A stretch of 64,000 bases of DNA from Bacillota bacterium (GTDB lineage: Bacteria; Bacillota_I; Bacilli_A; Izemoplasmatales; Hujiaoplasmataceae). Below, one piece after another: positions 1 through 64,000 of the stretch. Each line of letters starts with the position of its first letter. The stretch's first letter is position 1. The notes under the pieces were generated by a model, which worked only from the letters and a program-made list of their open reading frames with translations, was not told the DNA's origin and ran no database searches. The position numbers were made by a program, and so were the translations under genes. Location of the stretch: positions 1 to 64,000 of the forward strand of contig JAHIRM010000003.1 of assembly GCA_018818595.1 (NCBI GenBank), read 5' to 3'.

Positions 1-55
1 AAGGCATCGGACTTTGACTCCGAGATCGGTAGTTCAAATCTACCTAGCCCAGCCA
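1..55 (+). tRNA. tRNA-Gln (UUG), 5' end cut by window edge
   Basis: This is the 3' part of a tRNA. The anticodon stem-loop CGGA-CTTTGAC-TCCG gives anticodon TTG (glutamine). The T arm GGTAG-TTCAAAT-CTACC, the acceptor 3' strand and an encoded CCA follow, ending at 55. The 5' acceptor strand lies before the window. It is the first of three closely spaced tRNA genes and is probably co-transcribed with them. Confidence 0.93.
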
Positions 56-64
56 GTTTTTTTT

Positions 65-140
65 GACCCGCTAGCTCAGCTGGTAGAGCATTTGACTTTT
101 AATCAAAGGGTCAGGCGTTCGAATCGCCTGCGGGTCACCA
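65..140 (+). tRNA. tRNA-Lys (UUU)
   Basis: Complete 76-nt cloverleaf. The acceptor GACCCGC pairs with GCGGGTC, followed by ACCA. The anticodon loop CTTTTAA sits between TTTGA and TCAAA and gives anticodon TTT. The T loop TTCGAAT is canonical and CCA is encoded. It lies 9 nt after tRNA-Gln. Confidence 0.97.
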
Positions 141-164
141 TTTTTTTATTTATCATTATTTACT

Positions 165-248
165 GCGGGTATGGCGAAATTGGCAGACGCGCTAGACTTA
201 GGATCTAGTTCCCAGTGAGTGCAGGTTCAAGTCCTGTTACCCGCACCA
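165..248 (+). tRNA. tRNA-Leu (UAG)
   Basis: 84-nt class II tRNA with a long variable arm. The acceptor GCGGGTA pairs with TACCCGC, and ACCA follows. The anticodon loop CTTAGGA is flanked by CTAGA and TCTAG and gives anticodon TAG. CCA is encoded. It is the last gene of this tRNA cluster before the terminator. Confidence 0.96.
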
Positions 249-277
249 AACATTCGTTTTGATAAGTAAAAAAAATA

Positions 278-310
278 AATCAGTCAGAATTTCTGACTGA
301 TTTTTCTTTT
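278..310. terminator. bidirectional terminator between the tRNA cluster and yidD
   Basis: Near-perfect hairpin with stem AAATCAGTCAGAA (278-290) and TTCTGACTGATTT (291-303), with T runs on both strands. It sits between the convergent tRNA cluster and yidD, so it can serve both. Confidence 0.9.
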
Positions 311-314
311 TAAG

Positions 315-605
315 TTAACTATCTTTATGTTTTTCATTTTCTTCTTTTAATGCGGCTTCTTTTTCCTCTTTGAGTTGTCTTTTAAGTTCCTTCTTATATT
401 TAGGAATAGGATCATAGCCTCCTTTTGATAAAGGATTACAGCGAAGAATTCTCCAAATAGTTAAAAAAGTAGCTGAAAAGATATTATAATTTTGAAAAGC
501 ATCGATTGCATAGTTCGAACAAGAAGGACGATACCTACAAGTTGGATTTTTATTTGAAGTGGCGTTTTGATAGCTTTTAATTAATTTTATGATTAATTTT
601 TTCAT
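315..605 (-). CDS. yidD: membrane protein insertion efficiency factor YidD
   Basis: YidD family, about 96 aa: small basic proteins at the inner face of the membrane that help YidC/Sec-dependent insertion. The family signature is clear: [11 protein letters not shown], then an aromatic/hydrophobic stretch and [14 protein letters not shown], with the three conserved Cys. A Lys/Glu-rich tail follows and is not conserved. A GTG lies 9 nt upstream, but the ATG at 605 is preferred because GGTGAG (610-615, minus strand) sits at the right distance from it. Its yidC/rpmH partners are not in the window. The product call is secure; the exact role rests on family knowledge. Confidence 0.93.
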
Positions 606-621
606 ATTTCTCACCGATATT

Positions 622-630
622 ATTGTACCA
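622..630 (-). promoter_or_regulatory. extended -10 of yidD
   Basis: On the minus strand TGG-TACAAT precedes the GGTGAG ribosome site and the ATG at 605. The predicted start near 615 gives a leader of only about 10 nt. No good -35 is visible. Confidence 0.6.
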
Positions 631-796
631 GTAAAACAAAAAAATCACAATGATAATGGAATAATAAGTTTCATTTGACACAAATGATTTTTCTTACAAT
701 ATGAATAAATATTCATGTTGTGATAAGAATCAAATACTATTTCGATATGTAAGGATTATTCAAACAATAGCTTTATTGAAAACAGGCATAATTTTG

Positions 797-825
797 TTGT
801 TAAAATAAAGCAAATGTGTTAGAAT
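797..825 (+). promoter_or_regulatory. promoter of ytxK-ackA
   Basis: TTGTTA (797-802), a 17-bp spacer and TAGAAT (820-825). GGTGAG at 835-840 is the ribosome site for the ATG at 843, so the leader is only about 10 nt. Confidence 0.65.
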
Positions 826-842
826 AATTAAATGGTGAGATT

Positions 843-1775
843 ATGTTAAATCAAACAAATATTGAATTAATTTATGAAGTTATCGATGAATCAAGTATGA
901 TTTTTTTTGAGACAATAAACACAACCTATTTAGCGGGAATTGTTTTTACATGCGAAAACATTTTATCTCAAGAAATTTTACAAGATATAAACGAAGATGC
1001 AAAATTAAAATTATTCGCTTTAATACATAAAATTTATTCGATTGATTTTAAAAAAGAAGAAGTTCGAAAAGCGCTTCAACTTAGTATTTTAAAAGGATTA
1101 AAACATTCAAATAGAAACAATCAAGACATAACACCTGATACAATAGGAATCTTTATCGCTTATCTAGTTGATAAGTTATATCATAACCAAACATTAAAAC
1201 TTATATTTGATCCTTTAATTGGTACAGGGAATTTACTTACCTGTATTGGGAATCACATCGAAGCTGAAGTAGAATTAATTGGAGTTGAACACAACGAAGA
1301 AAGTTATAAATTAGCAAGAGCTTTGTTTGATATGATGGACTACAAAGATAATTTATTTTTTCAAGACACACTTACTTTTAATAATATAGCTTCTGATTTA
1401 ATTGTGACAGATTTTCCTACATTAGATAAAATTAATGAACCATATTTTCCTTATGAAGTCATTAAACATCATTATCATAATTTAAGGAATGATGGCTATT
1501 TTATCGGTATTATTCCGAATGATTTTTTTACCGTTTCAGGAAGTGTTGCTTTTAAAGAATCGATTATCGACATGTGGAAAGTTCTTGGGTTAATTCAGTT
1601 GCCAATATCCATGTTTAAAGGAATTGGTAAAAGCGTTTTAATTCTTCAAAAATGCACGAAAGAAGAGTTGAAAAATGATGTAGTTTTATTAGCAGAAATT
1701 CCTTCTTTTGAAGATCAAGAAGGTGTACAAATAGCAATAAAAAAAATAAATAAATGGTTTGAAGAAAGAACCTAA
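843..1775 (+). CDS. ytxK: YtxK-like class I SAM-dependent methyltransferase (N6-DNA-methylase fold)
   Basis: 310 aa, related to the YtxK/COG0827 group that lies upstream of ackA in Bacillus. The gene order is kept here with a 21-nt gap. Residues 1-115 are a helical N-terminal domain. Residues 123-132 (DPLIGTGNLL) are SAM motif I of a Rossmann methyltransferase. At motif IV, where DNA N6-adenine methylases have (D/N)PP(Y/F), this protein has D-F-P (190-192). The substrate is therefore unknown, and it may not act on DNA. No restriction or specificity subunit is nearby, so an R-M role is unlikely. Family membership is fairly sure; function is not. Confidence 0.8.
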   Translation: MLNQTNIELIYEVIDESSMIFFETINTTYLAGIVFTCENILSQEILQDINEDAKLKLFALIHKIYSIDFKKEEVRKALQLSILKGLKHSNRNNQDITPDTIGIFIAYLVDKLYHNQTLKLIFDPLIGTGNLLTCIGNHIEAEVELIGVEHNEESYKLARALFDMMDYKDNLFFQDTLTFNNIASDLIVTDFPTLDKINEPYFPYEVIKHHYHNLRNDGYFIGIIPNDFFTVSGSVAFKESIIDMWKVLGLIQLPISMFKGIGKSVLILQKCTKEELKNDVVLLAEIPSFEDQEGVQIAIKKINKWFEERT

Positions 1776-1796
1776 TAAGGCAGGAGAATACAAAGA

Positions 1797-2987
1797 ATGT
1801 TAAAAATTATCGCAGTAAATGCAGGAAGTTCATCCCTTAAATTTCAACTTTTAGAAATGCCTTCTGAAAAAATAATTACAAGTGGGATTGTCGAAAGAAT
1901 TGGAATGAAAGATTCCGTTTTTTCCATTAAGTTAAATGGAGAAAAAATTGAAGAAATTAAAGATATTGAGGATCATAGTGAAGCTGTAAAAATGTTATTG
2001 GAGCGCTTAATCGACTTCAACATTATTTCTTCTTTTGATGAAATCAATGGGATAGGACACAGAGTGGTTCATGGCGCGAGCGTCATAACTGATTCTTGCA
2101 TTATTACTGAAAAGGAAATAGAAATACTTGAAAGCATTATCGATTTAGGCCCTCTACACTTGGTTCCAAATTTAACAGGGATTAAAGCATTTAAGAAAAT
2201 TTTGCCAGATGTAAAACAAGTTGCTGTTTTTGATACGGCTTTTCATCAAACAATGCCAGAAGAAGCTTTCTTATATGCAGTTCCTTATGATTGGTATGAA
2301 CATTATCAAGTTAGAAAATACGGTTTTCATGGAACTTCGCATAAATATGTTTCGATTAGAGCAGCTGAATTACTTGGAAAGAAACCAGAAGATGTGAATG
2401 TTATTGTAGCTCACATCGGAAATGGCGCGTCTATCTGTGCTGTAAAAGCTGGAAAATCAGTCGATACTTCAATGGGATTCACTCCACTTGAAGGAATTCC
2501 AATGGGGACAAGATCGGGAAATATTGATCCTGCTATTATTGAATACATGATGAATAAAAAACATAAATCCGTAAAAGAGATTACGAATATTTTAAATAAA
2601 TTTTCAGGATATATCGGAGTTTCTGGACTTTCATCTGATTCTAGAGATTTAGTAAAAGCCAGTGAAGAAGGGAATCATAGAGCTTCTTTAGCTATTAACA
2701 TTCAAGCGAAAAGAATCGCAGACTACATTGCAAGTTACTATGTATACATGGGCGGAGCAGATGCCATAATCTTTACGGCAGGAATTGGTGAAAACGCACC
2801 GACAACCAGAGAAAACATTATAGATAGATTAAGTGTTTTAGGAGTTAAAATCGATCTAATCAAAAACAATTGTAGAGGCGTTGAAAAACTTGTTTCAACT
2901 GATGATTCTAAAGTTAAAGTATTTGTAATTCCAACCAATGAAGAAGTAATGATTGCAAGAGACACCGTAAAACTCATTTCTTTATAA
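1797..2987 (+). CDS. ackA: acetate kinase
   Basis: 396 aa, full length for the family. AckA converts acetyl phosphate and ADP to acetate and ATP, the substrate-level phosphorylation step of acetate fermentation in the cytosol. Visible signatures are the N-terminal phosphate-binding VNAGSSSLKF, GHRVVHGA, VFDTAFHQTMP, KYGFHGTSHKYVS, the ASKHA-fold HIGNGAS and the C-terminal FTAGIGENAP. The site CAGGAGAA precedes the ATG. It is likely co-transcribed with ytxK. Phosphotransacetylase is not in the window. Confidence 0.98.
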   Translation: MLKIIAVNAGSSSLKFQLLEMPSEKIITSGIVERIGMKDSVFSIKLNGEKIEEIKDIEDHSEAVKMLLERLIDFNIISSFDEINGIGHRVVHGASVITDSCIITEKEIEILESIIDLGPLHLVPNLTGIKAFKKILPDVKQVAVFDTAFHQTMPEEAFLYAVPYDWYEHYQVRKYGFHGTSHKYVSIRAAELLGKKPEDVNVIVAHIGNGASICAVKAGKSVDTSMGFTPLEGIPMGTRSGNIDPAIIEYMMNKKHKSVKEITNILNKFSGYIGVSGLSSDSRDLVKASEEGNHRASLAINIQAKRIADYIASYYVYMGGADAIIFTAGIGENAPTTRENIIDRLSVLGVKIDLIKNNCRGVEKLVSTDDSKVKVFVIPTNEEVMIARDTVKLISL

Positions 2988-2996
2988 ACAGAAAAC

Positions 2997-3040
2997 AAAC
3001 CTCCAAGGCGTAGTATTTTAAAAAGGCTTAGGAGGTTTTT
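2997..3040 (+). terminator. terminator-like hairpin whose 3' arm is the Shine-Dalgarno of the next gene
   Basis: AAACCTCC (2997-3004) pairs with GGAGGTTT (3031-3038), extended by AAG/CTT around one bulged A, and is followed by TTTTTT. This looks like the intrinsic terminator of ackA. The 3' arm contains AGGAGG, placed 8 nt before the ATG at 3044, so folding would both end transcription and hide the ribosome site of the gene at 3044. Confidence 0.6.
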
Positions 3041-3043
3041 TAT

Positions 3044-4402
3044 ATGAAAAAAATAGGACTTATTTCTTTTCTTGCTTTTTGTTTCTTTCATTTCAATTGG
3101 ATAAACGCCGAATCCATTGATATTCCTATCTTAACTCCAAATTCAGGATTCACTTACACCATTAATGGAGCCATTCAAAAAGAAGAGTATTTATATATCT
3201 ATGGATTTCAAAGAGAAACTGAAAGAGACGATGTGAACGGACTTTTAATTGTCTATAACACGACGACGTCCACAGAAGAACATATTGTATTATATGAAAT
3301 GGGCTATATAGAATCCTTTGAACTTGGAATCGTTTTTTCAAATGATTCAATTGGAATTATCAATAAAAATTATGGAATTTTGTATCCTTATCAAACTTAT
3401 CGATATCGTTCAACTGAAATACTTCGATTTGACTTAGATGGAAATTTACTTGAAAAAGTCATTCTATATGATGAATTTTCCAATTATAATATTATCGAAA
3501 ATCAATTTGTACTAACAACAATATTTAATGAGCACATCTGTGTAAACGAACAACTTGAAGTGAATGATTTAATCCCTCCAAATTACAATCAAATAGGAGA
3601 ATTTAGATATCTATATGAAGGAGTGATTGTTGTAAATGACGCGTTTGTAAGTGAAATATTAATTGATACCCCTGGTATATACCACATTGAATTGAGAAAT
3701 CTTGATTTTTCATTTGACATATCGCTTGAGCCCCTCATAGAAGGGGTCATTGATTATTCAGAATATAATGAAGACGTCATTATTCATTCATTAGGTGAAT
3801 TGTGGCTTAATAACGAACTATATAATTCAGGGGATACAATATCTTCTCCGGGGAATTATCAATTAGAAGTGAAAGGAGTCAATGGATTTACAAAACAAAT
3901 TCATTTTAGTATTCATCCTCAAGTTCTTCCTGTTTTTGAAGGATATCAAGAATCACAATCTATTCGTATTTATACGAATGCCGTATATGTAGAAATTAAT
4001 GAAAAAATATATACTGGAGAACTTTTGACTGTTCCGGGAGACTATCTTTTAAAACTTTTCGGAGTTGAAAACTATGAAAAACAGATTCATTTTGAAATTC
4101 TACCTAGTTTATCCGGAATTGAAGATGGGATAAGTTATGAAGAAAATGTTTTGATTCAAGTAAACGGAGAAGCTTATATTAATGGCGAATATATTTTAAA
4201 TTCGTATTTTGTGGATTCTCCTGGAGAGTATGAAGTGATACTTATGTATAAAGAAGAAACGTATCAAATGTATCATTTTTCAGTTTTTGAATCTCAAGAA
4301 GATTCTATAGAAGAAGAAAATGTACAACCGTTTAATGAACTTCAATATTTATTAGGTGGGTTAATTCTTTTAGGATTGTTTCTGATTTTCCGCAAGAAAT
4401 AA
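3044..4402 (+). CDS. secreted, membrane-anchored surface protein with Ig-like repeats
   Basis: 452 aa, no named family recognised. An N-terminal signal peptide (about 1-22, hydrophobic core LISFLAFCFFHF, cleavage near INA) and a C-terminal helix (about 433-449, GGLILLGLFLIF) ending in RKK suggest an extracytoplasmic protein anchored at its C-terminus. Residues 24-165 are beta-rich and propeller-like. Three units of about 57 aa follow (about 232-292, 297-354, 357-416) with a degenerate one at about 195-228. Each unit carries an invariant (S/V/T)PG(N/D/E/I)Y and ends in a Q-(I/M)-H/Y-F strand, as in bacterial Ig-like domains. There is no LPXTG motif. The AGGAGG site is buried in a hairpin. Role unknown; adhesion or surface exposure is a guess. 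Confidence 0.7.
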   Translation: MKKIGLISFLAFCFFHFNWINAESIDIPILTPNSGFTYTINGAIQKEEYLYIYGFQRETERDDVNGLLIVYNTTTSTEEHIVLYEMGYIESFELGIVFSNDSIGIINKNYGILYPYQTYRYRSTEILRFDLDGNLLEKVILYDEFSNYNIIENQFVLTTIFNEHICVNEQLEVNDLIPPNYNQIGEFRYLYEGVIVVNDAFVSEILIDTPGIYHIELRNLDFSFDISLEPLIEGVIDYSEYNEDVIIHSLGELWLNNELYNSGDTISSPGNYQLEVKGVNGFTKQIHFSIHPQVLPVFEGYQESQSIRIYTNAVYVEINEKIYTGELLTVPGDYLLKLFGVENYEKQIHFEILPSLSGIEDGISYEENVLIQVNGEAYINGEYILNSYFVDSPGEYEVILMYKEETYQMYHFSVFESQEDSIEEENVQPFNELQYLLGGLILLGLFLIFRKK

Positions 4403-4424
4403 GATTTCATTAAGTTTATAGATG

Positions 4425-4433
4425 TGATATAAT
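4425..4433 (+). promoter_or_regulatory. extended -10 of dnaE-pfkA
   Basis: TGA-TATAAT. The predicted +1 is about 4440, where GGTGAT (4440-4445) begins, and the GTG start is at 4449. The leader would be about 9 nt. Confidence 0.65.
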
Positions 4434-4448
4434 CAAATTGGTGATAAT

Positions 4449-7400
4449 GTGATAAATTTTAACTTATTTATTCAAACAGGATACTCGTTTAATGGTAGTT
4501 TAATTGACATTGAAAAGCTTGTTTTAAAATCAAAAGAACTTGGATATCTTACGCTAGGAATTGGAGATGTCAATAACCTTTACGGCGCAGTAAAGTTCTA
4601 TCAGCTTTGCAAAAAGTCAGGAATTAAGCCACTCATTGGTATGCAAATTTATCTTAAAAATAACGAGTTAGTTCAAACTCCATTTTTACTTTATGCCAAA
4701 AATCAACAAGGATATTTAAATCTAATTAAAATAAGCACTTATTTAGGAACAATAGATAAAGTAATTCCGTTAGAAGAACTCCAAAAATATCAACATGGCT
4801 TAATCATCATTTCCATGACTTCACAAGGTGATATATATCAAGCCTTGTTATCAAATGATTTAGGAAAAGCAAATGATTTGGTTCGAAATTACGAAAAAAT
4901 ATTTGATGATTATTTTTTAGGGCTTGATTTAAATAATTTTACAATAGAAATGAAAATCGCACCAGAATTAAAAAACCTAGGAAAAATGATTGTCATAAAT
5001 CAAGTCAATTATCTTGAAAAAGAAGATCGTTACGCAGCTACAATTTTGAAAAGCATTTTAAAAGAACAACATCAAATTCAAGATGGTTTGTTTGTTAATG
5101 AAGAAAGCATATTTGATTTAAAATCACTAGATGTTTTGACACAAATGTATCAAGATTATTCTAAAGCCATTCAAAACACATATGACTTAATCGATTCCAT
5201 TGATTTTAATTTTGATTTTACAAAACGACATCTTCCAAAATTTCTTGTTCCTAATAACCATGAGGCACACCATTATTTAAAGGCACTTGCAGAAAATGGG
5301 TTAAAGAGAAGACTTCAAACAAAAAAATCCACAAAATATGGCTTTATAACTTATCAAGAACGTTTAAATTATGAACTAAATGTAATTCATCAAATGAATT
5401 ATGATGATTATTTCTTAATCGTATGGGATTTTGTTTTGTATGCGAAAAAAAATCATATTTTAGTAGGACCAGGAAGAGGTTCTGCTGCAGGATCTCTTGT
5501 TTCTTATGTGTTAGGGATTGTTGACGTCGATCCACTAGAATTTGATTTATACTTTGAACGCTTTTTAAATCCAGAACGTATCACAATGCCTGATATTGAC
5601 ATGGACTTTCCGGATGATAAAAGAGACGAAGTCATCAGATATGTTGTTAATAAGTATGGAAAAGATCATGTTACTTCCATTATTACGTTTGGGACATTTC
5701 AAGGAAAAAGCGCGCTAAGAGACACAGCAAGAATACTAAACATTAGCGACACGATCGTAAGCGAAGTAACCACTTATGTTGGTGAAAGCGATAATTCTAT
5801 TTTTGAATTTATCAAAGATCAACCACAAAAATATAGTTATTTAATGGAAATCCCAGAAGTGAACCAACTCTTTCAAGTAGCGACAAAACTAGTAGGATTA
5901 CCACGTCACATTTCTACTCACGCTGCAGGAATTATCATAACGGATCAAGAAATTACAAATTATGTTCCGGTACAAAATGGATTAATGGATATGTACCAAA
6001 CCCAATTTGAAGCCTCAGATCTAGAAGAACTGGGATTACTTAAAATTGATTTTTTAGGTCTTAGAAACTTAACTACAATTGACAAAGTATTAGATTTAAT
6101 TTTTAAAGAATCTGGAGAAGTACTCGATATCTATAAAATACCGATGGACGACCAGTTGACTTTTCAATTATTAAAGAACGTCAATACGTTAGGAATCTTT
6201 CAATTAGAATCAAAAGGAATGATGAGTTTACTTCGTCAAATGCAAATTGAAAATTTTGAAGATATTTCAACTTGCATAGCGCTTTTTAGACCAGGACCAA
6301 TGGAAAATATTCCTACTTTCTTAAAAAGAAGATTGCATCAAGAAGAAGTGCATTATCCTCATCCGGACTTAGAATCTATTTTAAAATCCACTCAAGGAAT
6401 TATCGTTTATCAAGAACAAATTATGAAAATCGCGAATTCTTTTGCAGGATATTCTCTTGGAGAAGCCGATGTATTAAGAAGAGCGGTCAGCAAGAAAAAA
6501 GAATCCATTTTAATTGAAGAAAGAGATAAATTTATACGTAAATCCAAAGAAAAGAATCAATCAGAAGTGATAAGCAATGAAATTTATGATTATATTGTTA
6601 AGTTCGCAAATTACGGATTTAATAAAAGTCATTCCGTTGTCTATAGCCTAATTGCTTACTGGATGGCTTATTTAAAAGCTAATTATCCTACCTATTTTAT
6701 GGCAGTATTGTTAGACGCATCCATCGGGTCTCAAACTGCTACAGCGGATTATATTCGAGACTGTCGGAAATTAGGCATTAAAGTCTATCCTCCAAGAATT
6801 AATGAATCTGAGAAACGATATAAGTTAGAAAACAACCACTTGCGATTTCCGTATTTAGGCATACGAAACATAGGGACAATTATTGGTGCCCGTCTTGAAG
6901 AAATGAAAGAAGTAAGACCGTTTAATAGTTTTATTGATTTTATGTCTCGAGCAAAAGATATTAATATAAGGGTTATTGAATCAATGATTTTAATTGGAAT
7001 GTTTGACGAATTCCCTCAAACAAAAAAAACTTTGATTGAAAACATAAAACAAATTTCTGGGTTCTTAAGTTTGGGATTAGTCGCAAAAGAAGAAGATTTT
7101 GTATACATTGAGTTTTTAGAATATGATTATGAATATCTTCAAAAACAAGAAAAAGAATTAATCGGGATTAATTTGAGTTATCACGCAATCAATCAATACA
7201 TTGATTTGTTGGAAAAAGAACAAATTCCTTTAGTGAGCGATATCATCGATCAAACTATAGGTCACATCGAATTTGCGGGGGTTATTCGTAAGATAAAACC
7301 AATTAAAACTAAAAAAGGAGATTTAATGGCCTTTTTATGGATTGAAGACCAATTTTCAGAAATTGAAGGAGTATTATTTCCTGAAGATTATGAACAATGC

Positions 7401-7508
7401 AAAAAGGATTTAATTATTAATGATGCGTTACTGATTCAAGGTACTTTAGATATGAGAAACAAAGGCAAACAAGTAATTATCAAACAAATCAAAAAAATAG
7501 GAAGGTGA
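4449..7508 (+). CDS. dnaE: DNA polymerase III alpha subunit, DnaE type
   Basis: 1019 aa, in the range of Firmicutes DnaE. Domains in order: an N-terminal PHP domain (about 1-210), the palm with GPGRGSAAGSLVSYVLGI and the catalytic PDIDMDFPDDKR (about residues 335-395), the fingers with HAAGI, a helix-hairpin-helix region, and a C-terminal OB fold (HIEFAGVIRKI, about 935-1019). It starts with GTG at 4449 behind GGTGAT. In low-GC Gram-positives DnaE works beside PolC, which is not in the window. pfkA begins 6 nt after its stop. This matches the dnaE-acc-pfkA-pyk order of Firmicutes with accDA absent. Confidence 0.97.
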   Translation: MINFNLFIQTGYSFNGSLIDIEKLVLKSKELGYLTLGIGDVNNLYGAVKFYQLCKKSGIKPLIGMQIYLKNNELVQTPFLLYAKNQQGYLNLIKISTYLGTIDKVIPLEELQKYQHGLIIISMTSQGDIYQALLSNDLGKANDLVRNYEKIFDDYFLGLDLNNFTIEMKIAPELKNLGKMIVINQVNYLEKEDRYAATILKSILKEQHQIQDGLFVNEESIFDLKSLDVLTQMYQDYSKAIQNTYDLIDSIDFNFDFTKRHLPKFLVPNNHEAHHYLKALAENGLKRRLQTKKSTKYGFITYQERLNYELNVIHQMNYDDYFLIVWDFVLYAKKNHILVGPGRGSAAGSLVSYVLGIVDVDPLEFDLYFERFLNPERITMPDIDMDFPDDKRDEVIRYVVNKYGKDHVTSIITFGTFQGKSALRDTARILNISDTIVSEVTTYVGESDNSIFEFIKDQPQKYSYLMEIPEVNQLFQVATKLVGLPRHISTHAAGIIITDQEITNYVPVQNGLMDMYQTQFEASDLEELGLLKIDFLGLRNLTTIDKVLDLIFKESGEVLDIYKIPMDDQLTFQLLKNVNTLGIFQLESKGMMSLLRQMQIENFEDISTCIALFRPGPMENIPTFLKRRLHQEEVHYPHPDLESILKSTQGIIVYQEQIMKIANSFAGYSLGEADVLRRAVSKKKESILIEERDKFIRKSKEKNQSEVISNEIYDYIVKFANYGFNKSHSVVYSLIAYWMAYLKANYPTYFMAVLLDASIGSQTATADYIRDCRKLGIKVYPPRINESEKRYKLENNHLRFPYLGIRNIGTIIGARLEEMKEVRPFNSFIDFMSRAKDINIRVIESMILIGMFDEFPQTKKTLIENIKQISGFLSLGLVAKEEDFVYIEFLEYDYEYLQKQEKELIGINLSYHAINQYIDLLEKEQIPLVSDIIDQTIGHIEFAGVIRKIKPIKTKKGDLMAFLWIEDQFSEIEGVLFPEDYEQCKKDLIINDALLIQGTLDMRNKGKQVIIKQIKKIGR

Positions 7509-7514
7509 AAAATT

Positions 7515-8465
7515 ATGAATATTGGAGTATTAACATCAGGTGGAGATGCGCCTGGTATGAACGCCGCCATTAGAGCGGTTGTTAGAACTGCAATTCATTG
7601 TGGAATGGGTGCTTATGGCATATATGATGGCTATAAAGGGTTAGTTGAAGGCAAAATAAAAAAATTAGAACGAAACGATGTTGGACAAATACTGAATCGG
7701 GGAGGCACCATATTGGGATCTTCTAGATTAAATGAGTTTAAAGAATATTCAGTTCGTGAAATAGCCGTTAATAATTTAAAACAAAACGGAATTGATGCGT
7801 TAGTAGTCATTGGTGGAGATGGTACATACAGAGGTGCCATGGCTTTAACAGAAATGGGAATAAATTGCATTGCTTTACCTGGAACCATTGATAATGACAT
7901 TGCATCAACAGAATATACCATTGGATTTTTTACGGCATTAGATACTGCAATTGGAGCAATCGATAAATTAAGAGATACATCCTTTTCTCACCAAAGATGT
8001 ACAGTGGTAGAAGTCATGGGAAGAGATTGTGGCGATTTAGCCATTTTTTCAGGAATTGCATGTGGCGCAGAAATTGTAATTACAAAAGAAACAGGATTTA
8101 ACAAAGAAGACGTTCTAAAACAAGTACATTATGCCAAATCAATTGGGAAAAGGCATTTAATTATCGTAGCAGCTGAAAATATAACGGATGTAGGTGTTTT
8201 AGCAAGAGATATTCAAGCAAGTTCGGATTATGAATCTAGAGCGACCGTTTTAGGTCACATCCAAAGAGGTGGAACACCTAGTGCGTTTGATCGTGTTCTT
8301 GCAAGTAAAATGGGCTCCTTTGCAGTTGAATTATTAGAAAAGGGTCTTGGTGGGAAAGCTGTTTTCTCAAAAGGAATCGAAATTGATTATTGTGATATTT
8401 TTGATGCATTAAGTAAAGAAAAGAAAATAACAGACTTATATTCTTATCTACCAAAATTAAATTAA
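7515..8465 (+). CDS. pfkA: ATP-dependent 6-phosphofructokinase
   Basis: 316 aa, normal length for bacterial PfkA. It phosphorylates fructose 6-phosphate to the 1,6-bisphosphate, the committed step of glycolysis. Signatures: N-terminal GVLTSGGDAPGMNAAIRAV (ATP site), GGDGTYRGA, catalytic PGTIDNDI, VVEVMGRDCGDLA (substrate site) and GHIQRGGTPSAFDR. AGGTGAAA precedes the ATG. It follows dnaE by 6 nt, so the two share a transcript. Pyruvate kinase is not next to it, unlike in Bacillus. Confidence 0.98.
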   Translation: MNIGVLTSGGDAPGMNAAIRAVVRTAIHCGMGAYGIYDGYKGLVEGKIKKLERNDVGQILNRGGTILGSSRLNEFKEYSVREIAVNNLKQNGIDALVVIGGDGTYRGAMALTEMGINCIALPGTIDNDIASTEYTIGFFTALDTAIGAIDKLRDTSFSHQRCTVVEVMGRDCGDLAIFSGIACGAEIVITKETGFNKEDVLKQVHYAKSIGKRHLIIVAAENITDVGVLARDIQASSDYESRATVLGHIQRGGTPSAFDRVLASKMGSFAVELLEKGLGGKAVFSKGIEIDYCDIFDALSKEKKITDLYSYLPKLN

Positions 8466-8492
8466 AAAGAACTCAAATTGAGCTCTTTTTTT
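8466..8492. terminator. terminator between convergent pfkA and the radical SAM gene
   Basis: Stem AGAACTCAA / TTGAGCTCT (8468-8476 / 8478-8486, one mismatch) followed by T7. The A run on the other side allows use from the minus strand. Confidence 0.75.
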
Positions 8493-8495
8493 ATC

Positions 8496-10130
8496 TTAAA
8501 ACATAAAATGTAAGGTTTGATTTGGAAAATATACAAAAAGCAAATATTGATTAAGAAAAGTTGTAACAATCCCATATTTATACAAATCATCTATCTTAAT
8601 AGTTTGATTTTTAGAAAAGAAATCTCGAATTAATTGGTTTTTGTTAATCTTTGATTGATTCCACCAAATTTGTGGTTTAATGCGAAAGTGATTTAAATAA
8701 TCAAATTTTAAATTTGCTAAAACAGTTTCGCTTTCTTCTAAATAAAATTTTAAAATAAAAAGATAAAACCATTTAAACAAATCACTTAATTGATATCGAT
8801 GAAGATTATAATTATTTTGCTTATAGTACGTCCCGAGTTGTAAGAAAAAAGCAAAAGAAGAAGGAAGGCAATTCGTTAAAGATTTAATAGTATGGTTCAT
8901 AAAGCCTTTGTTCCAATAGAGTTCAAGCATAGATTCTACAATATGTATTTTGTTTAAATCTTCTTTGGTTAATTCATGAGTTTTGGTGATTTCATAAGGG
9001 GCAAAAAAATCAAATTCATACCCGTATTGCAAGGCTTCTTTTCTAATTTTAGTTCCTCTAAGCATTTTTAAAAAACCTAATTGGAGTTCTTTTGCATAAA
9101 GAGAAAAGACTTCATTAAATGTTTTTTCAAAACAAACTAGATTTTCATAAGGCAATCCTGCAATTAAATCAAGATGCAAGTCAATAATAGCCCCTTTTTG
9201 TATCAAAGAAATTGTATCAAATAATTTTAAAGTATCTTGATGTCTATCCACTGCCAAATTTGACAATAGATTTGTAGACTGAATACCAATTTCAAAGCGA
9301 ATTAAATTTTTTGGAGCATTCGAATTGATATATTCAATTAGTTCTTTTGGTAAGATATCTCCTGTTATTTCGAATTGAAAACTAGTGTTTGGGAGTGAAT
9401 GCTTTATAATGAAATCAAAGATTTCTTTAGCATAGATTGGATTGGTATTAAAAGTTCGATCTAAAAACTTAAATGTTTTTGCTCCTTTTTCAATTAGATA
9501 TTCGATATCATTTTTTACTCGCTCAATATTAAAAAAACGAACTTTATTATCAAGAGAAGCTAAACAGTAAGAACAGTGAAAAGGACAACCTCTTGATGTT
9601 TCGATATATTGAATTTTGTTAGGAATGGATGAAACATCTTCTTCAAAATAATATGGAGTTTTAAGGGAATTTAAATCTTTAATTAACTCTTGTCTGTTAT
9701 GAATAATTTTGCCGCTTTCTTTATAAACAAGATTGGGAACATCCCTTAGTGGCAAGTGATTTTCAAGAGCTAATACGTACTCGTTGAAGGCGATTTCTCC
9801 TTCTTGAGAAATAATAGCATCTACTAAAAAATGTTCTAAAAAATAATCGGGGTCATAACTGACTTCAGGGCCACCCCACAATATGATGCAATCACTGTTT
9901 TGTTTTAATTTTTGTGTTAATGTTTGAATGATTTCAATATTCCAAATATAAGCACTAAATGCGATAACATCAAAAGTCTCATTTAAAATTTTTTGGTACA
10001 TAACCTCAAGAGAATCTTTAATAGTAAATTCTATAATTGTTGAATAAGAAGAGCAGTTCGCTTTTAAATAACGAACCGCAAGATTTGTGTGTATATATTT
10101 TGAATCAATTGAAACGAAAAGGATTTTCAT
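8496..10130 (-). CDS. B12-binding domain radical SAM protein with DUF4080-like C-terminus
   Basis: 544 aa. Residues 1-130 form a Rossmann-like B12-binding domain (start MKILFVSIDSKYIHTNLA, then WGGPEVSYDP). The radical SAM core carries the cluster motif CPFHCSYC with Cys182, Cys186 and Cys189, followed by a TIM-barrel segment (FKFLDRTFN, EIGIQS, DLIAGLP). The C-terminal 190 residues resemble DUF4080. Such proteins do SAM-radical chemistry on unidentified substrates; neighbours give no clue. It is a single-gene unit transcribed toward pfkA. GGTGAT lies just upstream of the ATG. The catalytic class is secure; the reaction is unknown. Confidence 0.85.
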   Translation of the reverse strand: MKILFVSIDSKYIHTNLAVRYLKANCSSYSTIIEFTIKDSLEVMYQKILNETFDVIAFSAYIWNIEIIQTLTQKLKQNSDCIILWGGPEVSYDPDYFLEHFLVDAIISQEGEIAFNEYVLALENHLPLRDVPNLVYKESGKIIHNRQELIKDLNSLKTPYYFEEDVSSIPNKIQYIETSRGCPFHCSYCLASLDNKVRFFNIERVKNDIEYLIEKGAKTFKFLDRTFNTNPIYAKEIFDFIIKHSLPNTSFQFEITGDILPKELIEYINSNAPKNLIRFEIGIQSTNLLSNLAVDRHQDTLKLFDTISLIQKGAIIDLHLDLIAGLPYENLVCFEKTFNEVFSLYAKELQLGFLKMLRGTKIRKEALQYGYEFDFFAPYEITKTHELTKEDLNKIHIVESMLELYWNKGFMNHTIKSLTNCLPSSFAFFLQLGTYYKQNNYNLHRYQLSDLFKWFYLFILKFYLEESETVLANLKFDYLNHFRIKPQIWWNQSKINKNQLIRDFFSKNQTIKIDDLYKYGIVTTFLNQYLLFVYFPNQTLHFMF

Positions 10131-10145
10131 CTTATCACCAATTCT

Positions 10146-10154
10146 ATTTTAACA
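10146..10154 (-). promoter_or_regulatory. extended -10 of the radical SAM gene
   Basis: Minus strand TGT-TAAAAT; the predicted +1 is near 10139. GGTGAT (10139-10134) begins at +1 and the ATG is at 10130, so the leader is about 9 nt. Confidence 0.6.
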
Positions 10155-10189
10155 GATAACAACATTTTAACCAATTTAAATTTAGATTA

Positions 10190-10198
10190 TGGTATACT
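10190..10198 (+). promoter_or_regulatory. extended -10 of uvrB
   Basis: TGG-TATACT. Predicted +1 is about 10205; GGTGAT is at 10208-10213 and the ATG at 10218, a leader of about 13 nt. It is divergent from the radical SAM promoter, with only about 36 bp between the two -10 elements. Confidence 0.65.
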
Positions 10199-10217
10199 TT
10201 TAAGTGTGGTGATATAG

Positions 10218-12182
10218 ATGGATCGATTTAAATTAGTCTCAGATTATTCCCCCACAGGAGACCAACCCAAAGCAATAGTAGAGCTCGTTCGAAATTTAAA
10301 TTTAGGCGTAAAAGAACAGGTTCTATTGGGTGCGACTGGCACGGGAAAAACATATACAATTAGTCAGGTAATTGAACAAGTCAATCGACCTGTTTTAGTG
10401 CTCGCTCACAACAAAACATTAGCAGGGCAATTGTATTCAGAATTTAAAAACTTTTTTCCTGAAAATAGAGTAGAATACTTTATTTCTTATTATGATTATT
10501 ATCAGCCAGAAGCTTATATGCCTGGAGCGGATTTATACATTGAAAAGGACTCTCAAATCAATGATGAGATTGATGAAATGAGACATGCAGCAACCTCTTC
10601 TTTATTAGAAAGAAGAGATGTCATTGTTGTTGCATCGGTTTCTTGTATTTATGGAATTGGAGATCCAGAAGAATATAAAAAAGGAATGGCAACTTTAAGA
10701 GTAGGAGATTCTTCAGGAAGAGATGCACTTTTAAATAAACTTGTAAATATTTTGTATGTCAGAAACGACATTGACTTTGTAAGAGGTAGTTTTCGGGTTA
10801 GAGGAGACGTGGTAGAAATTTTACCTCCTTATGAAAAAACAAATGGAATACGAGTTGAGTTTGATTTTGATAAAATTTCAAGAATTCGTGAATTTAACAT
10901 CGTTACAGGAGAAATCTATCAAGATTTTACAGTCTTGTCTTTGTTTCCAGCATCACACTTTCTGACGGATAAAACCAAATTAGATGAAGCAATTGCGCGT
11001 ATTAAAGCTGAATTAATAGAAAGAACTAAATATTTTAAAGAACAAAACCATCTTCTTGAAGCAGAAAGAATTACCCAAAGGACTATGTATGATTTAGAAA
11101 TGCTAAAAGAAATGGGTTCATGTAGTGGAGTCGAAAATTATTCAAGGCATCTTTCGTTAAGAAACGAAGGAGAGACTCCGTCAGTCTTAATTGATTTTTT
11201 TCCAGATGATTTTTTACTCATTGTCGACGAATCTCATGTGACGCTTCCGCAAGTTAGGGGAATGTATAATGGAGATCGTTCTAGAAAACAGACTTTGGTC
11301 GAATATGGGTTTAGATTACCGAGCGCTCTGGATAATCGCCCATTGAATTTTGAAGAATTTTTAAATAAAATTAATCAAGTTATTTATGTATCCGCAACTC
11401 CGGGTGATTTTGAAACCGAAAGAGCCGAAAAAATCATAGAACAAATCATTCGACCAACAGGATTAATTGACCCAGAAGTCATTGTAAGATCTTCTTTAAA
11501 TCAAATAGATGATTTGATTGGTGAAATAGAAAGCACTATTTTGAGAAAAGAAAGAATATTAATTACAACCTTAACAATAAAGATGAGTGAAGATTTGACC
11601 GAATATCTCAAAAATCTAGGATACAAAGTAGCTTATCTTCATTCGGAAATTAAAACACTCGAAAGAATGGAAATTATTCGGAATTTAAGGTTGGGAGTTT
11701 TTGATATTCTAGTTGGAATTAATCTTTTAAGAGAAGGTTTGGATTTACCTGAAGTTTCTTTTATTGCTATTTTAGACGCTGACAAAGAAGGCTTTTTGAG
11801 AAGCGCAAGAGCCTTGGTTCAAATCATTGGTAGGGCGGCAAGAAATGTAAATGGAAAAGTCGTTTTATATGCAGATCGAATTACGGACTCTATGAATTAT
11901 GCAATAAATGAAACAAATCGTAGAAGAAGTATACAAGAAGAATATAATGAAAAATATCATATAGAACCAAAAACAATCCTAAAACCAATACACGAATCGA
12001 TTTCGCTTAAAGTTGATGAAAAATCAAAAGACATTGATTATAAACATCTTTCAAAAAAAGAAATTGAAAAAAGTATATCCATCTTAGAAAAACAAATGCT
12101 TTTAGCGGCTAAAGAATTAGACTTTGAACGCGCAGCAGAACTAAGAGATATTATTTTTGACTTAAGAGGGCATATAAAGTGA
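10218..12182 (+). CDS. uvrB: excinuclease ABC subunit B
   Basis: 654 aa, full length. UvrB is the helicase-like damage-verification subunit of nucleotide excision repair and works with UvrA and UvrC. Visible are Walker A GATGTGKT (38-45), the beta-hairpin [13 protein letters not shown] that inserts into DNA, the DESH box ([19 protein letters not shown]), helicase motif VI region QIIGRAARN and the C-terminal UVR motif ([13 protein letters not shown]) that contacts UvrC. uvrA does not follow as it does in many Firmicutes; a VanZ-like gene overlaps its stop codon instead. Confidence 0.98.
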
Positions 12183-12622
12183 AGTACTTATCGCTTTTAC
12201 TTTCAATCGTTTTAACAATGTTTGTATTTTCGATGTCTTTCGTTTCTGGAGAAGAATCTACCTCTCTAAGCTTATCGATAACCACAAAAATGTACGATTT
12301 CTTTCTTTCCGTTTTTCCGAATAGTTTGCTTGACATTGATACACTTCATTTAGTTATTCGGAAGTTAGCTCATTTTACAGAATTTTTTCTCTTAGGCATC
12401 ACTTGGAGTATAACCTTTATATTTTTTCGCATTTCAATTTGGAAATTAATTATTTTTGGATTATTTATTGCACTTTTTGATGAATTCATTCAATTCTTTA
12501 GTGAAAATAGAGGGCCGAGCATAATTGACTCCTTAATCTTTGATTTTCCAGGGTTTGTGCTTGGAAGCCTAATTTTTCAGCTAATATCAAAAAAAAATAC
12601 AAAAGAAACGTCTCATTTATGA
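12179..12622 (+). CDS. VanZ-like family membrane protein
   Basis: 147 aa. It starts with GTG overlapping the uvrB stop (GTGA), so translation is probably coupled. The VanZ signature [16 protein letters not shown] is present, followed by two further membrane helices and [26 protein letters not shown]; the N-terminus has a signal-like helix. VanZ itself lowers teicoplanin sensitivity, but most family members have no known function. The stop codon lies in the terminator loop. The uvrB link may only be shared transcription. Confidence 0.85.
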
Positions 12623-12630
12623 GACGTTTT
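12606..12630 (+). terminator. terminator of uvrB-vanZ-like
   Basis: AAACGTCTCAT (12606-12616) pairs with ATGAGACGTTT (12619-12629); the T run is short and AT-rich sequence follows. The vanZ-like stop TGA is within the hairpin. Confidence 0.75.
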
Positions 12631-12661
12631 AAATTATTTTAAAATTATTTTAAAAAAACAC

Positions 12662-12690
12662 TTGCTTTTTTATTAAAAAGTTAATATAAT
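12662..12690 (+). promoter_or_regulatory. strong promoter of the SHOCT/DUF2089 operon
   Basis: TTGCTT (12662-12667), 17-bp spacer, perfect TATAAT (12685-12690). The predicted start is near 12697, about 165 nt before the first ORF. This is one of the best core promoters in the window. Confidence 0.8.
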
Positions 12691-12696
12691 TAAGGT

Positions 12697-12862
12697 GCAA
12701 GTTAAAAAAGTTAATATTTTACTTGAAAATCAACAGATTAAATGAAATCATAATTAAGAAAGCGAAATAAAAAGTTTTATAGCACTTTAAAAAAACTAGT
12801 AACCCAAAACAAAGAAGAATAATTAAAATTACCTAGACATCCATTTAAAAAGGAGTGATAAT
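12697..12862 (+). promoter_or_regulatory. long A-rich 5' leader of the SHOCT/DUF2089 operon
   Basis: About 165 nt of untranslated leader, far longer than the 9-17 nt leaders common elsewhere here. A CAAGT...ACTTG pair near its 5' end could form a weak hairpin. I recognise no known riboswitch. AAGGAGTGA at the end serves the ORF at 12863. Confidence 0.4.
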
Positions 12863-13033
12863 ATGAAACGCACAAAATTCAATCATCTAGTTATCCCAGA
12901 ATATCTTGTCTTTAATCAAGACTATGCAATTGAAAAATTTCAAAGCATCGATAATGACAGATTGCATTATGAAAAAATTAGATATGCAAATTTAAATTAC
13001 TTAGATATTAACGCTATTCAAAAAAATTGTTAA
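12863..13033 (+). CDS. hypothetical 56-aa protein
   Basis: 56 codons, ATG to TAA, with a strong ribosome site (AAGGAGTGATAAT then ATG). It begins MKRTKFNHLVIPEYLV and ends in Asn-Cys. It is polar and has no membrane segment; Tyr, Asn and Ile are frequent. The next gene starts 18 nt after its stop. No family recognised. The ribosome site, the spacing and the placement behind a strong promoter argue that it is translated. Confidence 0.6.
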   Translation: MKRTKFNHLVIPEYLVFNQDYAIEKFQSIDNDRLHYEKIRYANLNYLDINAIQKNC

Positions 13034-13051
13034 GAATGTTGAGGAAGAATA

Positions 13052-13399
13052 ATGGTAAACAATGTATTGTTTCAATTGCGTGAAAATGAAATAAGCCCTA
13101 AAGAGGCTTATAAAGAATTGTATCCAAAAGGAACTAAGACAAAAATGAGGCGAGCTCATTTTGTGAAACTAAAAATACGCATTCCAGAAGAAAAAGGAGT
13201 TAATCGTTTTTTGGGAGTTTTGTTTTTACTGCCACTTCCTTTATTTCTTGTTAAATTTGGATTGCGATTAGCAAAAAACATTGATGAAGATACACTTCCT
13301 ATGCCAAAAGATGAATTGCTTCGGATGATATCTTATCGAGGAATTAAACTGTCTGTAAATGCCAAATCTGGCGAAAAAATAATTATTAAAACTATATAA
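13052..13399 (+). CDS. SHOCT-like small membrane-associated protein (paralogue of the gene at 13908)
   Basis: 115 aa. Residues 1-25 hold a SHOCT-like helical pair (LRENEISPKEAYKELYP). A beta strand follows (HFVKLKIRIPEE), then a hydrophobic stretch about 52-74 (FLGVLFLLPLPLFLVKFGLRLA) that could enter or lie on the membrane, then an ending DELLRMISYRGIKLSVNAKSGEKI. The layout and the C-terminal pattern match the 130-aa protein two genes downstream, so the two look like diverged duplicates. GAGGAAGAATA precedes the ATG. Function unknown; related small proteins sit in envelope-stress operons of Bacillota. Confidence 0.65.
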   Translation: MVNNVLFQLRENEISPKEAYKELYPKGTKTKMRRAHFVKLKIRIPEEKGVNRFLGVLFLLPLPLFLVKFGLRLAKNIDEDTLPMPKDELLRMISYRGIKLSVNAKSGEKIIIKTI

Positions 13400-13420
13400 A
13401 AATCAGAGGAGAAATGAGTA

Positions 13421-13894
13421 ATGGAAAAAATGGACAAATTAAAGTTTAAAAGAGAAGGATTAAACATTTTCAAAGAAGTAACAAAAGCTAAAGCATCATA
13501 CCCCGTAATTTCTGAGTGCCCTGTATGCCATAATGATTTTGTAGTAGAGAGATTACACTGCGAAAATTGTGGCTCGGCTTTAGAAGGCAAGTTTACACTT
13601 TCCAAATTTAATTACTTAGATACAGATAAACTTTATTTCATTGAAATATTCGTGAAAAATCGCGGAAATATTAAAGCCATTGAAAAAGAGATGGATCTAA
13701 GTTACCCAACCATCAAAAAAATGTTGGATGATGTTATTTTAGAATTAGGCTATTCACCTGATGCAAGTGCGCCAGAAGAACCAGTAGTAGAAGAAAAAGG
13801 ACCTAAGATGTCAAAGTTTGAAATTTTAGAAAAAATTAATAGCGGAGAATTAAGCGTAGAAGCTGCCTCTGCATTGCTAAAGAAAATTAAATAA
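13421..13894 (+). CDS. DUF2089 zinc-ribbon/helix-turn-helix protein
   Basis: 157 aa. Residues about 31-52 form a zinc ribbon with two CxxC pairs (CPVCHNDF, CENCGSAL). Residues about 60-110 are a predicted HTH (KNRGNIKAIEKEMDLSYPT, then a recognition-like helix), the usual DUF2089 layout. After an acidic linker the C-terminus (EILEKINSGELSVEAASALL) repeats the SHOCT-like helix found at the N-termini of both neighbours. It is likely a DNA-binding regulator of its own operon, held by inference. The gene has a good AGAGGAGAA site and lies 21 nt from its upstream neighbour and 13 nt from the next. Confidence 0.85.
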   Translation: MEKMDKLKFKREGLNIFKEVTKAKASYPVISECPVCHNDFVVERLHCENCGSALEGKFTLSKFNYLDTDKLYFIEIFVKNRGNIKAIEKEMDLSYPTIKKMLDDVILELGYSPDASAPEEPVVEEKGPKMSKFEILEKINSGELSVEAASALLKKIK

Positions 13895-13907
13895 GGAGGA
13901 TAAAACA

Positions 13908-14300
13908 ATGGGAAAAGATGAACTAAAACAAGAAAGAATGAAAATATTAGAATTGCTTACGAAAGGAATTATTACTCCTGAGGATGCAGAAAAGTTACTC
14001 TCTGCAATTGGAGATGCAAAAGAACAAGAGCAAGAAGTAATCACAACTCAAAAAAAGAATCAATTTAGAATGTTAAAAGTATATGTAGATTCAGCTGATG
14101 GAGACGAAGTTCGAATTGAATTACCAATTGAATTTGCTAAGTTATTAAAAAGCAAAAAATTCAATTTAGGATCAGTGGAACTAAACGATATGGACATTGA
14201 TGTAGATATGTTAATCCAAATGATTAATAGTGGTGCAATTGGTGAAATTGTAAATGTAAAATCTGCAGATGGAGATATCGTAAGAATTTTAGTTGAATAG
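13908..14300 (+). CDS. SHOCT-like domain protein
   Basis: 130 aa. The N-terminal SHOCT-like helix pair is ILELLTKGIITPEDAEKLLSAI. After a Gln/Glu linker comes a small alpha/beta domain: FRMLKVYVDS, IELPIEFAKLL, DMLIQMINSGAIGEIVNVKS and a last strand DGDIVRILVE. The domain is typical of Firmicutes proteins found with DUF2089. AAGGAGGATAAA precedes the ATG, the strongest site of the operon. No membrane segment, unlike its 115-aa paralogue. Function is not established for this family; an assembly with its two neighbours through the shared helices is a reasonable inference. Confidence 0.8.
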   Translation: MGKDELKQERMKILELLTKGIITPEDAEKLLSAIGDAKEQEQEVITTQKKNQFRMLKVYVDSADGDEVRIELPIEFAKLLKSKKFNLGSVELNDMDIDVDMLIQMINSGAIGEIVNVKSADGDIVRILVE

Positions 14301-14358
14301 GAATATTTCTTATAACTCTTTCTAAATCACAGAAATGAATTAAGTAATTATTTGAATC

Positions 14359-14392
14359 AAAAAGACTTGTGTAAATAACGCAAGTCTTTTTT
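14359..14392 (+). terminator. terminator of the SHOCT/DUF2089 operon
   Basis: AAAAAGACTTG (14359-14369) pairs with CAAGTCTTTTT (14381-14391), loop of 11 nt, ending in T6. Confidence 0.88.
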
Positions 14393-14430
14393 GATTTCGC
14401 AAAACGACTCTTATATTTTTCCACTAAATA

Positions 14431-14439
14431 TGGTATAAT
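14431..14439 (+). promoter_or_regulatory. extended -10 of sdaA-rlmD
   Basis: TGG-TATAAT with no good -35. Predicted +1 near 14446 gives a leader of about 25 nt to the ATG at 14471. Confidence 0.65.
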
Positions 14440-14470
14440 AATTACAAGCGGTTTTTTTGTGGAGGAATGT

Positions 14471-15685
14471 ATGAATTCAATAAAGGAACTGTATAAGATT
14501 GGATACGGACCTTCTAGCTCGCATACGATGGGGCCTCAAAAAGCTTGTTTACAATTTAAAGAAAAACATCCTGATGCAAGTACTTTTAAAGTCATATTAT
14601 ATGGCTCACTTGCATTAACTGGAAAAGGTCACTTAACCGATTACGTTATTAAAAAAACTTTAAATGACGTCGAAGTCGTTTTTGATGAATCCTTTCATCA
14701 AAGTCACCCGAATACACTAGAAATTTATGGGTATTCTAAAACGGGAAAAACATATTTTTCTAGAGTTTTTAGCGTTGGTGGGGGATCGGTTTTAATTGAA
14801 GGTGAAGAAGATTATATTTCAAAAGAAGTATATCCTCATCAAACCTTTGATGAAATAAAAAAACACTGCCAAGAATTTAATTTGACATTATATGAATACG
14901 TTGAGAAATTTGAAGGACCAGACATTTGGAACTTTCTTCATACGATTTATCAAGTGATGAATGATTCCATTGATAGAGGTCTTCGAAATGAAGGTATTTT
15001 ACCAGGCGTTTTAGGAATTCGTCGTAAAGCAAAACAATTATTAAACAAGGTATTTGAAAATGAGCCTTCTGAAATAACAGAAAGTAGATTAGTGAGCGCT
15101 TATGCTTACGCCGTTGCAGAAGAAAACGCAAGCGGAAATCTTGTTGTTACAGCCCCGACTTGTGGATCTTCAGGAGTTCTGCCTTCAGTACTTCGATATA
15201 TGAAAGAAAAACATCACTTTAAGAAAGAAACATGCATTAAAGCTTTAGCGACTGCCGGTTTAATTGGTAATTTAATTAAACACAACGCTTCTATAAGCGG
15301 CGCAATTGCGGGATGCCAAGCAGAAATCGGAAGTGCATCAGCTATGGCGGCTTCTATGCATGCTCAATTATTTAATTTATCAATTAATCAAATAGAATAT
15401 GCTGCAGAAATTTCTTTAGAACATCATTTAGGATTGACTTGTGATCCCGTTCTAGGGTATGTGCAAATTCCTTGTATTGAAAGAAACGCAGTTGGTGCTT
15501 TAAGAGCTATCGATGCTTGCGGATTAGCGTTTTTCCTATCAAAATCAAGAAAAATTTCATTAGATATGGTTATTGAAACCATGTATTTAACTGGAAAAGA
15601 CATTCATACAAAATACCGAGAAACGGGTATTGGCGGATTAGCATTATTGTACACAAAAATCAAAGGCGAGGAAGGAACGAATTAA
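14471..15685 (+). CDS. sdaA: L-serine ammonia-lyase (single-chain, iron-sulfur)
   Basis: 404 aa. It converts L-serine to pyruvate and ammonia using a [4Fe-4S] cluster. The beta domain comes first (IGYGPSSSHTMGPQKA), then the alpha domain with its cluster Cys in TAPTCGSSGVLPS, IAGCQAEIGS and LTCDPVLGYVQIPCIERN. One fused chain as in E. coli SdaA, where Bacillus has separate SdaAA and SdaAB. A GTG lies 12 nt upstream, but the ATG at 14471 is chosen because GGAGG (14461-14465) sits 5 nt before it. rlmD starts 3 nt after its stop. Feeds pyruvate to fermentation. Confidence 0.95.
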   Translation: MNSIKELYKIGYGPSSSHTMGPQKACLQFKEKHPDASTFKVILYGSLALTGKGHLTDYVIKKTLNDVEVVFDESFHQSHPNTLEIYGYSKTGKTYFSRVFSVGGGSVLIEGEEDYISKEVYPHQTFDEIKKHCQEFNLTLYEYVEKFEGPDIWNFLHTIYQVMNDSIDRGLRNEGILPGVLGIRRKAKQLLNKVFENEPSEITESRLVSAYAYAVAEENASGNLVVTAPTCGSSGVLPSVLRYMKEKHHFKKETCIKALATAGLIGNLIKHNASISGAIAGCQAEIGSASAMAASMHAQLFNLSINQIEYAAEISLEHHLGLTCDPVLGYVQIPCIERNAVGALRAIDACGLAFFLSKSRKISLDMVIETMYLTGKDIHTKYRETGIGGLALLYTKIKGEEGTN

Positions 15686-15688
15686 TTT

Positions 15689-17035
15689 ATGGAAGATTTA
15701 ACACCAACCACAATTGTAAAAGCCATTGATTTAACACATGATGCGCTAGGAGTATGCAAATTAGAAGACGGATATACCGTATTTGTGGAAGATTTATTAA
15801 AAGGCGAAAGAGCAGAAATTTTAGTCACAGAACGAAGAAAAAATTATGGGTTTGGCAAGGTAATTGAAAGGCTTGAACGAAGCCCTTATCGGGTAGCGCC
15901 TAAATGCAAGCATTTTTATGAATGCGGTGGGTGTGGATTAATGCACATGGATTATGATGTTCAACTAAGTTTTAAAAAATATCGTGTTGAAGCAGCTTTA
16001 AAACATGTTGGACTCGAAGAAACAGAAGTTAAAGAAATGTCAGGGATGATTAATCCTTATTTTTATCGCAATAAAGTTGAAATAAAGTTTAGACAATCTG
16101 AAAAAGGAATAGAAGCGGGATTTTTTAAAGCTAAATCACATCATTTGGTAAATTTAGAAGAATGTTATATCATGTCAAAAAAATCTTTTGAACTATTAAC
16201 GCTACTTAAAAATGTTTGTAATGAACTTTCTATTTTTGCATATGACGATGTATCTAAAATTGGGATTCTTAAGTCTGCTGTTATTCGTGAGTCGGCTTTA
16301 AATAAGGAGATTGTTTTATTATTACACTTAGCAAAAGATACAATTTCTTATCAAGATATGTTTGTAAAAAAATTAATCACTAAAATTCCTGAGATTGTTG
16401 GAATCGCTTATACAGTGACAAAAGATGAGTCGCCACTTTCTACAGATAAAATAAATGTATTATATGGAAAAGATTTTTTAACGGATCAAATAAACGAAAT
16501 CACTTATGAAATTGGATATCGTTCTTTTTTCCAAACTAATACGTATCAAGCTGAAAAATTATATATAAAAGCACTAGAATATGCCGGACTTACAGGAAAA
16601 AATAAAGTAATCGATGCATATTGTGGTATTGGAGCTATTGGCTTAAATGCAGCTAAAAATTCATATAAAATTTTTGGAATTGATGTTGTAAAACAAGCAA
16701 TCGCAGATGCGAGAAAAAATGCAGAAAAAAACAATATTCAAAATGCTTTTTTTGAAGTTGGAGATGCCGAAACGGTTATTACAAAATGGAAAAAGTTTAA
16801 TTTTGACGTAATATTTATTGATCCTCCAAGAAAAGGATGCGACAAAAAATTCCTTGATATGATTTTATCCATGAAGATACCAAAAGTAGTTTATGTATCT
16901 TGTGACCAAGCAACCCTTGGAAGAGATCTGCGTTTCTTAGTTAATGGTGGATATACTGTAAAAGAGATTACACCATTTGATATGTTTCCACAAACCATAC
17001 ATGTTGAGTCGGTAACTTTACTTGAATTAAAGTAA
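15689..17035 (+). CDS. 23S rRNA (uracil-C5)-methyltransferase, RlmD/RumA family, copy 1
   Basis: 448 aa. Domains: N-terminal TRAM (about 1-60), four cluster Cys (CKHFYECGGCGLMHM and later LEECYIM), then the SAM methyltransferase: SFFQTNTYQAEKLY, VIDAYCGIGAIGLNA, DPPRKGCD and the catalytic-Cys motif VYVSCDQATLGRDL. All key residues are present. It makes m5U in 23S rRNA; whether it targets U747, U1939 or both cannot be read from the sequence. Copy 2 is at 42421. It is in an operon with sdaA with no obvious metabolic link. Confidence 0.92.
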   Translation: MEDLTPTTIVKAIDLTHDALGVCKLEDGYTVFVEDLLKGERAEILVTERRKNYGFGKVIERLERSPYRVAPKCKHFYECGGCGLMHMDYDVQLSFKKYRVEAALKHVGLEETEVKEMSGMINPYFYRNKVEIKFRQSEKGIEAGFFKAKSHHLVNLEECYIMSKKSFELLTLLKNVCNELSIFAYDDVSKIGILKSAVIRESALNKEIVLLLHLAKDTISYQDMFVKKLITKIPEIVGIAYTVTKDESPLSTDKINVLYGKDFLTDQINEITYEIGYRSFFQTNTYQAEKLYIKALEYAGLTGKNKVIDAYCGIGAIGLNAAKNSYKIFGIDVVKQAIADARKNAEKNNIQNAFFEVGDAETVITKWKKFNFDVIFIDPPRKGCDKKFLDMILSMKIPKVVYVSCDQATLGRDLRFLVNGGYTVKEITPFDMFPQTIHVESVTLLELK

Positions 17036-17334
17036 CCAGTTATTGGCTATGAGAAAATCTTCATGTTTAAAAGCAGAAGACGATTAAATGCATTTTTAAA
17101 ATTAAATCAAATTAAAATTTGATAAAAACATCTATTTAAATTTAAGAAATTTATGTTTTTATACATAATCAATTTTAAAGCGAAATATAACCGTTTTTGT
17201 CTTTGGGTGTGAGATCATTTTCTAATTCTCAACTCGATTCAGTATCGGTTGTTTTCGTTTGTTGACTTCCATACCCCTATGTCAGAAAGCGCTAGATGAT
17301 TCTAGCTAAAAAAATATAGATTAGAAAGGATGAA
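17036..17334 (+). other. 300-bp intergenic region upstream of tnaA-arcA
   Basis: No convincing gene. An AT-rich stem AAAAACAT / ATGTTTTT (17124-17131 / 17153-17160) could be a weak terminator for sdaA-rlmD. The second half (about 17200-17300) has a more even base mix than most intergenic DNA here. It contains TGAC-N14-GTCA (within 17262-17286) and a perfect hairpin GCTAGA-TGAT-TCTAGC (17291-17306) shortly before the tnaA ribosome site. These could be regulator or leader elements. No leader peptide with Trp codons is visible. Confidence 0.4.
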
Positions 17335-17337
17335 ATG

Positions 17338-18723
17338 ATGCAAAAGAGTTATGCTATTCCTCCATATAAGATTAAAATGGTGGAACCGATTCATTTGATT
17401 ACACACGAAAAAAGAAAAATCAAATTAAAAGAGGCTGGTTACAATCCCTTTCAACTTCGAAGTGAAGATATTTTTATTGATCTTCTTACAGATTCTGGAA
17501 CAGGCGCAATGAGCCATTTTCAATGGGCAGCATTAATGCAAGGAGATGAATCCTATGCGGGATCATCTAGTTACTATCGTCTAGAGAAAGTAGTAAAAGA
17601 AATTACGGGCTATAAGTATATTATGCCTGCTCACCAAGGCAGAGGGGCAGAACAAGTAGTGATACCCGAATTAATAAAACATCCGGGCATGTATTTTATT
17701 AGTAATATTCACTTTGATACGACAAGGGCACACGTTGAAATGGCGGGAGCTAGAGCCATTGATTGTGTTTGTAAAGAGTGTTTTGACTTAGAACATTATG
17801 CTCCTTTTAAAGGTAATTTTGATATAGTAAAATTGGAACAAATTATTGAAAAATATCAAGCCCAAAATATTGCTGGCATTATTATGACTATCACAAATAA
17901 CTCCGCAGGAGGACAACCAGTAAGTATCTCAAATATGAAACAAGTTTCAGAAATAGCTTCTCATTATCGCATTCCAGTTATAATTGATGGGGCCAGATAT
18001 GCAGAAAACTCTTATTTTATAAAACAAAGAGAAGAAGGATATCAAGATACTAAAATTATAGATATCGCCAAAGAAACATTTGCATTAGCTGACATTTTTT
18101 TAATGAGCGCTAAAAAGGATGGACTCGTTAATATTGGCGGATTAATTGCAATTAAATCTAATGAAGAATTATTCAAAAGATGTCAAACTAGAATTGTTCT
18201 TATGGAAGGATTTCCAACTTATGGTGGCTTAGCAGGAAGAGACATGGATGCGTTAGCGGTTGGATTAGAAGAGGCCTTAGAAGAAGATTATTTGGCTTAC
18301 CGCATTGATGAAGTCAAATACTTAGGAGACAAATTACTTTCTGCAGGAATTCCTATTCAATATCCTACTGGAGGACATGCGGTTTTTGTGGATTGTGGAA
18401 AAATGTGCCCACAAATACCTTATCATCAATTTCCAGCTCACGCTGTTTGTAATGAATTATATTTAGAAGGCGGAATACGCGCTGTTGAAATCGGATCTTT
18501 GCTTTTAGGAAGAAATCCGGATTCGCTGAAAAATATGAAAGCAGATATCGAATTTTTGAGACTTACAATACCAAGAAGAACCTATACATTTCAACACTTA
18601 GATTATGTTGCAGAATGTTTGATAAAAGTATATCTTAGGCGAGATACTATCAAAGGTGTTGAATTTATTTATGAATCACCAATTTTAAGACATTTTACCG
18701 CTAGATTTAAGCCCATTCAATAA
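17338..18723 (+). CDS. tnaA: tryptophanase
   Basis: 461 aa, PLP enzyme of the beta-eliminating lyase family. It splits L-tryptophan to indole, pyruvate and ammonia. Tyrosine phenol-lyase is the close alternative. Residues that differ between the two families match tryptophanase: FDTT (Asp, as E. coli Asp137), [11 protein letters not shown] where the lyase has Arg in MERG, and LRHFTA (His, as E. coli His463) where it has Phe. PLP Lys is in MSAKKDG. GAAAGGA precedes ATGATG; the second ATG has the better spacing. arcA follows after 36 nt. No tnaB permease or Trp-containing leader peptide is near. Confidence 0.92.
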
Positions 18724-18759
18724 CGTTAATTAAATTGTATATTTAAGGAGGAATATTTT

Positions 18760-19995
18760 ATGAGTGTTTTACAAGTAAATTCTGAAATAGGGAATCTAAA
18801 AAAAGTACTTCTGCATCGACCAGGAGGAGAACTTGAAAACTTAACTCCTAAGTGGTTAGAACAACTGCTTTTTGATGATATTCCTTGGTTAGATTTAGCA
18901 AAGAAAGAACATGACCAATTCGCTGAAGTATTCAGAAAAAATGGAGTAGAAGTTCTGTATCTTTCTGATTTGGTTTCAGAAGCTCTCGATTCATCTGAAA
19001 GCATTAAAAATCAATTTATTGAACAATTTATTGAAGAGGCACATGTAACAAGTGATACTTTAAAAATTGTTTTATCAGATTATTTACACGCATGTACAAC
19101 AACAAAAAAAATGGTCGAAAAAACGATGTCTGGTATTCGAAAATCTGAAGTACCTAATTTTACAAAAAGAACGTTAACAGACTATATAAGAGATTATCCG
19201 TTTGTGACAGATCCAATGCCAAATTTATATTTCACTAGAGACCCATTTTCAGTTATCGGAAACGGAGTTTCAATCAGTAAAATGTATACATTTACAAGAA
19301 GTAGAGAAACCATATACGGAGAATTCATCTTTAAATATCATCCCATTTATGGAAACGATACGATTCCACTTTATTACAACCGAACATATTTGTCTTCTAT
19401 TGAAGGCGGAGATATTGTCGTGCTGAATGATAAAATATTAGCAGTTGGAGTAAGCCAAAGAACACATCCTGCAGCTATTGAGAAATTAGCAAAAAATCTA
19501 TTTTATAATTATAAAACCACGTTCGAGACAATTCTTGCTTTTGATATTCCAAAAAGCAGATCTTTTATGCATCTTGACACTATTTTTACTCAAGTAGATT
19601 ATGGTAAATTTTTAATTCATAACGAATTAAGACACGATATTAAAGTATTTGAATTAACTAGAAGTAAAACACATAAAAATAAATTAACTGTATTACCAAT
19701 TGAAGGTAAAATTGATATGATTTTAGAAAAATATCTAAATCAAAAAATTACCTTAATTCCTTGTGGTGGCGACGATGTTGTGTCTTCTGATAGAGAACAA
19801 TGGAATGATGGAGCAAATACCATAGTTATTCGACCAGGAGAAGTCATTGTTTATGAAAGAAATCACATCACAAACGATTTGTTAACCAAGCACGGTATCA
19901 AAGTCCACCCCATTCTTTCAGGGGAATTATCGAGGGGTAGAGGCGGACCAAGGTGTATGAGCATGCCTCTTTATCGAGAAAATATTCAAGAATAA
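18760..19995 (+). CDS. arcA: arginine deiminase
   Basis: 411 aa, full length. It hydrolyses L-arginine to citrulline and ammonia. Signatures: NLKKVLLHRPGGELENLTP at the N-terminus, YFTRDPFSVIGNG, FMHLDT with catalytic His/Asp region, and near the C-terminus RGGPRCMSMPL with the nucleophilic Cys399. AAGGAGGAATATTTT precedes the ATG. ArcB and ArcC (carbamoyltransferase and carbamate kinase) and ArcD (antiporter) are not adjacent, so here it makes only acid-buffering ammonia unless the others are elsewhere. It probably shares a transcript with tnaA. Confidence 0.97.
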   Translation: MSVLQVNSEIGNLKKVLLHRPGGELENLTPKWLEQLLFDDIPWLDLAKKEHDQFAEVFRKNGVEVLYLSDLVSEALDSSESIKNQFIEQFIEEAHVTSDTLKIVLSDYLHACTTTKKMVEKTMSGIRKSEVPNFTKRTLTDYIRDYPFVTDPMPNLYFTRDPFSVIGNGVSISKMYTFTRSRETIYGEFIFKYHPIYGNDTIPLYYNRTYLSSIEGGDIVVLNDKILAVGVSQRTHPAAIEKLAKNLFYNYKTTFETILAFDIPKSRSFMHLDTIFTQVDYGKFLIHNELRHDIKVFELTRSKTHKNKLTVLPIEGKIDMILEKYLNQKITLIPCGGDDVVSSDREQWNDGANTIVIRPGEVIVYERNHITNDLLTKHGIKVHPILSGELSRGRGGPRCMSMPLYRENIQE

Positions 19996-20019
19996 TCAGA
20001 TTCATTTTTCAGCAAAGGA

Positions 20020-20047
20020 TTGACTTGTTTTATTCATTAGGTATAAT
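20020..20047 (+). promoter_or_regulatory. promoter of the diguanylate cyclase gene
   Basis: TTGACT (20020-20025), 16-bp spacer, TATAAT (20042-20047). AAAAGGAGC serves the ATG at 20082; leader about 28 nt. Confidence 0.75.
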
Positions 20048-20081
20048 GAAAGACATATACTTTAAAAAAAGGAGCTAAACA

Positions 20082-21248
20082 ATGCTTTCATCCATTAAAA
20101 ATAGATTTGTGATAATATTAATTATATTTAGTTTTAGTGCAATTGTTTGCTCGATTCCGGGATATATTTTATACGCAAATATAAAAACGCTTATTGTAGA
20201 AGAATTGGGTAGAAATGCCGAAAATGTAGCTATTTCAGTGGCGGAATTAGTGGAGCAAGATATTGATTCCTATCAAGAACTATTCGAAATTGAAGACTAT
20301 TCAGAAGGAACTTACGACGAAGTATATTATCAAAAAATGTTAACCATTTTTTATAACTTAAGAACACAAACTGGTGCAGATTATATCTATACTGAAAAAA
20401 TGATTGATGATGCTACCATTGTTTATCTTATCGATGGAGAAGATCAAGAAAGTGAGTTTTTTTCACCAATTGGATCGGAAGATGTAATGTATGAATTAGA
20501 ACGCCAAGCTTTTGTCGAAGGAATCCCTGTAGCAACTAGTATTGAAACTTACCCAGTGTGGGGAGAGTGTTTATCAGGATTTGCCCCTATTATTAATCAT
20601 GAAACCGATGAGATTATTGGAGTAGTTGGTGTCGATTTTTCTTTATCTTATGTACAAGGATTGATTACTTCTGTGCGAATTGTGATTGCAATAGGACTTA
20701 TGTGTTTGACAGGCTTAGCAACCTATGTATTATACCAGTTAGTCAATATTCGTTCTGAAGCATTGGATAAAGATTACTTAACAAGTCTTTATAGCAAACG
20801 TTACCAAGACTTAAAGCTTAGAAAAGCATTAAGAGAAGCAAAATTTAGAAATAATCCTTTATCTCTTGTGATGCTTGATGTAGATTACTTTAAAGAAATA
20901 AACGATAACTATGGCCACAATACGGGAGATAAAGTTCTTAAAGCTGTTGCTGAGGTTATCCTTTATAATACTAGAAATATCGACATCTGCTCAAGATATG
21001 GCGGAGATGAATTTTTAATTATTTTTCCTAATACAACACCAAAAGAGGCAGAGGCTATTAGTGAGAAAATCAAACAAAACATTTTAAAAATTTCTCTTCC
21101 CGAAGAGCTTGAAATGCAAATTTCAGTGAGCATTGGACTTTCTGAATGGAATCGAGTATGCGATGCGGAGGAATTAATTATACAAGCCGATAAAGCAATG
21201 TATGTTTCAAAAAACACTGGAAAAAATAAAATTACAATTTATAAATAA
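20082..21248 (+). CDS. membrane-bound Cache-type sensor diguanylate cyclase (GGDEF)
   Basis: 388 aa. TM1 at about 9-31, an extracytoplasmic sensor of about 165 residues that ends with the Cache-like IIGVVGVDFSLSYVQ, TM2 at about 201-222, and a C-terminal GGDEF domain (from DKDYLTSLYSKR). The active site is intact: MLDVDYFKEINDNYGHNTGD binds Mg-GTP and YGGDEF is catalytic. An allosteric I-site RxxD (RNID) lies exactly five residues before GGDEF, so product inhibition is expected. It makes cyclic di-GMP. No EAL, HD-GYP or PilZ partner is in the window. It is a single-gene unit with its own promoter and terminator. Confidence 0.92.
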   Translation: MLSSIKNRFVIILIIFSFSAIVCSIPGYILYANIKTLIVEELGRNAENVAISVAELVEQDIDSYQELFEIEDYSEGTYDEVYYQKMLTIFYNLRTQTGADYIYTEKMIDDATIVYLIDGEDQESEFFSPIGSEDVMYELERQAFVEGIPVATSIETYPVWGECLSGFAPIINHETDEIIGVVGVDFSLSYVQGLITSVRIVIAIGLMCLTGLATYVLYQLVNIRSEALDKDYLTSLYSKRYQDLKLRKALREAKFRNNPLSLVMLDVDYFKEINDNYGHNTGDKVLKAVAEVILYNTRNIDICSRYGGDEFLIIFPNTTPKEAEAISEKIKQNILKISLPEELEMQISVSIGLSEWNRVCDAEELIIQADKAMYVSKNTGKNKITIYK

Positions 21249-21253
21249 TCAGG

Positions 21254-21281
21254 AAAGCAATTGAAATTCAATTGCTTTTTT
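21254..21281 (+). terminator. terminator of the diguanylate cyclase gene
   Basis: Perfect stem AGCAATTGA / TCAATTGCT (21256-21264 / 21268-21276), three-base loop, followed by T5 or more. Confidence 0.9.
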
Positions 21282-21329
21282 TATGGTGTAATTTCACCAA
21301 GCATCTATCACTCTTGAAGAACGTTCATA

Positions 21330-21338
21330 TGGTATACT
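21330..21338 (+). promoter_or_regulatory. extended -10 of msrB
   Basis: TGG-TATACT. Predicted +1 near 21345; GGTGAG at 21350-21355 and GTG start at 21360 give a leader of about 15 nt. Confidence 0.6.
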
Positions 21339-21359
21339 ATTTTTAAAGCGGTGAGAGAA

Positions 21360-21800
21360 GTGACAATCAAAAGTAAGAATGATTTAAAAATAAAATTAAC
21401 AAAAATGCAATATGAAGTGACACAAAACAAAGCAACTGAACCACCTTTTGACAATCTATATTGGAATAACAAACATTCAGGAATATATTTAGATGTAATT
21501 TCAAAAACTCCATTGTTTTCAACGCTAGACCAATTTGATTCAATGTGTGGATGGCCAAGTTTTTCCAAGTCACTTGGAAAAGTAGAACTTAAGAAAGACG
21601 TAAGTCATCATCTACTTCGAATTGAAGTAACAAGCGAGGACTCTCATTCTCATTTGGGACATCTTTTTGATGACGGGCCAAAAGAAACAGGTGGAGTGAG
21701 ATATTGTATTAATTCTGCATCTTTAGAATTTGTTCCTTTGGAAAAATTAATAGGGTCAGAATACGAAGAATATCTGTCTTTGTTTGAAAGGGAGAAATGA
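21360..21800 (+). CDS. msrB: peptide-methionine (R)-S-oxide reductase
   Basis: About 146 aa, MsrB family: reduces methionine R-sulfoxide in proteins with electrons from thioredoxin. Motifs: [26 protein letters not shown] and the catalytic Cys in [13 protein letters not shown]; the Cys in CGWPSF is the likely resolving residue. The two CxxC pairs that bind zinc in many MsrB proteins are missing, so this is a zinc-free form. The GTG at 21360 fits GGTGAG better than the GTG at 21351. The next gene begins inside the stop (ATGA). MsrA is not in the window. Confidence 0.93.
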
Positions 21801-22285
21801 TGTTAAAACTTATACTAAATATGCAAAAACAAAAACGGTTTATTGTACAAGGGATGATTATTGCAAGCTTTTTTTTAACACTTTATTTTTTATTAGATTA
21901 TTTAAATGGTGGATATCTGTTAATGGTAGAAGAATATGGGACTTACTTGGTGGTAATTAATATTTTACTAAACATTATAATGTCTTTTTTAAGTGCTTTT
22001 ATGATGAATTTAAGTTCAGCTTTGGTTAAATTTACAGGCAAAGAAGGAAAAGGAACTTTTTTAAGTAGTGTTGCAGTTTTTTTTGGAATCATGACTTATG
22101 GATGTACTCCATGTGTAATAGCATTTTTTGCAACAATTGGCATCACCTTATCAGTGGCCGCTTTACCGCTGGCTGGGCTTCCGTATAAATTTATTTCTTT
22201 TGGAATATTGTTAATAGGTATGCTTTGGTTATTTCATGAGATCAATCACTCTAAGTGTAAATTGCCAAATCCTAAATCAGAATAA
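21797..22285 (+). CDS. four-helix membrane protein with a CxxC motif, unknown function
   Basis: 162 aa with about four membrane helices (16-35, 44-70, 87-115, 122-150). The motif [15 protein letters not shown] places two Cys (CTPC) at or near a membrane face; one more Cys is near the C-terminus. I do not recognise the family; CcdA/DsbD, VKOR and MerT use similar Cys motifs but other signatures are absent. Its ATG overlaps the msrB stop, so translation is coupled. A role in passing electrons for MsrB or in Cys chemistry is an inference from the CxxC and from the coupling. Confidence 0.6.
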
Positions 22286-22305
22286 CGACTAATTGTCGTT
22301 TTTCT
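22284..22305 (+). terminator. terminator after msrB and the CxxC membrane gene
   Basis: AACGAC (22284-22289) pairs with GTCGTT (22295-22300), five-base loop, then a T-rich tail. Confidence 0.6.
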
Positions 22306-22335
22306 TTTAGGTATATTGAATCTGTTTTTTTAAAA

Positions 22336-22344
22336 TGGTATAAT
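22336..22344 (+). promoter_or_regulatory. extended -10 of the ABC-FtsX-lipoprotein operon
   Basis: TGG-TATAAT. Predicted +1 near 22351, leader about 49 nt to the ATG at 22400. Confidence 0.6.
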
Positions 22345-22399
22345 AATCATAACTTATCGACATCACAATAAAAACAGATTTTTAAAAGGCGGAAAAAGA

Positions 22400-23080
22400 A
22401 TGGTCTTAATTCAAACGAAAGATGTTGTAAAAGATTATAATAGCAGTCAAGTGGTAACTCACGTCCTAAAAAAAATTAATATAGAAATTATGCAAGATGA
22501 TTTCTGTGGAATTGTAGGCCCATCTGGATCTGGGAAAACCACGTTATTATATGTGCTTAGTGGTTTAGAAAAAGCAACTTCTGGAAATGTATTCTTATTT
22601 GATAGAGACCTAACTTCTTTTAAAGAATCTGAAATGCAAAACTTGAGAAAAAATGACATCGGATTTGTATTTCAATTTTATAATTTATTGCCCAATCTTA
22701 CTGTTTACGAAAATATTTTATTGTCCAGAATCATAGCTAAAAAAGAAGATAATTCTGAAATCGAAGAAGTTTTAGAGTTGGTTGGAATGAGTAAATTTGC
22801 GCATTATTACCCTAATCAATTATCCGGAGGAATGCAACAAAGAGTAGCAATTGCCAGAGCAATTGTCAATCAACCAAAGCTCATTTTCGCAGATGAACCA
22901 ACAGGAAATTTGGATCAAAAAAATGGGTTAGAGATAATGAAAATATTACAGGACTTAAACACCATGAAACATATAACGATTGTTATGGTTACTCATAACG
23001 AAGATAATCTTTCTTTTTGTAACAGAAAGATACAGTTATTGGATGGGGTTGTAGAAAAAGATGAACTCATTTCCTTATAA
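22400..23080 (+). CDS. ABC transporter ATP-binding protein (MacB/LolD/FtsE type)
   Basis: 226 aa, a single nucleotide-binding domain. Walker A GPSGSGKTTLL, Q-loop FVFQFYNLLPNLTVYEN, signature LSGGMQQRVAIARA, Walker B LIFADEPTGNLD and the H-loop VMVTHNED are all intact. The sequence type is that of ATPases that pair with FtsX/MacB permeases (mechanotransmission, lipoprotein or peptide handling) rather than importers. It overlaps the permease gene by 20 nt, so they form one transporter. Confidence 0.95.
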   Translation: MVLIQTKDVVKDYNSSQVVTHVLKKINIEIMQDDFCGIVGPSGSGKTTLLYVLSGLEKATSGNVFLFDRDLTSFKESEMQNLRKNDIGFVFQFYNLLPNLTVYENILLSRIIAKKEDNSEIEEVLELVGMSKFAHYYPNQLSGGMQQRVAIARAIVNQPKLIFADEPTGNLDQKNGLEIMKILQDLNTMKHITIVMVTHNEDNLSFCNRKIQLLDGVVEKDELISL

Positions 23081-25523
23081 AATTAGATTTGCTTATAAAA
23101 ACATTATTAAGAATAAAGGAAATTCTTTTGTAATTTTTCTTTCTCTTAGCATTTTAATGACATTATTTATTTTATCATTTAGTATGTTTTCCGCTTTAAA
23201 ACAAGTTTTGTATTATGAAGGGCAACAGGTATACCAACAATTTGATTTGGTAATGACTTATGATGAAAATTCTTCAGCTAGAATCATCAATAAAAGGACC
23301 ATTGAAGAAGAATACCAAGATTATTTTAAATCCATTTGTGTTTTTTTTAATTTTTATACTTTAGTTGAAACAGATCAATCTCTTTTTTATACCGAAGTAT
23401 TATCCTCTACAGAATACGAACTAGAACGTTTAATTGATAAGGACGTTCCAACTCTAGGAGAAAGAGAAGTCATTATTACAAAATCATCTCAAGAGAACAA
23501 TCTTTTAGAAATTGGCGATACATTACAGCTTTCAATTAATGGAATGCTATTTGATTACCAGGTAAGTCAGATTATCGATGATTTTGGAGTTTTTTCAGGA
23601 GAAAAAATATTTTTAAGAAAAGACACTATTTTAGAAGATATTTATGGAATGACTATTTTTAATAATTTTGGAAACACTGTATATTTTGATGTAAAAGATG
23701 ATCAATCCATTGATGAAATCATTTCTCTTTTCGAACAAAATGAAGATTTTGCTGATTATTATCTATTTAAAACCATTGATGAAACTGAAATTATTAGAGA
23801 AGCAACATATAACGCAACTCTTTTCGCGGGTGTTGGGTTATTAATGATTATCGCGTTTGTAATGGTTTTACATTCTTTATTACCTTTGTTATTTAAAGAT
23901 TATTCGAAACAGTTAGGAGTCATCGATTCTCTTGGAGGAGACAAATTTTTTCTTATTGAAATTTGGTCAATACAGTTAATCATCTATTTAATTGTTTCTT
24001 CAATAGTTGGCATCATTTCAGTGCTTTTTTTATTAAATCAAGGAGCTTTAATTTATGGTATTACTCATTCCATTTATTTAGATGGTTTGATGACAATTCT
24101 CGCAATTTTAATCATAACGATTCTTGTGTTTTTGGACATGTTATTCTTTATTAAAAAAATGAATAAGAAAACCATTGTTGAATTAAGCACGGATTATCGA
24201 TATGAAAAGCAAACATTTTACTATTTTTTCACTCTTTTTATCTTTTCCTTTTTAGCAATATTAATTTTCATTCACCCTTTTAAAGAAGAATTCAATGCTT
24301 TTTTTACAACAATCATATCCATTTTGTGTTTTATAAATTTATTTAGTATTACATTGAATTTGATTTCAAAACAGAATAGACTAAAGAAAAAGACTCTATT
24401 TTCTTTATTCTCTTTAAAACATTTGCACGATAACAAATACATTCACAACTCGATGAAAGTATTATTTGTTGCATTTCAAGTTATTTTAACGACACTGGCA
24501 GTAAGAAGTTATATAGTAAATGAAATTGAGGTTGTTAAAAATCAGCTTCAAGTAGATTATGCTGTTTTAAATATTTTTAATTATAACGAATCAATGAAAA
24601 CTGAAATTGAAACAGCTTATGTAGTAGAATCGGTTGATGAAGCAATCATCTTTCAAGAAACGGTTTTAACTTTCGATACCGGAAATACAAATAATAGAAA
24701 AAATGTTCACTTTTTTGTTTCAATGGAATATAATAAATTTGAAAACTATTTTGTTTTTCATTTAAAGAACGAAATTGAAGAACAATATCTTAACAATACT
24801 TTGCCATACATTGTACTTCCTGAAAATTTACATTATATTTATGGAGCAAATCTTGGCGATGTTATTTATGTAGATATTTCAAGCGAATTATCAAATATAG
24901 CTTTTGTGGTTGGAGGGTTTTTTGAGACAAATTACGACAATGTAGTTTATTCAAATTTGTTCGAAAGTGAATTGTATCAAGGAATTGTAAGCAGTAATAC
25001 AATATTAATAAATTCAAATCAAGAAGGAATATATGAAGAATTAATCAGAGATTACTCAGCAAAAATGTATTATATTCTCGATATGGATATTTTGATTTCA
25101 AGTATTTCTGGGATAGTTCTTAATGTAAACAATTTATTTGAATTTCTAAGTACTATTATTGTTTTGTGCTTTATTGTCGTAATTATAAACAATATTACTT
25201 TGATGTTTTATACTATGAAATCTGATTTCGCCAAGTTAAAATCATTGGGATTGGATTCGGTTCGAATTGCAAAGAATTTGTTTTTAGAAGGGTTAATATT
25301 ATTCGTCATTGTAATTGCTTTTGCGAGCATTGAAGCGATAATATTAATTCCTAATCTTCCAAAAGTTATGATAATATTTGGGTATTATAAATCTATTATT
25401 CCAAGTTTTTCATTATTTTTAATTTCCATAGGAATTGTATTTATTGTTTATTGTTTGAGTTATTTTATTTATTTTTTAAGGATTAAAAGATTACAAATTA
25501 TAGAAGAAATTAAAAAATATTAA
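23061..25523 (+). CDS. FtsX/MacB-type ABC permease with two extracytoplasmic domains
   Basis: 820 aa, about ten membrane helices in two FtsX-like halves: TM1 near 20-42, large outside domain about 45-250, helices about 254-280, 300-325 and 340-365, two central helices (about 385-435), TM near 462-485, a second outside domain (about 490-685) and three last helices (690-718, 740-760, 780-806). This is the layout of long permeases such as BceB/YtrF-like or lipoprotein-release types. No BceRS-like two-component genes adjoin it. The lipoprotein gene starts 10 nt downstream. Substrate unknown. Confidence 0.85.
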   Translation: MNSFPYKIRFAYKNIIKNKGNSFVIFLSLSILMTLFILSFSMFSALKQVLYYEGQQVYQQFDLVMTYDENSSARIINKRTIEEEYQDYFKSICVFFNFYTLVETDQSLFYTEVLSSTEYELERLIDKDVPTLGEREVIITKSSQENNLLEIGDTLQLSINGMLFDYQVSQIIDDFGVFSGEKIFLRKDTILEDIYGMTIFNNFGNTVYFDVKDDQSIDEIISLFEQNEDFADYYLFKTIDETEIIREATYNATLFAGVGLLMIIAFVMVLHSLLPLLFKDYSKQLGVIDSLGGDKFFLIEIWSIQLIIYLIVSSIVGIISVLFLLNQGALIYGITHSIYLDGLMTILAILIITILVFLDMLFFIKKMNKKTIVELSTDYRYEKQTFYYFFTLFIFSFLAILIFIHPFKEEFNAFFTTIISILCFINLFSITLNLISKQNRLKKKTLFSLFSLKHLHDNKYIHNSMKVLFVAFQVILTTLAVRSYIVNEIEVVKNQLQVDYAVLNIFNYNESMKTEIETAYVVESVDEAIIFQETVLTFDTGNTNNRKNVHFFVSMEYNKFENYFVFHLKNEIEEQYLNNTLPYIVLPENLHYIYGANLGDVIYVDISSELSNIAFVVGGFFETNYDNVVYSNLFESELYQGIVSSNTILINSNQEGIYEELIRDYSAKMYYILDMDILISSISGIVLNVNNLFEFLSTIIVLCFIVVIINNITLMFYTMKSDFAKLKSLGLDSVRIAKNLFLEGLILFVIVIAFASIEAIILIPNLPKVMIIFGYYKSIIPSFSLFLISIGIVFIVYCLSYFIYFLRIKRLQIIEEIKKY

Positions 25524-25533
25524 GGAGAAAAAA

Positions 25534-27783
25534 ATGAAGAAAAAAATGATGTTTATGCTTTTATTAATGTTTTCCGTTTTTGGATTTATTGGTTGTACAT
25601 CAGGAGGATCTGATGTAGATATCGATTACACTGAATTTTATGGCATTCCAACGAATTTGACCATTACTAATACAATATTAACATGGGATGAAGTAGTTGG
25701 TGCAAAAGGATACATCGTATATGTGGATGGAGTTAAGGCCGCGACTGTTAGCACAAATCGATATGATTTTACTTCACGTATTGGAGATAAATTTATTTTT
25801 CAAGTTCAAACTGAAGCTCCAAGAGGATATCAAGATTCTCCGTTAAGTGCAAGCATTGCTTACGTGGTGCATCGAGCTACTGAAATAAACGCAATTTCTG
25901 CTTTGATGGAAGATTCATTAGGCGGACTCATCGAAATACCAGATGGCGTTGCGGAAGCTTTGGTCGATAAAGGAATGATTTCAGACGATTTTGAAGATAT
26001 GCAAACGGCTCTAACTGCTTTTTTAGAAGCGGTTGGTGACTCTGGCAATGATATTACATTAATTAATTCAGCTTTTACAGATTTAGTTGATTCAGGAATT
26101 AACATAGAAGCTCTTCTTAGTGGAATGTTATTATTTATGCCTAATCTTATGCAAAGTAAAATTGATTTACTTGAATCTGATATTGAATATTATCAAGGGA
26201 TGATTGCCTACTTTGGAGGCGATGAATATTATGAAAATTTAATGGATGAAGCTAATGTTGAATTAGATATGTATAACAATCTATTGGATTCAATAGAAGA
26301 ATCTAGTGAAGAAATAGTAGTATCGTTATTACATGTTGTAAATTATTTTCTTTCTATTCATGAACAAATCAGCGAAAATCTGGTTAGTCAAATTGTTGAT
26401 TTATCGAATGTGGATAATCCAAATTTATTAGTAACTAATGAAGTCATTTTAGTAAAAGAAGAAATCGTAAGTTTGATGCTAGATAACTTACCATCCATGG
26501 AAGACATGGTGCTTTTATATGAAATGGCTGGAATATTTGGAGAAATTTTAGCTGATGGAACGGCGCCTACACAATATATAATGCAAAGCGCTGCACAAAC
26601 GATTTTATCTTTGGAAGCATTCGCAAAATTCATTGATACATTCGATGACGATTTTGTAGATGAAATGAAGTCTCTTTCACAATCAGAGACCGCAGAAATG
26701 TTCCAAGCTGAAATGATGATTTTAGCAATTAAATATTTTGATCGTTTCCAAAATGATAATGAGGGGCTCATTGAAGAGATTAGAAATGTATATAGCCTTG
26801 AACAACAAGAAGCTATGTTTGATTCCTATATTGACTATATTATTGAGTCCGCTTCAGATACGTTGGTTCCTGCGCTTGCATTGGATTATTCCAATATTCT
26901 ATTTACAAATTTTAAAGATGTTTCCGAGTATACATATGATTTAATGGACCCTGTTTTAAAATGGTTTGTGAAATCAGATGGAGAAGTATTAAGACAATCT
27001 GTTATCCTATCTTCTTACATTGTTGACGATTTCTTTGCTTTCCCTTACTCAAACACAGCATTAGATATTACTTATGATAATTATACGGATTACTATTTAG
27101 CGAAAATGGAGACACAACGAAATGTCGTTCAATATATTACGGAAATGATATATATTGTTTTGGGCGAAACAACTGACGCTGATACATTAGCAATCACTGA
27201 ATTGATTTTATCGGTCATACCATTTGATTCGCTTTTAGATACGGGAGAGTTATCTACTTCACAAAGAGATACTTTGAAAACAGCAATTGAAACTACGGCT
27301 TTGGATGAAGCCGTGACACTCGTTGATTTATTAACCGCATTATTAAAATACGAAGATGACAATGATTTATTTGAAGATTTAAATCAAGTTCAAGAGAATA
27401 TTGCAAATTACTATATGGATGAATATGGAAGTGATTACTTAGAATATGACTCATATGAATCAGATGATTATTCAAGTTATGCTTTAGCAATTCTGTTTGC
27501 AAAGAATTTTGATTCTTTTATGAATTCTACAAATAAAAATAGAGTGAATGAATTAGTTACTGCTGTATTTGCTATTGCTAAAACTGCAGAATACAGAGAT
27601 ATTTCCGGAATGACTTTAAGTGAAATTGAAGTAATCGAAACTGCATTAGTAACTGATTTTCTAGATTATTTAATTGATAATTCTGACGTAGTTAAAGGGT
27701 ACAATGTAAATTCGTTAACCAATGCTCAAAAAGCCATTTTAGATGATTATGTTGATGTTCTTAATTCAGGACCGCTATCATAA
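25534..27783 (+). CDS. large lipoprotein with an FN3-like domain, partner of the ABC transporter
   Basis: 749 aa. Signal peptide with lipobox FGFIGC (Cys21) and a Ser/Gly-rich linker: an outer-surface lipoprotein. Residues about 36-112 are a fibronectin type III-like domain (NLTITNTILTWDEVVGAKGY). The remaining 630 residues are acidic and almost all helical, with long runs such as LLESDIEYYQGMIAYFGG; no family recognised. AAGGAGAAAAA precedes the ATG. Its position last in the ABC-permease operon suggests it is an accessory or substrate-binding part. A terminator follows. Confidence 0.75.
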   Translation: MKKKMMFMLLLMFSVFGFIGCTSGGSDVDIDYTEFYGIPTNLTITNTILTWDEVVGAKGYIVYVDGVKAATVSTNRYDFTSRIGDKFIFQVQTEAPRGYQDSPLSASIAYVVHRATEINAISALMEDSLGGLIEIPDGVAEALVDKGMISDDFEDMQTALTAFLEAVGDSGNDITLINSAFTDLVDSGINIEALLSGMLLFMPNLMQSKIDLLESDIEYYQGMIAYFGGDEYYENLMDEANVELDMYNNLLDSIEESSEEIVVSLLHVVNYFLSIHEQISENLVSQIVDLSNVDNPNLLVTNEVILVKEEIVSLMLDNLPSMEDMVLLYEMAGIFGEILADGTAPTQYIMQSAAQTILSLEAFAKFIDTFDDDFVDEMKSLSQSETAEMFQAEMMILAIKYFDRFQNDNEGLIEEIRNVYSLEQQEAMFDSYIDYIIESASDTLVPALALDYSNILFTNFKDVSEYTYDLMDPVLKWFVKSDGEVLRQSVILSSYIVDDFFAFPYSNTALDITYDNYTDYYLAKMETQRNVVQYITEMIYIVLGETTDADTLAITELILSVIPFDSLLDTGELSTSQRDTLKTAIETTALDEAVTLVDLLTALLKYEDDNDLFEDLNQVQENIANYYMDEYGSDYLEYDSYESDDYSSYALAILFAKNFDSFMNSTNKNRVNELVTAVFAIAKTAEYRDISGMTLSEIEVIETALVTDFLDYLIDNSDVVKGYNVNSLTNAQKAILDDYVDVLNSGPLS

Positions 27784-27802
27784 AGATTAATAATCATAAT
27801 TT

Positions 27803-27837
27803 AAAAAGCAGACCATATTTCTTGGCTGCTTTTTTTT
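27803..27837 (+). terminator. terminator of the ABC-FtsX-lipoprotein operon
   Basis: AAAAAGCAG (27803-27811) pairs with CTGCTTTTT (27826-27834), with CC/GG inside, followed by T run. Confidence 0.82.
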
Positions 27838-27942
27838 GAAAACTCCTCAAATTTTTCCTGTAAATTACAAAAAATGACTTGATTTATTTAAGAAAAAATG
27901 GTTTGATGTATGTGATAAACACCAGAGGAAGGAATCTGCATT

Positions 27943-29043
27943 ATGAGAATTGGGTGCACAAAAAAACTAGTAAATCAACTAAATATTCAAACGAGTGATT
28001 TTTTTGAAGAAAATCCCTTTTTTTCATGGCATGCAAATATCATTAAAGTGAACGGAAAGAATTCAATTCTGTTGTTAAATAATCAAACAAAATATGCGAT
28101 TTTACTTTATCAAGTATATGGAAAGGATTTTAAAAAATTAACTTTTCTTATTCAAAATGCAATTCGAGCAGCTTGGAAAAGAGAGGGAGTAAAAAATGAA
28201 ATTATTAATCAGTATTTAATTCTTGCAAAAGAAATTATTTATACTCCTTCATCTAGCAGATCAGTTTTATCTTCGATGCATCAAGTGAAGTGGATCGCTG
28301 AAAATCTTGAATTTGATATGAATGTAAATACCATTGAACAAGTAAGTTTTAGTCTTGAGGCTGCCTATTATATGGTAAAATTTGGAAACAATCATTTTTT
28401 TCCTCATGATTTGCTTTATACGGAATTATTAATTATGACTAATCTTAAAGACAGTGTGGAAATTACATCATCAGTTTTTAGGGAAGCTTTTGAGATGAAG
28501 GTTTCATTAATCTATAAAAAGAAAAACATTTGGCGAAAATTAGTTGTTCCTTCCTATATTAATTTTGAACAATTGCACTTTATTCTTCAAGTAGCTTTCG
28601 GATGGGAAAATAGAAATGATCACAGCTTTTTAATTTTTGATCAAAATGCTGTTATTGCTGTTATAACGGCAGAAGGAATTTCCATACAAGATACTAGAGA
28701 TGAAAAAGATACCTATCATCATTTAATAGATTACAAAACAGGTATTAAAGAGTATTTTTCTTTGTTTGAAGAAATTCAATATATGTATGATTTTGAAATT
28801 GATTTTGTTCACATTATTCAAATTGAAAAAACTGTTCAAGACATGGATTATGTTTTTCCCTTCTGCAAGGATGGATTTGGAACTACGCCCGAAGAAGAAA
28901 ATGATATGAGCCAAGAACTTTCTTTTAATTTAGATAAGTTAGTTGAAGGTCATAAAAATCGAATTAATTCTACCAGAATGTTTAATAAAGATATTATTAA
29001 TAAAAGACTGAAAGAAACCTTTAAAGAAGTAAGACGATTTTAA
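27943..29043 (+). CDS. DUF6933 + pRiA4b ORF-3-like two-domain protein
   Basis: 366 aa. Residues 1-130 look like DUF6933 (MRIGCTKKLVNQL, FSWHANIIKVNGKNSILLLN). Residues about 188-320 match the plasmid pRiA4b ORF-3-like family: VSLIYKKKNIWRKLVVPSYI, LHFILQVAFGWENRNDHSF and the YDFEIDFVHIIQIE region that corresponds to the usual YDFGD-W-H. Domains of the second family occur in IS1096 passengers and in stand-alone chromosomal genes; no transposase is near. A good site (AGAGGAAGGA) precedes the ATG. It is a single-gene unit of unknown function. Confidence 0.75.
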   Translation: MRIGCTKKLVNQLNIQTSDFFEENPFFSWHANIIKVNGKNSILLLNNQTKYAILLYQVYGKDFKKLTFLIQNAIRAAWKREGVKNEIINQYLILAKEIIYTPSSSRSVLSSMHQVKWIAENLEFDMNVNTIEQVSFSLEAAYYMVKFGNNHFFPHDLLYTELLIMTNLKDSVEITSSVFREAFEMKVSLIYKKKNIWRKLVVPSYINFEQLHFILQVAFGWENRNDHSFLIFDQNAVIAVITAEGISIQDTRDEKDTYHHLIDYKTGIKEYFSLFEEIQYMYDFEIDFVHIIQIEKTVQDMDYVFPFCKDGFGTTPEEENDMSQELSFNLDKLVEGHKNRINSTRMFNKDIINKRLKETFKEVRRF

Positions 29044-29161
29044 TAGGTATAAAAAACTTTCTTCTTTTTGAAAGGATTTTGATTTTATAACACAAAAACG
29101 AAAAATTTAACTAAATTCTTATAAAAAAAACAAAAAACTAAAAAAAAATATAAATAAACTA

Positions 29162-29170
29162 TGATATAAT
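29162..29170 (+). promoter_or_regulatory. extended -10 of the acyltransferase-symporter pair
   Basis: TGA-TATAAT. Predicted +1 near 29177 leaves about 11-17 nt to the start codon. Sequence before it is A/T-only over a long stretch. Confidence 0.65.
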
Positions 29171-29193
29171 CGATATCAAGGCGAGTGATGAAG

Positions 29194-30327
29194 ATGAATG
29201 TAAAAGAGTCAATTTTACACGTATTACTAAGAGCGTATTATTATTCAAAGTTTCGGTTTGTTATCAATTATATTAATTTTAACCCTAAAAGAGTTGATCC
29301 ATATATTTTAATAGGTAATCATGTAAGTTTGCATGATGGGCTCTACACTTCCATACACTTAAAAAAATATCCTTATCCAGTTATAAATGTTTTTATGTAC
29401 ACTAGTTGGTTTATGAGATTTTTACTCACAAAAATCCTTTATTCCATTCCAAAGCGCAAAGGACAAAGCGATATATCGACTGTTAAAAGTATGATGAATG
29501 TGATTTATAATCATAATCGCGGGGTAATGCTTTTTCCAGAAGGGAATTCATCTTTCTTTGGGAAAGAAAGCGACTTTCCTTACAGTACAGTTAAGTTCTT
29601 AAAAAAGATGAAATTAGATATCGTTGTATGTAAAGCAAACGGAGGATACCTCTCCGCTCCAAGATGGGGAAAGAAAGTTGTTAATAAAGGTAAGATTGAA
29701 TTAAACTTTTATACATTATTTAAAGGCAAAGAGTTAGAAACGTTAAGCCTTGATGAAATATACCTAGCAGTTAAAGAAGCTCTAAAATTTAATGATTTTG
29801 ATTGGAACAGAAAAAACAAATATATTTATAATTCCAAATCAAAAGCAGAAGGATTAGAGTCTTATATTTATGTGTGTCCTAATTGCTTAAATCATCAAAC
29901 AATCTATACAAAAGAAAATAAAATCTATTGTAATCATTGTGGCGAAATTGCGCACTTTAATCAATATGGATTGATTGAAGGACTCAAATTTGACAATTTA
30001 GTTGAGTGGAGTTCCCTTCAAAAATCAATTATTCCAACAATTGTAGAATCTTCTGTCAAGTCAAAAGGCAATCTATTTGAAGTGAATTTAGATACTTATA
30101 AAAACAAAAAACTTGGAAAAGTAGTAGTAGTTTTAGAAAACCAAATTTTGTTTATTCAAAACGAAAAGATACATTTAGAATTTAATGTAGAATCAATCAA
30201 TGGATTGGTTTTGACAAAAAAAACGAATTTATCATTTGATTACGAGAATAAAACTTATTATATTTCTTTAAAAGACCCAATGCTATTTTTAGATATGATT
30301 AATCATCTCAAAGGAGGAGAATTTTAA
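29194..30327 (+). CDS. PlsC-like acyltransferase with C-terminal zinc ribbon
   Basis: About 377 aa. The acyltransferase domain has NHVSLHDG (HX4D catalytic motif, about residues 45-52) and LFPEGNSS (acceptor-phosphate site), as in 1-acyl-glycerol-3-phosphate acyltransferases. A zinc ribbon follows at about 228-250 (CPNCLNHQ, CNHCGEI), then about 130 residues without a recognised fold. PlsC itself is about 240 aa and lacks the ribbon, so this is an unusual extended form. Starts at 29185 (GTG), 29188 (ATG) or 29194 (ATG); I prefer 29194 from spacing. TAATG overlap couples it to the symporter gene. The substrate is not clear. Confidence 0.75.
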   Translation: MNVKESILHVLLRAYYYSKFRFVINYINFNPKRVDPYILIGNHVSLHDGLYTSIHLKKYPYPVINVFMYTSWFMRFLLTKILYSIPKRKGQSDISTVKSMMNVIYNHNRGVMLFPEGNSSFFGKESDFPYSTVKFLKKMKLDIVVCKANGGYLSAPRWGKKVVNKGKIELNFYTLFKGKELETLSLDEIYLAVKEALKFNDFDWNRKNKYIYNSKSKAEGLESYIYVCPNCLNHQTIYTKENKIYCNHCGEIAHFNQYGLIEGLKFDNLVEWSSLQKSIIPTIVESSVKSKGNLFEVNLDTYKNKKLGKVVVVLENQILFIQNEKIHLEFNVESINGLVLTKKTNLSFDYENKTYYISLKDPMLFLDMINHLKGGEF

Positions 30328-31697
30328 TGGAAAAGTGGGACATTATCATTTATTTTTTACTGATTGGTATTTTATTATTTGTAGGAAAAGTATTGAAAAC
30401 AAAATTTAAAGCATTAAATCGAATAGTACTTCCAACCGCACTACTTGGAGGATTGATAGGACTTTTATTTTCAAATGAAATAATTTCTCGTTTAGGGCTA
30501 GGAATTACAACTTATACGATTGATGTTGTAACGATGCAAGCAATTGTATATCATGCATTAGCTCTTGGGTTTATTTCGCTTACGTTAAGACAAGGAGAAA
30601 GCAAGAGCAAACGAAAAGTTTGGTCTACTGGAATGATTATCACTAGTACATACGCTCTTCAAGGCTTTTTAGGGATATTGCTTGTATTATTATTCTTTAG
30701 TGATAAATTTGTAGGAGCAGGCATGTTACTTCCTCTTGGATTTGGTCAAGGGCCTGGGCTAGCAATGAGTTTTGGATCTATGTGGAACACCATGCTAGAA
30801 GGACAAGGAATTGCTTTAGGGGCCTCATATGCCTTCTTAGGATTCGTCTTTGGAGGAACCATAGGAGTTGTTGCAATTAACGTATTGTCAAGAAGAAAAG
30901 GCGAAAAAAAGCCTGGTCATTATGAAGACTCATCTCTTCAAACAACAACAATTCAAATTGATACCGTACGTGAAGTAAGTGTACTTGATGGGTTAACAAT
31001 TCAAATTGTTATTATTTCGATTATATATGGTTTGGTATGGCTCACCCTCTTTTTACTACAAAAGGTATTGGTTAATCTAGGTAGCATAGGAGGCACTATT
31101 TTTGGACTTCTCGAAGGCTTTAATTTTATCATAGGTATCGCATATGCATTAATTTACAAGATTATTTTAAAAGTAGTACAGAAAAAAGGAAAGAATATCA
31201 ATTTTATGAAAAACGATTATGTTCTTTCTAACATCAGTTCTCTATGTTTTAATTATATGATTGCTGGAGCTGTATTAACAATTACAATTGATTTCTTAAA
31301 AGATTATGGAATATTGCTTGGAGTTGTTTCTTTGGTTGGTGGAATTTCTACTTTATTTTATATTCGGTATATTACAAAAAAAGTATATGCAGAATATAAA
31401 GATGAATATTTCGTTGGATTATTTGGAATGTTAACCGGAGTTGCTTCTACCGGAATTGCTTTGCTGAAAGGATTGGATCGCAATTTAGAATCTCCAGTAG
31501 CGGAAGAAATGGTTCTAGGTTCAGGAACTGCAATCACAATTGCGCTACCTTTATTTGGATTTTTAATGTTACCTTCTCTAGGGTATCAGAAATCGTATGA
31601 AACACTTTTTGAATACATTGCTTTGTTTGGTTGTTTGCTTTATGTTGTTGTTATATTTCTTATTTTGCATTTTAGAGCAAAGAAAAAACCTTCGTAA
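30327..31697 (+). CDS. GltS-like sodium/glutamate symporter family protein
   Basis: 456 aa, about eleven or twelve hydrophobic helices, cytoplasmic loop with Arg/Lys (SRRKGEKKPG) in the middle and two similar halves. Signature stretches PLGFGQGPGLAMSFGSMW and VLGSGTAITIALPLFG are like the GltS/ESS pore regions. These proteins take up glutamate with Na+. Substrate here is inferred. AGGAGGAGAATTTTA precedes the ATG, which overlaps the stop of the acyltransferase gene by one base. A strong terminator follows. Confidence 0.78.
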   Translation: MEKWDIIIYFLLIGILLFVGKVLKTKFKALNRIVLPTALLGGLIGLLFSNEIISRLGLGITTYTIDVVTMQAIVYHALALGFISLTLRQGESKSKRKVWSTGMIITSTYALQGFLGILLVLLFFSDKFVGAGMLLPLGFGQGPGLAMSFGSMWNTMLEGQGIALGASYAFLGFVFGGTIGVVAINVLSRRKGEKKPGHYEDSSLQTTTIQIDTVREVSVLDGLTIQIVIISIIYGLVWLTLFLLQKVLVNLGSIGGTIFGLLEGFNFIIGIAYALIYKIILKVVQKKGKNINFMKNDYVLSNISSLCFNYMIAGAVLTITIDFLKDYGILLGVVSLVGGISTLFYIRYITKKVYAEYKDEYFVGLFGMLTGVASTGIALLKGLDRNLESPVAEEMVLGSGTAITIALPLFGFLMLPSLGYQKSYETLFEYIALFGCLLYVVVIFLILHFRAKKKPS

Positions 31698-31732
31698 TCT
31701 TTATTAAAAGTCTTCACAACTAAATAAAAAAT

Positions 31733-31775
31733 AAAAAGAAAAGATAAGATAAAGTTAACTAATCTTTTCTTTTTT
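31733..31775 (+). terminator. terminator after the symporter gene
   Basis: AAAAAGAAAAGAT (31733-31745) pairs with ATCTTTTCTTTTT (31762-31774), loop of 16 nt. Confidence 0.85.
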
Positions 31776-31837
31776 ATAGAATATTACTTGAATTCGACGT
31801 ATAATAAAGATTGTAATATATTGGGGGTGAAAACAAC

Positions 31838-32857
31838 ATGCAACACGTTATTACAGAAAAGCAAAATTTACTTAATGAATTAGGACATTTAAATAATCCA
31901 GGATATGCACTAAGCCCTTTGTTTGTTTATAATAGAAAAGACATAAAGGCATCTATATGGAGAGTAAAAGAATGGGATTATTATGCAACATTAACACAAG
32001 ATTTTGGTGTTTCATTTACGGTAGCGGATTTAGGTTATTCTGCGTTAGTAAGCGCAGTATTCTTAGATTTTAAATCAAAGAAAGTATGGAGTAAGATTAA
32101 AACTCTTTGGTTTCCGTTTGGGAAGATGAATCTTCCAACTACTTCCGAGAATGGCAACGTTCAATATCACAATCAAGGGTTTGATTTTGATTTTATCAAA
32201 GAAAAAGATCAAAGAATTATTAAAGTAAAAATTAGTAATTTCTTACCTCAAAAAGATTTTGAAGCAGAGCTTTTCATTAAAGATTTACATGATGACTCTA
32301 TGGTAATAGCTACACCTTGGAAAGAAAACATCAAAGCTTTTTACTATAATCAAAAAATCAATTGTATGCCAACTATTGGAAAAGTTAAAATCGGAAATGA
32401 AATATTTGATTTTAAAGAAGATGCCAGTTTCTCAGTATTAGATTGGGGAAGAGGTGTTTGGACTTATAAAAATACGTGGTATTGGTCTAACGCTTCTGGT
32501 ATTATTGATGGTCACCGATTTGGGTTTAATTTAGGTTACGGGTTTGGGGATACTTCAAAAGCTTCAGAAAACATGTTGTTTTACGATGGAAAAGCACACA
32601 AACTTGATCGAGTATCTTTTGTAGTAGATAACAAAGATTTCATGAAACCTTGGAAATTCAGTTCTAATGATGGTAGATTAGAATTAATAATGGAACCAAT
32701 TGTCGATCGAAAAGATGCTTTAAATTATGGCATTATTAAAAATATTGGAGATCAAGTATTTGGAATTTTTTCTGGGACAGTAAAATTAGATGATGGAACA
32801 ATAATTGAAGTAAAGAAATTATTAGGGTTTGCTGAAAAAATCACAAACCATTATTAG
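31838..32857 (+). CDS. DUF2804 family protein
   Basis: 339 aa. Beta-rich with Trp/Asp motifs typical of DUF2804: SVLDWGRGVWTYKNTWYWSN and GFNLGYGFGDTSKASENM. The start MQHVITEKQNLLNELGHLN also fits. No signal peptide. Function unknown for this family, which is found in many bacteria and some eukaryotes and recalls lipocalin/AttH-type folds. TTGGGGGTGAAAACAAC precedes the ATG. The next gene begins 11 nt after its stop, so they are co-transcribed. Confidence 0.85.
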   Translation: MQHVITEKQNLLNELGHLNNPGYALSPLFVYNRKDIKASIWRVKEWDYYATLTQDFGVSFTVADLGYSALVSAVFLDFKSKKVWSKIKTLWFPFGKMNLPTTSENGNVQYHNQGFDFDFIKEKDQRIIKVKISNFLPQKDFEAELFIKDLHDDSMVIATPWKENIKAFYYNQKINCMPTIGKVKIGNEIFDFKEDASFSVLDWGRGVWTYKNTWYWSNASGIIDGHRFGFNLGYGFGDTSKASENMLFYDGKAHKLDRVSFVVDNKDFMKPWKFSSNDGRLELIMEPIVDRKDALNYGIIKNIGDQVFGIFSGTVKLDDGTIIEVKKLLGFAEKITNHY

Positions 32858-32868
32858 GAGAAAAAACA

Positions 32869-33189
32869 ATGACAGATAAAGAGATTTATGAAATTATTTT
32901 AGATGAAACAAAAATGGATAACATTATTATGGTGGATGATGAAAACAAAACATTTGAAATGGCACAAATTGGAGTTATCCCAATGCATGGAGTAATCTAT
33001 GCCGTTTTAGATTTATTAAAAATTGATGGAATTGAAATGGCAGAAGATGATCAAGGAATTGTCTTGTTGGAATTAGATTTCGATGAAGAGACAAATGAAT
33101 ATTTTGTTTCTACAGTTGAAGACGATGATTTGTTTGATGAAGTACTTGATGCTTTCGAAGAATTGCCAATTGAAGAAATTGAAATATAG
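32869..33189 (+). CDS. small acidic protein, DUF1292-like
   Basis: 106 aa, very acidic (Asp/Glu rich to the end). The layout VDDENKTFEMAQIGVIPMHG, YAVLDLL, GIVLLELDFDEETNEYF and EDDDLFDEVLDAFEE resembles DUF1292/UPF0473 (YrzB-like) proteins, which are small and of unknown function. TAGGAGAAAAAAC precedes the ATG. It lies in an operon with DUF2804. YrzB is normally in the alaS-yrrK group, which is not here. Confidence 0.65.
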   Translation: MTDKEIYEIILDETKMDNIIMVDDENKTFEMAQIGVIPMHGVIYAVLDLLKIDGIEMAEDDQGIVLLELDFDEETNEYFVSTVEDDDLFDEVLDAFEELPIEEIEI

Positions 33190-33229
33190 TAGATTTTTGG
33201 TCGATATGCTTTATCTTTTTAATGTAGTA

Positions 33230-33238
33230 TGATATCAT
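33230..33238 (+). promoter_or_regulatory. extended -10 of the superoxide reductase gene
   Basis: TGA-TATCAT; leader about 35 nt to the ATG at 33279, which has AAAGGAGCG upstream. Confidence 0.5.
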
Positions 33239-33278
33239 AAAATCAAATTAAAAAATAAATTTAAAGGAGCGTTATGTT

Positions 33279-33656
33279 ATGAACATATATTACTGTAAAC
33301 ATTGCAAGAGAATTTGTTATACATATCCAGTTGATAGCACATTGGTTTGTTGTGGTGATGAAATGACCTTGCTTCAACCAAAGTCTAAAGATCAAGGAAA
33401 TGAAAAACATTTGCCAGTTGTCGAAAGAATTTCAAAAAATGTAATTAAAGTTACAGTTGGAAGCGTCCTTCATCCTATGCTCGCAGAACATTACATTCAA
33501 TGGATATTTATTGCACAAGAAGATACCTACCAAATAAAAACTTTTGTTCCAGGAGAACTTCCTGAGACAACATTTCATGTTTTGCCAGATCAAGACATTA
33601 AAGTGTTTGAATTTTGCAATCTCCATGGTTTGTGGATGACCGAAGTTAAAAAATAA
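33279..33656 (+). CDS. dfx: superoxide reductase, desulfoferrodoxin (two-iron) type
   Basis: 125 aa. It reduces superoxide to hydrogen peroxide without making O2, an anaerobe defence enzyme. All iron ligands can be placed. Centre I (desulforedoxin-like) has C6, C9, C24 and C25 (CKHC, CC). Centre II has H44 (in EKHLPVV), H65 and H71 (HPMLAEHYIQW) and C113/H116 (FCNLHGLW). The conserved Glu-Lys pair before H44 is present. It is monocistronic with its own terminator. The electron donor (rubredoxin) is not seen in the window. Confidence 0.95.
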   Translation: MNIYYCKHCKRICYTYPVDSTLVCCGDEMTLLQPKSKDQGNEKHLPVVERISKNVIKVTVGSVLHPMLAEHYIQWIFIAQEDTYQIKTFVPGELPETTFHVLPDQDIKVFEFCNLHGLWMTEVKK

Positions 33657-33671
33657 TTTTCTTTATTATTT

Positions 33672-33704
33672 AAAGCTGATTTATGCAAAAAATCAGCTTT
33701 TTCT
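33672..33704 (+). terminator. terminator of the superoxide reductase gene
   Basis: AAAGCTGAT (33672-33680) pairs with ATCAGCTTT (33692-33700) followed by T-rich sequence. Confidence 0.85.
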
Positions 33705-33765
33705 TTTTCGCTGTTGAAAAACAAACCCACTTATAGTAAAATTCTATAAAAGGGGTTGAATTGAT

Positions 33766-34608
33766 GTGAACTTACTTGAAGCAATTAAATATATTATTTT
33801 AGGACTTATTCAAGGAATTACTGAAGTGTTGCCCATTTCTTCAAGCGGACATGTAGAAATTGCTAAGGCACTAATCAGCTTGAATGCTGATGAAGGATTA
33901 CTTTTTCTTATTATTGTCAATTCAGGCTCCTTAATTACATTTTTGGCAATTTATTATAAAAAAGTTATTCAAATGGTGAAAGACTTTTTTCTTTTTGTTT
34001 TTAAGAAGAATTCAAGAGAAGTAACTCGAAATGGATTTTTGAGTGCGATTAAACTCTTGATAGCTTGTATTCCTGCTGCGATTGTTGGATTTTTGTTTAA
34101 AGATTTGATTAATCAATGGTTAATACAATATAATGTTTTATTGTCAGGAGTAGGCTTATTGTTTACAGGAACAATTTTATTATTGGTTAGCACCAAAAAA
34201 ATCCGGAAGGGATTTACTCAAATTACTTTTGTTGACGCCTTCTTTATTGGTATTGCTCAATCAGTTGCTTTACTTCCGGGCATTTCAAGATCGGGAATGA
34301 CAACTTCGACTGGTATAAAACGAGGCGTAGGAATCGATTCGGCATTAGATTTTTCTTTTATGATGTATATTCCGATTTCTATTGGATCCACCCTTATATA
34401 TTTAAAAGATATATTACAAGAAGGAATTATTATAACCGGCACTGAATATTATTTTTATTACTTTCTAGCCTTTTTAACGGCCGTTATCTCGACGTATATT
34501 GCATTTAAACTAGTATTTAATATTTTTAAATCAGGGAAATTAAAATATTTTGGGATATATTGTTTGCTAATTGGTATGATTTCCATTATTATATTTATTG
34601 CTAGATAA
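33766..34608 (+). CDS. uppP: undecaprenyl-diphosphatase, copy 1
   Basis: 280 aa, BacA/UppP family, about eight membrane helices. It dephosphorylates undecaprenyl diphosphate so the lipid carrier for cell-surface glycans can be reused. Catalytic motifs: GITEVLPISSSGHVEIAK (E-x-x-P-x-SS-x-x-H) and LLPGISRSGMTTST (PG-x-SRS). GTG start behind AGGGGTTGA. A second, related copy is directly downstream. The presence of UppP shows undecaprenyl-linked polymer synthesis. Confidence 0.95.
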   Translation: MNLLEAIKYIILGLIQGITEVLPISSSGHVEIAKALISLNADEGLLFLIIVNSGSLITFLAIYYKKVIQMVKDFFLFVFKKNSREVTRNGFLSAIKLLIACIPAAIVGFLFKDLINQWLIQYNVLLSGVGLLFTGTILLLVSTKKIRKGFTQITFVDAFFIGIAQSVALLPGISRSGMTTSTGIKRGVGIDSALDFSFMMYIPISIGSTLIYLKDILQEGIIITGTEYYFYYFLAFLTAVISTYIAFKLVFNIFKSGKLKYFGIYCLLIGMISIIIFIAR

Positions 34609-34715
34609 ATTATTAATTAATTGAGTTTATTAAAATTTCGTTTTTAAAGATATAGACTTATAGATACTTCTCATTTATTAATTAATGAAAAGCATCATAA
34701 AGGTAGGTGACTATA

Positions 34716-35579
34716 TTGTCATTTTTAGAATTACTTAAATACATTTTTTTAGGGTTGATTCAGGGGCTTACAGAAGTATTGCCAATTTCTTCAAGCGGGC
34801 ATGTAGAAATTGCTAAAGCATTTTTACAAATTAACGCTGATGAAGGAATTCTCTTTTTAACTTTAGTTAATTTAGGGTCATTAATAGCTATTGTATATCA
34901 TTTTCGCAAATTAATTATTTCTGTGATTTCTGAAACATGGAACTTTATTTTTTTCCCTTCCTTGCGGGAACAAAGTAAAGAAGGGTTTTATTATGGCATG
35001 AAAATTTTGGTAGCGGCTATACCAACAGCGATTATAGGACTCCTGTTTAAAAATTCTATTGAACAATTTTATACACAATATATTATGTTTGTTGTAGCGA
35101 TTGGTTTATTAATTACTTCAACCCTTCTATATATTGTCAGAAATTCTCCTAATAAACATGTGGATCAGAATCTTTCATTTAAAGATTCAATCATTATTGG
35201 GCTAGTTCAACCTTTTTCGATTTTTCCAGGACTTTCAAGAAGCGGAATAACAACTTCTACCGGGTTATTAAGAAAAGTATCAATGGATACCGCTTTATCT
35301 TTTTCGTTTATGTTATATATTCCGGTATCATTTGGGTCCTTTTTAATCTTCTTTTTTCAATGGATATTAAATCCAACAGAATTTAATTTAGGATTTGACA
35401 TCACAAATAAATATCAATATGTATACTATGGATTTGCTTTTCTTGCTAGTTTAATTGCAACAAGACTTTCTTTAAAATATATTTTTTCATGGTTTAGACA
35501 AGGAAAACTTATTTGGTTTTCAGTCTATACGATGTTTTTAGGTATATTTGCTTTGATTTTTGCCGTGATTACGTACTAA
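34716..35579 (+). CDS. uppP: undecaprenyl-diphosphatase, copy 2
   Basis: 287 aa with a TTG start. Motifs GLTEVLPISSSGHVEIAK and FPGLSRSGITTSTG are both intact. A GTG at 34707 is possible, but TTG at 34716 gives MSFLELLKYIFLGLIQG, which lines up residue for residue with MNLLEAIKYIILGLIQG of copy 1 and has AGGTAGGTGA at proper spacing. So the pair is a tandem duplication. Later parts have diverged clearly, so it is an old event. The 107-bp gap between the copies is AT-rich and has no obvious terminator. Confidence 0.93.
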   Translation: MSFLELLKYIFLGLIQGLTEVLPISSSGHVEIAKAFLQINADEGILFLTLVNLGSLIAIVYHFRKLIISVISETWNFIFFPSLREQSKEGFYYGMKILVAAIPTAIIGLLFKNSIEQFYTQYIMFVVAIGLLITSTLLYIVRNSPNKHVDQNLSFKDSIIIGLVQPFSIFPGLSRSGITTSTGLLRKVSMDTALSFSFMLYIPVSFGSFLIFFFQWILNPTEFNLGFDITNKYQYVYYGFAFLASLIATRLSLKYIFSWFRQGKLIWFSVYTMFLGIFALIFAVITY

Positions 35580-35677
35580 ATGATTTTTTGGTGTGTGATT
35601 GTTTTTCTTGGAGAATTGGTGTAAAATAATAAAGATGTTATAAGAATCTTATTGCATAAAGATGGGAGAATATAGAT

Positions 35678-36421
35678 ATGGATGAAATGAATCAACAAGA
35701 AATGGTTGTAGAAGAAGGAATTACTCTTTCAGAGCTATTAAAAATCGTTTGGAACAATATTGTGCTAATTTTCCTTGTAACATTATGGGTTACTGTTATT
35801 GGAATTGTATACACTTTTGTTGTTGTTACGCCTAAATATACTGCTCAAACTTCAATTATGGTACAAGTAGATGTATCTTCAACATCAACTTCAGAGCAAT
35901 CTGCAATTTATGTTGCTCAAAATTTAATTGCTACATACAAAGAATTTGTTGTGTCAGATCGAGTTTTAAATACGGTTGTTTCTGATATTGCTGATTTAGG
36001 TACAAACTATAGTATTTCTTCTTTAAAAAATAGTATCACAGTTTCAAGTTCAACGAGTGTTTTAATTATCTATATAGAAGTTGAAAATGAATCAGCAATT
36101 CTTGCAACTGAGATTGCAAACCAACTTGTTGAAAACAGTATAGAAATCGCAAACGATCCAGAAAATGCATATGTATTACTACAAAACAAACTTAAAGTTT
36201 TAGATAGCGCAGTTGAACCTAATTATCCAAGTTCTCCTAATAAAATGTTAAATGTGGTTATAAGCGTTCTTTTGGGAGGAATTCTTTCTCTTGGAATTGT
36301 ATTTGTAAAAGAATTATTTAACAATAAATTCCAAAGCGCTTCTGATTTAGAAAAATACTTGAAAATTAATGTAATTGCAGCTGTTCCAGGAACAATCAAA
36401 GAAAGAAAGTTGGTGGATTAG
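35678..36421 (+). CDS. CpsC/Wzz-type polysaccharide chain-length protein and kinase activator
   Basis: 247 aa. Two membrane helices (about 25-51 and 188-208) enclose an extracytoplasmic domain, with a Pro-rich PNYPSSPNKM just before TM2, as in CpsC/Wzz co-polymerases. It sets polymer length and activates the CpsD kinase through its cytoplasmic C-terminus. The stop codon of this gene (TAG) abuts the ATG of the kinase gene, so the two are translated together. Confidence 0.92.
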   Translation: MDEMNQQEMVVEEGITLSELLKIVWNNIVLIFLVTLWVTVIGIVYTFVVVTPKYTAQTSIMVQVDVSSTSTSEQSAIYVAQNLIATYKEFVVSDRVLNTVVSDIADLGTNYSISSLKNSITVSSSTSVLIIYIEVENESAILATEIANQLVENSIEIANDPENAYVLLQNKLKVLDSAVEPNYPSSPNKMLNVVISVLLGGILSLGIVFVKELFNNKFQSASDLEKYLKINVIAAVPGTIKERKLVD

Positions 36422-37111
36422 ATGGAATTTTTTGAATATAGAAACGTTGTGATAGAATCACCGAATTCCATGGAAGCCGAAGCTTACAGAAAACTACAAT
36501 TAAACATCTCAATTACATCTCTTGATAAAAAAATGCAAGTTATCCAATGTACTTCCGCGACTCCTGAAGATGGAAAAACAACAACCTCTATAAATCTTGC
36601 TGCCGTTTACGCTGAAAAAGGAAAGAAAGTTATTATTTTAGATTTCGACTTAAGAAGGCCAAAAATACATAGAGCTTTTCATCAAGTAAATGACAAAGGA
36701 TTATTTGATTATATTACGAATGATATGGACTATCATGAATTAATTATTCATGATGATTCAAATATTGATTTATTCTTAACTGGAAAACATATTTCTTATC
36801 CTCATATAATTTTAGAATCTCAAAAAGTTGCAAATTTAGTAAACAGCTTGAGAAATGAATACGATTATATTATTATCGATACGCCTCCGGTTTTATCAGT
36901 TACTGATGCAATGATAGTAAGTAAAATTGTAGATGGCGTGATATATGTTGTAGCATATAATAAAACAAAAAAAGAAGATGCAAAAGAAGGATTAAATCAA
37001 TTAAGACAAAATAACGTTTATGTTATTGGCGGAGTTTTAGCTAATATTGATGTTCGTAAGACCAAAGGGTATCATGGATATCATTATTATTACGGATCAG
37101 AAAACCAATAA
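36422..37111 (+). CDS. CpsD/EpsB-type tyrosine kinase
   Basis: 229 aa, bacterial tyrosine kinase. Walker A STSATPEDGKTTTSINLA (as SATPEDGKTTT), Walker A' VIILDFDLRRPKIH and Walker B DYIIIDTPPV are intact. The C-terminus has a Tyr cluster, GYHGYHYYYGSENQ, the autophosphorylation site that CpsB would dephosphorylate. Typical kinases have PGEGK(S/T) in the P-loop; here it is PEDGKT, which keeps the key Gly-Lys-Thr. It works with CpsC to control capsule export and length. Confidence 0.94.
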   Translation: MEFFEYRNVVIESPNSMEAEAYRKLQLNISITSLDKKMQVIQCTSATPEDGKTTTSINLAAVYAEKGKKVIILDFDLRRPKIHRAFHQVNDKGLFDYITNDMDYHELIIHDDSNIDLFLTGKHISYPHIILESQKVANLVNSLRNEYDYIIIDTPPVLSVTDAMIVSKIVDGVIYVVAYNKTKKEDAKEGLNQLRQNNVYVIGGVLANIDVRKTKGYHGYHYYYGSENQ

Positions 37112-37128
37112 AGGAAGGGGATTATAGT

Positions 37129-37818
37129 ATGATTGATATTCATACACATATTTTGCCCTACATTGATGATGGTTCTAAAGATTTGGAATCATCAATAAAT
37201 TTAATAAAAGAATCGGTTAACTTTGGTGTAACCGATTTGTTTTTAACTCCACATTATATGAAAACAAGAGATTATTTGTCCACATATGAGCAAAATCGTG
37301 AAGTATTTCTTAAACTTAAAGAAATAGTAAATGAGCTTTCAATACCTATTCAGTTACATCTTGGTAATGAGATATATTACACAATTGAATCCATTAAAAA
37401 TCTAAGAGATAAAACAGTAATTCCTCTTGGAAAGACAAAAATGGTTTTAATTGAATTTTCTACAATTGAAGAAGAAGATATAGCTGAGGCAATCCATAAT
37501 ATAAAAGCTCTTGGATATTGTCCAATTATTGCTCACGCCGAACGATATTCCTATTTAAAATCTCTTTCTGATTATGAAATCATTAAGAAAATGGGCGGAC
37601 TCATTCAAATTAATGCGGGATCTGTTATTGGTCAATCCGGTTTGACAATTAAGAAATTTATACATAAATTAATCAAGAATAATTTAATTGATTTTGTTGC
37701 ATCTGATATTCATACATTTAGAAAAAACTATCTTAAAGAAGCCTACGATTATGTTCAAAAAAAATACGGTACCATTGTGGCAGAAAAGTTATTTAATAAT
37801 AGAATTATGCTTACATAA
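37129..37818 (+). CDS. CpsB-type PHP-family tyrosine phosphatase
   Basis: 229 aa, PHP-fold, metal dependent. The metal-binding DIHTHILPYIDDGSKD is at the N-terminus, followed by TPHYM, GNEIYY, IIAHAERY and ASDIHTFRKN. It removes phosphate from the CpsD Tyr cluster. AAGGAAGGGGATTATAGT precedes the ATG, 17 nt after the kinase stop. It completes the CpsC-D-B control module and is followed by a terminator. No glycosyltransferase, polymerase or flippase gene is next to it. Confidence 0.93.
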   Translation: MIDIHTHILPYIDDGSKDLESSINLIKESVNFGVTDLFLTPHYMKTRDYLSTYEQNREVFLKLKEIVNELSIPIQLHLGNEIYYTIESIKNLRDKTVIPLGKTKMVLIEFSTIEEEDIAEAIHNIKALGYCPIIAHAERYSYLKSLSDYEIIKKMGGLIQINAGSVIGQSGLTIKKFIHKLIKNNLIDFVASDIHTFRKNYLKEAYDYVQKKYGTIVAEKLFNNRIMLT

Positions 37819-37850
37819 ACACTTTTTTTTACGAAAGTGTTTTTCTTTTT
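37817..37850 (+). terminator. terminator of the cpsCDB module
   Basis: AAACACTTT (37817-37825) pairs with AAAGTGTTT (37834-37842) followed by T-rich tail; the cpsB stop is just before it. Confidence 0.85.
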
Positions 37851-37990
37851 ATCTATTTTTTTAATTTTTTATAAAACAACACAAATTCAACATATTGTTT
37901 GAGTATAATAACATTGTAAAACTCAAGAGAATCTTTTCAACTCACTTTTCTCCCCCTATTAAAATGTGTTATTATCTTGAAATTTTACCC

Positions 37991-38027
37991 AGGTGTGAGT
38001 AATCACACCTAAAGCACTTTACAAGTG
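37991..38027 (+). promoter_or_regulatory. two tandem hairpins upstream of the two-component system
   Basis: AGGTGTGA-GTAA-TCACACCT (37991-38010) is a perfect 8-bp stem. Four bases later CACTT-TAC-AAGTG (38015-38027) forms a second one. Both lie about 75-110 nt before the response regulator ATG. The first could also be a palindromic operator. I recognise no known riboswitch; the rest of 37851-38099 is AT-rich with no gene. Confidence 0.5.
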
Positions 38028-38099
38028 AAAACTTTTTAGTATAGAAATTAAAAAAAGGCTTATATAGTCTTTTATTTTCGAAGGATGTGTGATGTATTT

Positions 38100-38795
38100 A
38101 TGAAGAGTATACATGTTTTAGTTGCAGATGATGAATTTAGAATTCGCAAATTGTTGGTAGAATTTCTCCAAAGAGAAGGGTACAAAGTCATTGAAGCAGA
38201 GGATGGGGAACAAGCAATTGATCTTCTTTTCGATTCGAAAACTAAAATTGATTTAGTAATTTTGGATGTAATGATGCCAAAATATGACGGATGGTTTGTT
38301 TTAGAGAGAATCAGAGAATTTTCCACCGTACCAGTTGTAATGCTTACCGCAAGAAGTGATGAATACGATCAATTAAAAGGATTTAAACTTGGTGCGGATG
38401 ATTATGTTACAAAACCTTTTTCTCCTAGCGTTTTAATGGCTAGGATTAATAAAATCTTAAAAAAAGAAAAACTAGATGTTGAAGAATTCCGTTTTGGAGT
38501 CATTTACATGTCTTTATCTTCAAGAGAAGTTTTTGTAAATAACGCAAAAGTAGATTTAACTCCAAAAGAATTTGAACTTTTAAAATATTTTATTGATAAC
38601 AAAGGAATAGCTCTCTCAAGAGATAAAATTTTAAATGCCGTTTGGAATTATGATTATTTTGGGGATTTAAGAACTGTTGATACCCATATCAAACAATTAA
38701 GATCAAAACTTTCGAATTATGGATATTATATTTCTACAGTTAGAAGTATTGGATATCGGTTAGATATCGAAAATGAAAACATCGATTCGGAGTAG
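38100..38795 (+). CDS. OmpR/PhoB-type response regulator
   Basis: 231 aa. Receiver domain with acidic pair DDE, phospho-acceptor in LVILDVMMPKYDG, and switch Thr/Lys in MLTARSDE and KPFSP. C-terminal winged HTH (DLTPKEFELLKYFI, VDTHIKQLRSKL) typical of OmpR/PhoB. ATG at 38085 is possible but homology (MKSIHVLVADDE) favours 38100. The histidine kinase gene starts 23 nt before the stop. The target genes are not known; the cps module and the dehydratase gene on either side are candidates. Confidence 0.95.
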   Translation: MKSIHVLVADDEFRIRKLLVEFLQREGYKVIEAEDGEQAIDLLFDSKTKIDLVILDVMMPKYDGWFVLERIREFSTVPVVMLTARSDEYDQLKGFKLGADDYVTKPFSPSVLMARINKILKKEKLDVEEFRFGVIYMSLSSREVFVNNAKVDLTPKEFELLKYFIDNKGIALSRDKILNAVWNYDYFGDLRTVDTHIKQLRSKLSNYGYYISTVRSIGYRLDIENENIDSE

Positions 38796-40335
38796 GCTAT
38801 TTTTAATTACTTATGGCATTATTTTATCATTTATCTTTGGATTAATTATTCTTAATAACACTTACCTTGAAAGCTATTATATTAACTCTAGAGAAAAAAC
38901 TTTAATTGTAGCTTTTAATGAAGTGAAAGAGGTGGATTTGACTAGTTCTAATTTGCCTGCTTTGGTTTTAGACATTGAAAGTAATTACAATTTAAGCATT
39001 CATATTTTAAAAGAAGTAGATGTTTCGCTTAATGAAAGCGTTCCAAATAATGGATTTGGAACGCTCCCTCCGCCCTATGAACGACTCTACGGTAATCAGT
39101 TTTCCATCCATGATGGAATGATTGCAAACATTATGTTAGATTTTAGTCAACAAGTAGATGGAACAGCTGAAATATTAGTCGATCCCATACAAGTAAGTAG
39201 TGATGATTCATATTTTGCATATATGGAAGAAATCATTCCTAATCAAAATGGAGATAATCTAGATTTTCAAATGCTTGGATTGTTTGTTTCCTACGAAGGA
39301 ACAGATGGATTAAACATATACTATATTCTTACAGTCACATTTCAATCTATCCAAGATAGTATCGATGTTTTTAATTCCTTTACGATAATTGTAGGGTTTA
39401 TATTTATGATATTATCTGGATTCATTATGTATTTTGCAAGTTACCGGTTTACTACCCCGATTTTGCAGATTAATCAAGTCGCTCAAGATTTAGCTAATTT
39501 AGATTTTAGTAAGCGAGTGGAAAATGTATCAAATGATGAAATTGGTGATTTAGGAAAAAGCATTAATAAAATGAGTGCTCAACTTGAAGCGTCTATCATT
39601 GATTTAAAATCAGCGAATGAAAAGCTTTCAAAAGATATTCAATTGAAAACTCAAATTGAAAATATGAGAAAAGAATTTATTGCCAGCGCTTCTCACGAGT
39701 TAAAAACTCCAATTTCATTGATTTTAGGATATTCTGAAGCTCTTAAACTTCCAAGTTTAAATCAAGAAACGATTGATGACTATCTTAATATCATCATTGA
39801 TGAATCAAATAAAATGAATAAATTAGTTATGGCTCTTCTAAAAATTAGTCAATTGGAAAGCGGGTTTACAGAACTTGTTCCAAGTAAATTTTCAATCAAA
39901 GATTTAGTGGATGAAACGATACGATTATATTCGATAAAATTTGATGAACAAAACATAAAAGTCCAAATTAATGTGTCCGATGTTTTAATTGAAACAGACT
40001 ACGACCAACTTCAAACTGTATTGTCCAATTTTATTGGAAATGCATTACATCATATAGATGATTCGCGCATCATTAAAATATTTTCATCTACAGATAATTC
40101 AGCTATAGTTACCATCAATGTATTTAACTCAGGAACTCATATACCAGATTCTGAATTAGAACACATTTGGGATAGTTTCTATAAAGTAGATAAAGCGAGA
40201 ACGAGAAGCTATGGTGGACAAGGATTGGGACTAAGCATTGTTAGAACAACTTTACAAAACTTAGGACTTAATTTTGGAGTTAAAAATATAGAAGATGGAG
40301 TTTTATTTTACTTCACTGCGAACATAATAAAATAA
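38773..40335 (+). CDS. membrane sensor histidine kinase
   Basis: 520 aa. TM1 about 10-28, an extracytoplasmic sensor of about 170 residues (no family recognised), TM2 about 203-225, a HAMP domain (about 225-280), a coiled coil and the kinase core. H-box ASASHELKTPISLILGY holds the phosphorylated His; N-box LSNFIGNALHHI and G-boxes GGQGLGLSIV are intact. Partner of the overlapping response regulator. The unit ends with a strong terminator. Confidence 0.94.
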   Translation: MKTSIRSRLFLITYGIILSFIFGLIILNNTYLESYYINSREKTLIVAFNEVKEVDLTSSNLPALVLDIESNYNLSIHILKEVDVSLNESVPNNGFGTLPPPYERLYGNQFSIHDGMIANIMLDFSQQVDGTAEILVDPIQVSSDDSYFAYMEEIIPNQNGDNLDFQMLGLFVSYEGTDGLNIYYILTVTFQSIQDSIDVFNSFTIIVGFIFMILSGFIMYFASYRFTTPILQINQVAQDLANLDFSKRVENVSNDEIGDLGKSINKMSAQLEASIIDLKSANEKLSKDIQLKTQIENMRKEFIASASHELKTPISLILGYSEALKLPSLNQETIDDYLNIIIDESNKMNKLVMALLKISQLESGFTELVPSKFSIKDLVDETIRLYSIKFDEQNIKVQINVSDVLIETDYDQLQTVLSNFIGNALHHIDDSRIIKIFSSTDNSAIVTINVFNSGTHIPDSELEHIWDSFYKVDKARTRSYGGQGLGLSIVRTTLQNLGLNFGVKNIEDGVLFYFTANIIK

Positions 40336-40336
40336 T

Positions 40337-40369
40337 AAAAAGAATCAAGTAAACGCTTGATTCTTTTTT
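40337..40369 (+). terminator. terminator of the two-component system
   Basis: AAAAAGAATCAAG (40337-40349) and CTTGATTCTTTTT (40356-40368), six-base loop: a 13-bp stem. Confidence 0.93.
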
Positions 40370-40487
40370 ATTGAAAAAAATTTCATTGTAGATTTATTTT
40401 ATTTTATTAGTTTAGCTTTATTGAATTATCTCTTAAATTGTGATAAAATTCAATTACCAAATAATAAACTCAATGGGGGATTTTGTA

Positions 40488-42356
40488 ATGAAAAGAGAGA
40501 TTTCTATGCCAATCGGAGAATATATGAAAAAGATGCGCGTATATCAATTCATGTTGATTGATTTTTTCGGAATAGGCGCGACATATGTTTTTATTATTTT
40601 GGTATTGAAATTCACTGGAGTAGAAGGATTTGATTATCGACAAGCCCTCATTATATTACCGTTTATCATTGTATTTAAAATTATTGTATACTGTTTGCTT
40701 AAATTATATAAACTTGTTTTAGATAATGTAGGATTAGATGAAGTATTTCGGATTTTTGTTGGAGTAACTCTTACAAATCTCATTGTAGCAATTTTTTTTC
40801 TATCCATTGCTGACTTCCAATTTATTCCTGAAATATATTTGGTATTTACCACAGTATTTGAATCGCTTGTATTAACGATTCCTCGAATATCAAAACGAAT
40901 TTTGAAATTCTTTTTAAGAAATCATTTAAAATTAGGTGGAAAAAGAACTTTATTAATCGGAGCTGGGGCAGGAGGAAAACTTGTATTAGGCGAAATAAGA
41001 GATAATCCACAGTTGAACAATACTCCCATTGCTTTTGTAGATGATGATCCAATGAAAATCGGGAAATTGATGTCAGGATACAAAATATATGGACCTATTT
41101 CAAAAGTTCCAGATTTAATTGATGAACTTAAAATAGAAGAAGTTGTTATAACCATTGCAAATATTGATTCAGCACGTTTTCAAGAAATTGTTCAAATTGT
41201 CGCTTCTAAGCCTGTGAAAATTAAACGAATCCCTAAATTTAAAGATTTAAAAAAAGATGCCCCAAAAGCTTTGCTTGAAGTAAATGTACAAGATTTATTG
41301 TCAAGAGATGTTATAGAATTAGATGATAAAGAAATTTATCAATTCATTCAAAATAAAAAAGTTTTAATAACTGGAGCAGGAGGATCGATAGGGTCTGAAC
41401 TTGTAAGGCAAATTGTTAATTATCAACCTGCAGAAGTTATTATGGTTGATATTTACGAAAATGGAGTTTATGATTTGCAAATGGAACTCAATCACAAATT
41501 TTATTACCCCTCTACCGAACAAGTGAAAAGAAAAGTATTAATTGGTTCTGTATATAATTATGAACGAATGAATTCGATATTTGAACAATATAAACCAGAT
41601 CTTGTTTTTCATGCGGCCGCTTATAAACACGTTCCTTTAATGGAAGATTCCGCAGTAGAATCCGTGAGGACAAACATCTTAGGAACCTATAATATTTGTA
41701 AACTAGCATCCATTCATCACGTTGAAAAAATGGTCCTTGTCTCAAGTGATAAAGCGGTAAGGCCAACAAACGTGATGGGAGCAACAAAACGTTTTGCTGA
41801 AATGATTTTGCAACATTTTAATCGCAATTCAGAGACAAATTACTCAGCAGTACGATTTGGAAATGTATTAGGTAGTAATGGATCAGTTGTTCCTTTGTTT
41901 AAAAAACAAATTGAACACGGAGGACCTCTTACAGTAACTGATAGAAATATTATTCGTTATTTTATGACCATACCGGAAGCCGTTGGATTAATTCTTCAAT
42001 CTGGAGCGTTTGCTCAAGGAGGAGAAATATTTATTTTAGATATGGGAGAACCTGTAAGAATTATCGAATTAGCAGAAAAAATGATTCTTCTCACTGGATT
42101 AAGACCATACATAGATATAGATATTCAAATTACCGGACTTCGCCCAGGAGAAAAGCTGTTTGAAGAGCTACTTGTTGATAAAGACTTTGGTCACATACAT
42201 ACTTCAAATAAAAAGATTTTTATTGAAGCCATTCAAGATTTTAAAGAAATTGAAGCAGAAATTGCAAGTGTGTATGATACTTTTGAAAAACTAGAAAATA
42301 TAGAAATTAAAGAATTGGTACAGAAATTAGTTCCAACCTATACAATCAAGAAGTAA
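40488..42356 (+). CDS. CapD/FlaA1-type nucleoside-diphosphate-sugar 4,6-dehydratase, membrane bound
   Basis: 622 aa. Four N-terminal membrane helices (about 15-125), a Rossmann CoA-binding-like domain (TLLIGAGAGGKLVLGEI) and a C-terminal extended SDR (TGAGGSIGSELVRQI, FHAAAYKHVPLME, SSDKAVRPTNVMGATKR). The catalytic Tyr is replaced by Met in the MGATK motif, as in UDP-GlcNAc 4,6-dehydratases of the PglF/CapD group. It makes a 4-keto-6-deoxy sugar for surface glycans. An ATG at 40440 is in frame, but 40488 follows GGGGGAT. It stands alone, next to the cps control genes. Confidence 0.92.
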   Translation: MKREISMPIGEYMKKMRVYQFMLIDFFGIGATYVFIILVLKFTGVEGFDYRQALIILPFIIVFKIIVYCLLKLYKLVLDNVGLDEVFRIFVGVTLTNLIVAIFFLSIADFQFIPEIYLVFTTVFESLVLTIPRISKRILKFFLRNHLKLGGKRTLLIGAGAGGKLVLGEIRDNPQLNNTPIAFVDDDPMKIGKLMSGYKIYGPISKVPDLIDELKIEEVVITIANIDSARFQEIVQIVASKPVKIKRIPKFKDLKKDAPKALLEVNVQDLLSRDVIELDDKEIYQFIQNKKVLITGAGGSIGSELVRQIVNYQPAEVIMVDIYENGVYDLQMELNHKFYYPSTEQVKRKVLIGSVYNYERMNSIFEQYKPDLVFHAAAYKHVPLMEDSAVESVRTNILGTYNICKLASIHHVEKMVLVSSDKAVRPTNVMGATKRFAEMILQHFNRNSETNYSAVRFGNVLGSNGSVVPLFKKQIEHGGPLTVTDRNIIRYFMTIPEAVGLILQSGAFAQGGEIFILDMGEPVRIIELAEKMILLTGLRPYIDIDIQITGLRPGEKLFEELLVDKDFGHIHTSNKKIFIEAIQDFKEIEAEIASVYDTFEKLENIEIKELVQKLVPTYTIKK

Positions 42357-42384
42357 AAGCATGGCAACCTCATGCTTTTTTTTC
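42355..42384 (+). terminator. terminator of the sugar dehydratase gene
   Basis: AAAAGCATG (42355-42363) pairs with CATGCTTTT (42371-42379), seven-base loop, T run. Confidence 0.9.
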
Positions 42385-42391
42385 TTTTTTC

Positions 42392-42400
42392 TGTTATAAT
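42392..42400 (+). promoter_or_regulatory. extended -10 of the rlmD2-fhs operon
   Basis: TGT-TATAAT. Predicted +1 is about 42407, exactly where GGTGGTGAT (42407-42415) starts; ATG at 42421; leader about 14 nt. It overlaps the T tract of the preceding terminator. Confidence 0.7.
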
Positions 42401-42420
42401 TAAAGTGGTGGTGATTATTG

Positions 42421-43785
42421 ATGTACACATTAATTCTTGGAGATAAAATTAAATTAGAAATTCGAAAACAAGGAATCAATGGAGAAGGGATTGGCTATTA
42501 TAATAAATTAGCCATTTTTGTTCCTGGAGCCATTTTGAAAGAAAAAGTAAACTGTGAGATTATTGAAATCCACGATGGGTACTCGATTGCTCGTTTGGAT
42601 TCTATTGAAAGACCTTCAACAAGAAGAATAACACCGCCTTGTAAATATTTTGACAAATGTGGTGGATGTCAAATGCAACACATTGAATATCATGAACAAT
42701 TAAAAATTAAACAAAGTATTTTAATACAATCTTTACGAAGATATACTTCTGTTAATGAAAATGAAATCGAAATTAAAAAAACATTAGGAATGAAAGAGTC
42801 GTTTAATTATCGAAACAAATCCCAAATGCCTTTTAAAAATACAAATTTTGGATTAGCGCTTGGACTATATGAAGCAAATTCAAATCAATTTGTTTATGTT
42901 GACGAATGTATGGTTCAACACGCTGAAGTCAATAAGATAAATAAAATTGTATTATCAATTCTGATAAAACATAAAGTTATGGCATATGATTCGATTAACA
43001 AAGAAGGTATTTTACTAAATCTAGTTACTAGATATTTGGAATCAACCCATTCTGCAAGCGTTACTTTTATTGTGACAAAATATGATGAAATCTTAGAGGT
43101 GATTGCAAAAGATGTTATCACACAGCTTCCTTATGTCAAATCAATCACCTATAGTATCAATCGAAAAAGCAATCCATTAATGTTTGGTAAAAGTTTAAAA
43201 GTTCTTCAAGGAGACAGCTATATTGTTGACCATTTCGCAGATTTAGAAATCAAAATATCTCCTGATGCATTTCATCAATTAAACTCAAAACAAATGACAA
43301 TTCTTTACGATGAAGTATTAAAAGCGGCAAACTTAACAGGAAATGAAGTGGTAATTGACTGTTATTCTGGGATAGGTATTACAACATTGCAATTAGCAAA
43401 AGCGGCAAAAATTGTATATGGAATAGATTATTCCGCATCTTCAGTTCGTGATGCAATAGATAATGCAAAGAAAAATAAAATTCAAAATGTTGAATTTTTT
43501 ACAGAACACGTAGAAGGGGCTTTGCCCAGACTTTTATTGAATGGAGTAGTTCCAGATGTGGTTATTTTTGATCCTCCTCGCACAGGATTGGATCAATCGA
43601 TGATAAAAGAATTACTCAAAGCGAAAATCAAGAAAATGATTTATGTATCTTGTAATCCATCTACTTTAGCAAAAAACTTAAATGATTTTTCTAGTGTCTA
43701 CAATATCGAATACATTCAACCTATTGATATGTTTCCACATACCGCAAGTGTTGAATCTTTAACTTTATTAACATTTAAAAAATAA
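42421..43785 (+). CDS. 23S rRNA (uracil-C5)-methyltransferase, RlmD/RumA family, copy 2
   Basis: 454 aa. TRAM domain, cluster Cys CKYFDKCGGCQMQHI and VDECMVQ, then AFHQLNSKQMTILYDEV, VIDCYSGIGITTLQLA, FDPPRTGLD and VSCNPSTLAKNL with the catalytic Cys. All key residues are kept. Copy 1 at 15689 is distinct throughout, so this is an old paralogue pair, as Bacillus has (RlmCD and YfjO). Positional targets cannot be assigned from the sequence. fhs follows after 13 nt. Confidence 0.92.
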   Translation: MYTLILGDKIKLEIRKQGINGEGIGYYNKLAIFVPGAILKEKVNCEIIEIHDGYSIARLDSIERPSTRRITPPCKYFDKCGGCQMQHIEYHEQLKIKQSILIQSLRRYTSVNENEIEIKKTLGMKESFNYRNKSQMPFKNTNFGLALGLYEANSNQFVYVDECMVQHAEVNKINKIVLSILIKHKVMAYDSINKEGILLNLVTRYLESTHSASVTFIVTKYDEILEVIAKDVITQLPYVKSITYSINRKSNPLMFGKSLKVLQGDSYIVDHFADLEIKISPDAFHQLNSKQMTILYDEVLKAANLTGNEVVIDCYSGIGITTLQLAKAAKIVYGIDYSASSVRDAIDNAKKNKIQNVEFFTEHVEGALPRLLLNGVVPDVVIFDPPRTGLDQSMIKELLKAKIKKMIYVSCNPSTLAKNLNDFSSVYNIEYIQPIDMFPHTASVESLTLLTFKK

Positions 43786-43798
43786 CAGGGAGTAAAAC

Positions 43799-45460
43799 AT
43801 GAAATCAGATCTCGAAATTGCTCAAAGCACAAAAATGAAAAAAATTTCTATGATTGCATCTTCTATTGGATTGTCTTCAAAAGATATAGAACAATATGGA
43901 TCATTTAAAGCAAAAATCAAAATGGAGGCTATTCAATCTTCTAAATTTCATAAAGAAGGGAAAATTATTCTTGTAAGTGCCATCAATCCAACTCCTGCAG
44001 GAGAAGGGAAATCAACAACTACAATTGGCCTTGGAGACGCTTTGAGGAAATTGGGCTATCAATCCATGATTGCATTAAGAGAACCTTCTCTTGGACCCGT
44101 TATGGGGGTTAAAGGAGGAGCTGCGGGCGGTGGCTATGCTCAAGTTGTTCCGATGGAAGACATTAATTTACATTTTACAGGAGATATACATGCCATAACG
44201 TCTGCTAATAATTTAATTAGTGCAGTGATTGATAATCATATGTATCATGGTAACCGTTTAAATATTAACCCTGAAAAAATAATTTGGAAAAGAGCGATGG
44301 ATATGAATGATCGTGCTCTTCGAAAAATTCAAGTGGGATTATCCAGTAAAAAAGAAAAACCTAGAATGGATGCATTTGATATTTCCGTTGCTTCCGAAGT
44401 GATGGCAGTGTTATGTTTATCAAAAGACATTGATGATTTAAAATCAAGAATTGGAAAGATGATTGTTGGATATGATATGGAAGACCGCCCACTAACGGTT
44501 AATGATTTAAAAGTGGGAGGAGCCGTTACTATGCTTCTAAAAGATGCAATCAAACCTAATTTAGTTCAAACCCTAGAACATACACCTGTTTTAATTCATG
44601 GAGGACCATTTGCCAATATCGCTCATGGGTGTAACTCGATAATCGCTACAAGTTTTTGTCGTAGTGCTAGCGATTACGTTGTCACGGAAGCTGGATTTGG
44701 AGCCGATTTAGGAATGGAAAAATTTTTAGATATCAAAGCGAGAAATATGGATGTTATGCCATCTCTTGTCGTGTTAGTAGTTAGCATTCGTGCTTTAAAA
44801 TTGCATGGAGGCATTGACAAAACCTTAATGAAAGAAGAAAATGTACTTGCACTTGAAAAAGGCATTGAAAATCTCGAAAAACATATTGATAGCACAAAAC
44901 AATTCCATTTGCCTTATGTTTTAGCATTAAATAAATTCGAATCTGATACAAAAGCAGAAGTAGATTTTCTTTTAAATTGGGCAAATAGTAATCATCATCC
45001 CATTGCTTTATCTGAAGTTTTTGCAAAAGGAAGTCTTGGAGGAGTGGAATTAGCTAAAAAAGTGATAGAATTAACAAACACACCTCAAAAAGTGAAAGTA
45101 TTATATAATTTAAATACATCAATTGAAGAAAAAATTAATATAATCGCAAAAAAAATATATGGAGCAAGTTCTGTAGAGTTTTCCGAAGCTGCTCTGTCAC
45201 AAATTGAAGAATATAATAAACTTGGGTGGAATAACTTGCCTATTTGTATGGCGAAAACACCATTATCTCTTTCTGATAACCCTAAATTGTTAGGAAGACC
45301 TAAAGATTTTAAAATAACAGTACGTGAATTTAAACCATCTATTGGAGCGGGATTCTTAGTAGCTTTAACAGGTGATGTTATGACAATGCCGGGCTTACCA
45401 AAACTTGGTGCTTATGAAAATATGGATGTAATTGATAATAAAATAATAGGTTTATTTTAG
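43799..45460 (+). CDS. fhs: formate-tetrahydrofolate ligase
   Basis: 553 aa, full length. It activates formate with ATP to 10-formyl-tetrahydrofolate for purine and fMet synthesis and one-carbon flow. ATP site: TPAGEGKSTTTIGLGDAL. Also EPSLGPVMGVKGGAAGGGYAQ (as EPSLGPVMGVKGG), HFTGDIHAI and HGGPFANIAHGCNS. AGGGAGTAAAAC precedes the ATG. It is the second gene of a four-gene operon with an m5U methyltransferase, an unknown gene and an HD protein. FolD is not in the window. Confidence 0.98.
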   Translation: MKSDLEIAQSTKMKKISMIASSIGLSSKDIEQYGSFKAKIKMEAIQSSKFHKEGKIILVSAINPTPAGEGKSTTTIGLGDALRKLGYQSMIALREPSLGPVMGVKGGAAGGGYAQVVPMEDINLHFTGDIHAITSANNLISAVIDNHMYHGNRLNINPEKIIWKRAMDMNDRALRKIQVGLSSKKEKPRMDAFDISVASEVMAVLCLSKDIDDLKSRIGKMIVGYDMEDRPLTVNDLKVGGAVTMLLKDAIKPNLVQTLEHTPVLIHGGPFANIAHGCNSIIATSFCRSASDYVVTEAGFGADLGMEKFLDIKARNMDVMPSLVVLVVSIRALKLHGGIDKTLMKEENVLALEKGIENLEKHIDSTKQFHLPYVLALNKFESDTKAEVDFLLNWANSNHHPIALSEVFAKGSLGGVELAKKVIELTNTPQKVKVLYNLNTSIEEKINIIAKKIYGASSVEFSEAALSQIEEYNKLGWNNLPICMAKTPLSLSDNPKLLGRPKDFKITVREFKPSIGAGFLVALTGDVMTMPGLPKLGAYENMDVIDNKIIGLF

Positions 45461-45470
45461 GAGGAATAAA

Positions 45471-45896
45471 ATGAAATCAAGTGAAAAAGACTTTCCAAGT
45501 AAATTAAGAGATTTAGGATTATCCGTAATTAAGAAAGCAAAAAAAGGAATTGAACACGTTAAAACTGGTTTTGAAAATGTAGTATTAGAAGAGCATTTAA
45601 AAAGACGTTTTAATTTAGAAAATCCTTATAAGTTTCTTGTGACAGAAAAAGAAAAAAAGGCTACTCTAGTGGAAGGGTTGCTTCCAAAAAACGCTAAAAG
45701 ATATGAAGAAGATGATTTATTTGTTTTTTATGGATCCCTTGAAGAAAACGGATTTAAAACAGGAGATATTGTTAAAGATTTGAGTATTAATGCTGAGTTT
45801 GTAATCAAAAAAATACTCGAAGTCAAAGTTCCAGTTGAATATGAAAATAAATCATATGAAGTGATAGGAACCGCAGTTGTTTGTGATGCTTTGTAG
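45471..45896 (+). CDS. hypothetical protein, 141 aa
   Basis: No family recognised. Residues 1-45 are basic and helical (LGLSVIKKAKKGIEHVKTGF) with amphipathic character. The rest is alpha/beta with acidic DDLFVFYGSLEENGFKTGD and a hydrophobic ending YEVIGTAVVCDAL. No signal peptide or membrane helix. AGGAGGAATAAA precedes the ATG, and gaps of 10 and 9 nt tie it to fhs and the HD gene. Cytosolic. Role unknown. Confidence 0.6.
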   Translation: MKSSEKDFPSKLRDLGLSVIKKAKKGIEHVKTGFENVVLEEHLKRRFNLENPYKFLVTEKEKKATLVEGLLPKNAKRYEEDDLFVFYGSLEENGFKTGDIVKDLSINAEFVIKKILEVKVPVEYENKSYEVIGTAVVCDAL

Positions 45897-45905
45897 GATT
45901 TTACA

Positions 45906-46490
45906 ATGAAAAAAGAAGAATTTGCCGAAATATTTCGTCAATATATTAAGCGAGAAGGTTCAGAAGAATTACTAAAATATTTAAATTCGGATCAAAGTGA
46001 TTTTTTTATTGCACCAGCTTCCACCAAATATCACCTATCTTATGAAGGTGGATTAGTCGAACATTCTATAAATGTATACCGTGCTTTAAAAAAATATTTA
46101 AGTCGTCCGGATATAAAAAAAGATTATGGACTCGTAGTAAGTGACGAATCAATAGCGATTACTGCGCTATTACATGATATCTGTAAGGTAAATGTTTATC
46201 AAAAAGGGTTTAGAAATGTAAAAGATAGCACAGGCAAATGGATACAAATTCCTATCTATGAGTATAAAGATGAATTGCCTTATGGACATGGCGAAAAGTC
46301 TGTATATATTATTTCTGGATTTATGAAATTATCAAGAGAAGAAGCGTTTGCCATTCGTTATCATATGGGATTTTCTGATACGGAAGACAAACAAAATGTA
46401 TCTCAAGCTTTTACACTTTTTCCATTAGCGTTTGCTTTATCTCAAGCAGATATGGAAGCTACTTTTTTGATGGAAAAACCAAAAGAATAA
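45906..46490 (+). CDS. HD-domain hydrolase
   Basis: 194 aa. Metal-binding HD residues: EGGLVEHSINVY (His), ALLHDICK (His-Asp), YGHGEKSV and IRYHMGFSD, in the order of the HD phosphohydrolase fold. The substrate may be a nucleotide or nucleic acid; nothing in the sequence decides it. ATG behind GTAGGATTTTACA. Last gene of the rlmD2-fhs operon, followed by a terminator. Confidence 0.85.
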   Translation: MKKEEFAEIFRQYIKREGSEELLKYLNSDQSDFFIAPASTKYHLSYEGGLVEHSINVYRALKKYLSRPDIKKDYGLVVSDESIAITALLHDICKVNVYQKGFRNVKDSTGKWIQIPIYEYKDELPYGHGEKSVYIISGFMKLSREEAFAIRYHMGFSDTEDKQNVSQAFTLFPLAFALSQADMEATFLMEKPKE

Positions 46491-46493
46491 AAC

Positions 46494-46522
46494 AAAGAAA
46501 CTTCATTTATGAAGTTTCTTTT
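46494..46522 (+). terminator. terminator of the rlmD2-fhs operon
   Basis: AAAGAAACTTCAT (46494-46506) pairs with ATGAAGTTTCTTT (46509-46521), short loop. Confidence 0.93.
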
Positions 46523-46545
46523 TTTAAACAAAAATACAAAAAATA

Positions 46546-46554
46546 TGATATAAT
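46546..46554 (+). promoter_or_regulatory. extended -10 of the MATE exporter gene
   Basis: TGA-TATAAT; predicted +1 near 46561, GGTGAT 46567-46572, ATG 46577, leader about 16 nt. Confidence 0.7.
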
Positions 46555-46576
46555 TTATCTCACAGTGGTGATAAAT

Positions 46577-47977
46577 ATGAGTAAGATATTTGATCTAACA
46601 GAAGGATCAATTTTTAAAAAATTAGTTTTAATTGCTTTGCCGGTGCTATTAACATCAATTTCACAAATGGCTTATAATTTAACCGATATGTTTTGGATAG
46701 GGCGAGTTGATGAAATTGGTCTTCTGGAAACGGATGCGATTTCTGCAATTGGCACAGCCGGATATATGACTTGGTTTGCATTTGGGCTCATTTTAATTGC
46801 TAAAATTGGTACTAGTGTCAAAGTAGCTCATTCTGTCGGAGAAAAGAATTTTGAGAAAGTAAATAAATTTGCTTCCAACGGATTGTTATTGGAATTGACA
46901 ATAGGAATTGTTTTTTCTCTCATTTTGTTTGTTTTTAAGAGTCAAATTATTTCGATTTTCAATATACAATCCGAACAAGTAGTTGCTTATGCGATTAATT
47001 ACTTATCCATTGTGGGTGGATTATTGATTTTTCAATTTGTTTCAAGTGGATTTGCAGCAATCAATGAAGGACTCGGAAAAACAAAAGTCAATTTTAGAAT
47101 TATGTCTATTGGATTGGTATTAAACATGATTTTAGACCCTTTGTTAATTCTATATTTTAGACTTGGTGTCACAGGAGCTGCTTTGGCTACCGTGATAGCA
47201 CAAGCGGTTACTATGGGAGTCTTCTTTTTAATTTACAAATTAAACAAACCTAGAATGTATCATTTTCATATAAAATCTTTTGATTTTGCAACGATGAAAG
47301 AGATTATCCGAATTGGGTTACCCGCAGGAATTCAAAGCATTATTTTTACTTCTATTTCTATTGTTATCGCTAGAATGGTCTTTGTATATGGAAAAGACGT
47401 AATGGCAGCCCAGAGAATCGGAAGTCAAATAGAACAATTTACATGGATGATTGCTGGAGGTTTTCAAACAGCGCTCACCGTTTTTGTAGGTCAAAATTTT
47501 GGTGCTCAGCAATTTGTTAGAATAAAAAAAGGAATGGGATATATCTCTTTGCTATTAATTCCTTATGCATTCTTAATTTCGCTTTTACTTTTCTTTCAAG
47601 CCGAATTTTTAATGCGAATCTTTTTAGACGACACGTTAACCGTCGAATATGGTATTCGATATTTAAAAATCATTAGTATCGCCCAGATATTTATGATGCT
47701 AGAAGGAATAGGTGCTGGATTGTTTAATGGTGTTGGAAAAACAAAAATTCCATCTATTTCGGGAATTTCAGGAAACTTAGTTAGAATTCCTTTGGCGATT
47801 ATATTAGCGAAAACCATGTTTGAAGAAGGAATTTGGTGGGCATTAAATGTTTCAGATATTTTAAAAGGATCCTTTTTATTATTTGGATCGATTGTTTTAC
47901 TTTATAACATTCAAAAGACAAAAAACAATAAAAATAAATTATTAGCTACAAATTTAGAGACTCCAAATATTGATTAA
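46577..47977 (+). CDS. MATE family efflux transporter
   Basis: 466 aa, twelve membrane helices in two halves. MATE signatures: LTSISQMAYNLTDMFWIGRV in TM1, FAAINEGLGKTKVN at the half junction and FQTALTVFVGQNFGAQQF in the second half. These export drugs or metabolites with Na+ or H+. A GTG 12 nt upstream is possible; the ATG at 46577 fits GGTGAT. Monocistronic, ending with a C-terminal polar tail (KTKNNKNK). Substrate unknown. Confidence 0.92.
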   Translation: MSKIFDLTEGSIFKKLVLIALPVLLTSISQMAYNLTDMFWIGRVDEIGLLETDAISAIGTAGYMTWFAFGLILIAKIGTSVKVAHSVGEKNFEKVNKFASNGLLLELTIGIVFSLILFVFKSQIISIFNIQSEQVVAYAINYLSIVGGLLIFQFVSSGFAAINEGLGKTKVNFRIMSIGLVLNMILDPLLILYFRLGVTGAALATVIAQAVTMGVFFLIYKLNKPRMYHFHIKSFDFATMKEIIRIGLPAGIQSIIFTSISIVIARMVFVYGKDVMAAQRIGSQIEQFTWMIAGGFQTALTVFVGQNFGAQQFVRIKKGMGYISLLLIPYAFLISLLLFFQAEFLMRIFLDDTLTVEYGIRYLKIISIAQIFMMLEGIGAGLFNGVGKTKIPSISGISGNLVRIPLAIILAKTMFEEGIWWALNVSDILKGSFLLFGSIVLLYNIQKTKNNKNKLLATNLETPNID

Positions 47978-48029
47978 AATATTCTAAATTTATTTAGGAT
48001 AAAATGATGTCAATAATCAAGATATTATG

Positions 48030-48065
48030 AAGGAATGGGTCGTTATTTGTGACTTATTCCTTTTT
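48030..48065 (+). terminator. terminator after the MATE exporter gene
   Basis: AAGGAAT (48030-48036) pairs with ATTCCTT (48056-48062), with GTC/GAC inside, then T run. Confidence 0.65.
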
Positions 48066-48156
48066 CTTACATATCTTATATAGAGATATAAAAAAATATG
48101 ATAAAATAAAGACGCAGATTATTTTTCTTTATATTTGAAGGAGAGGAATACTATAT

Positions 48157-49077
48157 ATGGATTGGCTCTATATTTTGATGGCATTAATTTTTATTTTAAC
48201 TCAAATGGCAGGATTTTTAATTGCTAAATCAATATTTAAACCTATAAGACGTTCTTTACTTGAAACAAGACTTATGGAAAATGAAAAGAACCCTGGATTA
48301 ATGGAAGAGTACGATACTTGGGCAAAAAGTGAATATAAAATTCATTCAAGGTTTGGATATGACTTACAGGCCTATTATATAAAACCAATAGAACTTACAA
48401 ATCGATTTGTAATACTTGCTCACGGGTATACTTATACACATCATGGCTGCGTAAAATATGCCAAAATGATGAGAGACTTAGGATTTAATGTTGTGCTGTA
48501 TGATGAAAGATATCATGGAGAATCTGGAGGGAAGAACTGTACTTTAGGATTCTATGAAAAAGATGATTTATATGATGTGATTTCTGATACCTTTGAAAGA
48601 TATGGAGAAAATCTATTTCTTGGAACTTACGGAGAATCAATGGGAGCCGCTACCGTTTTGTTGGAACAAGCTTTTGATAAACGAATAAAGTTTGTTGTTT
48701 CAGATTGTGCATTTTCTGATTTAGAAGATTTAATAAAGTATCTTATCAAGAGAAAAGTTAAGTATGCAAATCGCCTTTTATTATGTGTCAGTAATTTCTA
48801 TTTTAAGCTTTTCACGAAAGCAACTTTTAAAAAAGTTTGCCCTAAATCATCTTTAAGTCAAGCGTCAGTACCTATTTTGTTTGTACACGGAAAAGAAGAC
48901 GAATTTATTCCGCCAGTGCATAGTCAGATTTTGTATGAAATATGTCCTTCTCCAAAAGCAATTTACATTGGTGAAAATAGAGCAAAACATGCTGAAACAG
49001 CTTCTAAAAACCCTAAAGAGTATCAAAAAATTCTTGAAAATTTTTTATTTGAATATGTTTTAAACTCAAAAGACTAA
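48157..49077 (+). CDS. membrane-anchored alpha/beta hydrolase
   Basis: 306 aa. An N-terminal helix (about 4-24) anchors it. The fold is alpha/beta hydrolase: oxyanion stretch ILAHGYTYTHHG, nucleophile in GTYGESMGAATV (Ser), Asp in FVHGKEDEFIPP and His in NRAKHAETAS. It resembles BAAT/YqkD-type esterases. AAGGAGAGGAATAC precedes the ATG. glpA-like starts 16 nt after its stop, so it may be co-transcribed with the next four genes. Substrate unknown. Confidence 0.88.
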   Translation: MDWLYILMALIFILTQMAGFLIAKSIFKPIRRSLLETRLMENEKNPGLMEEYDTWAKSEYKIHSRFGYDLQAYYIKPIELTNRFVILAHGYTYTHHGCVKYAKMMRDLGFNVVLYDERYHGESGGKNCTLGFYEKDDLYDVISDTFERYGENLFLGTYGESMGAATVLLEQAFDKRIKFVVSDCAFSDLEDLIKYLIKRKVKYANRLLLCVSNFYFKLFTKATFKKVCPKSSLSQASVPILFVHGKEDEFIPPVHSQILYEICPSPKAIYIGENRAKHAETASKNPKEYQKILENFLFEYVLNSKD

Positions 49078-49093
49078 TTAAGAAGGTGACAAG

Positions 49094-50527
49094 ATGTATG
49101 ATGTGATTATCATCGGTGCCGGTGTTATTGGGACCAATATTGCAAAAGAATTATCATATTATGATTTAAAATTAGCTGTGATAGAAAAAAATAATGATGT
49201 TTGCGAAGAAACCTCAAAAGCTAATAGCGGTATTGTTCATAGCGGATATGATGCTACTCCGAACACCCTCAAAGCCAAGTACAATGTACTTGGAAATAAA
49301 ATGATGGCTTCAACTTGTAAAGAATTAGATGTTCCGTTTATTCAAAACGGCTCTTTAATCATAGGCTTTTCCGAAGAAGATCTCTTAGCTTTACAAAGCC
49401 TTCAACTTCAAGGAATTGAAAACGGTGTTGAAGGATTAAAAATACTTAATAAAGATGAAATATTTAAAATGGAACCACAACTGCATCCGGAAGTATTATA
49501 TGCGCTTTATGCACCAACGGGAGGAATAGTTGATCCCTTTCAATTGACAATCGCTCCGGCAGAAGTTGCTTTTCAAAATAAAACTGAATTCTTTTTTAAT
49601 ACGTTTGTTGAAGGAATATCAAATCTTTCAGATTTTTTTGAAATTCAAACCAATCAAGGAAAAATGTATTCCAAAAGCATTGTAAATGCTGCAGGTATTC
49701 ATAGCGATACGATTAATAATTATGTGAGTCAACACAAACTTGATATTCGTCCAAGAAAGGGCGAGTATTGCCTTTTTGATAAAGAAGTAGGAAATATTGT
49801 TCATTCAACGATATTTCAACTTCCTTCAAGCAAAGGAAAGGGTGTTTTAGTGACTCCAACCGCAGAAGGAAATTTACTGATTGGGCCTAGTTCTATCTTC
49901 GTTGAAGGAAAAGAAGATACAGCAACTACTCTTGAAGGCGTTCAATATATTCTTGAAAAAGCTTCTAGTTCGATTAAGTCAATTCCTTTTTCAAAAGTAA
50001 TTACAGGATTTGCTGGACTAAGAGCTTCAGAAATTGGAAAAGATTTTGTCATAGGTGAATCACCAGATGTAAAAAACTTTTATAATGCTGCAGGAATTGA
50101 ATCTCCCGGACTTACGGCAGCTCCTGCAATCGCACTTGATTTGGCTTTAGAAATTTCTTTAAAATTACATGCAAAAAAGAAAGAACATTTTATTTCTACA
50201 AGAAAAGCTTTTCCTCGTTTTGAAAGTCAAACTATGGCTGAAAAAAAACGCTTAATTGAAGAATTTCCAGAATATGGGAAAATTATTTGTAGGTGTGAAT
50301 TAGTCACATTAGCGGAAATTAAAAATGCAATTCATCGCCCATTAGGTGCCAAAACAGTAGATGCAGTAAAAAGACGTACAAGAGCCGGAAGTGGTAGATG
50401 TCAAGGTGGGTTCTGTTCTCCTAGAGTTCTTGAAATATTAGCAAAAGAACTACATAAGGATGTAAGAGAAATTTCAAAATTTAACGAAAAATCAACATTT
50501 CTTGTAGGGCTAGACAAGGAACTATAG
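49094..50527 (+). CDS. GlpA-like FAD-dependent oxidoreductase with C-terminal [2Fe-2S] BFD-type domain
   Basis: 477 aa. N-terminal FAD site DVIIIGAGVIGTNIAKEL, then NSGIVHSGYDATPNTLKA, and a DAO fold. The C-terminal about 75 residues are a BFD-like Fe-S domain (CRCELVTLAEI and GRCQGGFCSPRVLEI with four Cys). It is like the anaerobic glycerol-3-phosphate dehydrogenase large subunit of Firmicutes. Electrons would pass to the next gene product. AAGGTGACAAG precedes the ATG. Glycerol-3-phosphate as substrate is the best guess; related enzymes act on other alpha-hydroxy acids. glpK is not in the window. Confidence 0.82.
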   Translation: MYDVIIIGAGVIGTNIAKELSYYDLKLAVIEKNNDVCEETSKANSGIVHSGYDATPNTLKAKYNVLGNKMMASTCKELDVPFIQNGSLIIGFSEEDLLALQSLQLQGIENGVEGLKILNKDEIFKMEPQLHPEVLYALYAPTGGIVDPFQLTIAPAEVAFQNKTEFFFNTFVEGISNLSDFFEIQTNQGKMYSKSIVNAAGIHSDTINNYVSQHKLDIRPRKGEYCLFDKEVGNIVHSTIFQLPSSKGKGVLVTPTAEGNLLIGPSSIFVEGKEDTATTLEGVQYILEKASSSIKSIPFSKVITGFAGLRASEIGKDFVIGESPDVKNFYNAAGIESPGLTAAPAIALDLALEISLKLHAKKKEHFISTRKAFPRFESQTMAEKKRLIEEFPEYGKIICRCELVTLAEIKNAIHRPLGAKTVDAVKRRTRAGSGRCQGGFCSPRVLEILAKELHKDVREISKFNEKSTFLVGLDKEL

Positions 50528-50541
50528 AAGGTGAAAATACA

Positions 50542-51798
50542 ATGAAAAAAGACATAGTTATTATTGGCGGAGGTCCAGCTGGACTTGCGGCAGCCATCGG
50601 TGCATACGAAGAAGGAAATAAAGATATACTAATACTAGAAAGAGAAAACGATCTTGGAGGTATTTTAAATCAATGCATTCATAATGGATTTGGACTCCAA
50701 AGATTTAAAGAAGAATTAACTGGTCCAGAGTATGCAATTAGATATATTGAAAAAGTAAAGGAATTAGGTATTGAATATAAACTAGAAACAATGGTAATCG
50801 AAATCTCAAAGGAAAAAATAATTTTTGCAATTAATGAAAAAGACGGATTATTAGAAATTCATGCCAAGTCCATTATTCTTGCTATGGGTTGTAGAGAACG
50901 ACCAAGAGGGGCTTTAAATATTCCTGGATTTCGTCCATCCGGAATTTATTCTGCAGGAACAGCACAGCGCTTCGTGAACATGGAAGGATACATGCCAGGA
51001 AAAGAAGTTGTTATTTTAGGATCTGGAGACATTGGATTAATTATGGCCAGAAGAATGACTCTAGAAGGTGCTAAAGTACAAATGGTATGCGAAATTATGC
51101 CTTATTCAGGAGGATTAAAAAGAAACATTGTTCAATGTTTAGATGATTACAATATTCCTTTGAAGTTAAGCCATACCGTTACCAAAATTCATGGGAAAGA
51201 AAGAGTAGAAGGAGTTACGATTTGTAAAGTAGATGAAAATTTAAAACCTATTTTAGAAACGGAAGAATTCGTAAGTTGCGACACTTTACTACTATCTGTA
51301 GGCTTGGTTCCAGAAAATGAACTATCTTTAAAAGCAGGGGTATTAATAAATCCAAAGACTTCAGGGCCTTTTGTTTCAGAGAGTTTTGAAACTTCAATTC
51401 CAGGTGTTTTTGCATGTGGAAATGTGTTACATGTTCATGATTTAGTGGATTACGTAAGTGAAGAAGCACAAATTGCTGGAACAAATGCCACAAAATATGT
51501 AAAAAACGAATTAAAGCATAAACACGCAATAAAAGTCATTGCGAGCGATGGAATTCGTTATACCGTTCCAGTCTCGATAGATTTAGTAAATATAGTTAAA
51601 ATGGTGACGATTCGATTTAGAGTGTCTAATGTTTTTAAAGATCAATACATTTCAGTCTATTTTGATAATCAAAGACAATCACATCTAAAAAAAAGAATAC
51701 TCACCCCTGGGGAAATGGAACAAGTTATATTACCTCTTAAGTGGTTTGATTCATTTCCGGAATTAGAAACGATTACAATTAAAGTTGAAAAGGAGTGA
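50542..51798 (+). CDS. GlpB-like FAD/NAD-dependent oxidoreductase
   Basis: 418 aa. FAD motif DIVIIGGGPAGLAAAIGAYE at the N-terminus, NAD-binding EVVILGSGDIGLIMARRM (about 155-172) and FACGNVLHVHDLVDYV near the end. The type is the partner subunit that links the GlpA-like enzyme to NAD or a quinone. C-terminal 100 residues are an extra beta domain. 14-nt gap from glpA-like; its stop overlaps the DUF1667 ribosome site. Function in the complex is inferred from the conserved trio glpA-glpB-DUF1667. Confidence 0.82.
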   Translation: MKKDIVIIGGGPAGLAAAIGAYEEGNKDILILERENDLGGILNQCIHNGFGLQRFKEELTGPEYAIRYIEKVKELGIEYKLETMVIEISKEKIIFAINEKDGLLEIHAKSIILAMGCRERPRGALNIPGFRPSGIYSAGTAQRFVNMEGYMPGKEVVILGSGDIGLIMARRMTLEGAKVQMVCEIMPYSGGLKRNIVQCLDDYNIPLKLSHTVTKIHGKERVEGVTICKVDENLKPILETEEFVSCDTLLLSVGLVPENELSLKAGVLINPKTSGPFVSESFETSIPGVFACGNVLHVHDLVDYVSEEAQIAGTNATKYVKNELKHKHAIKVIASDGIRYTVPVSIDLVNIVKMVTIRFRVSNVFKDQYISVYFDNQRQSHLKKRILTPGEMEQVILPLKWFDSFPELETITIKVEKE

Positions 51799-51803
51799 TC
51801 TTC

Positions 51804-52184
51804 TTGAAAATAACTAAAAATATAACTTGCATAGGATGTCCTATGGGATGTTCTTTAGAAGTAGAAATCATAGGAGAAGATGTTGTTAAGATTACAGGTG
51901 CTATGTGTAGAAAAGGTGAAGATTACGCCAAAAAAGAAGTAATAAATCCGACAAGAATTATCACTTCAATCGTTCCAGTAATCAATGGCGTTGAAGATAT
52001 GGTTTCAATCAAAACAAGCAAAGACATTCCTAAAGATAAAATTAAAGAATGTATGATGCAATTAAAAGGAATTAAAATGACGGCTCCAATAAAAGTTGGA
52101 GATATCGTTTTAAAAAACGTGTGTGGAACGAACGTAGATTTTATTGCTACTAAAAATGTAGAGGTAAAAAAGAATGAATCATAA
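51804..52184 (+). CDS. DUF1667 protein
   Basis: About 126 aa. N-terminal Cys cluster (CIGCPMGCSLEVEI and MCRKGEDYA), likely metal or Fe-S binding, then PTRIITSIVPV and a second half with IKVGDIVLKNVCGTNVDF. DUF1667 is the usual third gene of Firmicutes glpA-glpB-like operons and may replace the role of GlpC. The start is TTG at 51804 (AAGGAGTGA 8 nt before); GTG at 51795 overlaps the glpB stop and has no site. It overlaps the ogt gene by 11 nt. Confidence 0.85.
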   Translation: MKITKNITCIGCPMGCSLEVEIIGEDVVKITGAMCRKGEDYAKKEVINPTRIITSIVPVINGVEDMVSIKTSKDIPKDKIKECMMQLKGIKMTAPIKVGDIVLKNVCGTNVDFIATKNVEVKKNES

Positions 52185-52623
52185 TCGGTTCACCTCAAAA
52201 ATTGGAGAAATCGGCATAATTGACGATGGAAAAAATATTGTTGAAATCCAATTACATTCACAACTGGATTTTTCTATAAACAAATCTAATTTGTTTTTAG
52301 AAGCTAAAAAACAAATTGAACATTTTCTTGATCATAAACTCAAAGTTTTTACATTACCATATCTGATTCAAGGCTCTGATTTTGAAAAGAGGGTATTACA
52401 AGCTATGAGTACAATTCCTTATGGAGAAACTATTTCTTATAAAGAATTAGCAATAATATCGAAACATCCTCTATCCTACCGTGCTGTTGGCTCTGTATGT
52501 AGAAAAAACAAACTTCCTTTACTTCTTCCATGTCATCGTGTCATTAAGCATAATAAAGAATTAGGAAACTTTGCTGGTGGAATAGAATTAAAAAAACAAT
52601 TAATTGATTTAGAAAAGAGCTGA
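52174..52623 (+). CDS. ogt: methylated-DNA-protein-cysteine methyltransferase
   Basis: 149 aa, Ogt/MGMT family: suicide repair of O6-alkylguanine. The acceptor Cys is in LLPCHRVIK, followed by FAGGIELKKQLIDLE; the HTH with YGETISYKELA and RAVGSVCRKNKLP (Arg finger region) is present. It begins inside the end of the DUF1667 gene and is the last of the operon. The presence of a DNA repair gene in a redox operon may only reflect shared transcription. Confidence 0.95.
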   Translation: MNHNRFTSKIGEIGIIDDGKNIVEIQLHSQLDFSINKSNLFLEAKKQIEHFLDHKLKVFTLPYLIQGSDFEKRVLQAMSTIPYGETISYKELAIISKHPLSYRAVGSVCRKNKLPLLLPCHRVIKHNKELGNFAGGIELKKQLIDLEKS

Positions 52624-52647
52624 AAAAATGTTACAGCTCTTTTTTTA
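52613..52647 (+). terminator. terminator of the glpA-ogt operon
   Basis: AAAAGAGCTG (52613-52622) pairs with CAGCTCTTTT (52634-52643), loop of 11 nt, T7 follows. The ogt stop lies in it. Confidence 0.9.
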
Positions 52648-52657
52648 TTGATTATAT

Positions 52658-52686
52658 TTGACAATTATTGCAAATGCTCATATAAT
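52658..52686 (+). promoter_or_regulatory. consensus promoter of feoAB
   Basis: TTGACA (52658-52663), 17-bp spacer, TATAAT (52681-52686): perfect consensus, the only one in the window. A regulator is therefore needed to hold it off, and the two operators next to it supply this. Confidence 0.9.
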
Positions 52687-52746
52687 GTTAGTACAGGCTA
52701 ACTTGTTAACTTTTATTTTTTAAGAAAATAGTTAGACTACGCTAAC
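52687..52746 (+). promoter_or_regulatory. twin inverted-repeat operators of feoAB (GTTAG-N6-CTAAC)
   Basis: Site 1: GTTAGTACAGGCTAAC (52687-52702), directly after the -10 and covering the transcription start. Site 2: GTTAGACTACGCTAAC (52731-52746), 44 bp downstream and just before the ribosome site. Both are GTTAG-N6-CTAAC with perfect 5-bp arms and different spacers, so the arms are what is conserved. They resemble DtxR/MntR-family boxes. The regulator encoded at 55204 is the likely binder (inference). Confidence 0.85.
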
Positions 52747-52763
52747 AATTTGGAGGGATACTT

Positions 52764-53000
52764 ATGACGTTAAAAGATGTTCTACCTGGCAAAACCTGTG
52801 TAGTGAAAAATATATATGCTAATAATCTAAGAAAAAGAATTATTGATATGGGTTTAATTACTGGGACAAAAATATTCGTAAAGAAATTAGCTCCTCTTGG
52901 TGATCCAATGGAAATCGTTATACGTGGTTATGTTTTAACTCTTAGAAAATCTGAGGCAAAAACAATTGAAGTTGATTTAGTTGAGGGATTGTCTTTATGA
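52764..53000 (+). CDS. feoA: ferrous iron transport protein A
   Basis: 78 aa, SH3-like fold. FeoA helps FeoB import Fe2+ in the cytosol. TCVVKNIYA, RIIDMGLITGTKIFVKKLAPLGDP and YVLTLRKSEAKTIEV match the family. GGAGGGATACTT precedes the ATG. The stop overlaps the feoB start (ATGA), so translation is coupled. Confidence 0.96.
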   Translation: MTLKDVLPGKTCVVKNIYANNLRKRIIDMGLITGTKIFVKKLAPLGDPMEIVIRGYVLTLRKSEAKTIEVDLVEGLSL

Positions 53001-55165
53001 TAAAGATTGCTTTAGTAGGAAATCCAAACTGTGGAAAAACAACTGTTTTTAATGAATTAACCGGGTTGAATCAATCGGTGGGTAATTGGCCAGGAGTAAC
53101 CGTTGAAAAAAAATCAGGGAAATTAATTTACTTAGATTTTGAAGCGCAAATCGTTGATCTTCCAGGAATCTATTCTTTATCTACCATATCGTTGGAAGAA
53201 GAAATAGCATCTTTATATGTTCAAAATATGAAAATGGATCTTATTGTCAATATTGTAGATGCATCAAACTTAGAAAGGAATTTATTTTTAACTTATCAAT
53301 TACTTGACACAAAAATTCCGATGATTGTTGTTTTAAACTGCATGGATATCGTAGAAAGAAAATTAGATAATATTAATATTAAAGAATTAGAAAACAAAAT
53401 AGGTGTTCCGGTTATTCCAATTACAGCTAGTAAAAAACATGGAATTAATGAACTTAAATTATTTATTTCTAAACTTAATGTATCTCAAATAAAACAGTCT
53501 CAAAGATATTCACAAACAATTGAAGAATCAATTACAGAATTCGAAAAAATCCTTAAAGATCGTTTTTTAGCCATAAGGTTTTTCGAAGACGATTTTAAAG
53601 GAATTGAAAAACAAAATTTATCCATTATGGAAGTAGAAGAACTTAAACGTAAGCGAATCCTTGAAATACAAAAATATGATATTGATTTTGACATGGTTCT
53701 TCCAAACTATCGTTATAATCAAATCACGAATGTGTGTTCAAAAGTTTTAATAAAAGGGGATGTTTCAAAAACATCTGTAACAGATAAAATTGACAGAATC
53801 TTAACCAATAAGTGGTTGGGACTTCCGTTATTTGCACTAATAATGCTATTAGTGTTTTTTCTTGCTTTTGGTCCTATTGGAACGTTTATAACGAATCAAT
53901 TTGTTTGGTTGATGAACCAATTTTTTGTATTAATCAATAGAGTTGTAGTATCTTTTGGAATGGCTACATGGGTTTCCAGTCTTTTGACAAACGGAATTTT
54001 TGGAGGATTGGCAGCTGTTGTAGGATTTCTACCTCAGTTAACAATTTTATTTTTATTTTTAGCGATTTTAGAAGATTCTGGATACATGTCAAGAGCTGCC
54101 TTTATTATGGATAGAGCTTTGAAAAAATTTGGTTTATCTGGAAAATCGTTTATTCCTATGTTAATTGGATTTGGATGCAGTGTTCCTGCAGTGGCATCAA
54201 CAAGAACATTAGATAAAGCAGAAGACAGAAAAATTACTACAATGATTATCCCTTTCATTTCTTGTGGAGCGAAAGCACCAATTTATGGAGTGTTTGCAGG
54301 TGCGTTATTTTTTGGAGCATCGTATCTTGTGGTTTTTTCTATGTATTTTTTAGGGATAATTGTTGCAATACTTTCTGCAATATTATTTAAAAAAACAATT
54401 TTGAAAGGCGCAAGCGCAAATTACATTATGGAACTTCCTGAGTATCGTATGCCTACTTTAAAAAACACGTGGTTGCATACATGGGAGCGTGCTAAAGGAT
54501 TTTTGATTAAAGCTGGAACAATCCTTTTAGGAGCGTTTATTATCATTTGGTTTATGAGTTACTTTGGTTTTGTGGATGGAATATTTCGGTTATTAGATCA
54601 ATCAGAAATGCAATATAGTATTTTAGGTATTATTGGTAAATTTTTATTACCGCTTTTTAAACCACTTGGATTTATGGATTGGCAAGCTACAGTTGCAATC
54701 CTTACTGGATTTGTTGCAAAAGAGTCCGTTGTTGGAACGTTAGGAATTCTATATGGAGTTTCAGGAAATGTCATAGAAAATGGAACATTATTATATGGTA
54801 ATATTCAAGCAGCGTTTTCTCCTTTACAAGCCTACTCTTTTATGGCCTTCGCTTTACTCGCAACTCCTTGCATTGCCGCAGTATCGGCAATGAAAAGAGA
54901 ACTTGGTTCATGGAAGTGGTTAACGTTTGCGATATTGTATGAATTAGTAATCGCCTATTTAGTTTCACTCTCCATTTATCAAATAGGATCTTTAGGTTTA
55001 GGAACAGCACTTTCCATTCTTTTTGGAATTGGTGTATTTTCCATCGTTATTTATTCCATCAAACGTTTTATTTCTCAAAATGGTAAAGCTTGTGTCAATT
55101 GTTCTAGCTGTAAAATAAAAAATTCATGTAATTTGCCAAAAAATGAGAAATCAAACATTAAATAA
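52997..55165 (+). CDS. feoB: ferrous iron transporter B with a Cys-rich tail
   Basis: 722 aa. The N-terminal G domain has G1 GNPNCGKTT, NWPGVTVEKKSG (switch I), DLPGIYSLS (G3) and NCMD (G4). It is followed by a helical regulator segment and eight to ten membrane helices with Gate-like motifs (GFGCSVPAV, PFISCGAKAPIY). After the last helix (about 665-690) comes a C-terminal tail with four Cys in KACVNCSSCKIKNSC, like stand-alone FeoB-associated Cys-rich proteins. Fusion of that small protein to FeoB is unusual. Iron uptake, repressed by the operators upstream. Confidence 0.95.
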   Translation: MIKIALVGNPNCGKTTVFNELTGLNQSVGNWPGVTVEKKSGKLIYLDFEAQIVDLPGIYSLSTISLEEEIASLYVQNMKMDLIVNIVDASNLERNLFLTYQLLDTKIPMIVVLNCMDIVERKLDNINIKELENKIGVPVIPITASKKHGINELKLFISKLNVSQIKQSQRYSQTIEESITEFEKILKDRFLAIRFFEDDFKGIEKQNLSIMEVEELKRKRILEIQKYDIDFDMVLPNYRYNQITNVCSKVLIKGDVSKTSVTDKIDRILTNKWLGLPLFALIMLLVFFLAFGPIGTFITNQFVWLMNQFFVLINRVVVSFGMATWVSSLLTNGIFGGLAAVVGFLPQLTILFLFLAILEDSGYMSRAAFIMDRALKKFGLSGKSFIPMLIGFGCSVPAVASTRTLDKAEDRKITTMIIPFISCGAKAPIYGVFAGALFFGASYLVVFSMYFLGIIVAILSAILFKKTILKGASANYIMELPEYRMPTLKNTWLHTWERAKGFLIKAGTILLGAFIIIWFMSYFGFVDGIFRLLDQSEMQYSILGIIGKFLLPLFKPLGFMDWQATVAILTGFVAKESVVGTLGILYGVSGNVIENGTLLYGNIQAAFSPLQAYSFMAFALLATPCIAAVSAMKRELGSWKWLTFAILYELVIAYLVSLSIYQIGSLGLGTALSILFGIGVFSIVIYSIKRFISQNGKACVNCSSCKIKNSCNLPKNEKSNIK

Positions 55166-55175
55166 AAATTCTTTA

Positions 55176-55184
55176 TGATATACT
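55176..55184 (+). promoter_or_regulatory. extended -10 of the DtxR/MntR-family regulator gene
   Basis: TGA-TATACT; predicted +1 near 55191, leader about 13-16 nt. It separates the regulator from the feoAB transcript, so it can be made when feo is off. Confidence 0.6.
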
Positions 55185-55203
55185 ATATTTGAAAAGAGGG
55201 GTT

Positions 55204-55602
55204 ATGATGGATAAAAAAACAATGCATTATAGCGAATCGTTAGAAGATTATTTAGAAACCATTTTTATGCTTGGAGGAAATCATGTTCGTTCCGTAGATA
55301 TTGCCAATCATTTAGAAGTTTCTAAAGCGAGCGTCAATCGGGCAGTAAATACTTTAATGAATAACCAACTTGTGACCAAAGAACTTTATGGGGATATTTC
55401 TTTAACAAGTAAAGGATTAGAAACATCTCAAAAAGTACTTCAAAAACATAAAATAATCAAGCGTTTTTTAGTGGATATCCTTGGAGTCAAAGAAGCAGTC
55501 GCAAACGAAGAAGCATGTGGCATAGAACACAATATTAGTGATGATACAGCTGATAAACTGGAAAATTTGGTTCTATTAAATCAAAAAAAAATCCCCGATT
55601 AA
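55204..55602 (+). CDS. DtxR/MntR-family metal-dependent regulator
   Basis: 132 aa. N-terminal winged HTH (YSESLEDYLETIFML, VDIANHLEVSKASVNRAV) and a dimerisation helix domain; no SH3 tail, so MntR-like in length. Aligning by eye to B. subtilis MntR, the metal ligands are Asp (D8), Glu (E11), His (H77), and at E99-x-x-E102-H103 the query has C-G-I-E-H. Cys at the E99 place is as in DtxR (Cys102), an Fe(II) sensor, while the Asp is Mn-like. Likely represses feoAB with Fe2+ (inference). It starts at 55204 or 55207. Confidence 0.9.
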   Translation: MMDKKTMHYSESLEDYLETIFMLGGNHVRSVDIANHLEVSKASVNRAVNTLMNNQLVTKELYGDISLTSKGLETSQKVLQKHKIIKRFLVDILGVKEAVANEEACGIEHNISDDTADKLENLVLLNQKKIPD

Positions 55603-55614
55603 ATTCGGGGTTTT
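55589..55614. terminator. bidirectional terminator between the regulator and lacI-type genes
   Basis: CCCCGA (55593-55598) pairs with TCGGGG (55605-55610) and has A run and T run on its sides, so it serves both convergent genes. Confidence 0.88.
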
Positions 55615-55617
55615 CAT

Positions 55618-56586
55618 TTATTTAGTAGTTTCTCTTTCAATTAAAGTAACATCAATTTGTTGATGGAATTTATCGATTGACTCATTGTTCATTAATTTCA
55701 TTAACGATTCTACTGCATAATGACCTATTTTCTCTGATGATTGAGCGATGGTGGTCAATTTTGGTGAAAAGATTCTGGATAATTCAATATTATCAAAGCC
55801 AATAACTTGAACATCATCTGGAACGGTTCTTCCTGCTTTTTTCAAGCATTGGATGACATTTAATGCAATGATATCTGAATCACAGAAGATTCCATCACAA
55901 TCTAAATTAGAATTAATGACATTTTGAATATCTTCTTGACTTGGATTTTTAAAATCCAAATCAAAACTAAAGTTATATATTTTATGTTTTTCAAGAACAG
56001 ATTTAAATCCGATTGTTCGGTCTCTTACTGGCATTAATACAGAAGGACCTCTAAAATGAATGATTTTTTTACAGCCAACAGATATTAGTTTTTCAGCAGC
56101 TAATTTTCCTCCAAGAACGTTATTACTTGTAACCGAAGGAACATCATCGGTTAATTTATGATCAATGGCAATAATTGGAATATTTAAACTTTTATAATCT
56201 TGTATACGAGTTGTATTGGAGATTAAAATAATTCCATCAATATTATATTGTTGAAATACTTTTAAATATTTTGTTTCTCGTTCCTTGTTGTCTTGAGAAT
56301 TACAAATCATTAGACGATAATTATGGTTAATAGTAATATCTTCAATGATCTCTAAAAGTTCAGCAAAATAATAAGAAGTCAAATGAGGAACAATGATGCC
56401 GATAATTCTTGATTGTTTTTTGAAAAGAGATCTTGCTAATTCGTTTGGAATGTATTGTAATTCATTAATAGCATCTAACACCAATTCTTTTGTTGATACG
56501 TTTACATATCCTTTATTGTTGATAACTCTTGAAACAGTAGCTACGCTTACATGAGCCAATTTTGCCACGTCTTTAATAGTTGCCAA
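55618..56586 (-). CDS. LacI/GalR-family regulator
   Basis: 322 aa. N-terminal HTH (IKDVAKLAHVSVATVSRVIN) with hinge helix (ELARSLFKKQS) and a periplasmic-binding-like effector domain with GIIVPHLTSYYF, GIILISN, VIGFDNIELSRIF and LTTIAQSSEKIG. TTG at 56586 (MATIKDVAKLAH) is preferred, since AAAGGATG is correctly placed for it; GTG at 56595 is too close. It is divergent from the GH13 amylase gene, so it may repress it in answer to a sugar (inference). Confidence 0.92.
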   Translation of the reverse strand: MATIKDVAKLAHVSVATVSRVINNKGYVNVSTKELVLDAINELQYIPNELARSLFKKQSRIIGIIVPHLTSYYFAELLEIIEDITINHNYRLMICNSQDNKERETKYLKVFQQYNIDGIILISNTTRIQDYKSLNIPIIAIDHKLTDDVPSVTSNNVLGGKLAAEKLISVGCKKIIHFRGPSVLMPVRDRTIGFKSVLEKHKIYNFSFDLDFKNPSQEDIQNVINSNLDCDGIFCDSDIIALNVIQCLKKAGRTVPDDVQVIGFDNIELSRIFSPKLTTIAQSSEKIGHYAVESLMKLMNNESIDKFHQQIDVTLIERETTK

Positions 56587-56842
56587 TAAATTCACATCCT
56601 TTAAACTCTTGGGTTATATTCTAATTATACCTAAAAAGAAAGTAAAATAAAAGAAAATTCTGTAACTATTTACATGTTTTACATTTCACACATTTTCAAC
56701 ATGTAACAAACATTACACAAATGAATCTTTTGAATTCATTTAAAATCCGAAAATGCAAAGGAATTCATAGACTTTTTTCATAATTTATAGTAAACTTTTT
56801 ATGATAGATATTGAAGTGAGTATATCATTTATGGAGGATATT
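56587..56842. promoter_or_regulatory. divergent control region, lacI-type gene and amylase
   Basis: No gene. A minus-strand -10 TATAAT is at 56629-56624. AAATGAAT...AATTCATTT (56719-56741) is an imperfect inverted repeat in the centre and could be a LacI-type operator. ACATGT occurs twice nearby. GGAGGATATT precedes the amylase ATG at 56843. Confidence 0.4.
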
Positions 56843-58132
56843 ATGAATAAAACAAAAATTGAACTAAGAAATTCTGTGGTTTATCAAGTTTTTGTGAGAA
56901 ATCACACCCTTGAAGGAACCTTTCAAGCTCTGATTTTAGATTTAGACAGAATTCAATCATTAGGGGTTGATATCATATATCTTCTTCCCATTCATCCGAT
57001 TGGAGAAAAGAATCGAAAAGGAACCATTGGATGTCCTTATTCCATTCAAAATTATAAAGAAATTCATCCTGAATTAGGTACAATGGAGGATTTCAAACAA
57101 TTAATAGAAGAAATCCATAATCGAAAAATGAAACTTATGATGGATATTGTTTATAATCATACTTCCAGAGATTCAAAATTGCTAAAAGAACATCCCGACT
57201 GGTTTTATAAAAACGAAAAAGGTGAATTCGCAAACCGCATCGGAGAATGGTGGGATGTTACTGATTTTGATTTTACTGAAGATAAATCTTTATGGCGTGA
57301 ATTAGCTGAAAATCTTGTATTTTATGCGGAACTTGGAGTAGATGGATTTCGCGCAGATGTAGCTAGTTTGGTTCCACTGGATTTTTGGAATTATGCAAGA
57401 AAAGTTGTTTCAAGAGTTAATAAAAAAGTGATTTGGTTAAGTGAATCTGTTCATGGAAGTTTTCTAAAATACATCAGAGATTGCGGTTATGATTGTTCAT
57501 CTGAATCTGAAATATATCAAGTGTTCGACATAGCATATGATTATGATGTGCAACCTTTTTTTGAAGCTTACCTAAAAAACGAAAGACCGTTTAAAGAATA
57601 TCTTGAAGCCATTTCTAGACAAGAAGAAATTTATCCAGCGAACTATGTAAAATTAAAGAATCTAGAAAATCATGACCAAGAAAGAATCGCATTTCAAGTA
57701 AAAAATGACATAAATAAAATTTTAAACTGGACAGGCTTTATTTTCTTTCAAAAAGGAGCTACAATGCTCTATGCAGGAGAAGAATTCACTTCTGATAAAC
57801 GACCAGATTTATTTGAAAAAGACGTTTATGTAAAAAACACTGATATTACAGATTATATTCAAAAACTGACAAAGTTAAAAAAACGAAAAGTTTTTTCATC
57901 AGGAGTTTATACAGTGCATATTCCAGAAATAGATGGAGTTGCATATAATACCTTTGAAAATAATCAAGAAAAGTATATAGGAATTTTTAATGTTGCCTTG
58001 GCTGAAGGAAACATCAAAGTTGATTTTCCTGATGGAACGTATCATAATTACTTAACTGGAAAACAAGAAAAAATAGAATCAGGATTATTGAAATTGTCAA
58101 ACAATCCAGTTGTTATCAAAATAAAGAAATAA
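56843..58132 (+). CDS. GH13-family alpha-amylase-like glycosidase, intracellular
   Basis: 429 aa, no signal peptide. GH13 regions: I DIVYNHTSRDS, II GVDGFRADVASL (nucleophile Asp), III VIWLSESV (acid/base Glu) and IV LENHDQERI (transition-state Asp). The small C-terminal beta domain is present. Cytosolic cleavage of alpha-glucans or malto-oligosaccharides is likely; the exact substrate is open. An ATG at 56801 is in frame, but only 56843 has a site. Divergent regulator of LacI type next to it. Confidence 0.92.
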   Translation: MNKTKIELRNSVVYQVFVRNHTLEGTFQALILDLDRIQSLGVDIIYLLPIHPIGEKNRKGTIGCPYSIQNYKEIHPELGTMEDFKQLIEEIHNRKMKLMMDIVYNHTSRDSKLLKEHPDWFYKNEKGEFANRIGEWWDVTDFDFTEDKSLWRELAENLVFYAELGVDGFRADVASLVPLDFWNYARKVVSRVNKKVIWLSESVHGSFLKYIRDCGYDCSSESEIYQVFDIAYDYDVQPFFEAYLKNERPFKEYLEAISRQEEIYPANYVKLKNLENHDQERIAFQVKNDINKILNWTGFIFFQKGATMLYAGEEFTSDKRPDLFEKDVYVKNTDITDYIQKLTKLKKRKVFSSGVYTVHIPEIDGVAYNTFENNQEKYIGIFNVALAEGNIKVDFPDGTYHNYLTGKQEKIESGLLKLSNNPVVIKIKK

Positions 58133-58153
58133 AAAGCGGGAAACCGCTTTTTT
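58131..58153 (+). terminator. terminator of the amylase gene
   Basis: AAAAAGCGG (58131-58139) pairs with CCGCTTTTT (58144-58152), loop GAAA. Confidence 0.93.
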
Positions 58154-58174
58154 AAATTCTATCAATTGATAATA

Positions 58175-58183
58175 TGTTATAAT
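58175..58183 (+). promoter_or_regulatory. extended -10 of trmFO-xerC-rlmH
   Basis: TGT-TATAAT; predicted +1 near 58190, leader about 17 nt to the TTG at 58207. Confidence 0.65.
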
Positions 58184-58206
58184 TAAAGAATAAGGATGTG
58201 GTTGGA

Positions 58207-59514
58207 TTGAGTTATCCATTTGTTAGTGTGATTGGTGCTGGACTTGCTGGAGTTGAAGCAAGTATTCAACTTGCTAATCGTGGTATAAATGTTAAACTAT
58301 ATGAAATGAAAAAAATAACCAAAAGCCCTGCCCATCAATTAGATACTTTTGCAGAACTTGTCTGTTCTAATTCCTTTCGTAGTAATTCAATTGAGAACGC
58401 TTGCGGGCTTCTAAAAGCGGAATTAAGGCTATTAAATTCAGCAGTCATTCAAGCCGCTGATGTAAATCAAGTTCCAGCGGGAAGTGCTCTTGCAGTAGAT
58501 CGTGATTTATTCTCAGAATATTTAACTAAAGAGATATATAATAATCCTTTAATAGAAGTAATAGATGAAGAAATTAAAAATATCCCAGAAGGATTTGTTA
58601 TCATTGCGACTGGCCCCTTAACCGCAAATCCTCTTTTTGAAAGCATTAAGAAGTTAACCGGAGAAGATTCTCTTTATTTCTATGATGCAGCTGCTCCGAT
58701 AATCGAATTTGATTCCATTAATATGGAGAAAGCTTATTTTAAAAGCAGATATGATAAAGGAGAAGCAACTTATATCAACTGCCCCATGACAAAAGACGAA
58801 TATGATAGCTGGTATGAAGAAGTTTTGCATGCAAATTGTGTAATCCCGAAGGATTTTGAATTGAAAGTATTTGAGGGATGTATGCCCTTCGAAGAAATTG
58901 CAAGAAGAGGATACAATACCTTATTATATGGACCAATGAAACCAGTAGGTCTTAGGAAATTAGATGGAACGAGACCATATGCAGTTGTTCAATTACGTCA
59001 AGATAATGTATCTGCTAGTTTATATAACATTGTAGGGTTTCAAACACATCTTACTTTTTCAGAACAACTAAGAATAATTCGATTAATTCCAGGACTCGAA
59101 AACGCCAGAATTGTTCGATATGGAGTGATGCATAAAAATACGTTTATCAATGCGCCAAAAATTTTGAATCGATATTATCAAATTAAAAATCACCCAAAGA
59201 TTTTTATTGCGGGACAATTAAGTGGCGTAGAAGGATATGTTGAATCCATTGGTTCTGGAATGATTGCAGGAATCAACATGGCCAAACTCGTAAAAGAGAA
59301 AGATTTAGTATCTTTTCCTAGAATGACCGCTCTAGGAGCTCAAGCTTTTTATTTAGAGAATGCAGAACCACTTTACTTTCAACCCATGAATGTCAATTTT
59401 GGTATTTTTCCTCCTTTTGAAGAAAAACACAATAAAAAGCAAAGAAAAGAATTAATGGCAAATAGAAGCATTGAAGCATTAAAGCAAATGTTGGAGGTGA
59501 ATTTATTTGAGTAA
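58207..59514 (+). CDS. trmFO: folate-dependent tRNA (uracil-54-C5)-methyltransferase
   Basis: 435 aa. FAD site GAGLAGVEASIQLANRG at the N-terminus; catalytic Cys in ELVCSNSFRS (B. subtilis Cys53) and Cys in VFEGCMPFEEIARRG (Cys226). It makes m5U54 in tRNA using methylene-THF. In some Mollicutes the relative RlmFO instead modifies 23S U1939. Here it lies with xerC as in Bacilli and two RlmD-like enzymes are present, so tRNA is favoured. TTG at 58207 (MSYPFVSVIGAG) is the likely start; GTG at 58198 is less well placed. Confidence 0.94.
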   Translation: MSYPFVSVIGAGLAGVEASIQLANRGINVKLYEMKKITKSPAHQLDTFAELVCSNSFRSNSIENACGLLKAELRLLNSAVIQAADVNQVPAGSALAVDRDLFSEYLTKEIYNNPLIEVIDEEIKNIPEGFVIIATGPLTANPLFESIKKLTGEDSLYFYDAAAPIIEFDSINMEKAYFKSRYDKGEATYINCPMTKDEYDSWYEEVLHANCVIPKDFELKVFEGCMPFEEIARRGYNTLLYGPMKPVGLRKLDGTRPYAVVQLRQDNVSASLYNIVGFQTHLTFSEQLRIIRLIPGLENARIVRYGVMHKNTFINAPKILNRYYQIKNHPKIFIAGQLSGVEGYVESIGSGMIAGINMAKLVKEKDLVSFPRMTALGAQAFYLENAEPLYFQPMNVNFGIFPPFEEKHNKKQRKELMANRSIEALKQMLEVNLFE

Positions 59515-60415
59515 TCAAGAAATCATAGAAATGTATCAATCTTATCTAATTAACCAAAGAAATTATTCAAATAATACAGTTATCGCTTATTTAAATGACA
59601 TTCAAACGTTAACACTATTTTTAACACAAGAAGATTTAGGTGATTTATATCACCTTTCAGAAAGAATATCACGTTTTTATATTTCGTTTTTACACAATGA
59701 TTATACTCCAAAATCTATACGCAGAAAAATTAGTAGTGTAAAAACACTCTATGCGTATTTGATTGATGAAAAATATCTTAAAACAAATCCATTTCATAAT
59801 GCAGTATTGCCCAAAGAATCTAAAAAATTGCCAAAATTTATATACGAAAATGAAATGAATGAATTTCTCAATCGAATCGATGAATCTACATTGGCTGGAA
59901 GACGAAATATTGCTATTTTTGAAATTCTATATGGATCTGGTCTTCGTGTAAGTGAATTAATTAATATTAAAATTAAGGACATTGATTTTGGATCTAAAAC
60001 CATTTTGGTTCACGGAAAAGGATCTTTAGACAGATATGCACCAATACACGATGAAATTATTCTTAAAATAAAAAATTATCTAGTATTAACTAGACCCGTT
60101 TTAAAATCAAGATCATTAAAAGAAGAAGACGGGTTTTTATTTGTTAATTTCAAAGGAAATCATTTAACTGACCGAGGAGTGCGAGTTATTTTAGAATCGG
60201 AATTAAAGAAACAAGCATCGACATTGCATATTTCTCCTCATGCGTTTAGACATTCCTTTGCGACGCATCTATTAAATCACGGAGTGGATTTAAGAACCGT
60301 TCAAGAACTTTTAGGACACGCTAGTTTATCTACCACTCAAATTTATACAAAAGTATCAAAAGAACAATTAAAAGAGGTCTATATGAAAAGTCATCCAAGG
60401 GCAAAATTAAAATGA
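59507..60415 (+). CDS. xerC: tyrosine recombinase, XerC type
   Basis: 302 aa. N-terminal SAM-like core-binding domain (FISFLHNDYTPKSIRRKISS) and the catalytic domain: Arg in GSGLRVSELINIK, Lys in HGKGSLDRYAP, H-x-x-R in HAFRHSFATHLL, His in LGHASLSTTQIYTK with the nucleophilic Tyr. All are present. Resolves chromosome dimers at dif; XerD is not in the window. TTG start with GGAGGTGAATTTA before it, overlapping the trmFO stop. The neighbour trmFO is the same as in Bacillus (codV). Confidence 0.95.
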   Translation: MSNQEIIEMYQSYLINQRNYSNNTVIAYLNDIQTLTLFLTQEDLGDLYHLSERISRFYISFLHNDYTPKSIRRKISSVKTLYAYLIDEKYLKTNPFHNAVLPKESKKLPKFIYENEMNEFLNRIDESTLAGRRNIAIFEILYGSGLRVSELINIKIKDIDFGSKTILVHGKGSLDRYAPIHDEIILKIKNYLVLTRPVLKSRSLKEEDGFLFVNFKGNHLTDRGVRVILESELKKQASTLHISPHAFRHSFATHLLNHGVDLRTVQELLGHASLSTTQIYTKVSKEQLKEVYMKSHPRAKLK

Positions 60416-60894
60416 TACAATTTAAATTAATATGTGTGGGGAAGATAAAAGAAAAATACCTAAAAGAAGGTATTGATGAATATTTAAAAAGACTCTCTGC
60501 TTTTGTGAAAACAGATGTGATAGAAGTTTTGGAAGAAAAAAGTACAGGTCAAATTTCTGAAAGTGATATTACAAAAGTAATAGACGCGGAAGGAATCAAA
60601 ATTATCGAAAAGATTCCAAATGGATCGATTGTTGTGACATTAGAAATTGAAAAAGAACTTTTATCAAGTGTAGAATTAGCTGATTGGATTAATCAAACAA
60701 GTATATACCATTCTTCTCAAATTTGCTTTATCATTGGAGGATCTTATGGTTTATCAGATGAGGTAAAAAAAAGAGCAGATAATGCCATCTCTTTTTCCAA
60801 GATGACATTTCCTCATCAACTTATGAGACTTATATTATTAGAGCAGCTATATCGGAGTATAACTCTTTTAAATCATATAACATATCACAAATAA
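60412..60894 (+). CDS. rlmH: 23S rRNA (pseudouridine-1915-N3)-methyltransferase
   Basis: 160 aa, SPOUT fold. Methylates pseudouridine 1915 in helix 69 of 23S rRNA. FIIGGSYGLSDEVKKRA and FSKMTFPHQLMRLILLEQ match the SAM knot, and YHK is the C-terminus (family ends YHK/R). The ATG overlaps the xerC stop (ATGA). Ends at a bidirectional terminator. Family-length. Confidence 0.97.
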   Translation: MIQFKLICVGKIKEKYLKEGIDEYLKRLSAFVKTDVIEVLEEKSTGQISESDITKVIDAEGIKIIEKIPNGSIVVTLEIEKELLSSVELADWINQTSIYHSSQICFIIGGSYGLSDEVKKRADNAISFSKMTFPHQLMRLILLEQLYRSITLLNHITYHK

Positions 60895-60920
60895 AACATC
60901 ACTTTAAAAAGTGATGTTTT
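60893..60920. terminator. bidirectional terminator between rlmH and pepT
   Basis: AAAACATCACTTT (60893-60905) pairs with AAAGTGATGTTTT (60908-60920) across a two-base centre. Confidence 0.92.
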
Positions 60921-60925
60921 TACTA

Positions 60926-62149
60926 TTATGTTAATTCATAAATATTTGTAATAATTTTTTTGACAATTTCTACTGCTTGATCCATTTCTTGAATAGAAAT
61001 GTATTCAAATGGCCCGTGATAGTTGTATCCACCCGTTCCAAGGTTAGGACAAGGCAATCCCATATAGGTCAGTCTAGCACCATCTGTGCCTCCACGAATC
61101 GGTTCAATAATTGGGGTTAATCCTTGATCTGTGATGGCTTTAATCGCAATATCAATAATTTCTAAATGATTATCTAATTTTTCTTTCATATTAAAGTAAG
61201 AATCAGTGATTTCTAAGATGGAAGTATTTTTTCCATACTTATTGTTGATGAATTCACAAGCGTTTAAAAAATCCTTCTTTTGGCTTTCAAATATCATTTT
61301 ATCATGATTACGAATGATATAGTCTAAAACCGTTTTCTCAACATTTCCTTGAATTCCATGTAAATGATTGAATCCTTCGTAATTTTCAGTAATTTCTGGG
61401 CGCATAAATTTTGGAAGTAATTGATTAAATTCAAAGGCAAGTTCAATGGAGTTAATCATCTTGTTTTTCGCGCTTCCTGGATGGACTGATTTGCCATTAA
61501 AAATGACTTTAGCGCCTGCGGCGTTAAAATTTTCATAAGCAATTTCACCAACCATTGAACCATCAAGCGTATAAGCAAAATCAGCATTCACTTTGTTAAC
61601 ATCAAGATAAATCGTCCCGTTTCCTACTTCTTCATCAGGGGTAAAAACAATCACGATTTCTCCATGAATGAAATCAGAATGTGTTTGAATAAATTCAACT
61701 ACGGTCATAATTTCAGCAACTCCGGCTTTATCATCAGCTCCAAGTAAAGTCGTCCCATCCGTTACGATTAAATCTTCTCCAATATTTCTTATTAACGAAC
61801 TAAACATAGTTGGACTAAGTACAATATTGGTTTCTTCGTTTAACACAATATCTTTTCCGTCATATGATTGAATAAGTCTTGGTAATACATTTTCTCCACT
61901 TGCATCAGGAGAAGTATCTAAATGTGCGATAAATGCAACACAAGGTATTTTTTTTAAAGTATTGGCTTTGATTCTTCCAATCAAATAGCCAAAATCATCT
62001 ACTTCAGAAGATACACCTAAATTTGTTAATTCTTCTTTTAAAAAGTTGGCTAATTCTAATTGAGAAGAAGTAGAAGGGTATGTTTTTGAAGAATCACTGG
62101 ATTGAGTATTAAATTTTACATAATTTAGTAAGCGTTCGTATGCACGCAT
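60926..62149 (-). CDS. pepT: peptidase T (tripeptide aminopeptidase)
   Basis: 407 aa, M20B. Cuts the N-terminal residue from tripeptides in the cytosol. Zinc ligands lie in FIAHLDTSPDASG, LGADDKAG, FTPDEEVGNG, TLDGSMVG and GTGGYNYHGPFEYI. AGGTGAT precedes the ATG by 3 nt on the minus strand, and the leader is about 14 nt. Monocistronic and convergent with rlmH. It fits the amino-acid-fermenting theme of the window. Confidence 0.97.
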   Translation of the reverse strand: MRAYERLLNYVKFNTQSSDSSKTYPSTSSQLELANFLKEELTNLGVSSEVDDFGYLIGRIKANTLKKIPCVAFIAHLDTSPDASGENVLPRLIQSYDGKDIVLNEETNIVLSPTMFSSLIRNIGEDLIVTDGTTLLGADDKAGVAEIMTVVEFIQTHSDFIHGEIVIVFTPDEEVGNGTIYLDVNKVNADFAYTLDGSMVGEIAYENFNAAGAKVIFNGKSVHPGSAKNKMINSIELAFEFNQLLPKFMRPEITENYEGFNHLHGIQGNVEKTVLDYIIRNHDKMIFESQKKDFLNACEFINNKYGKNTSILEITDSYFNMKEKLDNHLEIIDIAIKAITDQGLTPIIEPIRGGTDGARLTYMGLPCPNLGTGGYNYHGPFEYISIQEMDQAVEIVKKIITNIYELT

Positions 62150-62169
62150 GATATCACCTCTTGTATTTT

Positions 62170-62175
62170 ATTATA
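62170..62175 (-). promoter_or_regulatory. -10 of pepT
   Basis: TATAAT on the minus strand without an extended TG; predicted +1 near 62163 and ATG at 62149, leader about 14 nt. Confidence 0.6.
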
Positions 62176-62356
62176 CTACATCTTATTTTGTTTTTGTTTT
62201 ATTAAGTTTCTAATCTCAAAAAAACATAGTACTATCATAAAAAATGAAGTAACGAAGAAATAAAATTCTAAGTAAAATTAAAAATAAATTGGAAAATTTA
62301 ATATAAAAGAAACGGTATAAAAAGACTCTACTTTTATGTAAATCATTGAGACTCTG

Positions 62357-62365
62357 TGGTATAAT
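62357..62365 (+). promoter_or_regulatory. extended -10 of the HSL-hydrolase operon
   Basis: TGG-TATAAT; predicted +1 near 62372, AGGTGA at 62377-62382, ATG 62388, leader about 16 nt. The other 180 bp up to pepT hold nothing I can identify. Confidence 0.7.
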
Positions 62366-62387
62366 TATAAAAAAGCAGGTGAAATAG

Positions 62388-63329
62388 ATGCTTGACCTTC
62401 AATTTAGTAAAAAAACCATCAGAGGAACTTTCGCAAATCAATTATTAAGATTAGTCAGTAAGTTTCCGGATATTAAAAAACATCATCCAGTTAATTTTGG
62501 CAGATTATATACGACCGAACTAACAGATACTTTTCGTTTTCCTAAAAATATTGTCGCAAATCAAATAGAGTTTCATACTGCAAAAATGGAATGGATTTAT
62601 AAATCAAACAATATTGGAAAAAATATTATTCTTCAGTTTCATGGGGGAGCATATGTTTCTGGATATAGTGATATTTATAGAAAATCAGCTTTAAAATATT
62701 TAAGCTTAACTTGTAGTTGTAGCGTTTTATCTCTTGATTACCGTTTGGCGCCGATTCATCCATTTCCTGCTGCTTTTGAAGATGCCATTGCTGCTTATGA
62801 TTTTGTTATAAGCAAAGGCTATCTTTCTGAAAACATTATTTTAGTTGGAGATTCTGCTGGAGGGGGATTGGTTCTTGCTTTGGGGTTATATTTAAGAGAC
62901 CAACAAAGAGTTTTGCCAAAGGCAATTATTACAATGTCTGCTTGGACAGATTTAGCGGCTGAAGGCGAATCTTACCTTCGAAACATTAAATTAGATCCGT
63001 TACTAGGTGAAAATACAGATCCACTTGATGTAAAAGGATATATTGGACATGAAGACATTCATAATCCATATATTTCTCCTGTCTATGGACAGTATCATAA
63101 TTATACAAATTTAATGATGCATGTAGGAAGTAATGAAGTATTAGAATCAGATACGTTAAGTGTCGCAAAAATAGCAAGCGATGCCGGAAACAATGTAAAA
63201 GTGACAATTTATAGAGGAATGTTTCATGTGTTTCAATTAGCTTTTGGGTTAATTCCTGAAGCAAAAAAGGCATGGAAAGAAATTGGAAAGTATATTGAAA
63301 CACAATTTACGTGTAACTTGGAACGTTAA
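62388..63329 (+). CDS. alpha/beta hydrolase, hormone-sensitive-lipase family
   Basis: 313 aa. Oxyanion-hole motif ILQFHGGAYVSG (HGGAY), then SLDYRLAPIHPFPAA, nucleophile in VGDSAGGGLVLAL (GDSAGG), Asp in LGENTDP region and His in RGMFHVFQL. This is the esterase class HSL. No signal peptide. The next gene starts 17 nt later and encodes a condensation-like acyltransferase, and such pairs of hydrolase and acyltransferase are common in Firmicutes. Substrate unknown. Confidence 0.9.
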   Translation: MLDLQFSKKTIRGTFANQLLRLVSKFPDIKKHHPVNFGRLYTTELTDTFRFPKNIVANQIEFHTAKMEWIYKSNNIGKNIILQFHGGAYVSGYSDIYRKSALKYLSLTCSCSVLSLDYRLAPIHPFPAAFEDAIAAYDFVISKGYLSENIILVGDSAGGGLVLALGLYLRDQQRVLPKAIITMSAWTDLAAEGESYLRNIKLDPLLGENTDPLDVKGYIGHEDIHNPYISPVYGQYHNYTNLMMHVGSNEVLESDTLSVAKIASDAGNNVKVTIYRGMFHVFQLAFGLIPEAKKAWKEIGKYIETQFTCNLER

Positions 63330-63345
63330 AAGGGAGTAATTTAAT

Positions 63346-64000
63346 ATGGGAAAAGACATTTTATATAAAGACTGGTTTAAGCTGGATAATTCTGCGAAAA
63401 TTTTTCCTGCAGTTTCCAATAAAAGAGAAACAAATACATTTAGAGTGCAAGTGATTTTAAAAGAAGAAGTGGATATTGATTTATTACAACTCGCCGTAGA
63501 TGCAATTTTAGAAAGATACCCCATGTTCAAAGTTCGGTTAAAAACCGGATTGTTTTGGAGTTATTTAGATTACAATAGTCGGCCTTTTTATATTGAACCG
63601 TTATCATATCAAGTATGTGGTAATTTAAGTCCTAAAGAAAATAACGGATATTTATTTAAAATATTTTATCGAAATAAATTGATAGCTTTAGAGGCTTTTC
63701 ATTCATTAACGGATGGAACAGGTTCTTTCATGATGTTAAAATCAATTCTCTATGAGTACTTTATTTTAAAAGGATATAATGTATCTCCAGATAACATGAT
63801 TTTAACAAAAGATAGTCTTCCTTCTATGGAAGAATATGAAGATAGTCATAGTACATATTATAATGCTAAGAACCGACAACACGTGAATGAAAAAAAAGCG
63901 TTTGGAATAAAAGGAACGCCAATTTCTGGGGATAATATTGGGCTTATTTCAGGAACAATTTCGACGGCAAAAATGCTAGAATTAGCAAGAAAATATCAAG
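63346..64000 (+). CDS. condensation-like alcohol acetyltransferase family protein, 3' end cut
   Basis: At least 218 codons, open to the window edge. It starts MGKDILYKDWFKLDNSAKIF, the entry motif of the alcohol acetyltransferase/condensation-like group, with GLFWSYLDYN. The catalytic motif EAFHSLTDGTGS (H-x-x-x-D-G) is the CoA-acyltransferase active site. AAGGGAGTAATTTA precedes the ATG. The gene is clearly intact up to the edge. It is co-transcribed with the HSL-family hydrolase. Natural acceptor unknown; a lipid or surface alcohol is a guess. Confidence 0.85.
   Translation, partial: MGKDILYKDWFKLDNSAKIFPAVSNKRETNTFRVQVILKEEVDIDLLQLAVDAILERYPMFKVRLKTGLFWSYLDYNSRPFYIEPLSYQVCGNLSPKENNGYLFKIFYRNKLIALEAFHSLTDGTGSFMMLKSILYEYFILKGYNVSPDNMILTKDSLPSMEEYEDSHSTYYNAKNRQHVNEKKAFGIKGTPISGDNIGLISGTISTAKMLELARKYQ

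Follow-up and report, generated by a model that had tools for sequence, protein, structure and literature searches.

The closest described relatives of the locus considered here are operons in which a DUF2089 protein is encoded in the neighbourhood of Toastrack proteins. In Ravi et al. (2024; PMC11237479), DUF2089 is defined as a zinc ribbon (ZnR), a helix-turn-helix (HTH) and a SHOCT-like domain, and a role in membrane-signal transduction and the control of transcription under membrane stress is proposed for it. The family is common among transcription factors, and the literature searched yielded no experimental work on it. A SHOCT-like domain is also combined with Toastrack in LiaX, a membrane-stress protein, and in YvlB. 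VanZ has been assigned to the sensor position of HAAS/PadR systems (PMC12419801), and published work on these two-component systems describes a VanZ membrane sensor in some of them and a cytoplasmic helical domain that is thought to hold the transcription factor (PMC11237479, PMC12419801). VanZ has also been found to lower the binding of lipoglycopeptides to cells (PMC7146870). DUF2089 family proteins of ~90-100 aa that adjoin a small membrane protein occur in leaderless-bacteriocin clusters, such as those of bawcin (PMC10707071) and enterocin DD14 (PMC7332713), and the SHOCT domain itself is known as a short domain common to otherwise unrelated proteins (PMC3581485).

The window analysed is a stretch of 64,000 nucleotides, contig C3 of a 1.87-Mb assembly. 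It encodes a DUF2089 regulator that resembles those of Toastrack operons in its zinc ribbon, HTH and, by profile match, putative SHOCT-like C-terminus, and the operator predicted for this system is also found in the Toastrack-type genomes tested. The partners of the regulator differ, being two small SHOCT-like paralogues (p115 and p130) and a VanZ-like protein; no Toastrack protein (DUF4097/DUF2154/DUF2807) and no PspC or LiaI-LiaF-TM partner were matched by Pfam among the window genes. Like LiaX and YvlB, p130 has an N-terminal SHOCT-like hairpin, but with the NCBIfam model dapto_LiaX (cut-off 350) it reached only 17.9 bits, over the N-terminal part, and no Toastrack was matched. Neither a HAAS domain nor a PadR-like wHTH was matched in the window genes (Pfam, NCBIfam), and in contrast to the HAAS/PadR systems the SHOCT-like hairpin and DUF2089 stand in their places. 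The partner also differs from that in the leaderless-bacteriocin clusters, and the hairpin is the DUF2089-C variant (PF22746), partly N-terminal, rather than the SHOCT domain. The trio is thus a variant of the DUF2089 stress kind with new parts (p115/p130, a VanZ fusion and micropeptides) that falls outside the Toastrack system. The original prediction, that no function had been described for such a trio, requires qualification: proposals for the architecture of DUF2089 and for its role in membrane-stress operons date from 2024 (Pfam; PMC11237479), although the accessible part of that source does not name a trio with p115/p130 in place of Toastrack. The source genome has a second, short DUF2089 protein on another contig (G000:C31:21389-21526; L002 1465-1922) that lacks the zinc ribbon; the next gene encodes a 51-aa hydrophobic protein, and this pair resembles those in the bawcin and enterocin DD14 clusters.

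Domain architecture of the three proteins

The three genes lie on the plus strand. The first encodes p115 (13052-13399, 115 aa), the membrane form, in which a SHOCT-like hairpin is followed by a hydrophobic membrane-contact segment and a C-terminal beta hairpin. The second encodes the DUF2089 regulator (13421-13894, 157 aa; Pfam), with a zinc ribbon at residues 33-63 (13517-13609; PF22747, Zn_ribbon_DUF2089, 49.1 bits, cut-off 27.6), a helix-turn-helix at residues 66-111 (13616-13753; PF09862, 69.8 bits, cut-off 33.4) and a candidate C-terminal SHOCT-like hairpin at residues 135-157 (13823-13891) that scores below the PF22746 cut-off (14.2 bits against 27) and is supported by its profile match to the N-terminus of p130. 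The third encodes p130 (13908-14300, 130 aa), the soluble paralogue, in which the SHOCT-like hairpin precedes a domain with two SADGD beta hairpins; it is a member of SHOCT-like_DUF2089-C (PF22746, 29.9 bits, cut-off 27; Pfam). A Pfam scan of p115 gave no match, PF22746 included. Relatives of the DUF2089 protein were not found in viral contigs.

The relationship between the three proteins was evident from profile-profile comparison of alignments of 40 sequences each. p115 and p130 match over 105 columns that span the entire layout (probability 96.4%, E 1.2e-9), and the C-terminus of DUF2089 matches the N-termini of p130 (E 2e-7) and p115 (E 1.6e-6), against E values of at least 0.007 (0.007-0.25) in reversed-profile controls. 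The region behind the hairpin of p115 and p130 is related by itself (E 1.3e-6), and on these profile matches the two proteins are full-length paralogues. The hydrophobic stretch of p115 (residues 53-71, FLGVLFLLPLPLFLVKFGL) has a mean Kyte-Doolittle value of 2.2, compared with 1.1 for the best stretch of p130. A helix motif common to three consecutive proteins, a shared layout in the remainder of the 115- and 130-aa proteins, and a hydrophobic stretch in the former had all been read from the DNA earlier, and homology bears out the resulting picture of a membrane form, a soluble form and a DNA-binding protein with a common helix hairpin; the common helix and layout are not chance resemblances. 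The interval originally drawn around the trio, 12662-14300, does hold the three ORFs as described, but it begins in the intergenic promoter (12662-12690) and includes an additional 56-aa ORF (12863-13033).

An AlphaFold2 model of a 263-aa relative in which VanZ and p115 are fused (locus L162) has a mean pLDDT of 92. Five long helices are followed by the SHOCT-like hairpin with its two short helices (147-154/160-167), a strand, two short hydrophobic helices, a further helix and a final beta hairpin. The hydrophobic stretch of p115 corresponds to the short helices 195-204 and 211-220, interrupted at PIPI, and this break at two prolines in the model of the fused relative disfavours p115 as a single-pass membrane protein. 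The model of p130 is of poor quality (pLDDT 64): only the hairpin (residues 3-35) is confident, and the remainder is low. For p130, no convincing PDB relative was found by sequence or by fold, with a model too weak for fold search, and none was found by either route for the VanZ-p115 model.

Gene order and the VanZ-like protein

Among the source genome and 60 relatives, p115 is present in 45 of 61 genomes and p130 in 46, near each other around DUF2089. Conserved gene order, the absence of which the original prediction had listed as part of its refutation, was found: at 74 of the 80 loci recovered with p130 on genome contigs the trio has the same order, in relatives that are not independent samples, and the trio is also present in further families of the class. 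Of the remaining six loci, L168, L187 and L204 are truncated where their contigs end, and L201, L211 and L212 have no p115 at that position. In some families DUF2089 is paired with a HAAS-like and a beta-repeat protein, domain names read from the sequences, in an arrangement resembling the published Toastrack operons. At the Clostridium cadaveris locus (L211), the genes behind DUF2089 and p130 encode a p115-like protein that lacks the SHOCT-like hairpin and an ABC transporter; upstream are two proteins that resemble polymer-forming (bactofilin-like) repeats.

Upstream of the trio on the same strand lies the gene for a VanZ-like membrane protein (12179-12622, plus strand, 147 aa; PF04892, 47.9 bits, cut-off 30.1). 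It is a separate gene in the window, and VanZ and p115 form a single fused protein at 11 of the 80 loci. A terminator-like hairpin with an 11-bp stem at the end of vanZ (12605-12630, plus strand) implies that the trio operon probably starts anew behind it. Behind the operon, a terminator-like inverted repeat (14361-14393, plus strand) reads AAAGACTTG ... CAAGTCTTT, followed by a T run.

Promoter and predicted operator

The promoter (TTGCTT-N17-TATAAT, 12662-12690, plus strand) aligns with the promoters of relatives and reads TTGCTT-N17-TATAATTAAGGTGCAAGTTAA. When up to 3 mismatches are allowed, the last 21 bases of this promoter sequence have a single occurrence in the source genome, at the trio promoter, and nearly always no more than one per genome in relatives, mostly directly upstream of the trio. 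Before the -35 box is an 11-bp phased AT-rich repeat (TTTAAAATTAT, 2.6 copies, 12627-12655, no strand assigned; TRF), a candidate degenerate operator array; at the corresponding position in relatives sit ATTAA/TTAAT dyads at steps of 10-11 bp. The -10 box is followed after 10 nt by a dyad GTTAA-AAAAG-TTAAT (12701-12715, no strand assigned), a candidate operator over the transcription start. In counts that AT-rich promoters inflate, an ATTAA-N5-TTAAT dyad is present in 33 of 62 upstream regions (any dyad in Markov shuffles, at most 6), a dyad 10 nt past the -10 box in 19 of 52 aligned promoters, 16 of which share exactly the same offset (shuffles, at most 2), and dyads spaced by 10-11 bp before the -35 box in 34 of the 52 (shuffles, at most 5). 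Gene-linked positions and reversed-pattern controls speak against base composition as the source of the dyads; genome counts of the reversed pattern were used as the control because the upstream regions of other genes are less AT-rich (57% vs 71% in trio promoters).

A 36-bp form of the ATTRAT-N3-WTTAAT operator, ATTRATNTTWTTAAT-N6-ATTRATNTTWTTAAT, was derived from Izemoplasma-type promoters and scored at up to 3 mismatches, giving 46 matches in 21 genomes as against 2 for the reversed pattern. At this threshold it is absent from the trio in the window, which has only the downstream dyad and the 11-bp repeat. In 32 genomes of other families the form has 57 matches, 33 of them in the 1 kb upstream of DUF2089, and such an upstream match is found in 23 of the 26 other-family genomes with a scored DUF2089 and in 8 of 8 Toastrack-type genomes, the type being assigned by reading of the sequences; the remaining matches in other families amount to ~0.46 per Mb. 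Because the presence of the element goes with the DUF2089 gene rather than with the genes around it, DUF2089 is probably the protein that binds it, and an operator upstream of its own gene predicts autoregulation. The location of one dyad at the transcription start slightly favours repression; cooperative binding or activation are possible roles of the phased sites upstream.

Predicted regulon and small open reading frames

With regard to genes away from the trio, many of the other Izemoplasma-type operator matches precede p130 paralogues that are unlinked to the trio and adjoin an ABC transporter (G052, G053, G043, G049, G054, G055), and at two loci (L227, L229) the operator precedes an MFS transporter. 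In Acholeplasma-type genomes it is found before an ABC exporter (L233, L236) and before a lipoprotein (L234, L235); transporter identities are from Pfam, run on examples. At L219-L225, the unlinked p130 paralogue lies behind an ABC transporter operon, in several cases before sdaA, which in the window lies behind the trio instead.

At several sites (L219-L224, L226, L237, L238) the operator also leads into tandem ORFs that have good ribosome-binding sites and encode 22-50 aa; at L225 an array of this kind is present, but no 36-bp operator was scored. Tandem arrays of the same size range occur in the operons of further relatives (L143, L144, L154, L171, L216), and the arrays lie behind the same operator or promoter or before transporters. 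Inside trio operons, small ORFs are found before VanZ-p115 (the PxxYW type, 1-3 copies), in the gap between p115 and DUF2089, or in that between DUF2089 and p130. One array comprises MNEAMIRTYEKIKTNEAIRKIR with two close copies behind it. Substitution counts gave dN < dS in every pair of the PxxYW type, which favours constraint at the protein level, and favoured such constraint in many pairs of the other types, not in all. Neither the PxxYW type nor micropeptide family A4 has a Pfam match, and no description of operator-linked tiny-gene arrays was found. In the window, the 56-aa ORF at 12863-13033 (plus strand) has a strong ribosome-binding site, is putatively coding, and occupies the slot of the 33-45-aa micropeptide ORFs of relatives; it has no family match (Pfam, NCBIfam) and no PxxYW motif.

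It is conceivable, and proposed here only tentatively, that DUF2089 proteins head a widespread regulon of the Izemoplasma and Acholeplasma types whose hallmark output is tandem, fast-evolving micropeptides of 22-50 aa, acting at the membrane or on the hairpins of p115, p130 and DUF2089 as effectors or feedback ligands of a stress relay. Micropeptide arrays of this kind would add a new class to the regulated small proteins.

Proposed function and alternative explanations

The fusion of VanZ to the membrane form and the conserved operator before DUF2089 make a sensing relay more likely as the function of the trio. We favour, with somewhat more confidence than doubt, a one-component-like relay for membrane stress: DUF2089 would regulate its own expression, with p115 as its partner at the membrane and p130 as its partner in the cytosol. 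DUF2089 would bind the 10-11-bp-phased ATTAA/TTAAT half-sites around the promoter of its own operon, controlling that operon and a small regulon. Membrane or antimicrobial stress would shift the balance of SHOCT-like contacts among DUF2089, p115 and p130, with p130 acting in the cytosol, and the shifted hairpin contacts would alter how strongly the operon and, in relatives, efflux-transporter and micropeptide genes are transcribed. The swap of shared helices between partners put forward in the original prediction may also occur among these proteins. That the operon is induced by stress is suggested by VanZ, by the transporters and by the published analogues. With a predicted operator, an efflux-pump regulon and a membrane/soluble paralogue pair, the DUF2089 system becomes directly testable.

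The hairpins might alternatively be mere membrane or oligomer anchors, so that each protein docks alone, helices are not exchanged, DUF2089 is autoregulated, and p115 and p130 are effectors forming a membrane coat or scaffold. Ravi et al. predict that SHOCT-like domains tether disparate domains to the inner leaflet, unlinked p130 paralogues without an adjoining DUF2089 fit an effector, and p115 homologues that lack the hairpin adjoin DUF2089 (L107, L110, L211). However, the hairpin is also carried by the DNA-binding protein, for which permanent anchoring at the membrane would be odd, and an autoregulated operon with membrane and soluble paralogues better fits a titration circuit, which leaves the anchor a possible but less probable role. 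Constitutive, non-signalling function in a housekeeping cluster held together by slow genome rearrangement is very improbable; uvrB, sdaA and rlmD likewise keep their positions within the family, but in other families the trio is intact and was not seen beside these neighbours, and its own promoter and an operator common to unlinked genes argue for regulation.

A further reading takes the fast-evolving ORFs of 22-50 aa as the product of the locus, a toxin, bacteriocin-like or signal peptide, with the trio, VanZ and the transporters providing immunity or export. It accounts for the tandem ORFs that follow the operator at several unlinked loci and have ribosome-binding sites of their own, for the selection on many of them as proteins and for transporters in the regulon, and short DUF2089 proteins do occur in leaderless-bacteriocin clusters. 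Those proteins are of the short form (89-98 aa), though, and many trio operons have no such peptides. The micropeptides are also very hydrophilic (mean GRAVY -1.08, charge +2.4), and such strong hydrophilicity is not known from leaderless bacteriocins. A peptide locus of this kind is considered improbable, and the membrane-stress relay is retained as the preferred explanation.

Host and genomic setting

The public genomes of relatives carry titles such as Candidatus Izemoplasmatales, Acholeplasmataceae, Tenericutes and Bacillota MAGs, and include isolates, for example Peloplasma aerotolerans. Candidatus Izemoplasma has been described as lacking a cell wall (PMC8397711). A domain search found no PBP transpeptidase domain in the assembly, compared with its presence in 10 of 14 control genomes, and for this reason the membrane is probably the outer barrier of the host. 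The conserved three-gene set probably senses membrane damage in the wall-less Izemoplasma-group bacteria and their relatives, in which the DUF2089 relay may be a main membrane-stress response.

Besides the promoter repeat, the sole TRF match in the window is a short AT-rich tandem repeat with a period of 19 (29123-29161). A trio on a contig assigned to a Thermoplasmata archaeon MAG (L181) looks identical to that of a Mollicutes MAG (L182), and the archaeal label is likely a binning error.
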